Assembly (NCBI RefSeq): GCF_013215705.1
Contig: NZ_JABSQR010000044.1
Span: 1-33,858, forward strand
Length of the DNA: 33,858 nucleotides
DNA from: Moritella sp.
GTDB taxonomy: Bacteria > Pseudomonadota > Gammaproteobacteria > Enterobacterales > Moritellaceae
Direction of reading: 5' to 3'
Shown here piece after piece: positions 1-33,858 of this stretch. The notes beneath the pieces are model-generated. The model searched no databases, had not been told where the DNA came from, and saw only the letters and a program-made list of their open reading frames with translations. Numbering within the stretch: position 1 is the stretch's first letter; the number at the start of each line of letters is the position of its first letter. A program made the position numbers and the translations under genes.

Positions 1-1
1 T

Positions 2-37
2 AAACCAGCAGAAAATGAGCTGAAATTAGCGGCTTAA
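2..37 (+). CDS. C-terminal tail of a gene entering from the left (partial)
   Basis: The first bases read in one open frame as KPAENELKLAA followed by TAA, so an upstream gene on the + strand probably ends here, 75 bases before the HNH gene. Eleven residues are too few to identify a family. If real, it could be a partner in the same operon as the HNH gene. Low confidence, because a stretch this short can be open by chance. Confidence 0.2.
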   Translation, partial: KPAENELKLAA

Positions 38-112
38 TAACAACCCATCATTGCAACTATGTTGACATCGACCGATAGATTTAATGGAAAAGTTGAAAGA
101 TGAGAGTCAGTA

Positions 113-880
113 ATGGAGTATATTAAGCGCGGCGTAGAACCAACACTCCTTAAAGACAATAAAATAAAATGGACAAAATCTTGGGTCGATTTTTATGAAG
201 AAAAAAAAGATAAAGATGGGGGGTTAATCAAAGATAAAAAACCAAATGACTCACATTGGCTCAATGATAAAGTGCGGTTTGCTTTAATTTTAACATTTAA
301 AAACAACTGTGGATATTGCGGATGTTCTAGACCTACACCAAGGAGAGAAACGGATAGTAAAATTAGCCCTCGAGGCCATGTTGATCATTATAGAGCAAAA
401 GCAATACACCCTAGATTAACTTATGAGTGGACTAATTACATTTGGTCCTGTGAATCATGTAATACAGAGAAAGGTGAGTTTGATAATCCTGAATATCCAA
501 TACTAAATCCTTGTGATTTAAAAGATTGTAATCAATTAGAATTTATAATCGATACTGGAGAATACTGCTTAGCAAACAACCAAAAGCCTTATGACCTTCG
601 CTTTAAAAATACTGATATATCAACCATGCTTAATGCAAAAGAAATATCAGTTCAACGTCGTAATCGTGTTAAAACATTTAAGAGTTTCTTTAATACCATT
701 TCGACACTATTGAAAGTAGGCCAAAATAAATTATGTGAGCCACTAATAAATCAACACATTAGAAGTATTAAAGATGATTTAGAGGACCATAACTTCTATT
801 TTCTAATACAAAAAGAACAAAAATTGCTTCGGGAGAAGTACCCCGAAGTTACAAGACTTTTAGAGTGCAATGGTATTTAA
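113..880 (+). CDS. HNH endonuclease-like protein, possible defence nuclease
   Basis: A 255-residue soluble protein with a treble-clef HNH layout. A first zinc pair C66-x2-C69 (CGYC) is followed by the catalytic-type VDHYRAK segment at 90-96 (D91, H92), then a second pair C113-x2-C116 in WSCESCNTEKG at 111-121, where N117 fits the HNH asparagine. This arrangement resembles the TIGR02646/PtuB-like HNH proteins that accompany ATPases in anti-phage systems. The flanks (1-60 and 135-255) are charged and not recognised. The likely role is metal-dependent cleavage of nucleic acid in the cytoplasm; the target is unknown. It converges on the double-DUF262 gene with only 12 bases between the stop codons. 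DUF262 and HNH modules are classically fused in GmrSD type IV restriction enzymes, which suggests the two genes work together, but this is inference. Confidence 0.75.
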   Translation: MEYIKRGVEPTLLKDNKIKWTKSWVDFYEEKKDKDGGLIKDKKPNDSHWLNDKVRFALILTFKNNCGYCGCSRPTPRRETDSKISPRGHVDHYRAKAIHPRLTYEWTNYIWSCESCNTEKGEFDNPEYPILNPCDLKDCNQLEFIIDTGEYCLANNQKPYDLRFKNTDISTMLNAKEISVQRRNRVKTFKSFFNTISTLLKVGQNKLCEPLINQHIRSIKDDLEDHNFYFLIQKEQKLLREKYPEVTRLLECNGI

Positions 881-892
881 TAGGACTACAAA

Positions 893-3250
893 TCAAGCCC
901 ATTCAGACCAAAACTGTTCCACTAGGGCTTGAAATTTATTTTTCACTGTTTCATTTTCACTTATGTCTAACCTCTTGTTTATATCTATGAAATTTTTTAC
1001 TGACAAAAATATATCTTCTCTACAAGATTCTATTTTTTGAATATTTACTTCTGCTAGTAAAAGCCATAGCATATAGAACCCTCTTTGGTTTCTGGCCCTT
1101 GTTGTTAAACTGATAAGTTCATCAAACCTATCAGCCTTTTCCTTATTACCTATTTCAACACCAATAAGGTGAGACACCTTATTAATAAAATTTTCAACAT
1201 TATTAATACTAACAAGAGCTTTGTTATTTTTATCTTGATCGACTTCTACTGTATCTAACCAATAATCAATTTTAGGGTTTTCTACACGGAATGTAATTGG
1301 ATTTCCTGACGCCTGATATATCTGTATCGGCTCAAAAACACTAGTACACTCCGACTCAAAATCAACATAAGTTATTGATAACAAAAGTTCTTCTAACTTC
1401 ATTCGTTTGTCATCCATAATATAATAAAACCAGTGCCGATAATCATGCGCTAATTTTTTAATTTTTTTCATTACATCGGGAGCAGCATAGCTATTCCACA
1501 TCTCAAAGCTTGGATCTTTAATGTCGTATGATTTATCATTTAAACGAATAAATAAGTCAATCGGATCAAAATCGGGATTAGTATCTTCGTTGATATACAC
1601 AATACTTAGCTCAAAATCCCAGATTTTGTCCTGTAAAGCTTCATTAAGAGCTGAAAAATTATCTCCTCGATTCTCTCGTAAAATAGGTAATGTTTTCGCT
1701 AATTTAAAATTTTTATCTTTTTTAGAGTGCATGTCAGTTTTTGGCGTAACATCTTTTTCAAAAAGAATAGATTTAGCTTCTCCAATAAAACCTAGTATGC
1801 TTAGCAGTCTCTGCTGGCCGTCTACAACCTCGCAGATACCATCGTTACGCCTGTATATAAATATAGTAGGTAAAGGAATACCTAATAGTATACTTTCGAT
1901 TATCCCTGAAGCTTTTTTATTATTAATTACTTCTTGTCGTTGATAGGGAGGTCTTAATTGGTATTCATTATTAACCATTTTTAAAATAAGGTCTTCAACT
2001 GTTGTTGTTTCAGCTTCTTGCCTAGCCAGTCGCTGCTCTTTAAAATCGGAATCTTCATGAGTATTTTTCTTTCGGGAATTTCTTAAGTAGTCACTAAAGT
2101 TGATACCTGTTTTTAAATTAAAAAAGCTAGCTATTACTTTAAATCGTTCGGTGGTCGTTGATGAAAAACCTTTATCAGCACTGATAAATAAATTGATGTT
2201 TGATTTTATCTCTTTTGCTAATTCATCAATAAAGCTTGTAGTTAATATTGATTGTGACTCAATACCTTCATTTTCTACAACAGTTAAAGCCCAAAAAATG
2301 CATTGATATATTAACCATTCATTAACACCAATTTTTTCTTTCAATTGTTTTAAGGGGCTCATTTTATCTATTAATTTTTGAAGTTTTTCTTCTTGTAAAT
2401 CATTTAAACTATTTTCTGAATTATCACTTTCAATAAATTCTTTGAATAAATGCTCATTAACATCAGAACGCTCAGAAGTACTTGCATAAATATTAATAGG
2501 AAAATATGCAATTACAATTAAATCTCGCAACTTATTCATAGTTTTGTCTTGGCTACGATTTTCTGGTTTTATTTTTAAAAATAGATCGTTAAAATCATCA
2601 ACCCAATTATGTTCATTCTCAGAAATACTTCGTTTCATGAGGCTAGTAAAATTATCCATCTCATGACGAGCATTTTTTACTTCTACTTTTTTTAAAGGAG
2701 TAATACCCGTGTTATAGCGGCGAAATATTTCTTTGCTTATTTTATCTTCTAATCGTATTTGGGTGTCACTAACGTCATTTGGATTTTTACTTGAGAATTC
2801 AATGATTCTTAATGTGGTGTTATCAAATGCACGACGATATTTTTCATTTTTATCTGCTTTACCGTCACCATCGACTAGGTCTTCATACTTCTTACCGGAT
2901 AAGTTTTTTAGTTTACTTAAACCATTTTTTCGAAGGGAAAACACTCCTGCTTTAAATCGTTCTATCGTTTCATACCTTTGACGACCATCGATAACCTCTA
3001 AAGTTTTCTTATCGTGAGCATGAATAAATAAGATTATAGGTGGAATCTCAACACCCAATAATATACTTTCAATAAAGAAGGTGGCTTTTTCTTCATTCCA
3101 AACGTAATTACGTTGATATGGAGCCTCATAATCTATTTTTTTACGACGAGAAGTTGATAAGGTATCAATGGATTGCGAAGTGGAACGAATGTGGAGGTTT
3201 TCTGCCATCTCAGTTTTGAATTGCTTGTTTATTTCCCGATTATTCGCCAT
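893..3250 (-). CDS. Double-DUF262 protein (GmrS-like, two tandem domains)
   Basis: A 785-residue protein with two copies of the DUF262 (ParB/Srx-fold, GmrS-type) core. Copy one has PYQRNYVW at 44-51, the helix FFIESILLG at 58-66 and IDGRQR at 87-92. Copy two has PPYQRQ at 434-439, IIESILLG at 450-457 and VDGQQR at 476-481. Both keep the D-G-x-Q-R signature expected for nucleotide binding or hydrolysis. About 240 mostly helical residues separate them, and a helical tail of roughly 150 residues follows the second. I see no C-terminal DUF1524 (HNH) nuclease such as GmrD-type fusions carry, so cleavage may be supplied by the convergent HNH gene. The start at 3250 is the first ATG; its ribosome site is weak. 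By analogy to GmrSD it may recognise modified phage DNA, but no substrate can be read from sequence. Confidence 0.75.
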   Translation of the reverse strand: MANNREINKQFKTEMAENLHIRSTSQSIDTLSTSRRKKIDYEAPYQRNYVWNEEKATFFIESILLGVEIPPIILFIHAHDKKTLEVIDGRQRYETIERFKAGVFSLRKNGLSKLKNLSGKKYEDLVDGDGKADKNEKYRRAFDNTTLRIIEFSSKNPNDVSDTQIRLEDKISKEIFRRYNTGITPLKKVEVKNARHEMDNFTSLMKRSISENEHNWVDDFNDLFLKIKPENRSQDKTMNKLRDLIVIAYFPINIYASTSERSDVNEHLFKEFIESDNSENSLNDLQEEKLQKLIDKMSPLKQLKEKIGVNEWLIYQCIFWALTVVENEGIESQSILTTSFIDELAKEIKSNINLFISADKGFSSTTTERFKVIASFFNLKTGINFSDYLRNSRKKNTHEDSDFKEQRLARQEAETTTVEDLILKMVNNEYQLRPPYQRQEVINNKKASGIIESILLGIPLPTIFIYRRNDGICEVVDGQQRLLSILGFIGEAKSILFEKDVTPKTDMHSKKDKNFKLAKTLPILRENRGDNFSALNEALQDKIWDFELSIVYINEDTNPDFDPIDLFIRLNDKSYDIKDPSFEMWNSYAAPDVMKKIKKLAHDYRHWFYYIMDDKRMKLEELLLSITYVDFESECTSVFEPIQIYQASGNPITFRVENPKIDYWLDTVEVDQDKNNKALVSINNVENFINKVSHLIGVEIGNKEKADRFDELISLTTRARNQRGFYMLWLLLAEVNIQKIESCREDIFLSVKNFIDINKRLDISENETVKNKFQALVEQFWSEWA

Positions 3251-3721
3251 ATGAAAGCCTGTCCATTGATTGAAAGAATAAATTATAAAGTAATGGCATT
3301 ATAACACTATTATTATTTTAATTGTTCCGTATTCGCACGTTACATAATGAAGATATCTCTTAACTAAAAGCCAAAACACTGTATCTAAGAAACCGGAGGG
3401 TAGACTGTAAATCATCATATTTATCGCGAAAAGACCGCAAAACGCAATTCGATATTAACTAATGACACATACGATTCATCTAAAAAACCTGAAATTTGCA
3501 AATACTAAGTATTTCACAACTAGTTAATAGTTAGTGCTGGAACAAAGGTATTAAAGTAAAAGTTTTAACTCAAACCTGAGTAGATCAGAGACTAAGTTTT
3601 AATCCGGCTATTTTCAACGTACTAACGCAGAGCTAGGTCAAGGTCAATCTGTATCGTTCCGATTCCAAATATTTTCAAACATATATTACCTCTATGAACC
3701 CACTCTCAGAGGATTAAAATA
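3251..3721. other. Intergenic region, 471 bases
   Basis: AT-rich DNA between the divergent double-DUF262 and recombinase genes. It should hold both promoters. I see no convincing open frame, hairpin terminator or long repeat. The recombinase ribosome site AGAGGA lies at its right end. Confidence 0.5.
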
Positions 3722-4282
3722 ATGGCAGAAGTACAAGCAGTAAAAGATCTGGATAAGGTAAAATTAATTAGTCATTTATTAGAGCGACGTTATAGCAAGC
3801 AGATGGCAGACGTGTGGAATATAGGTTTAAATTTAGCATTGAGGATATCTGATTTATTATCAGTTAAATTTAATGATATCCATGACGATAGATTGTTAAT
3901 TAAAGAATCAAAAACAGGCAAGCTCGCCAATATTCAACTTAATCAAAAAGCCTTAACCACAATTCAGCTGATACAAACTAAACATCCTTGTCATGTTTAT
4001 TTGTTTCAATCCTACCGTAATCAGCAAGCTATCAACAAAACCCCTAAACCACTTACTAGACGCGCTGTATCAGAAGCCTTTGCGATGATAGGTAAAGAAG
4101 TTAATATTGCGCTAGGGACACACTCGATGCGTAAAACGCGAGGATACCACCTTTATCAAAACACTAAAGATATTGCCCGTGTGATGAAAATGCTTCGCCA
4201 CTCATCTGAAGGTGTCACGCTGCGTTATATTGGTATTACCCAGGATGATGTTGATAAGGATTTTGTGGATTTAGAAATTTAG
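3722..4282 (+). CDS. Minimal tyrosine recombinase/integrase (catalytic domain only)
   Basis: A 186-residue protein that is essentially the catalytic domain of a tyrosine recombinase. The full set is visible: R41 (LALRISDLL), K64 (ESKTGK), H134-x2-R137 (THSMRK), H160 (LRHSSEG) and the nucleophile Y169 (TLRYIG). Typical phage integrases of 300-400 residues carry an N-terminal arm- and core-binding domain; here only about 15 residues precede the catalytic domain. The size recalls FimB/FimE-type recombinases, which invert or exchange short segments. An AGAGGA ribosome site lies 9 bases before the ATG. Nothing adjacent identifies its att site or substrate. It lies between a possible defence pair and an IS remnant, which fits an integrated or rearranging accessory region. 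All catalytic residues are present, so it may be active. Confidence 0.85.
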   Translation: MAEVQAVKDLDKVKLISHLLERRYSKQMADVWNIGLNLALRISDLLSVKFNDIHDDRLLIKESKTGKLANIQLNQKALTTIQLIQTKHPCHVYLFQSYRNQQAINKTPKPLTRRAVSEAFAMIGKEVNIALGTHSMRKTRGYHLYQNTKDIARVMKMLRHSSEGVTLRYIGITQDDVDKDFVDLEI

Positions 4283-4319
4283 TCACGCTGTTTATTACTC
4301 TCCACCAGCATAAATAAAC

Positions 4320-4350
4320 CAACTACCCAATTTATGATAATGGGTAGTTG
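4320..4350 (+). terminator. Hairpin after the recombinase gene
   Basis: A perfect 10-base inverted repeat (CAACTACCCA / TGGGTAGTTG, 11-base loop) lies 38 bases after the recombinase stop. No T-run follows on either strand, so it is a weak intrinsic terminator candidate and could equally be a protein or recombinase site. Confidence 0.35.
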
Positions 4351-4641
4351 AAACCCCTTTCACCCTCCAATTACCCCATCTGAAGTTCTCAAATCCCCAT
4401 TTCACATCAGAAAGGAAGCTGACAACAACTGATGCCATGCATTAAATGAAGTATGCCAAGTTTGATTTAATGATATGCAATATTGATTATTATGATTTTA
4501 TTCGGCTTATAGCTACTAGCATTACCGCCATATCTAGTGGTGTATTTTACAGAAAAAGCATGTTAAACCCATGAGTTAGATACATTTTTAATTCTTATCA
4601 GTTGCTTATGAAAACCAACAGCAATATTTATAAGTTACAGT
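4351..4641. other. Intergenic region before the IS remnant
   Basis: AT-rich stretch between the hairpin and the left end of the decayed insertion sequence. I see no open frame with a plausible ribosome site and no notable repeat. Confidence 0.4.
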
Positions 4642-4659
4642 GGCGTTGTTGACTAAATC
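4642..4659 (+). repeat. Left terminal inverted repeat of the IS903-type remnant
   Basis: Eighteen bases, GGCGTTGTTGACTAAATC, match the recalled IS903 terminal repeat at 16 of 18 positions. They stand at the expected distance upstream of the transposase start. Confidence 0.7.
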
Positions 4660-4720
4660 AAGGAACCTTTCGTAAATCTTGTGATCCGATCATTACCTCG
4701 GATTTAAAAAGATTTATCTG

Positions 4721-5045
4721 ATGGGTAATTCGAAGAACAAAGTCACAAACTATCCAGAGTATACTCGTGCGTTAACTCAACGTGGTTCAATTACATTTTG
4801 GGTAGACGAATCTGCCATAGAGGCATGGACTTGCACTAAACACCACAGAAAGCGTGGTCGAGGATTTCAACTCTCTGATGTCGATATTGAAACTGCGTAA
4901 TGGTGAAAGGCGTGTTTTCGCTACCATTACGCTCGTTACAGGCTTTATCTATTCCGTTTTTTCTCTGATGAATGTGCCACTGCGTAGTCCCAATTATTCG
5001 AGCATAAGTAAACGAGCCAAAACAATTGGAACTGACTGCAATTAA
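4721..5045 (+). pseudogene. IS5-family (IS903-group) transposase, frameshifted 5' fragment
   Basis: From the ATG at 4721 the frame reads MGNSKNKVTNYPEYTRALTQ and continues through RGSITFWVDESAIEAW, the N-terminal signature of IS903-group DDE transposases. The frame then stops at GCGTAATGG. Restoring one base there gives ALMVKGVFSLPLRSLQ, and a second one-base shift near 4943 restores FIYSVFSLMNVPLRSP and the ISKRAK segment. Homology ends soon after, before the catalytic DDE residues. The piece covers roughly 105 of about 310 residues. Two frameshifts plus a 3' truncation make it non-functional. Confidence 0.85.
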
Positions 5046-5076
5046 GTTAAGATTATCCTATGTCGAACGGAACTCG

Positions 5077-5961
5077 TTAATTAATCTTCGCTAGTTTTGG
5101 CGTCATCGCAGGTTGTCTGAATAAATAGATCGAACCTATAACCATACACGAGCCCAACACTGTTGTTACTGTGATGGTGGTGCCGAAGGCCATATAATCA
5201 AATACCATCGTTAGAATAGGCACAAGGTAGAACAATACACTGACACTGCTGGCTGAATCTTTGGTCAGCATATACAGAAGTAACAAGACAGCACCTGTCG
5301 AGACCACGCCAATCATCCATGCAGCAGAAATTATAAACTGTGTTGTCCAATGTATTTCCCAGCCAACCGACGATGAAATAACCATAAAGATGCATGCAGC
5401 GATAGCATTTTGAACTAATGCTGATGCAATAGGATGAACTTGAATCTTTTTTTGATACACAGAGCCCGTAGTAATGGCCAATACCGCCGCAACAGCAAAC
5501 AGCAGCCCTAAAAATGTAATGTGGCTAACATCTCTTGCTCCATATACAGCAATAATTAATCCTGCAAAACCTAATGTAAGCATAAGATAACTTTTTAATG
5601 AGAGATCTTCTTTACTAAAAAATGGTGTTAATAGGGGTTGTAACCCCAGTACCATAGCCACTATTCCAGGAGAAAGCTTATAATTAATGGCCAGAAAGTA
5701 ACTACCTTGATAACACACCTGTAATAGCAAACCGGACAATAATAGTTTTATTAGAATAGGGAGCGGTAATTTGGCCAATGAAGTAAATTGTGATCCTCGC
5801 CAGAATATGGCAATGATGGTAATCAATACTAATGCACCAGTGGCCCGTAATGTAAGGAATGACCAGACCGATGCATCTTCTAATCCCATTTTCACGAAAA
5901 TAGCGCCACTGCTCCACATGAGAAGAAAGAGTATTGGTGAGAGTTTATCTAGATTTAGCAT
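5077..5961 (-). CDS. EamA/DMT-family inner-membrane exporter
   Basis: A 294-residue, very hydrophobic protein with about ten predicted membrane helices in two EamA halves (about residues 8-140 and 150-285). The N-terminal LLMWSSGAIFVKMGL is typical of the drug/metabolite transporter superfamily, whose members often export amino acids or metabolites. The ATG at 5961 follows GGGGAT by 7 bases. It lies 16 bases downstream of the hydroxylase gene on the same strand, so the two are very probably co-transcribed, and a divergent LysR regulator sits beyond. Inference: it may export the hydroxylated amino acid or its relatives. The substrate cannot be read from sequence. Confidence 0.8.
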   Translation of the reverse strand: MLNLDKLSPILFLLMWSSGAIFVKMGLEDASVWSFLTLRATGALVLITIIAIFWRGSQFTSLAKLPLPILIKLLLSGLLLQVCYQGSYFLAINYKLSPGIVAMVLGLQPLLTPFFSKEDLSLKSYLMLTLGFAGLIIAVYGARDVSHITFLGLLFAVAAVLAITTGSVYQKKIQVHPIASALVQNAIAACIFMVISSSVGWEIHWTTQFIISAAWMIGVVSTGAVLLLLYMLTKDSASSVSVLFYLVPILTMVFDYMAFGTTITVTTVLGSCMVIGSIYLFRQPAMTPKLAKIN

Positions 5962-5977
5962 CGCTCTATCCCCTATG

Positions 5978-6931
5978 TTATGCAGCCCAAGAATTAATAG
6001 TGAAGCGTTCGTTCATTTCACGGTGCTCGATTAGGTAGCGTTTCATTTGTTGGCTTTTAATGACAAGATCATCATCATTGGTACGTTTTGCCGCTTCAAT
6101 CAACCAGTCATATGCTTCACGCACTGTTAGTTTGTGCGTGAAATGGAATTTTGACAACGTGAAAACAAGATCTCGGAATGTGTATTTGTTCATCAACCCG
6201 GACACGTTCGCGATGATTCGTTCTTTCGTTATTTCATTCATCGGTTCACGCGAAATATAAGTTGGCTGAGCTTCAAAGTCGATATCTGCATTTTGGTTGA
6301 AGATGACTCTTTCATCGATACCATGCTCTAAAACGAAGTCAAAGCATAAGAACATCCGGCTGTTAGTTGAAAAGTTAATGGCAGCATGGTCTATTGCTGC
6401 ATCAAGAAACCATACTTCTCCCGGTTGCATTTGGAACACGCCACTTTCATCAGAGTGGAAAGATTCTAAGTTTTTTTCAATCGCGATAAATACGCGGTAG
6501 TAGCGAACATTTGTTTCTAGTTCTACAAAATCGCGGTGTGGCATTACCATACCATCAATCAAATTGCGTGCACGTACCATGCGAAGGTATTTAGAATTGA
6601 AGACTTCATTAATTAAACGCTGAATGGTTGGGCAATTATTCATGTATTCAGTTGGGACGCAAGTTTGTGCATCACGATACTGAGAATCTTCTGCAACACC
6701 TGAGGCATTATACAATGATAGGTTCTTCCAATATCCTTGTCCGAACTCATCGTATTCTTCTCTTTGCTTTGGAATGGCATTAAGAAAGTTGATTTCGTCT
6801 TCTAATTTACAGTCGTTTTTCCCATCGTTTTCAACTTCCGTGTTACTTGCAGGGGAATCATTATTTCCCCGTTGCTTTTCGATAAATTGGAAACGTGCTA
6901 AATCGATTTTACCAAGGATGTGCGAAGCCAT
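5978..6931 (-). CDS. Fe(II)/2-oxoglutarate hydroxylase, proline cis-4-hydroxylase-like
   Basis: A 317-residue aspartyl/asparaginyl beta-hydroxylase-fold dioxygenase. The iron triad is clear: H132 and D134 in MPHRDFVEL and H182 in LDAAIDHAAINF, with R192 (NSRMFLCFDF) placed to bind 2-oxoglutarate. The opening SHILGKIDLARFQF and the C-terminal FRDLVFTLSKFHFTHKL with YDWLIEAAKR resemble the bacterial L-proline cis-4-hydroxylases (Mesorhizobium type, about 280 residues), so free proline or a related amino acid is the best guess. Residues 20-45 form a polar extra segment. The ATG at 6931 has AGG 9 bases upstream. It forms an operon with the EamA exporter and is divergent from the LysR gene. Substrate and regiochemistry are inferred by likeness; a peptide substrate is not excluded. 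Confidence 0.75.
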   Translation of the reverse strand: MASHILGKIDLARFQFIEKQRGNNDSPASNTEVENDGKNDCKLEDEINFLNAIPKQREEYDEFGQGYWKNLSLYNASGVAEDSQYRDAQTCVPTEYMNNCPTIQRLINEVFNSKYLRMVRARNLIDGMVMPHRDFVELETNVRYYRVFIAIEKNLESFHSDESGVFQMQPGEVWFLDAAIDHAAINFSTNSRMFLCFDFVLEHGIDERVIFNQNADIDFEAQPTYISREPMNEITKERIIANVSGLMNKYTFRDLVFTLSKFHFTHKLTVREAYDWLIEAAKRTNDDDLVIKSQQMKRYLIEHREMNERFTINSWAA

Positions 6932-6986
6932 AAATCTATACCTTTTTTGTTTTTATTTATTTTAAATTGAAGTATTTTTTTTCAAC

Positions 6987-7013
6987 TGCTAAATTAGCAT
7001 TGCAATTAGCATT
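6987..7013. promoter_or_regulatory. LysR operator candidate: TTAGCA palindrome plus direct repeat
   Basis: TGCTAA-A-TTAGCA (6987-6999) is a perfect 13-base interrupted palindrome. TTAGCATT is then repeated 12 bases on (6994-7001 and 7006-7013). It sits in the 139-base gap between the divergent hydroxylase and LysR starts, where a LysR-family regulator normally binds, and it fits the T-N11-A style of LysR boxes. Binding is inferred. Confidence 0.55.
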
Positions 7014-7070
7014 ACAAAAATTAATAATATTGATCAGTTAAATCACAAACATTGATACAACGGCGGAAAT

Positions 7071-7952
7071 ATGAACTTCGACACATCTCAGTTAAGATCA
7101 TTTGTGACAGTGGCAGAGCTTAAGAGCTTTTCAAAATCTTCTGAGCGTTTGTGTCGAGTTCAATCTGCAATCAGCCAGCAGATTCAGAAGTTAGAAAAAC
7201 AGCTAAATGCTATTTTGTTTATACGGAATCGCAACGGTGTGACGTTGACGGCTCAAGGGGAACGGTTACTGCCCTATGCAGTAAAAATGCTGTCTATCAA
7301 TGACGAGGCGGTTTCGGCTTTATGCGAAAATCAACCAAAAGGTTGGTTACGTGTAGGCACGTCAGATACTTACGCCACCTGTTTTTTGAAAGACATACTG
7401 ATGTCGTGTTCAGAGCGCTACCCTGGGTTACAAATTGAAGTACATTGTGGTTACAGCGAATCTATTTGGACTATGTATGAAAAAGGACAGTTAGATATAG
7501 TGCTGACACAATGTTGTCCAAGTAATATCAACAGTGAAACGTTACACGTAGAACCCTTACTGTGGATGTGCTCGCGTACGTCTGACGTTTATAAAAAGAC
7601 ACCCGTGCCGCTCGCTTTATTCTCTAAAGGTTGTGCTGATCGTGAAATAGCCTTAAATGGATTAGTACAAGTAGGAAAGGATTATACGATGGGTTTCCAC
7701 AGCTCCAGCCATGCGGGTATTCTGGCTGCAGTATCATCGGGGTATTATGTTTCAGCAATACTGGCGAGTACCTCTAATCAAGATTTCAAAGTATTAACTG
7801 AAACCGATGGATTTCCCCCTTTGGGTAATTTAGAAATTTCGATGGCGTATAATGATCATGCTGATAACTCCCTTACTCAGATGTTTGCCTGCGTGGTTAG
7901 AGAGTATTTCCGTTGGTCCCGTAGTCGTAAACACCAGTTGAAAGTTGTTTAA
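7071..7952 (+). CDS. LysR-family regulator of the hydroxylase/exporter operon
   Basis: A 293-residue LysR-type transcription factor. The winged helix-turn-helix is at about residues 1-62, with the recognition region SKSSERLCRVQSAISQQIQK and the conserved LFIRNRNGVTLTAQGERLLP. An effector-binding domain follows from about 88 (LRVGTSDTYATCFLKDIL). It is transcribed divergently from the hydroxylase-EamA operon with a palindromic operator candidate between them, the usual layout for a regulator responding to a substrate or product of its neighbours. The ATG is preceded by GGAAAT. The effector is unknown; a free amino acid is a reasonable guess. Confidence 0.85.
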   Translation: MNFDTSQLRSFVTVAELKSFSKSSERLCRVQSAISQQIQKLEKQLNAILFIRNRNGVTLTAQGERLLPYAVKMLSINDEAVSALCENQPKGWLRVGTSDTYATCFLKDILMSCSERYPGLQIEVHCGYSESIWTMYEKGQLDIVLTQCCPSNINSETLHVEPLLWMCSRTSDVYKKTPVPLALFSKGCADREIALNGLVQVGKDYTMGFHSSSHAGILAAVSSGYYVSAILASTSNQDFKVLTETDGFPPLGNLEISMAYNDHADNSLTQMFACVVREYFRWSRSRKHQLKVV

Positions 7953-8243
7953 TTGGTGGCTATTTATTGTTTACAGTTAAACTCAAGTTTGAGAGGGCCA
8001 CCAAATTTTAGAAGGCGTCTACATCCGCTTAAACATAAAGAAAAACAACCGCAATAGTATGGTCATAAGCCATCGCCCCAAATCAGGCATCATCGAGAAT
8101 AACGGCCTTAACCTATTAATATTAACGTCAATAATAAAGCATTAATGGCCGACATTGCCGCGGCTAATTAATCAATCGAAAACAGCCACAGCTAAATTTT
8201 TGATTGCAGTTCTACCGCTGTTCTTATTAAGATAAAAAGATTT
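7953..8243. other. Intergenic region, 291 bases
   Basis: Lies between the convergent LysR gene and the secreted beta-trefoil gene. It contains TTGGTGGC (7953-7960) paired with GCCACCAA (7997-8004), a long-loop inverted repeat next to the LysR stop that could act in termination, although no good T-run follows. Nothing else is supported. Confidence 0.35.
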
Positions 8244-8822
8244 CTACTTTTCTATGATACCAGCTACAAATTGCCACTCTATACGTTCTGAAGGGGTGTT
8301 ATTACATATTTGTAACGTCAGCGCACGCCATCGGTGAAGCGATGATGACGTTTGATCAGAGCGTTCACCCGCGGTAATACATAGATCGGAATTTCTTAGT
8401 GTAATACGGCCGTTAAGCCAGTTGAATAGTTGTAATGGCGCCGCTTGCAAAAAATTGGAATGCTCTCCGCAGTCTCTTGCCATTAGAGACGAACCAGGCA
8501 AAGCACGTGTATGAGGTGCGATCGCTGTAACGCATTTATCATATGCAGGTAAATATATTTGTCCGTTATTGAAAACCGACATAGCCTGATCTTTGTATAA
8601 TCCAGACTTACAATTATGAGCGATAAGCGGTAAATCCAGTCTTTCGTACGGACTAAAGCCGATTACATCGATGCAAAAACCATCGCTAGGACGGTCTAAA
8701 TTAGACTTTAACTTTATATTACCAACGGTGCCAGAGGCTGCTTCTTTCGCGGTGTCAGATTGTGCATAAGCGCTACTTGTCATAAGCACAGCAATTAAAG
8801 CTGTTATTACTGATTGTTTCAT
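8244..8822 (-). CDS. Secreted ricin-B-like beta-trefoil protein
   Basis: The protein has a Sec signal peptide (MKQSVITALIAVLMTSSAYA, cleavage probably after AYA). The mature part of about 170 residues is Cys-rich, with three repeats reading like a ricin-B beta-trefoil: FCIDV, KCVTA and LCITAG, each followed by a second Cys strand (AHNCK, ARDCG, LQICN). The last unit ends EWQF, like the QxW end of this fold. Such domains bind sugars or act as accessory parts of secreted toxins and hydrolases. There is no catalytic domain, so it may be a stand-alone lectin. I chose the ATG at 8822 because AGGGAT lies just upstream; an ATG at 8837 would add five residues before the signal peptide. Function unknown. 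Confidence 0.6.
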   Translation of the reverse strand: MKQSVITALIAVLMTSSAYAQSDTAKEAASGTVGNIKLKSNLDRPSDGFCIDVIGFSPYERLDLPLIAHNCKSGLYKDQAMSVFNNGQIYLPAYDKCVTAIAPHTRALPGSSLMARDCGEHSNFLQAAPLQLFNWLNGRITLRNSDLCITAGERSDQTSSSLHRWRALTLQICNNTPSERIEWQFVAGIIEK

Positions 8823-8837
8823 AATATCCCTATTCAT

Positions 8838-9196
8838 ATATCCAGATTTAGATTGTTGGCATTAATTTTTGCTTTATTTTCATGTTGTAGATAAATGCTG
8901 TCGTTTCAACGGTCGGTAAACAATTGGTAAGGTAATGACAATGCACTCACCCGATTTAGTCATTGCTTGCCCGTGTCTTTATAGCCAGAAGTCGCATTGG
9001 TATTTCAGCTGTTTTATTTTCGTGTTCAGACTATATTGCTGAACTCGCTGCTAATACGACATTTATGATTATATCGTCATTAATATTTTTACGATTGATA
9101 TTTTTTACGGTTTAGCATGTTACAAATATATAAAGCTAAATCATAAGCATACACAACAAATATTAATAATTAATACTAACCGCGATGGAGAGTCAC
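8838..9196. other. Intergenic region, about 360 bases
   Basis: AT-rich divergent promoter region between the beta-trefoil gene and the PPOX-family gene. I see no further gene. The GGAGAG ribosome site of the PPOX gene is at its right end. Confidence 0.4.
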
Positions 9197-9763
9197 ATGG
9201 GAAAGCAGTTTTCAGCGTTAACAGAGCAACATATTGAATTCATTGGCAAACAGCGCCTTTATTTTGTCGGCACTGCAGCTGATACTGGCAATGTAAACCT
9301 TTCACCTAAAGGTGGAGACTCCCTTCGAGTCATAGATACCAACACCCTTGCTTGGCTTAACCTGACTGGTAGTGGCAATGAGTCAGCTTCTCACGTGATA
9401 ATAAATCCACGCATGACAGTCATGTTTTGCGCTTTTGAAGGGGCACCTTTGATCCTGCGTGCTTATGGCAATGCAAAAGTAATCCATCAAAAAGATCCTG
9501 AATGGGATAAATACTGCGCGCTATTCCCACACAGTGTTGCGGCCCGACAAATATTTATTTTAAATATCGAAATGGTTCAATCATCTTGTGGCAAGTCTGT
9601 ACCTTACTTCAATTATAATGAAGATCGCGATGACTTAGCTAACTGGTCTACTAGTCAAGGTAAAGAGGGTATTGAAAAATATTGGATTAAAAAAAATCAG
9701 CAAAGTATTGATGGTTTTGAAACTGAAATAGTGGAACGAACAGGCATTGATATGAATGCTTAA
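9197..9763 (+). CDS. Pyridoxamine-5'-phosphate-oxidase-family (PPOX) FMN protein
   Basis: A 188-residue split-barrel flavin-binding protein. NVNLSPKGGDSLRVID and ASHVIINPRMTVMFCAF are the usual PPOX-class strands and helix, and LILRAYGNAKVI is the second barrel part. Members of this group are mostly uncharacterised FMN- or F420-type oxidoreductases; this is not PdxH, which has a different C-terminus. The ATG at 9197 is preferred over 9185 because GGAGAG lies 4 bases before it. It is followed after 48 bases by a LysR gene on the same strand and then wrbA, suggesting a redox or quinone-stress role. The substrate is unknown. Confidence 0.75.
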   Translation: MGKQFSALTEQHIEFIGKQRLYFVGTAADTGNVNLSPKGGDSLRVIDTNTLAWLNLTGSGNESASHVIINPRMTVMFCAFEGAPLILRAYGNAKVIHQKDPEWDKYCALFPHSVAARQIFILNIEMVQSSCGKSVPYFNYNEDRDDLANWSTSQGKEGIEKYWIKKNQQSIDGFETEIVERTGIDMNA

Positions 9764-9811
9764 AGCGGCCAGCGTGACGTAATATATCCAAATAACATTC
9801 AAGGAAAGAAG

Positions 9812-10702
9812 ATGATGTCTACACGTATAACGCTTGAAATGTGGCGTGCATTTATATCGGTAGCAGAGAAAGGTAGTAGTGTCAAAGCAGCTAAAACGCT
9901 GAATAAAAGCCAATCGGCCATTTGTCATAGTATCAAAAAAATGGAGTCTATTTTAGGTAACGCTTTATTTACGATTGAAGGTCGACGTTCGGTATTAACG
10001 GAACTTGGTTGTAGCTTATTACCTAAAGCACAAAGACTGCAAAATAATGCCTTGCAAATAGAAATGCTCGCGAGAAAATATCAGGGGCATCTTATCAATG
10101 AATTAAATATTGCAGTGGACGTGTTACTGCCACACCCTTTTATTTGTGAAGTTATCGACCGTTTTAATTTAGTCTTTCCCAATGTATCCCTGCAGATCTA
10201 TGAAACGTCATTGTCCGGTGCTAGCGCCCTACTTTCAACCGGTTCCGTATCTTTAGCTATCGCGAGTAATTTGCCCAAAAATATAATTTTAGAATCGTTA
10301 ATGGAAATAGACATGCTATGCGTATGCTCATCAGAATCACCGTTAGCGACACAGACGGACGTCGAACAGGATGATTTAAAAGCGTACCGACACTTAATCA
10401 TTCGTGATTCAGGTAATCAAGATTTTGACAGTGGTTGGCTAGGTTCGCATAACCGTTTAACAACCAGCAGTACCCTTATGGCCGAAAACTGTATCTTAAA
10501 AAACCTCGGGTTTGGTTGGTTACCCGAACATTTAGCCAGACCTCATCTAAACCAAGGTACCCTCGTGACGGTTGACCTCACTAAAGGTGCCAGCCGCATC
10601 GTCAGATTACAGATGGGCATGAATGCTGACTTAGCCCGCTCCGCTGAAGTAAATACCTTATTTGAACTCTTCAGTGCGCTTAAGGATGTCGATTTCAAAT
10701 AA
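9812..10702 (+). CDS. LysR-family transcriptional regulator
   Basis: A 296-residue LysR-type regulator. The N-terminal helix-turn-helix reads SSVKAAKTLNKSQSAICHSI, followed by the characteristic LFTIEGRRSVLTELG linker, and a periplasmic-binding-protein-like effector domain starts near residue 93 (LNIAVDVLLPHPFICEVI). An AAGGAAAG ribosome site precedes two consecutive ATGs at 9812 and 9815; either may be used. It lies 48 bases after the PPOX gene and 168 bases before wrbA, all on one strand, so it may control one or both. It is not closely similar to the LysR at 7071. Effector unknown. Confidence 0.8.
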   Translation: MMSTRITLEMWRAFISVAEKGSSVKAAKTLNKSQSAICHSIKKMESILGNALFTIEGRRSVLTELGCSLLPKAQRLQNNALQIEMLARKYQGHLINELNIAVDVLLPHPFICEVIDRFNLVFPNVSLQIYETSLSGASALLSTGSVSLAIASNLPKNIILESLMEIDMLCVCSSESPLATQTDVEQDDLKAYRHLIIRDSGNQDFDSGWLGSHNRLTTSSTLMAENCILKNLGFGWLPEHLARPHLNQGTLVTVDLTKGASRIVRLQMGMNADLARSAEVNTLFELFSALKDVDFK

Positions 10703-10870
10703 TTAGTTCAGTTCCTACATATCAGCCCTTTCTTCACTCAATCATATCCTCCTCATTTTATGACTAGTTACTACCTGTTTTTTTCAATATATATATGTAA
10801 ATAAACCCATTAATATTTATTTCATCACATATTTTTTTGAATTAATTACCTAAAAACATAAGGGAATGTT

Positions 10871-11470
10871 ATGACAAAAGTACTCGTTATTTATTACTCA
10901 AGTTATGGTCATATAGAACTGATGGCAAATTCGATAGCGGAAGGGGCTATCTCTATTTCGGGGATGGAGGTAGACATAAAGCGTGTAGCCGAATTAATGC
11001 CTGATGATGTAGCAAAACAAGCCGGGATCAAATTAGAGCAACAGGCTCCTTATGCAAAACCTGAAGACTTGGCAAACTATGATGCGATAATCTTTGGCAC
11101 ACCCACACGATTCGGCAATATGGCGGCTCAAATGAGAAACTTCCTGGATCAAACTGGCGGGCTATGGTCCGAAGGTAAACTGATCGGGAAAATTGGCAGT
11201 GTATTTACCTCAACAGGTACTGGCGGTGGTAATGAAACCACGATTCAATCTTTTCATACCACCTTATTCCATCACGGCATGGTCGTCGTCGGTCTGCCAT
11301 ATTCAGCACCGGATTTAGGTGATATATCTGAAGTCAAAGGGGGATCGCCGTTAGGCGCCGCATGTATTGCTGGGCCTGATGGTTCTAGACAACCGTCCGA
11401 CAAAGAAATGGCATTAGCCTTCTTTCAAGGCCAGCATGTCGCCAAACTAGCGCGTAAGTTAAGTGCATAA
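10871..11470 (+). CDS. wrbA: NAD(P)H:quinone oxidoreductase WrbA
   Basis: A 199-residue flavodoxin-fold protein matching WrbA in length and motifs. [20 protein letters not shown] is the FMN phosphate loop; [20 protein letters not shown] and [19 protein letters not shown] are hallmark segments, and [11 protein letters not shown] lies near the active site. WrbA forms FMN-bound tetramers and reduces quinones by two electrons, limiting semiquinone stress in the cytoplasm. An AAGGGA ribosome site precedes the ATG. It sits between a LysR gene and a broken transporter gene. The name is secure. Confidence 0.93.
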
Positions 11471-11535
11471 AAAGATTAATTTTATAAAAAACAAACATTA
11501 ATAATGTTGTAAATATCCTTGAGGAAAACTAACTA

Positions 11536-12474
11536 ATGTTCTCTTTTGACAGTAACAAAAAAGCTCACCTATTAATGGTGACATGGTCAATACTCATTGC
11601 AAGTTCATTTCCTGCTGCGTCGCTGATTGTCGGTAAAATTGATACGACAAGCATAACGGCTTTAAGGTTTATCATTAGTAGTTGTTTGTTTTTTATATTT
11701 ATATCTATATCTTTTAAATTCAAAATTAAATTACCAAAAATAAAAGATTTCATATGCTACTCGACATTATCAGCTTGTTTAGTTTTTTATTTTTGGTCTC
11801 TATTTAAAGCATTAGAAACAACCACACCATTACATACCGGAATATTGTTCACCTCGGTGCCATTATTTACGGCGTTAATATCCAATCAGATTTTTAAAGT
11901 TAAAATATCCAAACATATTAAAACGGCTCTGCTTCTTGGTGCTGTTGGTGCGATATGGGCCGTTTTAAAAGGGGATATCGAGTTACTGTCTGCCTTTTCT
12001 TTTAATTCTGGCGATCAGACTTTTATATTTGGTTGTATAACCTTCGCATTTTATGGACCTTTTGTTAATTTTTCCAAGAAAAAAGGCATGTTAACGGCAT
12101 CTTCTGCTGTAATCACATTTTGTGATAATGCTGATTGGTAGTATTGCATTGATAGCGATAGCGCTAATTGAACAGAAAGGCGAACTACAATGGGGCATAC
12201 TTAACTATCAAGATTACTTAACTCTATTATACCTCTCAATCTTCACAACTATTATTACTTTTTGGCAAATACATATTGCACACAGATACTCGACGCGACT
12301 ATTGTCATGTCTTACAGTTACCTAATACCAAGTATGGTATTGCTAATCGATATTTTCATCTATGGTAATGCTGCGCCTCCATCTGTATTCCTGGGCATCA
12401 TGTTTACGTTCATCGCATTAATATTAATTAATCATGAATTTAAAATCCCGCGCTCTTTTAGTCACTCAAAATGA
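11536..12474 (+). pseudogene. EamA/DMT-family transporter, two compensating frameshifts
   Basis: The reading starts at 11536 (AGGAAAA upstream) and gives about 195 residues of an EamA transporter (SSFPAASLIVGKIDTTSITA, a membrane-helix-rich chain). It breaks at a TTTT run near 12117-12120. With three Ts the frame continues as FVIMLIGSIALIAIALIEQK through TFWQIHIAHRYS. A one-base loss near 12290 then shifts back to the first frame, DATIVMSYSYLIPSMVLL, to the stop at 12474. The restored protein would be about 312 residues with ten helices. The two shifts lie about 170 bases apart and compensate each other, so this is either a fresh pseudogene or a pair of sequencing or assembly errors. The start of the second half is the affected part. 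Confidence 0.8.
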
Positions 12475-12570
12475 ACGGTGTTGTTAATATAATCACTAAT
12501 GATTAGCGATTTTATGCAATATTCAAACTAAGTTGTTAGATTTATACTAAAAAACTATTCAACCATACGG

Positions 12571-13203
12571 ATGGGAAACAATATGCCTAAAATTAAAATA
12601 GAATTTTATCATGACGCAGTATGTGGGTGGTGTTACCTATTAAGCCCGCGCCTTAGGAACCTACTAAAAAATAAAAACATAGAAATTCAACAACGTTGCT
12701 TTGTATTGCAACGTAACGATGAAGAAATGGTGCAACGCTTTGGATCTTTAACATCCGCTAAATTCGAGATCTTAACCCATTGGGAATCATGCAAAGCTCA
12801 AGCCGATGATCCCAGTAGTATCAATATAGAAGGTATGCGAGCTACGTCATTTTCTTATCCTAGCGGTTACCTAGCAGCATTAGGGGCGAAAACAGCCGAG
12901 CTAATGGGTGACAGTAATACACATTGGGATTATTTCGATGAAATACAGCGCCAACATTTGCTGCTGAATTCGAATATTGCTGATACCGAGGTGATCATAG
13001 CAACAGCCAAAATAATAGGGTTAGATCCAATCGAGTTTAGCAATACGTTATTTAGTGACAAAGTGAAACAAGCCGTAGAAAAAGATATACGTCAGGCGAA
13101 TAAGTTGGGGATCAGAACAATCCCCACCATAGTCATTAACGGTGAAAAAGTTATTTCTCAAGCATTGACTAATCAACAATTAGACGCGTTATTTAGTCAA
13201 TAG
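12571..13203 (+). CDS. DsbA-family thiol oxidoreductase, FrnE-like
   Basis: A 210-residue DsbA-like thioredoxin-fold protein without a signal peptide, so it acts in the cytoplasm. C18-G-W-C21 is the redox centre, an inserted helical domain follows, and the cis-proline loop is RTIPTIVINGEKV near the C-terminus. It resembles FrnE and other 2-hydroxychromene-2-carboxylate-isomerase-like DsbA proteins linked to oxidative stress. A second ATG at 12583 (MPKIKIEF) is possible and has GGGA 8 bases before it, so the start is uncertain by four residues. It fits the neighbouring WrbA/PPOX redox genes. A bidirectional hairpin terminator follows. Confidence 0.8.
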   Translation: MGNNMPKIKIEFYHDAVCGWCYLLSPRLRNLLKNKNIEIQQRCFVLQRNDEEMVQRFGSLTSAKFEILTHWESCKAQADDPSSINIEGMRATSFSYPSGYLAALGAKTAELMGDSNTHWDYFDEIQRQHLLLNSNIADTEVIIATAKIIGLDPIEFSNTLFSDKVKQAVEKDIRQANKLGIRTIPTIVINGEKVISQALTNQQLDALFSQ

Positions 13204-13278
13204 CAGCACTTGAACAGCACTTTTGTATTTAAGCCATGGCTCATCATGTGGGTTTTATGATGAATAAATTGAAGTGAA

Positions 13279-13302
13279 AAAACGGCTTATAAAAGCCGTT
13301 TT
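13279..13302 (+). terminator. Bidirectional intrinsic terminator
   Basis: A perfect 10-base stem AAAACGGCTT / AAGCCGTTTT with a 4-base loop ends in a T-run on both strands. It separates the convergent DsbA-family gene (+) and the phn permease operon (-). Confidence 0.85.
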
Positions 13303-13357
13303 ATGTAGTCTTACTTAATGACTTACCCCTTCGCATAAACAAGATCATTCATAGTGA

Positions 13358-14215
13358 TTAAATAATCTTATTTCGAATATGGACGACGACGATTTCAGCT
13401 ATTATCACCACGGTAAAAATACTCACCAATACCATCGCTACTTTTTGCCATTCAAATAGGTTTTGTGCATCATTGAGAATAACCCCAATGCCACCAGCAC
13501 CGACCAGACCTAATACCGCAGATTCACGGACATTAATATCCCAGCGGAATAGAATAATCGAGTAGAACGCTGGCATGACTTGTGGCCAGTAACCTTTAAG
13601 TAGAATACTCATCCATGATGCCCCCGTTGCTCTCAGTGCCTCAATCGGTCCGACATTCACTTCTGCCAGTGCTTCTGCTAAAAGTTTACCAACAAAACCA
13701 ATACTACGGATGGCAATTGCCATGATACCAGCCAAAAGACCAGGACCAAACAGTGCAATAAACAGCAATGCCCAAACCAGTGAATTGACCGAGCGCGTCG
13801 CTACCAATAATACTTGAGCAATCCAGTTTAGCGTTTTATTCGGTGTAATATTAGGCGCATTAAGCAGCGCTAATGGAATCGCAAAGATCAGTGTAAATAA
13901 GGTGCCCAGTGTTGCAATATTCAATGTTTCGATCATGGCTTCATGAATAGACTCGGGATAAAAAGCATAATCCAATGGCATCATACGTTCAAACATATCG
14001 GCAAACTGAGCGGGAGCGTCATATAGAAACTCGGGAATAACCTCAACAGTTTGCCATGACCATACGATTGCCGAAACTAAGCATAAATAGATGGCAAAAC
14101 GGGCGATACGCTCACTTGATGTAAAGCGTTGCCACTCTTTGTCAACATGAGACATATTGTCAACGTGAGGTATATTTTCTACATGAGACTTATTATTGAT
14201 ATGTGCAGCTGTCAT
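13358..14215 (-). CDS. phnE: Phosphonate-type ABC transporter permease (second PhnE)
   Basis: A 285-residue inner-membrane permease of the PhnE family with about six membrane helices. The coupling segment around AEALAEVNVGPIEALRATGA contacts the PhnC ATPase. It pairs with the other permease upstream to make the channel. The start at 14215 overlaps the preceding stop in a TAATG junction, so translation is coupled. The N-terminal cytoplasmic tail contains three imperfect 6-residue repeats (HVENIP, HVDNMS, HVDKEW), encoded by an 18-base tandem repeat, which is not usual in PhnE proteins. It is the last gene of the phnD-phnC-phnE-phnE operon. The exact substrate (phosphonate, phosphite or a phosphate ester) is set by PhnD, not by this subunit. 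Confidence 0.88.
   Translation of the reverse strand: MTAAHINNKSHVENIPHVDNMSHVDKEWQRFTSSERIARFAIYLCLVSAIVWSWQTVEVIPEFLYDAPAQFADMFERMMPLDYAFYPESIHEAMIETLNIATLGTLFTLIFAIPLALLNAPNITPNKTLNWIAQVLLVATRSVNSLVWALLFIALFGPGLLAGIMAIAIRSIGFVGKLLAEALAEVNVGPIEALRATGASWMSILLKGYWPQVMPAFYSIILFRWDINVRESAVLGLVGAGGIGVILNDAQNLFEWQKVAMVLVSIFTVVIIAEIVVVHIRNKII
14142..14195 (-). repeat. 18-base in-frame tandem repeat, three copies
   Basis: Three imperfect 18-base units (14142-14159, 14160-14177, 14178-14195) around the core CAACATGAGACATATT lie inside the second phnE and encode the H-V-[DE]-[NK] hexapeptide repeats of its N-terminal tail. Since 18 is a multiple of three, copy changes would keep the frame. Confidence 0.75.
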
Positions 14216-15012
14216 TAGAAAACCCTCCTAACAATATTGGAAAGAAATTCACCAACTAAAATAAGCGCAATAATGGTGATTAAAATAGCAGAGACGAAAT
14301 CATAATCAAAGCGTTGAAAAGCGGAGAATAATGTACCACCTAGCCCACCCGCACCGACAATCCCCACCATAGTGGAGTTACGTAGATTAGAATCAAGTTG
14401 ATAGCTCGCAAAACCAATGAAACGAGTAAAAACTTGTGGTAATACGGCATATAAGATCACACAGGCAAAGCTGGCACCCGTGGCGCGAATAGCTTCAACG
14501 GATTTAAGCGAAATTTCTTCAATGGCTTCAGCAAACAGTTTGGCAATAAAGCCAATGGAAGCGAATACCAAGGTTAAGATCCCTGCGAGAGCCCCAAAAC
14601 CGACCGCTTTTACAAATAGGATCGCGATGATCACGGGATGAAAAGAACGGCATAATGCGATAAAGCCACGAACAGGTGTTGAAACGATGGCTGGCATCAT
14701 GTTACGCGCTGCCATCAGTCCAAGGAAAAGCGAAATTACAATACCAATTAAACTTGAGATAATTGCAATTTGTAGACTTTCCAGTAACCCACTGAATAAT
14801 AAACCAGAGCGTGAAAAATTAGGTGGAAACATACGAGAAAGTAAACGCTCGCTTTCACTAAAACCAATCACTAGCCGTTCGAAAGTCAAACCTAAGGTTG
14901 ATAAGCTATAAAACAGATAACCAATAATAGCCGCGATAATTAGCCTATTTGTCCACGATGCTTTAAATGGGTTTTCTCGGTTTGGGGACGTGTTTGGGGT
15001 TAATCCAGCCAT
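14215..15012 (-). CDS. phnE: Phosphonate-type ABC transporter permease (first PhnE)
   Basis: A 265-residue PhnE-family permease with about six membrane helices. The coupling-loop sequence [20 protein letters not shown] and the C-terminal [18 protein letters not shown] are typical. The ATG at 15012 lies inside the end of phnC (13-base overlap) with a strong GGAGG site 6 bases upstream, so it is translationally coupled. It forms the membrane channel together with the second PhnE. Two permease genes in one operon are common in PhnCDEE clusters of marine bacteria and cyanobacteria. Confidence 0.88.
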
Positions 15013-15770
15013 GATTCACCTCCATAAATAACTTTAAGGTCTTCTTCTGTAATACCTTCGGGACTACCGTCGTAATGGACAGTACCATTACACATACCGA
15101 TGATGCGTTTAGCATAACGTTTGGCCAAATTCACATCATGCATGTTAACCAATACAGGAATATTTTTTTGTTGTGCAAAGGTTTCCATTAACTCCATAAT
15201 TTCAACGGCCGTTTTCGGATCGAGTGATGATGTTGGTTCATCAGCAAGTAAAATATATGGGTCTTGCATAATTGCTCGCGCGATGCCTACACGTTGTCTT
15301 TGTCCACCCGACAAGCTATCCGCACGTTGATTCGTAAACTCAGACAGTCCAACAAAATCTAATAATTCAAAGGCTTTATTAAGATCGGCTTGAGCGTAAT
15401 TTCGTCGCCAAGCATTCCAAGCTGTCATATAACCAAGACGACCACTGAGTACATTCTCAATCACGGTTAATCTTTCAACCAGGTTATATTCTTGGAAAAC
15501 CATACCGATATGACGACGCTGTTTGCGTAATGCTTTACCTTTTAGTTGGGTAAGGTCTACACCTTCAAAAATAATTTCACCTTTACTGGGATCGTTGAGG
15601 CGATTAATACAACGCAGTAGCGTACTTTTACCCGTACCTGAAGGACCAATGATAGCGATGATGCCAGGTTTGTCGATGTCGATATTAATACCTTTAAGAA
15701 TGGGCTTACCGGCCACATATTCATGATAAAGGTTGTTGATCTTTATTCCGTCATAGCTTGCTACGGCCAT
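15000..15770 (-). CDS. phnC: Phosphonate-type ABC transporter ATPase PhnC
   Basis: A 256-residue ABC ATPase with all motifs: Walker [10 protein letters not shown] at about 42-50, Q-loop [13 protein letters not shown], signature LSGGQRQR, Walker B ILLADEP, and the switch histidine in NMHDVNLA. The spacing and the [20 protein letters not shown] segment are characteristic of PhnC. It powers import through the two PhnE subunits on the inner face of the membrane. AAGGA lies 9 bases before the ATG. A 121-base gap with a strong hairpin separates it from phnD. Confidence 0.93.
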
Positions 15771-15800
15771 AGTGCTGCTTCCTTGTCGAATTTTTGAATG

Positions 15801-15829
15801 ATCTATGCCCTACCCGAGAGAGCATAGAT
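15801..15829 (-). promoter_or_regulatory. Intercistronic hairpin between phnD and phnC
   Basis: ATCTATGC / GCATAGAT form a perfect 8-base stem around a 13-base loop just after phnD. Such hairpins often protect the binding-protein message and limit read-through so that PhnD exceeds its transporter. On the minus (coding) strand it lacks a clear T-run, so I call it a processing or attenuation element rather than a terminator. Confidence 0.45.
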
Positions 15830-15891
15830 TTTTCACTAGATTGATTTATTAGATATGAACTAACTGATTAAGTGATTAATCGATTAAGTAC

Positions 15892-16932
15892 TTACTGAGT
15901 TTTGGCGAGTTTTGCTAACGCGGCCGCTTTTTTCTTAGCACGCTTGGCTGCGTCTTTTTCTGCTAACTTTTTCAGACCTGTTTTTGTATATGCAGTACCC
16001 GTTGCATGAGCGATATCACGGATCACCCCCCACTCTTCTTTATAAGTGATTGGCGCGAAACGGTCAGCACCTTTGAATGATGCTCTCATTTCGTCTGTGA
16101 AGCGGTAGCTATAGAAAGCTTCTTGGATTTTTTTAGCCAGTTCCGGTTTCAAGTTATGTGCGTAACCAAAAGCTGATGTAGGGAAACGTGGGCTACGATA
16201 AATAATTTTGAGTACCGAACCATCTACACGACCAGCGTCAACCATACGGTCGTATACATCGGAAGCCACAGGTGCAGCATCGTAATCACCGTTGAATACG
16301 CCAAGAATGGATTGGTCATGCTTACCTGAATAAAATACTTTGTAGTCGACGTCAGGGACCAGACCTTCAGCAGGGAAGAGAGCTCGGGGAGCTAAGTTAC
16401 CTGAGTTCGATGATGCGGAAGTATGCGCCACTTTTTTACCTTTAAGATCAGCCATTGAGTTAATGCCGCTATCTTTACGTACAATCGTGATCAGATTGTA
16501 ACCGTGGAAACCTTTCTCATCCCCTTTAACTGCAATGGGTACATAACCGGCGAGGTTTACTGCATAACCTGTTGGACCGGTAGAGAAACCTGCGACATGA
16601 AGGCGACCTGAACGCATCGCTTCAACTTGTGCAGAGTTTGAGTGTACGGTGTAGTAGATCACGCGTTTACCTGTGATTTTACTTAAATGCGCTTGAAAAT
16701 CTGCAAATGCATCTTTATAAAGAGCGGGGTCTTCTACAGGTGTATAGGTAAAGACCAACGTACTTGGATCACTCCAGTCACTTGGGTCTTTGGGGGTGTC
16801 GGCAACTAAGTCCATATTTTCATCACAGTATCTATCGTCTAGTACGCCACGACTAGCACATTCACTTGCCATAGTGATGGAGGGGAATAATAGTGAACTA
16901 ACGATTAACAATCCTTTAACGCAGATTTTCAT
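15892..16932 (-). CDS. phnD: Periplasmic phosphonate-type binding protein PhnD
   Basis: A 346-residue PhnD-family solute-binding protein with a signal peptide (MKICVKGLLIVSSLLFPSIT, cleavage probably after TMA). LVFTYTPVEDPALYKDAF opens the binding fold. The loop HTSASSNSGNLAPRALF is the usual oxyanion site for the phosphonate or phosphate group, and SARF-like RSPRFPTSAFGYAHNL follows. The last ~25 residues are an Ala/Lys-rich tail (EKDAAKRAKKKAAALAKLAK) not usual in the family. An AAGG site lies 8 bases before the ATG. It is first in phnD-phnC-phnE-phnE and has its own sigma-54 promoter. Binding could be to a phosphonate, phosphite or small phosphate ester; the nearby phosphodiesterase makes an ester or its product plausible. 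Confidence 0.88.
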   Translation of the reverse strand: MKICVKGLLIVSSLLFPSITMASECASRGVLDDRYCDENMDLVADTPKDPSDWSDPSTLVFTYTPVEDPALYKDAFADFQAHLSKITGKRVIYYTVHSNSAQVEAMRSGRLHVAGFSTGPTGYAVNLAGYVPIAVKGDEKGFHGYNLITIVRKDSGINSMADLKGKKVAHTSASSNSGNLAPRALFPAEGLVPDVDYKVFYSGKHDQSILGVFNGDYDAAPVASDVYDRMVDAGRVDGSVLKIIYRSPRFPTSAFGYAHNLKPELAKKIQEAFYSYRFTDEMRASFKGADRFAPITYKEEWGVIRDIAHATGTAYTKTGLKKLAEKDAAKRAKKKAAALAKLAKTQ

Positions 16933-16975
16933 ATTCGAACCTTATTTTTACTATTGTTGGAATTAATTAACTATT

Positions 16976-16991
16976 TGCATAGTTTGTGCCA
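16976..16991 (-). promoter_or_regulatory. Sigma-54 (-24/-12) promoter of the phnD operon
   Basis: On the minus strand the sequence reads TGGCACAAACTATGCA, matching the consensus TGGCAC-N5-TTGCA, with GG and GC separated by exactly 10 bases. Transcription would start near 16965, about 30 bases before the phnD ATG. Confidence 0.8.
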
Positions 16992-17031
16992 GCTTTAATA
17001 CACTTACAAATCAATAGATTAAAATAAATAC

Positions 17032-17100
17032 ATGTCAGGGTGTCATACTTTGAGTCATCACTGTCCATATACTAAAGAGGTATATGGGTCATATATGTCC
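17032..17100. promoter_or_regulatory. Upstream activator region for phnD with GTCAT repeats
   Basis: Four GTCA direct repeats (three followed by T) and several GTCC copies stand in 69 bases. The best element, ATGGGTCATATATGTC at 17084-17099, contains the near-palindrome GGTCATATATGTCC and is matched at 14 of 16 positions by an element upstream of glpQ. It lies about 130 bases before the expected start of transcription, a normal enhancer distance for an NtrC-type activator. Confidence 0.6.
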
Positions 17101-17122
17101 TATTTTTAATAGCAGACAAAAT

Positions 17123-17144
17123 AAAAGAGCTCGAAAGCCCTTTT
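17123..17144 (-). terminator. Likely terminator of the phosphodiesterase gene
   Basis: AAAAGAGC pairs with GCCCTTTT with one mismatch around a 6-base loop, about 70 bases after the glpQ-type stop, and is T-rich on the minus strand. Only moderately strong. Confidence 0.45.
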
Positions 17145-17210
17145 TTATCGTCTACAGTATATTAATAATGTTAAAATGGAGCCCTTGTTAACAATATTAA
17201 TACTGCTTCG

Positions 17211-18425
17211 CTATTTTAAATTCATGCAGTTTGCATAATAGGTCACTGTTGCTGGCCAATCACTGAAAACACCAATTACACCAACATCCTGTGCTAATAC
17301 ATCAAGCATATTCATCGCGTCGCCATCATTATTGATACCTTCACTAACACTTTTATAATACCAACCTCCGCCTTGAGCCAGTGGTCCTGAACGTTCTAGT
17401 GTCCATGCGATGATGTCAAGATCAGCTTGTTTCGCCAGTTTGGCGTAGTTTGAAGGTACAAGGTTTTTCTTCTTATCTAAATCGACAAGTGCAAACAAAG
17501 GTGACGCGATAATATTTACGCCAGCATCTTTAAGTGCTTTCATATTGGCTTTCGATGCGACGAAATCTTTTTGTTCATAAACGCGATCATCGAGGTATAC
17601 GGCTTGTTTACCAAAATTTGGATTATTTTTAATCCAGTATTTTACATCATTTAAATCAAATGACTGTAAATAGCTATCCGATGCTGAAATACCTGCGGCT
17701 TTTAGTTCATCAACTAATTTCTGTGCATACATTTCCTGAGTAAAGCCATTAAATGGCATAGCAACCGCGGTCGACTTAAGTTCTGGCGTTACTTTCACAC
17801 CATGCGCTTTAAATAATGCAGCGCTTTCTGCATGGGTCATTAATGTACCATTTTGCGTATAAAGGTCCGTACGCCAGCCTGGAGTACCATTGATGTACTC
17901 TTCAACAGTCGTTGCTTTCGGATTTGAACCATCCATTTTACCTTTAAGCGTCTTAAATTCAGCCAGTGTAAAATCAGACGTTCGACATTCTGCTTTGGCA
18001 TCTTCGCCTGTTGCAGGGTTTGCTGGTGTAAACGGTACAGCACACTTCTTAGCAAGTTCTGGTTTTGATAATACATTGGTTGTTGTGTGTAGATCGTTTT
18101 GTGAATGTCGACAAACAAGTTGTTTATCTTTAGTGAACGTCACATCACACTCAACCACACCGGCACCCATTTCAATGGCCGCAAGGTAAGACTCTTTGGT
18201 GTGTTCAGGGAACTGCATGGCAGCGCCACGGTGGCCAATAGAAAAGCTACTTCGTTGAAATGGCCCTTTACTGCATTGCTGTAATTGAGTTTTGAGGGCG
18301 CTATCATCCATATTATTGACTAAATATGCTGGACGAGGACCTAAATTAGCTGACTCATGAGCCCACACTGTGATTGAAGTTAACCCGAGTATGAGTGCGA
18401 TTGAGCCCTTTAGTATTTGCTTCAT
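17211..18425 (-). CDS. glpQ: Periplasmic glycerophosphodiester phosphodiesterase
   Basis: A 404-residue secreted GDPD-family enzyme. The signal peptide is [20 protein letters not shown], cleaved probably after VWA. The catalytic opening [15 protein letters not shown] and [18 protein letters not shown] supply the conserved HRG, E-x-D and His residues; DIIAWTLE is near the end of the barrel. It hydrolyses glycerophosphodiesters to glycerol-3-phosphate and an alcohol such as choline or ethanolamine in the periplasm. Two ATGs are possible; the one at 18425 is preferred because AAGGA lies 9 bases upstream and it starts the signal peptide cleanly (the other, 18449, adds eight residues). The length is closer to the long GDPD class than to the 358-residue E. 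coli GlpQ. Its own sigma-54 promoter suggests control by the neighbouring two-component system. Confidence 0.88.
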
Positions 18426-18567
18426 CTTGTATTTCCTTTTAATAAGCAATGATCCATTTGGCTGATTAATTATTATTTCGGTGTTGGCTTATCCACTGTT
18501 ATAAGTAATGTGAATAAGCACCTAATAATTATCAGTACCGGTGATACTAAATCACCTAATATGTAAC

Positions 18568-18583
18568 TGCACTCATCATGCCA
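18568..18583 (-). promoter_or_regulatory. Sigma-54 (-24/-12) promoter of glpQ
   Basis: On the minus strand the sequence is TGGCATGATGAGTGCA, with GG and GC exactly 10 bases apart as sigma-54 requires. The expected start is near 18557, leaving a leader of about 130 bases before the glpQ ATG. Confidence 0.65.
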
Positions 18584-18643
18584 ATTATTAATTTACTTAT
18601 ATAACAGCTTGTTACAGTTTAACTTTACGATGAAGTCTTATTC

Positions 18644-18659
18644 ATGGGTCATTTGTGTC
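18644..18659. promoter_or_regulatory. Activator-site candidate upstream of glpQ
   Basis: ATGGGTCATTTGTGTC matches the element at 17084-17099 upstream of phnD at 14 of 16 positions. It lies about 95 bases before the expected glpQ start and just beyond the regulator's stop codon. The shared position and sequence suggest binding by the adjacent sigma-54 activator. Confidence 0.6.
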
Positions 18660-18667
18660 TCTGCTCT

Positions 18668-20023
18668 TTACTGTGTTTTGAAGTCTTCTTTATCAAGTTG
18701 GTGTTTCTTCATCTTTCGATATAGGGTTTTTCGAGGCAAATTGAGTTTGGCAGACACTTCGTTGATGTTACCAAACGTTTCGACAAGCGCTTCAGTCAAT
18801 ACGTCTCTTTCGTATTGTTCCATTAGCTTTTCGAAATCAAACTCATCAGAACACGATTCACTAATTGGCGTTTGTAAATCGAAACCATCTCCGACAATAC
18901 CAAGTACAAAACGATCTGCAACATTACGTAATTCCCGTAAATTGCCTGGCCAATGATGGCGACACAGTTGCTGTATCTGTTCTGAGTAAATTGTGCATGG
19001 ACGAGTTTTATATTTTTGACTTGCTTGAATAACGAAATGACGGAATAACAATTGGATGTCTTCTTTACGTTGCTGCAAAGAAGGAAGATGCAAGCTGGCC
19101 ACATTAAGGCGATAAAAGAGATCAGCGCGGAATTCACCAGATTCGCTTAATTTGGCCAAATCAGCCTTACTTGCCGCAATAACAGTAATGTCGATATGAA
19201 TAAGGGTATTACCACCGACACGTTCAATCACCCTTTCTTGGAGCACTCGCAATAGTTTAATTTGTATTGCAATGGGCATACTTTCGATTTCATCAAGAAA
19301 CAAAGTACCACCATGGGCCTGTTCTAGTCGTCCGATGCGTTTTTTGTTAGCGCCGGTAAACGAGCCAGCTTCATGACCAAACAATTCACTTTCAATGATG
19401 CTTTCTGTCATCCCCCCGCAATTAATCGCGACAAAAGGTTGGTCTTTGCGGCGACTGAAGTTGTGTAAGGAACGGGCAATAATTTCTTTCCCTGTGCCTG
19501 TTTCGCCATTGATGATGGTATCAACACCTGTATGAGCAAGTACTAAGACTTGTTGGCGAATTTTCTCAATAACCTTTGATTGGCCAATAATGACAGATTC
19601 AATGGGAATTTCTGGCGAATCCTTGTCTGTTGATTGGGTCGTGCTGCTATGTTGGCACTGCGCTAATGCAAGGTTGAGTTTATCGATCAGCTCATCGGTA
19701 TTAAGTGGTTTTTCCAAAAAATCGAACGCACCTAATTTCATAGCTTCAATGGCCATGGGAATATCACCGTGACCACTCATGAGTATGATCGGCACATTTG
19801 GTGATCGATGCTGAATCGAACTTAACAAGGTTAAACCATCGACCGATGGCATTCTCACATCGCACAAAACAACAGACTTGCTGTTTGGATTTAGTGATTT
19901 TAAGCCAAGATTGGGATCGATGAAACTACTGACATTAAAGCCTTCTAATTCCAACATTTCACTGACAGCCTCTACAACGTCCACTTCATCATCAATGAGT
20001 ACAATGTGTTTTTCTAATGTCAT
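18668..20023 (-). CDS. Sigma-54-dependent response regulator (DctD/AtoC class)
   Basis: A 451-residue NtrC-family activator with three domains. The receiver (about 5-120) has D11, D12, phospho-acceptor D55 (LCDVRMP) and K105. The AAA+ domain (about 145-380) has Walker A GETGTGKE at 173-180, the sigma-54 contact loop GSFTGA at 220-225 (commonest form GAFTGA) and Walker B LFLDEI at 241-246. A Fis-type helix-turn-helix ends the protein (NINEVSAKLNLPRKTLYRKM). The start overlaps the kinase stop by ATGA, so the two are co-translated. Sigma-54 elements and a shared upstream motif before phnD and glpQ make these genes its likely targets. Confidence 0.9.
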   Translation of the reverse strand: MTLEKHIVLIDDEVDVVEAVSEMLELEGFNVSSFIDPNLGLKSLNPNSKSVVLCDVRMPSVDGLTLLSSIQHRSPNVPIILMSGHGDIPMAIEAMKLGAFDFLEKPLNTDELIDKLNLALAQCQHSSTTQSTDKDSPEIPIESVIIGQSKVIEKIRQQVLVLAHTGVDTIINGETGTGKEIIARSLHNFSRRKDQPFVAINCGGMTESIIESELFGHEAGSFTGANKKRIGRLEQAHGGTLFLDEIESMPIAIQIKLLRVLQERVIERVGGNTLIHIDITVIAASKADLAKLSESGEFRADLFYRLNVASLHLPSLQQRKEDIQLLFRHFVIQASQKYKTRPCTIYSEQIQQLCRHHWPGNLRELRNVADRFVLGIVGDGFDLQTPISESCSDEFDFEKLMEQYERDVLTEALVETFGNINEVSAKLNLPRKTLYRKMKKHQLDKEDFKTQ

Positions 20024-21918
20024 GATTGTGCGCCTTGCTGTAGAGATACGATGAATTCTGAGCCTTGGTGTTGAATCGATTCTGCTCGAATAGAACCACC
20101 AAAATCTTTAATAATATTATAGGCAAGGGATAATCCGAGCCCGAGGCCTTTGCCAGATAGTTTACGCGTATAAAAAGGATCGAATATATGCGGTAGATCT
20201 TCAGCCAAAATACCGGAACCATTGTCTTTTACGGTAATTTCAATATTACCTAATCGTGTACTTGTTAACGTCGAACTGACTGTGATCGTGATTTGTGGTT
20301 CACAATGATGCTCAACCGCATCGATAGCGTTGCTAATGAGATTAACCAATACTTGTTCGAGACGAATGCTATTTGCACGCACCCAGTGTGAAGTCTGGTT
20401 TGAGTAATGAATGGTGACATTATGACGCTTGCTTTCAAATAATTCGATAGCATCTTGGATAATGCAATTGAGTTCAACGCTTTCTATTTTGCCATCACTT
20501 TTACGTGAAAATGCTTTGAGGTGACTGGTGATCGCGGAAGTTTTATCTAAAAGTAATTCTATTTTTTGCAAATTGATCAGCGCTTTATCAGTACGTGCTT
20601 GTTCTAACCAACGCTGAGCGCTGCGCACATGGCTATTTACTGCGGTGAGGGGCTGATTAATCTCATGAGTGATCCCGACACTGAGTTGACCGAGTGCGGC
20701 GAGTTTACCTGCCTGTACCAATTCATCTTGCGTGATCCGTAGTTTCTCTTCGGCTAAGGTGCGCTCTTCTACTTCCGCCTCTAATTTTCGGTTGGTCTGT
20801 TTAACTACCCTCGCTGTGGTTTGGAAAACTTTAAGATACTTTGCCATTTGGGTGACTTCATCATGGCCTCGAATGGATACCTCTGTATCTAAGTGGCCCG
20901 TTGAAATCGCAAACATATTGTCTTTTAGTTGAAGTAAGCGTTGGAGTATATTTTTGCGTACATAGAACCATGAAATGCCAGCTGCAGCCAACACACTAAA
21001 TAACGATAACGATAATGATAAGCGTTGGTCATCCTCCAAGGATTGTTGTGCTGCTTTAATTGAGGTCTCAATAATTTGATTTACTTTAGCTGTATTGCTT
21101 TCTATTTGAACGGTGAGTTGGTTTAGGTGATCTCGGCTGTTTTGTAGAAAATATTGTTCTTGATAGCGGTGATCGAGCGCTTTATTTTTGAGCGCGTAAA
21201 GTTTGCCGGTACGTGATGTTAAATCATAGATAACCATGAGTTGTTGATCTAAATCGGGGTATTGCTGACGAGTATCACCATTGTCCCAGAGTTTCCACCA
21301 GGTCTCTCCAACTTGTTCTAATCGGTAACTGGTGTAGTCCAGTTCATTAAAACTGAAGTCATTGTAGAGTTTTTCAATGAGACCTAACTGATAATACAAT
21401 AAGGATTTAAGTTGCGCGTATTGGACCTTATCTTTACTGTTTTCAGGTAATTGATCGAGAGATGCACTGGCCTCTTTTAACAATGGATAGAAACCTTCTA
21501 AAAGATTACGCAGTGCTTTATTGAGGTGCTGAGATTCAATTTTGCTTTGGAACAGTAAACTCAAACTGTTGCTGACTTGTGCAATGAAGTCTTTAAAATA
21601 GTCATGATATTCAGGAGACTGCATCATGATATTTTCCATACTCATAATAGCGTGTTCGATTTGTGCAATGGCGTGATTGCGTTCAATATTTGATTCAGCA
21701 TCATTAAGCTGGGAAGAGGTGGTGATGATAATCCGCACCATATCATTCAAACGTGCGGCCTTATCTAAAGCAGGCATGTTTATTTCTTTTAATACCACCA
21801 GTCTTTGGTTCAAATCATTGAACGTGAAGGACAATGCAATAGATAGAAATAGTGTTGTCATAGATAGCATCGCGAATGCTAAAACTAACCTAAACTCAAT
21901 ACCTTTCCATTTGAACAT
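20020..21918 (-). CDS. Membrane histidine kinase with helical periplasmic sensor
   Basis: A 632-residue sensor kinase. One membrane helix at about 9-31 and another at 302-321 enclose a periplasmic part of roughly 270 residues. That part looks all-helical, more like the TorS-type sensor bundle than the PAS/Cache domain of DctB. HAMP (about 322-375) and a coiled coil (to about 405) lead to the phospho-acceptor H418 in GITHEINQPL. The ATP-binding domain has the N box VLVNLISNAIDAVEHH, DNGSGI and GKGLGLGLSL. It should phosphorylate the overlapping sigma-54 regulator. A TorS-like sensor may read a binding protein rather than a free ligand, so PhnD is a candidate partner; this is inference. An inverted repeat covers its ribosome site. 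Confidence 0.9.
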   Translation of the reverse strand: MFKWKGIEFRLVLAFAMLSMTTLFLSIALSFTFNDLNQRLVVLKEINMPALDKAARLNDMVRIIITTSSQLNDAESNIERNHAIAQIEHAIMSMENIMMQSPEYHDYFKDFIAQVSNSLSLLFQSKIESQHLNKALRNLLEGFYPLLKEASASLDQLPENSKDKVQYAQLKSLLYYQLGLIEKLYNDFSFNELDYTSYRLEQVGETWWKLWDNGDTRQQYPDLDQQLMVIYDLTSRTGKLYALKNKALDHRYQEQYFLQNSRDHLNQLTVQIESNTAKVNQIIETSIKAAQQSLEDDQRLSLSLSLFSVLAAAGISWFYVRKNILQRLLQLKDNMFAISTGHLDTEVSIRGHDEVTQMAKYLKVFQTTARVVKQTNRKLEAEVEERTLAEEKLRITQDELVQAGKLAALGQLSVGITHEINQPLTAVNSHVRSAQRWLEQARTDKALINLQKIELLLDKTSAITSHLKAFSRKSDGKIESVELNCIIQDAIELFESKRHNVTIHYSNQTSHWVRANSIRLEQVLVNLISNAIDAVEHHCEPQITITVSSTLTSTRLGNIEITVKDNGSGILAEDLPHIFDPFYTRKLSGKGLGLGLSLAYNIIKDFGGSIRAESIQHQGSEFIVSLQQGAQS

Positions 21919-21919
21919 A

Positions 21920-21956
21920 ATTTGCCCTATTACAAGCTATTTATTATAGGGCAAAT
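21920..21956 (-). promoter_or_regulatory. Inverted repeat covering the kinase ribosome site
   Basis: ATTTGCCCTA and TAGGGCAAAT (10 bases each, 17-base loop) lie immediately before the kinase ATG. On the message the downstream arm contains AGGG, the only ribosome-binding candidate, 8 bases from the ATG. It could hide the ribosome site, or be a DNA operator for autoregulation. Confidence 0.5.
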
Positions 21957-22021
21957 AAAGCGGCTCAATATTGCTGCCAATACCCTATTAAAAATAAAAC
22001 CAGAATAAAGAGAAGTTACCA

Positions 22022-22047
22022 TAACTTAGTCCTATAACACTAAGTTA
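22022..22047. repeat. Inverted repeat in the kinase/pseudouridine-synthase gap
   Basis: TAACTTAGT and ACTAAGTTA form a 9-base dyad with an 8-base spacer between two divergently transcribed genes. It may be an operator. It is not followed by a T-run. Confidence 0.4.
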
Positions 22048-22198
22048 ACATCTAAAACTGTTAATAGAGCGGTATTTATAATGCTTATTTAAGTGTTTAT
22101 GTATGAAGTCAGATGGTTGTTAGCGAGAATGAGCGCAGGAATTCAGGTACACTCCCTCACTTAACCCTATTCCCGCTTTAACCGAGTTTATTAATCCT

Positions 22199-23146
22199 AT
22201 GTCTCATGTCCGTGCCACCCATGCTTCGCATATTGTACTACCCGAAAGTGTGATTGATAAGCCTACTGTATTCAGCTTTCTTATCAATCATTTCAAACAG
22301 ATTGACGCGTCGGTATGGCAACAACGGATCATCGATGGCAAAGTGCATTGGCGTGATGGTCGCTTAATTACCCTAGATTGTGCGTTTATACCACGAGAGC
22401 GAGTCTATTATTACCGTGAGGTTGCGGTAGAAAAAAAGATCCCTTTTGCTGAAAAAATTATGTACGAAGATGACCACATTATTATTGCCTACAAGCCACA
22501 TTTTTTAGCCGTGAGTCCTAGCGGTCAATTCGTTAATGAGTGTTTAGTTAACCGCCTAAGAATAAAAACCGGTATCGACACATTGGTAACAGCACATCGC
22601 CTTGACCGTGCGACAGCAGGCTTAATGCTGCTATCTAAGCACCCAGAGCAGCGCCACCTTTACCATGATTTGTTTAAGTATGCCAATATCACCAAGCATT
22701 ACCAAGCCATTGCCCGATTAACACCCGAGTTATACCAACAACAGCAACAAGCTGAACTTGCGCTACCATTGCATTGGACTGTAAAAAATAAAATTGTCAA
22801 AGGCGAACCCAGTTTCACGATGAAAATTGCAGACGGTGAGGCGAATAGTCATTCTGAAATTGAATTGATTGCCACTAAAGGTGAATTCGGATTGTTTAGA
22901 CTGTCTCCCATTACCGGGAAAACACACCAACTGCGCTTGCACATGAATAGTTTAGGCATGCCATTGGTAAACGACCGCTTATACCCAAAATTACTAGACC
23001 GGTGTGATGATAACTTTGCACAACCACTGCAGTTATTAGCACAACAGCTTGCGTTTACCGATCCGGTTACCGGTATTGAACACAACATAGTGACAGCCGC
23101 ACTTGAGATTGATGCGCTCATTAATAGCAGCATCGATATTATCTGA
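22199..23146 (+). CDS. RluA-family RNA pseudouridine synthase
   Basis: A 315-residue RluA-type pseudouridine synthase. The catalytic motif HRLDRATAGLMLLSK gives the nucleophile D136, and GKTHQLRLHMNSLGMP is the second conserved block. It isomerises specific uridines in rRNA or tRNA. An S4-like N-terminal part (about 14-60) precedes the catalytic domain. I cannot tell which rRNA or tRNA position it modifies; it looks like the unassigned RluA-like group of marine gammaproteobacteria. No good ribosome site precedes the ATG, so the start is moderately sure. Confidence 0.85.
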   Translation: MSHVRATHASHIVLPESVIDKPTVFSFLINHFKQIDASVWQQRIIDGKVHWRDGRLITLDCAFIPRERVYYYREVAVEKKIPFAEKIMYEDDHIIIAYKPHFLAVSPSGQFVNECLVNRLRIKTGIDTLVTAHRLDRATAGLMLLSKHPEQRHLYHDLFKYANITKHYQAIARLTPELYQQQQQAELALPLHWTVKNKIVKGEPSFTMKIADGEANSHSEIELIATKGEFGLFRLSPITGKTHQLRLHMNSLGMPLVNDRLYPKLLDRCDDNFAQPLQLLAQQLAFTDPVTGIEHNIVTAALEIDALINSSIDII

Positions 23147-23267
23147 TCCGTTTATACCGCAACATTTAACTTTTTGCGCTATTCTAACTCAGTTTGATAC
23201 TATCACAGGGCGACTAGTCTGCAGACCGACTGAAAACAGAAGGCCTGCACAGACATAGCGCAATTAT

Positions 23268-24704
23268 TTAGGCTTTTTGACTGACTGTCATTTGCATAAT
23301 ACGATGCACAGCGAGCATGCTAAACACCGAAATAAGTAATGCTGGGACGATTGGATGGATCCCAAACATGGCTGGTTTCAACCATAACAACACTAAATAA
23401 CTCACCAGGCCACTGACCATCGCCGCTAATGCCGCATTCCCCGCGATCTGCGGCCAATACAAGCCAGCGAGAATAGGCCATAAGAATACCGCCTGTAGCG
23501 CACCAAACGCAGCCAGGTTAAGCCACACAATCATGTCTGGCGGTTCGATAGCAAAATAAGTCGCAATTAAGGTAACCAATAACATCGCGACACGCGTCAA
23601 GGTAACCTGCTTATCTGCTGTTAATCTTGGATAACATCGTACAACACCATCTCGCACCAGGCTCACAGCCGACTGCAGTAACATTGAATCCACCGATGAC
23701 ATCACCGCCGCAATTGGAGCCGCCAACAATACACCAGCCCAGAACGGGTCAAACAAACCAGTAATTAATTTTGGCATGATCTCGTCAGGTACCGTTAAAT
23801 CAGGATATAAAGCCCGACCTAATACACCACTCAAATGCGGGATCAGGGTCATTAAAAAGCTAATAATAGTTCCCCAGATCATCCCACGCTTTAAGGCATT
23901 GGTATCTTTGACTGCTAATAATCGCACCACAGTATGCGGTAAACCTAACGTACCAAAACAAATAAGCATCCAAAACGATAACATCATAGGCCAACCAAGC
24001 TGACCATCATTACCCTGTGGACTTAACAGTGTTGGTGATTGAGCACTGACATCTGCCATCAGTGCCGTTAATCCCCCTTGTGATAATAGCGTCAGGAAGA
24101 TCACTAATACACCAACTATCATCAAAATACCTTGGAACGCATCGGTGATCACGACAGCGCGAAATCCACCAGTGAGTGTATAAGCCAGTACTGTGATCAC
24201 AAATAACCCCAATCCCAGCTCATAACTAATGCCACTAACGCCAGAGAATAAGCGTGCGCCACCAATAAACTGTACCGATATCATAGCAATGAAGCCCACA
24301 ACTAGACTCACTAATGCTAATTGGGTTAGCCAACTATTTTGATAGCGCGCATCAAGCCACTCGATCAGAGTCGCGTGCTCGGCTTTGCGTTGTGCCAATA
24401 ACTTCGGCCCTAATACACCTAATGTTAGCATCGCAACTGGCACTTGGATCAGCGCCAGCCATACCCAGCCCAGTCCAATTTTATAGGCGGCGCCAGGTCC
24501 ACCAATAAACGAACTTGCGCTGGTATAGGTCGCGACTAATGTCAGAGCCAATAAGGGGCCATTAAGAAAACGTCCACCAATAAAGAAACGTTTGGCTTTG
24601 TCTTGATATAAGTCCCCCGATTGTTTTTCTTGGCGGGCACTCCACCAACGTGTAACGAGTAGACTGGCAACAAGATAGATAAGAATAGGGATAAGATTAG
24701 TCAT
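23268..24704 (-). CDS. panF: Sodium/pantothenate symporter
   Basis: A 478-residue sodium:solute symporter (SSS family) with about 13 membrane helices. SSFIGGPGAAYKIGLGWVWL, the MISVQFIGGARL segment and FGTLGLPHTVVRLLAVKD are PanF-like, and the companion yhdT gene lies directly upstream with an 8-base overlap, as yhdT-panF is arranged in E. coli. It takes up pantothenate, the precursor of coenzyme A, with sodium across the inner membrane. No strong terminator follows. The name rests on sequence recall plus synteny. Confidence 0.88.
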   Translation of the reverse strand: MTNLIPILIYLVASLLVTRWWSARQEKQSGDLYQDKAKRFFIGGRFLNGPLLALTLVATYTSASSFIGGPGAAYKIGLGWVWLALIQVPVAMLTLGVLGPKLLAQRKAEHATLIEWLDARYQNSWLTQLALVSLVVGFIAMISVQFIGGARLFSGVSGISYELGLGLFVITVLAYTLTGGFRAVVITDAFQGILMIVGVLVIFLTLLSQGGLTALMADVSAQSPTLLSPQGNDGQLGWPMMLSFWMLICFGTLGLPHTVVRLLAVKDTNALKRGMIWGTIISFLMTLIPHLSGVLGRALYPDLTVPDEIMPKLITGLFDPFWAGVLLAAPIAAVMSSVDSMLLQSAVSLVRDGVVRCYPRLTADKQVTLTRVAMLLVTLIATYFAIEPPDMIVWLNLAAFGALQAVFLWPILAGLYWPQIAGNAALAAMVSGLVSYLVLLWLKPAMFGIHPIVPALLISVFSMLAVHRIMQMTVSQKA

Positions 24705-24891
24705 GATAAGTCGATTTAATCATTAAAATAAGGAAGAAGATAAGCAGTAAAGGGGCAAACAGGCAAGAAAACCAAAACCAAACAGGCAGTCCCCACCAAT
24801 CACCTTGGTTTGCTAATAACAGCGGCCCAGCGCACCACAGCGCGAAATAACCGACTGTCAGTAACAAGGTTTTTTTTGAAATTGAGTGCAT
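24697..24891 (-). CDS. yhdT: YhdT-family small membrane protein
   Basis: A 64-residue protein with two membrane helices (about 9-28 and 36-58), ending IKSTYHD. It has the size, topology and place of YhdT (DUF997), which precedes panF in many gammaproteobacteria, and its 3' end overlaps panF by 8 bases, so the two are coupled. Its role is not established; a small accessory to the pantothenate symporter is a common suggestion. Confidence 0.8.
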   Translation of the reverse strand: MHSISKKTLLLTVGYFALWCAGPLLLANQGDWWGLPVWFWFSCLFAPLLLIFFLILMIKSTYHD

Positions 24892-25058
24892 AGTTCAGCC
24901 TAAAATAAATATCGCGTAAAATATAGCGCATCGTTATCGAAACAAAACTCGAACTAGATAGATACACTATAAATGACAAGGTTTTAAGCTGAATTATATC
25001 GCGTTAAGGCTAGCACATCCAAATAATGTTTCATGGACATATTAAACTATCGTTTGGA

Positions 25059-25643
25059 CTATACGACAAGTTCATCAAACGAGATTAATGTATGACTGAT
25101 CGATGAATCAATATCATCAATGTAAACCCCGGCACCATAAGTCCAGCCCCATGCAGGAAAACGTTTACTGTAAGAGATCTTACGCACAGGATCGCCACCT
25201 ATAAACAGCGGAAAACAATAACGGATGAAAGTACCGCCCGTTAATTTTTTGGCCTGCTCATGTATTGTCTGATAAGTAAAATCACCACTCGAGTCCTGCA
25301 GCATTTTTACATTGCCCTGCGCCTCGGCCACATCACCTAAAGAAGCAAGCAGGGTGTAGTTATCATCAAAGACAAAAATATAATTATCGTCGAGTAAAGA
25401 AAGGCGTTGTAAGGCATGTTGTTGAGCATTTTCGAGTGACAATACACCCGATTGATAATACAGATCGTAACGCTGGAAAATAGCTTCCGTTTTATCCATA
25501 ATACTGATTAAACGAGATTTCCTTTCCGCCAGAATGTTGCCACGTAATATGGATAAATAGCCCAATGCAATACACGCTAACACCATAAAACTGAATGCGA
25601 CGTACGGGATGATTTGATAGGAAACAGAATAACGACGGCACAT
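25059..25643 (-). CDS. Membrane-anchored single-Cache-domain protein without output domain
   Basis: A 194-residue protein with one N-terminal membrane helix (about 10-30), followed by an extracytoplasmic domain that reads like a small Cache (sCache_2) domain: helix ERKSRLISIMDKTEAIFQRY, then YIFVFDDNYTLLASLGD, and the late FPAWGWTYGAGVYIDDID usual before the second helix of chemoreceptors. No HAMP, kinase or methyl-accepting part follows, so it is a stand-alone ligand-binding domain or a truncated sensor. The ATG at 25643 is chosen because GAGG lies 7 bases upstream; the open frame extends further 5' but through a simple repeat. Related Cache domains bind small organic acids. Partner unknown. 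Confidence 0.65.
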   Translation of the reverse strand: MCRRYSVSYQIIPYVAFSFMVLACIALGYLSILRGNILAERKSRLISIMDKTEAIFQRYDLYYQSGVLSLENAQQHALQRLSLLDDNYIFVFDDNYTLLASLGDVAEAQGNVKMLQDSSGDFTYQTIHEQAKKLTGGTFIRYCFPLFIGGDPVRKISYSKRFPAWGWTYGAGVYIDDIDSSISHTLISFDELVV

Positions 25644-25652
25644 GATAGCCTC

Positions 25653-25687
25653 AACAAAATAACAAAATAACAAAATAACAAAATAAC
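25653..25687 (-). repeat. Octamer tandem repeat AACAAAAT, 4.4 copies
   Basis: Four exact copies of AACAAAAT and a partial fifth end about 10 bases before the Cache-protein ATG, next to its GAGG site. An 8-base unit can change copy number by slipped-strand mispairing, which would alter promoter or leader spacing, or the frame of any longer upstream start. Confidence 0.85.
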
Positions 25688-25902
25688 TTTTCAGCATACT
25701 AACACAAAAAACCATAAGCGACTGTAAACAATAGTAAAAACAAGGGTTCATAACGAACTTATGAAAGCGTTATATTATCTATTGAGCCTATTGTGTATAT
25801 TTACAGCATTATAAAATCACCACAATGGCATTATTCGAGGAGGGAAATTAACGATAAGTCGACAGCTACAGCCTATCGTTAATCATTCACTAGCAACGCT
25901 GC

Positions 25903-26307
25903 TTATTTAGCTACAATTTCATAGCTCGACGTGATTTCAGCTGCCTTTTCTAGCATTTTAGCCACAGAGCAATATTTTTCCATTGATAGCTCAACTGCAC
26001 GTTTTACTTTTTTCTCATTAAGGTCAGTGCCAGAGATGATAAAATGTGCGTTAATTTTAGTGAACACCCGTGGTGGTTCAGGCGCTCGTTCACTCGTTAA
26101 ATCAACCTCACAACCAAGGATGTTTTGACGGCCTGTTTTTAAAATATCGACAACATCAATAGAGCTACATGCACCCATCCCCATCAGCACAACTTCCATT
26201 GGACTTGCAGCAATACCATTACGGTCACCATCCATAAGAATACCGTGACCCGTTTCTGACGTGCCCATCAGTTGCATTTTGTCGATCCACTTCACATTTG
26301 CTTTCAT
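25903..26307 (-). CDS. yhfA: OsmC-family protein (YhfA-like)
   Basis: A 134-residue OsmC/Ohr-fold protein. Two cysteines, C47 (MGACSSIDV) and C113 (KYCSVAKML), stand where OsmC-family proteins carry their peroxide-reacting pair. It is divergent from crp, exactly as yhfA is in E. coli, which supports the name. The general role is thiol-dependent handling of organic peroxides or electrophiles; the specific substrate of YhfA is not established. It has a 284-base shared upstream region with crp. Confidence 0.85.
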   Translation of the reverse strand: MKANVKWIDKMQLMGTSETGHGILMDGDRNGIAASPMEVVLMGMGACSSIDVVDILKTGRQNILGCEVDLTSERAPEPPRVFTKINAHFIISGTDLNEKKVKRAVELSMEKYCSVAKMLEKAAEITSSYEIVAK

Positions 26308-26591
26308 AAAATACCTCGTTAATGTCTAATTTCAAGGTATTGAACAATATTTAATATCACAAAAGCAATAAAATACTGTTCCATATCCCAAATATAGTTA
26401 AAAGTTGCAAATAAACAGCAAGTCAATATTCAAAAAATGATATATTCACGTTGATATTGAACAGAAATCAACTCAGTTCTTGCTTATTAGTGTTATTGTC
26501 TCTTATGCTATCAAGTCAGTAATAATAATAAAATTAAAATATCGCAATACGGACATAATTTGCGATTATAATAACTTACAGAGGAATACCC

Positions 26592-27233
26592 ATGGTTGTT
26601 ATCGGCAAGCCACAGTCTGACCCTACTTTAGAATGGTTTTTATCTCACTGTCATATTCACAAGTACCCTTCAAAAAGTACACTGATCCATGCAGGAGAAA
26701 AAGCGGAAACTTTATATTTTATCGTTAAAGGCTCTGTGGCAGTTCTAATTAAGGATGAAGAAGGTAAAGAAATGATCCTTTCTTATCTGAATCAAGGTGA
26801 CTTCATGGGTGAACTAGGCCTATTTGAAGATACTGAAGAGCCTATACGTAGCGCATGGATCCGTGCTAAATCACCATGTGAAGTAGCAGAAATTTCATAT
26901 AAGAAATTCCGTCAATTAATCCAAGTTAACCCTGAAATCCTAATGCGTTTATCAGGTCAAATGGCTGAACGTCTACAGATTACAAGTCAAAAAGTTGGTG
27001 ATCTAGCATTCCTAGACGTAACTGGCCGTATTGCACAAACGCTATTAAGCTTAGCAAAACAGCCTGACGCAATGACTCACCCAGACGGCATGCAAATTAA
27101 AATTACTCGTCAAGAAATTGGTCAAATCGTTGGTTGTTCACGTGAGACTGTTGGTCGTATCTTGAAGATGCTTGAAGAGCAAGAGCTGATCTCAGCTCAT
27201 GGTAAAACGATTGTGGTATTTGGCACACGCTAA
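26592..27233 (+). CDS. crp: cAMP receptor protein CRP
   Basis: A 213-residue global regulator nearly identical in style to enteric CRP. The cAMP-binding beta-roll runs from about 10 to 115, and the DNA-recognition helix-turn-helix is [18 protein letters not shown] near the C-terminus. E. coli CRP has 210 residues. The extra residues are one at the N-terminus (MVVIGKP) and two in the phosphate-binding loop ([17 protein letters not shown], with E74 and R86 separated by 12 rather than 10). AGAGGAATACCC precedes the ATG. A strong terminator follows. It would act by binding promoters when cAMP is high. Confidence 0.97.
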
Positions 27234-27256
27234 TTCAATCATTTTATTGAGCTAAT

Positions 27257-27299
27257 AAAACGGCGTCTGACATGTTACTCACAAGTCAGACGCCGTTTT
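27257..27299 (+). terminator. Intrinsic terminator of crp
   Basis: AAAACGGCGTCTGAC pairs perfectly over 15 bases with GTCAGACGCCGTTTT around a 13-base loop, ending in TTTTT. It also serves the convergent dehydrogenase gene on the other strand. Confidence 0.92.
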
Positions 27300-27332
27300 T
27301 ATTAACTGCTGTTTATGCGTTAGCTAATGTTG

Positions 27333-28196
27333 TTATTTATGCAATCGTTTAATTAATACTGACGTATCACTACGCTGCTCACCAGCATGTTGTAATTCGG
27401 CATAAAACCCATCGACTAATTTCGCGATAGGCACTAACGAGCCATTACGCTCGGCTTCTTCAAAACAAATCGCCAGATCTTTGCGCATCCAATCAATCGC
27501 AAAACCAAAATCAAATTTCCCTTCCGCCATCGTTAAGGTGCGATTTTCTAATTGCCAAGATTGAGCGGCACCATTACGTAATACATCCAGTACGATATGC
27601 TCATCTAATCCGGCATTTTTAGCAAAGTTTACGCCCTCGGCTAGACCTTGCACCAAACCCGCGATGCATAACTGATTAACCATTTTACATTTTTGCCCCG
27701 CACCAACATCACCGACCAAAGTCACTTTCTTCGCCATTATATCCAGCACAGGTAAAACACGCTCGTATGCGTTGGCTGCGCCGCCCGTCATAATGGTGAG
27801 CTGTGCATTTTCGGCACCCGCTTGCCCGCCTGAAACTGGCGCATCCAGAAAATGAATATCTGATTTTGCACAGGCAGCAGATAATTCTTCGGCTAATAAT
27901 GCGGATGTGGTTGTATGATCGATCAATATTGCATTGGCTTTCATTGCCGACAATACACCATCGTCACCGTAAACAACGCTGCGCACGTCATCATCATTAC
28001 CCACACACATAAGCACTAAATCCGCATTAAGTGCAGCGAGATGTGGCGTAGAGGCACGTTTACCACTATATTTTTCGACCCAAGTGACGGCTTTCGTCTC
28101 GGTACGGTTAAATACCACGACATCATGTCCAGCATTTTGCAGATGACCCGCCATTGGATAACCCATGACACCTAAACCAATAAATGCTATTTTCAT
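27333..28196 (-). CDS. 3-hydroxyisobutyrate-dehydrogenase-family oxidoreductase
   Basis: A 287-residue beta-hydroxyacid dehydrogenase. The Rossmann dinucleotide motif is GLGVMG at 7-12; FLDAPVSGGQAGAENAQLTI is the substrate-binding signature, and K171 in GQKCKMVNQL is the catalytic lysine with N174. NR at 30-31 after the second beta strand suggests NADP rather than NAD, with moderate confidence. Family members oxidise 3-hydroxyisobutyrate or reduce tartronate semialdehyde or succinic semialdehyde; the present sequence does not decide. It lies 43 bases downstream of argD on the same strand and could be co-transcribed with it. Confidence 0.85.
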   Translation of the reverse strand: MKIAFIGLGVMGYPMAGHLQNAGHDVVVFNRTETKAVTWVEKYSGKRASTPHLAALNADLVLMCVGNDDDVRSVVYGDDGVLSAMKANAILIDHTTTSALLAEELSAACAKSDIHFLDAPVSGGQAGAENAQLTIMTGGAANAYERVLPVLDIMAKKVTLVGDVGAGQKCKMVNQLCIAGLVQGLAEGVNFAKNAGLDEHIVLDVLRNGAAQSWQLENRTLTMAEGKFDFGFAIDWMRKDLAICFEEAERNGSLVPIAKLVDGFYAELQHAGEQRSDTSVLIKRLHK

Positions 28197-28239
28197 TTTA
28201 GTCCTCTTTATGCCATGTCACTTTAGATTCAATTCACGG

Positions 28240-29460
28240 TTACGCCGCTAACCACTTTTCGATAGCTTGGCTCAGTTTTTTCATTCCTGCATGAATATCA
28301 TCTTCAGGGATATTAAGTGCTGGGGTAAAACGTAATACATTAGCGCCAGCCACTAATATTAATAGCCCATGTTGAGCCGCTTGATTCATGATCGCGATGG
28401 CTTGACCTTGATATTGTTCTTTTAACTCAGCCCCTAATAATAAACCGTCACCTCGAATGTCAGAGAAAATAGCATATTGGTTATTTATCTGCGCTAAAGC
28501 TTCTTTAAACATGGCTGACTTTACACTAACTTGCGCTAAAAAATCATCATTATTGATCGTATCAACGACAACCTCCGCAACACTACAAGCCAGTGGATTA
28601 CCGCCATAAGTACTACCATGGGTTCCCACACTCAGACTCTTCGCAATATTACCTGTCGTTAGCATCGCAGCAATAGGAAAACCAGCCCCAAGCCCTTTTG
28701 CCGAGGTTAAAATATCAGGTTTGATATCAGTATGTTGATAAGCATAAAACGTCCCCGTACGGCCAACCCCCGTTTGCACTTCATCAAATATCAGCAGCGC
28801 ATTGTATTTATCACACAGTGCCCGAATGCCTATCAAAAATTGCTGATTAGCCGCATTAATACCACCTTCTCCTTGCAAAGGTTCCATCATGACTGCACAG
28901 GTTTTATCACTCATTAATGCTTCAACTGCTGCCAAATCATTAAAATCCACATGGTCAATAGCACCGGGTTTAGGACCAAAACCATCAGAATAAGACGATT
29001 GACCACCAACGGTCACCGTAAAGAAAGTTCTGCCGTGGAAGCCTTTATTAAAGGCGATGATCTGATCTTTGCCCTCACCAAATTTATCGAGTGCATAACG
29101 ACGCGCTAACTTTAACGCCGCTTCATTGGCTTCGGCACCAGAATTAGCAAAGAACACTTTATCTGCAAACGTCGCCTTAGTCAGTTTGTTGGCTAGCCTT
29201 AATGCTGGTTCATTCGTGAGTAGATTACTTACGTGCCATAATTTCTGGCTTTGTTGTTGCAAGGTAGCAACTAAAGGAGGGTAACAATGGCCCAAACAAC
29301 TGACGGCAATACCAGCAGCAAAATCAATGTATTCATTATCAGCTTGATCCCAAACACGTGAGCCTTGGCCTCGCACAGGGATCATTGCTGCCGGCGCATA
29401 ATTTGGCACCATTACGTTATCAAAATCTTTCCGAGTCACAGCCATTACGTTATTGGTCAT
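28240..29460 (-). CDS. argD: Acetylornithine/succinyldiaminopimelate aminotransferase
   Basis: A 406-residue class III PLP aminotransferase. [20 protein letters not shown] is the phosphate-binding region, [11 protein letters not shown] (226-236) the cofactor block, and K255 in [10 protein letters not shown] the PLP lysine. It converts N-acetylglutamate semialdehyde to N-acetylornithine in arginine synthesis and usually also acts in lysine/diaminopimelate synthesis. GAGGGAAGG lies just upstream of the ATG, and paired ARG boxes lie 54-92 bases upstream, showing ArgR repression. pabA lies upstream, as in enterics. The paralog AstC of arginine catabolism is similar, but the ARG boxes and pabA neighbour support argD. 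Confidence 0.9.
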
Positions 29461-29513
29461 AGTCCTTCCCTCTCAGCAAACATCAATGTTTAAATAGTAA
29501 AACGCCAGCTATT

Positions 29514-29552
29514 GACGAATATATATTCAATAATTATAGATATTTAGTCACA
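29514..29552. promoter_or_regulatory. Paired ARG boxes upstream of argD
   Basis: CGAATATATATTCA (29516-29529) matches the ArgR half-box palindrome TGAAT-WWWW-ATTCA at 9 of 10 fixed positions. A weaker box, TAGATATTTAGTCA (29537-29550, 7 of 10), is centred exactly 21 bases away, the spacing used by ArgR hexamers. Confidence 0.7.
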
Positions 29553-29586
29553 GGTCAAGTTCAATATAGCGTTCTATTACAGAAAT

Positions 29587-30171
29587 CTATGAATTATTGA
29601 TAAGAAAATTATTTAATAGCTCTTTGCCTTGCTCAGTCAGGATACTTTCAGGGTGAAATTGTACACCTTCGAGCGCGAGCTCTTTATGTTTAAACGCCAT
29701 TATCTCATCAAACTCGCCATCATTAATTTCAGTCCAAGCGGTGATCTCAAATTCGTCATTAAGTGTCGAGGTTTCAACAATTAATGAGTGATAGCGAGTG
29801 ACGGTTAACGGATCCTTTAATCCAGTAAAAACCCCCTTACCTTTATGCCGTATCTTTGATGTTTTACCATGCATCACTTTTTTGGCTTTAATGACATTGG
29901 CACCGAATACTTGAGCGATTGACTGATGACCCAGACACACTCCTAAAATGGGTATTTTACCTGCAAACTGTTGAATAACAGATAATGAAATACCGGCATC
30001 ACTTGGTGTACATGGACCAGGTGAAATAACCAGATAATCAGGAGATAGCGACGCTATTTGCGCCAGTGAAATTTCGTCATTACGTTTAACAACAACATCT
30101 TGTCCAAGTTCAGAGAAATATTGGAATAAATTAAACGTAAAACTATCGTAATTATCGATAATAAGTAACAT
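29587..30171 (-). CDS. pabA: Aminodeoxychorismate/anthranilate synthase glutaminase
   Basis: A 194-residue class I glutamine amidotransferase. The triad is C79 (GVCLGHQ), H173 and E175 (QFHPES); the oxyanion region [12 protein letters not shown] precedes it. It releases ammonia from glutamine for PabB (p-aminobenzoate, folate) and in many bacteria can serve TrpE. The adjacency to argD matches the enteric pabA-argD order, so pabA is preferred over trpG. A hairpin terminator upstream separates it from amtB. Confidence 0.88.
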
Positions 30172-30298
30172 GGAAGATTAAAATTCTAATGAGGAAACTG
30201 GATGAATAATATCATAGCTAGAAATTGGTTTCTAATAATGACTCTTGGTAAGATAAACATACCAGTTCAGTATCGATGATGTTTAAAGCAGTAAACGA

Positions 30299-30324
30299 AA
30301 AAGCTCAGCAAATGCTGAGCTTTT
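30299..30324 (-). terminator. Intrinsic terminator after amtB
   Basis: AAAAGCTCAGC pairs with GCTGAGCTTTT over 11 bases around a 4-base loop, about 27 bases after the amtB stop, with T-runs on both strands. It separates glnK-amtB from pabA. Confidence 0.88.
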
Positions 30325-30350
30325 ATAATTTTACCAAATGTTAAATCTAG

Positions 30351-31583
30351 TTATTTAACCGATACAAACTCAGGGTAAGCATCGATACCACAGTCAGCCA
30401 TATCCATACCCGTGATCTCTTCTTCTTCAGTAACACGAATACCCATTGTTGCTTTCAGAACAGCCCACACTAAGATACTTGCTCCGAATACCCAAGCGAA
30501 GATAATAGCAGCGCCATATAGCTGAGCACCAAATGTTGCATCTGCATTGCTAAATGGAACAACCATTAAGCCAAATAGACCACACACACCATGTACCGAG
30601 ATAGCACCAACAGGATCATCAATCTTCACTTTATCCAATGCAACGATACTAAATACAACTAACACACCGCCTAATGCACCTAATAATGTCGCAAATGCTG
30701 GAGCTGGACTGAGTGGGTCAGCGGTAATCGTGACCAAACCAGCTAATGCACCATTAAGAATCATCGTTAAGTCTGCTTTGCCCCACAAGGCTTTAGTAAC
30801 TAGCAATGCAGCTACAGCACCCGCAGCCGCAGCCGCATTCGTGTTCAGGAAGATTTTACCAACGGCCGTTGCGTTTTCCACATCTGACAGCATTAGCTGT
30901 GAACCACCGTTAAAACCAAACCAACCCATCCATAAGATAAATGCACCTAAGGTTGCTAATGGCATATTTGAACCAGGAATTGGATGTACTTCGCCATTTT
31001 TACCATACTTACCTTTACGGGCACCAAGTAATAAAACACCAGCAAATGCAGCAGAGGCACCAGCCATATGTACAATACCTGAACCGGCGAAATCAGAGAA
31101 ACCAGCTTCAGCTAAGAAACCACCACCCCAAGTCCAATAACCTTCAATCGGATAGATCACGCCAGTTAAAACAACAGTAAAAGCAAGGAAGGCCCATAAT
31201 TTCATACGTTCGGCAACCGCACCAGATACAATCGACATTGCCGTTGCAACGAATACAACTTGAAAGAAGAAATCTGATTCTAATGAATGATCAGCGCCTT
31301 CAGATTGTGTACCAATTAAAGAACCAAATGATGGAATAATTCCGCCTTCAGCATTACCAATATACATGATGTTATAACCGACTAATAAAAACATGATACA
31401 GGCGATAGAATAAAGCACGATGTTCTTTGTCAAAATTTCAGTGGTATTCTTAGATCTAACGAGGCCTGCTTCTAGCATGGCAAAACCTGCCGCCATCCAC
31501 ATCACCAGTACACCTGACATTAAAAAGTAAAAAGTATCGAGTGCAAAACGCAGCTCAGTAACTGTAGTTGTTAACTCTTGCAT
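30351..31583 (-). CDS. amtB: Ammonium transporter AmtB
   Basis: A 410-residue ammonium channel with 11 membrane helices. The twin pore histidines are in SGIVHMAGASAAFAG and GAISVHGVCGLFG; WMAAGFAMLEAGLVRSKN is the conserved second helix region. It carries ammonium into the cell and is blocked by GlnK when nitrogen is plentiful. The ATG at 31583 is chosen because AAGGGA lies 7 bases upstream; an upstream ATG at 31637 would add 18 residues that overlap glnK. The glnK gene ends 10 bases before this start. Confidence 0.95.
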   Translation of the reverse strand: MQELTTTVTELRFALDTFYFLMSGVLVMWMAAGFAMLEAGLVRSKNTTEILTKNIVLYSIACIMFLLVGYNIMYIGNAEGGIIPSFGSLIGTQSEGADHSLESDFFFQVVFVATAMSIVSGAVAERMKLWAFLAFTVVLTGVIYPIEGYWTWGGGFLAEAGFSDFAGSGIVHMAGASAAFAGVLLLGARKGKYGKNGEVHPIPGSNMPLATLGAFILWMGWFGFNGGSQLMLSDVENATAVGKIFLNTNAAAAAGAVAALLVTKALWGKADLTMILNGALAGLVTITADPLSPAPAFATLLGALGGVLVVFSIVALDKVKIDDPVGAISVHGVCGLFGLMVVPFSNADATFGAQLYGAAIIFAWVFGASILVWAVLKATMGIRVTEEEEITGMDMADCGIDAYPEFVSVK

Positions 31584-31593
31584 AATTATTCCC

Positions 31594-31932
31594 TTAAATT
31601 GCTTCTGAGTCCATTTCGCCCGTACGGATACGCACAACTTGTTTTAAATCGTAGACAAAAATCTTACCATCACCAATTTTACCTGTGTAAGCAGCACTAC
31701 TAATAGCTTCAATGAGGCGATCAACATTTTCACTCTGCGTTGCAATTTCTAACTTAACTTTTGGTAAGAAATCAACTTGATATTCTGCACCACGATACAA
31801 TTCGGTATGACCTTTTTGACGACCAAAGCCTTTAACTTCAGTCACTGTTAATCCTTCAACACCGAAATCGGCTACAGCTTCACGAACATCATCGAGTTTA
31901 AATGGCTTAATGATTGCGCTTATTAGCTTCAT
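31594..31932 (-). CDS. glnK: Nitrogen regulatory PII protein GlnK
   Basis: A 112-residue PII protein. The T-loop has the uridylylation target Y51 (YRGAEYQVDF). GDGKIFVYDLKQVVRIRTGE near the end is the second PII signature. It senses 2-oxoglutarate, ATP/ADP and glutamine state, and its T-loop plugs AmtB. It is the first gene of glnK-amtB, the standard order. A GlnB could read similarly, but the amtB neighbour favours GlnK. Confidence 0.93.
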   Translation of the reverse strand: MKLISAIIKPFKLDDVREAVADFGVEGLTVTEVKGFGRQKGHTELYRGAEYQVDFLPKVKLEIATQSENVDRLIEAISSAAYTGKIGDGKIFVYDLKQVVRIRTGEMDSEAI

Positions 31933-32443
31933 AAAGAGCTCCTTGCATAAGTATATGGAATATCTATATGATTAAACTTAATTCAACCTCCGTGCCAACA
32001 ATTCAAATGCTACAAATTCAACAACTTATACAAACCACTCACTTTCCCCTGGCGCCATAAGCACCAAAACAGTGCGGCCATTCTGTTATTCCCCCCAATT
32101 CAGTGCAGTTGTTAACTCAATATTAACGTACTGTTAATTTGAGATCGTAATCCCAATTTTAATAACTTCTTATATCTTAAAATAGCGTAAGACATTAACT
32201 AATTTTAATTGTTAATGATTAATACTTACGGGGTATCCATCAGTCTGAATAACTAGATTTCTTAATAATCTATTTAAAATAAACTTAATCGATATATAAA
32301 CACCGCCAAAAAAATATGACACCGCGTTGCGTACCATAATTAAATTGGTACTTTTTATGATCAATAATAATGATAATGTGCTTCCAACCTGAGTAGCTAA
32401 AACGGATTTGTTACTTTAAATCTACAATCATGGAAGAAATACA
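31933..32443. other. Intergenic region, 511 bases
   Basis: Holds the divergent promoters of glnK and the PKD lipoprotein. GTACCA and TGGTAC (32331-32351) form a short dyad followed by TTTTT. I searched for a sigma-54 promoter before glnK and found only a weak partial match. No gene is supported. Confidence 0.4.
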
Positions 32444-33562
32444 ATGAAGAGATTACTACTGGTAACACTATTATCAACGCTAACAGCTTGCGGCTCTGAG
32501 GATGTATTTGATAATGACGATAAGGATGAGCAAACAAATGCGATATCGTCCGTGAGTTTCTCAGCTACACCCTATGATATAAACTCACCAATTTATAATT
32601 TCAGTTCCGTTTATACCGTAAATGATATTGAACAATCCACAAACGACATTATTTTTAACTGGTCAGTAAACTTAGAAGGTGAAGGTCAAATAACCTCACT
32701 CTATCCCGAAGAAGCGCCTCAGTATGAGTTTAAAGAAGCCGCTACCTACAAGATTAAATTAACTGTAGAAGATCATTCTGGTGAAACTTTAGCTCAATTC
32801 TCAACAGAGATAGCAATCAGCGCAGAAGATATAGCAACGCAACCCACATCACCAAATGCTGTGATAGACATAACAGATAGAACAACCACAATATATACGT
32901 TTAATAGTCATTCTTCGAACTATAGTGAAAGTGCTTTATCTCAAATTAACTGGGTCATCGAAGGCCAAGAGTTGTCAGGACCTGATGTCACTCACAATTT
33001 TAGTGAGACAGGTGAACATATTGTTCATTTAAAAGTTACAGCCGAAGATAATAGCCAAGCAACGACAGCAACGACTGTTTACGTTGTTGATGAAATAACA
33101 ACTCCAACTGCAGAGTTAAACTACACAAAGGATAAGTTAGTTGTAAGCTTCGATGCGAGCGAAAGTTCCAACCAAAGCAGCGATATCTCGTCTTATCATT
33201 GGGATTTTGGTAATGGAGAATCAGCAACGGGGATTACGGCCTCTGCAACTTACCCATCAGAAGGCCCTTACAACGTAGTTTTAACTGTGGTGAGTAAAGA
33301 AGGTGTAACAAATACAAAAACAGAAACAATTGATGTTTACGAAGAAGGCTCTTACGTGACTTGTGATGTATTAACGTCCTCTAGCTGGTTGTATAAAAAA
33401 ACAGATGAACGTCAGTGCTTTAGTGCTTCACCAATTACAAGCCGTGCAGCGGCAGAAGCTTGGTGTGGAGCGAGAATTCAACAATACATCGATGATTTAT
33501 CATTCCTTAGAAAACCAACATTAACTTGGCAGATAAGACAACAAGGTAATAATGAGTGCTAA
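32444..33562 (+). CDS. PKD-domain lipoprotein
   Basis: A 372-residue lipoprotein. The signal MKRLLLVTLLSTLTAC ends in the lipobox LTA-C16, so it is lipidated and held in the inner or outer membrane; D at +4 does not decide. Three beta-rich PKD-like domains follow (about 32-128, 135-215, 220-298). The clearest is the third, with YHWDFGNGESATG and the strand YNVVLTVVSKEG. The C-terminal ~70 residues have four cysteines (YVTCDV, RQCFSA, AWCGAR, NNEC), probably two disulfides. PKD domains bind sugars or proteins in secreted enzymes; here no enzyme is attached. Function unknown. Confidence 0.75.
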   Translation: MKRLLLVTLLSTLTACGSEDVFDNDDKDEQTNAISSVSFSATPYDINSPIYNFSSVYTVNDIEQSTNDIIFNWSVNLEGEGQITSLYPEEAPQYEFKEAATYKIKLTVEDHSGETLAQFSTEIAISAEDIATQPTSPNAVIDITDRTTTIYTFNSHSSNYSESALSQINWVIEGQELSGPDVTHNFSETGEHIVHLKVTAEDNSQATTATTVYVVDEITTPTAELNYTKDKLVVSFDASESSNQSSDISSYHWDFGNGESATGITASATYPSEGPYNVVLTVVSKEGVTNTKTETIDVYEEGSYVTCDVLTSSSWLYKKTDERQCFSASPITSRAAAEAWCGARIQQYIDDLSFLRKPTLTWQIRQQGNNEC

Positions 33563-33609
33563 GTTAGCGAATAGTACCGACGTAAAATTAAATGTTTAGT
33601 GTTTATCTG

Positions 33610-33636
33610 AAAGCCTGAATCAATAGTTCAGGCTTT
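33610..33636 (-). terminator. Decayed copy of the tRNA-Asp terminator
   Basis: AAAGCCTGAA / TTCAGGCTTT with a 7-base loop resembles the intact terminator at 33792-33819 and is followed by the same CGTTGTTTGTTGGC block. No T-run remains on the minus strand. It may still help end the lipoprotein message. Confidence 0.5.
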
Positions 33637-33647
33637 CGTTGTTTGTT

Positions 33648-33750
33648 GGCAAAGAGAAAGCGAATGGCTTTCTATAGACCATAACCCGCGCCCCCGGCGT
33701 GACAGGCCGCCTTTTTTGGTAAACAGTCTAACCAACTGAACTACCACTCC
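33648..33750 (-). pseudogene. Degenerate tRNA-Asp copy
   Basis: On the minus strand the 5' end GGAGTGGTAGTTCAGTTGGT and the anticodon part GGCCTGTCACGCCGGGGG (anticodon GTC) are those of tRNA-Asp. The D-arm/anticodon junction has about ten extra bases (around CTGTTTACCAAAAAAG), one base is missing before GCGGGTT, and the T-arm and acceptor 3' strand are replaced by unrelated sequence. It cannot fold as a tRNA. It lies downstream of an intact-looking copy. Confidence 0.85.
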
Positions 33751-33791
33751 TCACAATCTGTATTTTTGTATCCTGAATTTCAGGCACAAAA

Positions 33792-33819
33792 AAAGCCTGA
33801 ATCTTTCGATTCAGGCTTT
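33792..33819 (-). terminator. Intrinsic terminator of the tRNA-Asp gene
   Basis: AAAGCCTGAATC pairs perfectly over 12 bases with GATTCAGGCTTT around TTTC, followed on the minus strand by a run of seven Ts. It lies 10 bases after the tRNA CCA end. Confidence 0.9.
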
Positions 33820-33829
33820 CGTTGTTTGT

Positions 33830-33858
33830 TGGCGGAGTGGACGGGACTCGAACCCGCG
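33830..33858 (-). tRNA. tRNA-Asp, 3' part (leaves the window)
   Basis: The minus strand reads CGCGGGTTCGAGTCCCGTCC then ACTCCGCCA: the T-arm, the acceptor 3' strand and an encoded CCA. The sequence is that of gammaproteobacterial tRNA-Asp, and its acceptor strand would pair with a GGAGTGG 5' end, as kept in the degenerate copy next to it. The anticodon lies outside the window. Confidence 0.85.

Follow-up and report, generated by a model that had tools for sequence, protein, structure and literature searches.

A tandem-DUF262 gene convergent with a PtuB-like HNH gene in Moritella sp. is probably what survives of a three-gene anti-phage cassette

Results

Genes and features at the locus

The stretch of DNA analysed here (the window) comprises 33,858 nucleotides of a Moritella sp. 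genome, and its first base is also the first of contig C42. Near its start lie two unbroken reading frames, a PtuB-like HNH gene coding for 255 amino acids (113-880, plus strand) and a gene coding for a 785 amino acid protein with two DUF262 cores, hereafter DD (893-3250, minus strand). ORF calls confirmed the arrangement given in a preliminary description of the locus, in which the two genes are convergent and their stop codons are separated by 12 bp (881-892), and the nuclease is indeed encoded in trans by a gene of its own. Upstream of the HNH gene, bases 1-74 (plus strand) represent the end of an insertion element, which is tentatively of the IS3 type as judged by its protein tail, is repeated elsewhere in the assembly and truncates any sequence formerly located ahead of the HNH gene. 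Between the two, a possible 3' remnant of a ptuA-like gene was noted (75-113, plus strand), in which 12 codons are followed by a TAA overlapping the start codon of the HNH gene (TAATG).

The DD protein contains two conserved DUF262 cores

Pfam analysis of the 785 amino acid protein yielded two stretches matching PF03235 (E=3.2e-34). Core 1 spans residues 38-195 (2666-3139, minus strand) and core 2 about residues 417-600 (1451-2002, minus strand; bounds set by eye). Aligned with one another, the cores proved homologous (hhalign, E=1.2e-21, 28% identity), while hhalign gave no mutual alignment of the two linkers. The duplication of DUF262 in one chain, as first described, was therefore borne out, and the DGxQR motifs were found where they had been placed, as DGRQR at residues 88-92 (2975-2989) and DGQQR at residues 477-481 (1808-1822). 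No DUF1524 domain was matched in either the DD or the HNH protein at E<=1 in Pfam, again in agreement with the earlier reading. In an alignment of 64 rows, the motifs QR, DGxQR and FxxxN were present in both cores in every row covering them. For core 1 they were kept in 59 or 60 of the 64 rows, the other four or five being gaps, with DGKQR in two rows; for core 2 they were kept in 64/64, with one Y replacing F. Because these motifs are retained wherever the homologue sequence reaches, both cores look active. A separate alignment of 38 DD proteins, including that of the window, was also made. The DD protein further matched the NsnA model of PADLOC (E=2.8e-54), a name that probably stands for a gene of the Menshen system.

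The HNH protein resembles PtuB

The HNH protein scored 18.2 bits against PF01844, under the cut-off of 21.4, and matched PADLOC PtuB models with a best E-value of 4.5e-23. Against the NCBIfam PtuB and TIGR02646 models 33 bits were obtained, which is below both cut-offs (150 and 52). When the PDB was searched with a profile built from five relatives, most matches were to PtuB/TIGR02646 chains from retron I-A and Septu (best E=8e-4), and 8 of the 9 matches up to E=1 were named PtuB, TIGR02646 or retron HNH. Residues H92, N108 and N117 of the catalytic stretch (386-463, plus strand) and four cysteines are invariant across the five aligned HNH rows. The spacing of H92 and N108 is the same as that of H75 and N91 in Septu Ec-B88, for which the available text of PMC13096335 reports that their substitution abolished immunity. 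Among plasmid records, five matched the window HNH at 21-28% identity, and in 5/5 an ATPase is annotated under or beside the match. Judged by these sequence comparisons, the window HNH appears PtuB-like.

A PtuA-like gene accompanies the HNH gene in the close relatives with an intact HNH

In a quick tree of the 64 DD rows, from which L127 and L133 were left out as too short and in which several long branches were flagged, the window grouped with five other loci in one clade of six rows (SH-aLRT 100). These originate from an Enterovibrio MAG (L074), two Methylococcales MAGs (L075 and L077), Glaciecola pallidula (L076) and a Methylovulum MAG (L078). The HNH subfamily adjoins DD in all six members: four are convergent and intact, one is a convergent remnant and one is co-directional. 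Recurrence in 6/6 members ruled out a chance pairing of DD and HNH. It also bears on the proposal that the two genes belong together, which had been said to fail if they almost never co-occurred; within this clade they were linked in every member, one of them by a remnant. The HNH profile gave more than 400 bits for the window, L074, L075, L076 and L078, as expected from its having been made from those same five sequences, and among the other loci scanned only L133 was matched, with 20.8 bits.

In L074, L075 and L076 the HNH gene is convergent with DD (gaps of -4, 3 and 12 bp) and is preceded on the same strand by a gene coding for 600-787 amino acids. In L078 DD, the PtuA-like gene and HNH follow one another in the same orientation, the two junctions being an overlap of 1 bp and a gap of 4 bp. 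A PtuA-like ATPase gene is therefore located directly upstream of HNH in 4/4 relatives with an intact HNH gene. Across these four loci, the best E-values of the third gene against PADLOC PtuA ranged from 8.5e-44 to 5.7e-43, PtuA of retron I-A and Septu was matched in the PDB (best 5e-28), and Walker A (G[LV]NGAGKTT) as well as IIIIDEID were retained in 4/4. The N-terminal part showed a weak HTH match; it carries leucine-rich repeats in L075, is shorter in L074 and almost missing in L078. The complete trio is known from four loci only, three of which are MAG contigs and all of which belong to one clade. By eye, the three-gene unit of L076 and L078 is flanked by apparent housekeeping genes, and an Eco29kI-type restriction enzyme and a cytosine methylase are encoded in the vicinity of L078.

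Including the L077 remnant, DD and HNH are convergent in 5/6 clade members. In the preliminary description, antisense overlap of the 3' ends was regarded as a feature that may balance the two genes. As an essential feature this was not upheld: the gaps of the convergent pairs vary (-4, 3, 12, 12 and 24 bp), and an obligate antisense design was rejected because the three genes of L078 are co-directional.

The ptuA gene is missing from the Moritella assembly

Window bases 1-77/80 are repeated at the end of contig C14 (100%) and near the end of contig C4 (98%), and bases 1-75 are repeated in diverged form in contig C22 (83%). These insertion-element copies part after the same bases, at about base 74. 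In the C4 copy, the ORF ending in the repeat matched rve_3 weakly (E=6e-4, under the cut-off). With two queries, no credible PtuA-like homologue was detected in the whole assembly, the best matches being 1.3e-5, in the leucine-rich part of the query, and 0.006. The ptuA gene thus appears to have been lost at a mobile element in the Moritella genome, and a deletion beside the insertion element is the simplest reading, although it is possible that ptuA is present in an unassembled stretch. That the 12 codons preceding the HNH gene derive from the end of ptuA is a weak suggestion, as the match of this peptide to the four PtuA C-termini was equalled by 531 of 20000 random 12-mers of the window and by 3609 of 20000 shuffled versions of its own residues. 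We predict that the window copy is inactive as a PtuAB system.

Decay was also observed in L077. About 14 codons of the HNH end are left there, antisense and 24 bp past the stop codon of DD; beyond them lies a transposase fragment, which matched rve_3 and rve_2 weakly. The PtuA subtype was not found in the genome of L077 (a MAG; best 67.5 bits). In two of the six loci DD is thus intact while PtuAB is damaged, and DD could act alone.

Linkage appears specific and the genes seem to have moved jointly

Among 394 genomes of the order, 12 contained an HNH match at E<=1e-10. The two top scores, 428 and 408 bits, came from the window and the Glaciecola genome (the latter recognised by matching coordinates), and both matches are linked to DD. 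The other ten were weaker (44-84 bits) and were preceded directly upstream, on the same strand, by a PtuA-like gene in 10/10. No DD was present next to these ten HNH genes within about 1.1-1.5 kb of flank (125 bp only on one side of L162). In the ten genomes no full-length DD was found at E<=1e-10; two of the genomes gave frames of 360-391 aa, a length that suits a single DUF262, and nothing else was matched. None of ten genomes of the same genus gave a DD match at E<=1e-3.

The identities of the HNH proteins correlated with those of the DD proteins (r=0.97, 10 pairs from 5 loci), as did those of the PtuA proteins (r=0.92, 6 pairs from 4 loci), where in both cases the pairs are few and not independent. 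The Glaciecola DD is 59-60% identical to the Methylococcales DDs, compared with 43% to the DDs of the window and Enterovibrio, and the Glaciecola three-gene set clusters with the Methylococcales sets. It looks as if the three genes moved jointly.

Wider sampling returned few further loci. When more trios were sought, the class sample gave one match in 369, the window's own genome. With the PtuA profile, the phylum sample gave 0/398, a result that is uninformative because the sample held no known positive. In the family of the Glaciecola genome, the DD profile matched in 3/345, namely the known Glaciecola locus, one AbiC-linked locus and one cut by a contig end. A DD search with the single window sequence as query gave no match in genome or viral contigs, and among 67 plasmid records no match covered 80% of the DD protein. 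A phage-borne system was considered and rejected, as scans of viral contigs with the DD, HNH and PtuA profiles gave no DD and PtuAB locus (L164, a PtuA-profile match, was left out).

DD homologues are associated with different effectors

A profile of the window DD and a Priestia plasmid homologue led, from 90 pattern matches, to 62 genome loci. A C-terminal HNH-like tail was assigned by a motif script in 16/62 and was confirmed by Pfam for L104; the plasmid homologue L003, outside the 62, has a Pfam-confirmed fused HNH as well, and in the fusions tested with Pfam the HNH portion consists of a short PF01844 domain. In 23/62 DD carries a long specificity-like tail and is followed by an SMC-type ATPase (one pair tested); the tested tail matched TaqI_C with 15.9 bits, under the cut-off, and PADLOC Specificity_I at 1.4e-6. 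A gene of the PIN_8 family is found downstream in 10/62 (one member tested with Pfam), PtuA/PtuB in 5/62, one of them a remnant, and an upstream gene coding for 506-507 amino acids in 3/62. The remaining five (L084, L109, L126, L133 and L134) are other or cut off. Outside the 62, the viral locus L022 contains a relative of the 506-507 amino acid gene, and an AbiC-like gene overlaps the DD start in L021 (viral) and L176. When six effector labels, assigned by hand, were placed on the 64-row tree, 11 changes were required compared with 35.8 for shuffled labels. DD is most likely a sensor with exchangeable effectors.

Discussion

The window HNH gene was originally viewed as the nuclease of a split GmrSD-like system. 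Because a PtuB-like HNH gene follows a PtuA-like gene in the relatives while ptuA is missing here, the DD and HNH pair is better described as two-thirds of a three-gene unit. We consider it fairly probable, from sequence and gene order, that the pair is left over from an anti-phage cassette composed of DD, a Septu-type PtuA ATPase and a PtuB HNH nuclease.

Within such a cassette DD would serve, by analogy, as a sensor or licensing module. It may bind nucleotides through its two DGxQR pockets; DUF262 is described in PMC10952713, as far as its text was available, as binding and hydrolysing NTPs in BrxU and SspE and as tied to the recognition of modified DNA in GmrSD, BrxU and SspE. By analogy with these proteins, DD probably recognises a feature of invader DNA such as modified bases. 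It would then control PtuB through PtuA, licensing PtuAB by either activating or restraining it, and PtuB might cleave DNA or a tRNA. In the accessible part of PMC11555353, PtuAB of retron-Eco7 is reported to deplete tRNA-Tyr, to be toxic only when both proteins are present and to be neutralised by reverse transcriptase together with msDNA, and the trigger is called unknown. DD would take the place of reverse transcriptase and msDNA in retron I-A, and elsewhere in the DD family other effectors would replace PtuAB. We tentatively extend this, as a possibility still, to the whole widespread tandem-DUF262 family, which might be a general infection sensor that has been combined with six or more effector types (fused HNH, PIN gene, specificity-like tail with SMC-type ATPase, PtuAB, AbiC-like and a protein of about 460-507 residues), with PtuAB as a portable module that is licensed by a retron or by DD.

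An overlapping but rather unlikely variant, again by analogy with retrons, is a toxin-antitoxin arrangement in which toxic PtuAB would be restrained by DD until infection disturbs DD. The neutralisation of retron-Eco7 PtuAB described in the available text of PMC11555353 provides a precedent, DD is intact where PtuAB is broken (the window and L077), as an antitoxin might be, and by the same analogy PtuB without its partner should do no harm. Yet decay was seen in two loci, which is too small a number, and an activator role for DD fits equally. The split GmrSD-like restriction system first proposed, in which DD would find modified DNA and recruit the HNH protein as cutting subunit with PtuA being dispensable, seems improbable. 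Fusion of DD and HNH in one chain does occur, as the HNH-like tails of 16/62 loci illustrate, and exactly DD and HNH are intact in the window; however, the window HNH is a PtuB-like protein of 255 amino acids and not the short PF01844 domain of the Pfam-tested fusions, no DUF1524 was found, and the HNH gene follows a PtuA-like gene in 4/4 relatives with an intact HNH as well as in 10/10 distant relatives of the order. Given the 16 fused tails, separation of the HNH from a DD-HNH fusion by inversion was considered too, and was set aside because the window HNH appears PtuB-like. Equally doubtful is that Septu and a DUF262 gene are two separate defence systems that merely share an island. Defence genes generally cluster, and the restriction enzyme and methylase genes close to L078 would suit such an island, but the linkage in 6/6 members, the gaps of -4 to 24 bp and the signs of co-transfer speak against it, and by eye the clade loci showed no further gene that would obviously serve DD as effector.

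If the three genes indeed form one cassette, PtuAB would be tied to a protein sensor and not to a retron, so that sensing and killing would be separable by single-gene tests. With one sensor and many effectors, a trigger found for one could moreover be tested across the others.

The architecture had been suspected to be undescribed, and no published account of a tandem-DUF262 protein with PtuAB was found in a search outside which subscription papers and preprints lay. Added domains are catalogued in a survey of GmrSD architectures from 2015, and tandem DUF262 was not seen in the portion of its text on architectures that was available (PMC4619093), nor in the available text of PMC10853773 or PMC12839542.

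Among known systems, PtuAB of Septu and retron I-A (retron-Eco7/Ec78) shares with the relatives an SMC-type ATPase gene followed by a TIGR02646-like HNH gene, with Walker A/B and H-N-N residues kept. The relatives differ in having a DD gene alongside, in most cases convergent, and in a PtuA-like N-terminus that matches an HTH weakly and contains leucine-rich repeats in L075; in the window and its assembly the PtuA gene directly upstream is missing, and the window HNH stays under the NCBIfam cut-offs. GmrSD, BrxU and SspE likewise have DUF262 with QR, DGQQR and FxxxN (motifs as given in the accessible text of PMC12137116; core 1 of the window has DGRQR), whereas here two DUF262 cores occur without DUF1524 and the HNH is of another kind, encoded in trans and accompanied by an ATPase in relatives. 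Two DUF262 units are also found in GrwAB and TgvAB, in each of which two DUF262 proteins are required together (available text of PMC12137116 and PMC11411939, respectively); theirs reside in two proteins, one with DUF1524, unlike the single chain without DUF1524 described here. The nearest described system, according to the part of PMC11980606 that was available, is ptuXYZ, which similarly combines a DUF262 protein without DUF1524, a PtuA-like ATPase (here in the relatives) and a nuclease as third component, and from which the present locus differs in its doubled DUF262, in an HNH/PtuB in place of PIN'-YoeB and in gene order.

Mobile-element genes beside double-DUF262 genes

In the window, a tyrosine recombinase of 186 residues is encoded at 3722-4282 (Phage_integrase, E=8e-18). 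Its gene and the double-DUF262 gene are divergent, with 471 bp separating it from the upstream end of the latter, and this recombinase may have been the carrier by which the probable cassette of double-DUF262 protein, PtuA-like ATPase and PtuB-like HNH protein arrived. A broken transposase remnant with frame breaks was located at 4721-5040, where positions 4721-4897 matched DDE_Tnp_1_5 (E=3.7e-7). At L177, a homologous locus in another genome, the double-DUF262 gene is truncated by the contig end and is preceded by tandem recombinase-like genes, with an ssb-like gene nearby (gene names assigned by eye); it looks like mobile-element cargo.

The protein encoded at 8244-8837 of the window gave a weak ricin-B-lectin match below the cut-off (E=2e-4), and its start, as judged by eye, resembles a signal.

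Other gene neighbourhoods of double-DUF262 homologues

Just upstream of the double-DUF262 gene, L022 (a viral locus), L082, L115 and L122 carry a gene for a protein of 459-507 residues, for which a Pfam search returned no credible match. A PIN_8 family gene, assigned by running one member against Pfam (E=2e-53), directly follows the 3' end of the double-DUF262 gene at L081, L086, L088, L089, L092, L094, L101, L106, L116 and L125.

At L087, L090, L093 and 20 more loci, the double-DUF262 protein bears a long C-terminal tail, which was specificity-like in the one tail tested among the 23 loci, and an SMC-type ATPase gene follows immediately 3'. According to the labels of a quick 64-row homologue tree, 22 of the 23 belong to Bacteroidota. 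The long-tailed protein and its ATPase probably constitute a separate system, without an obvious nuclease.
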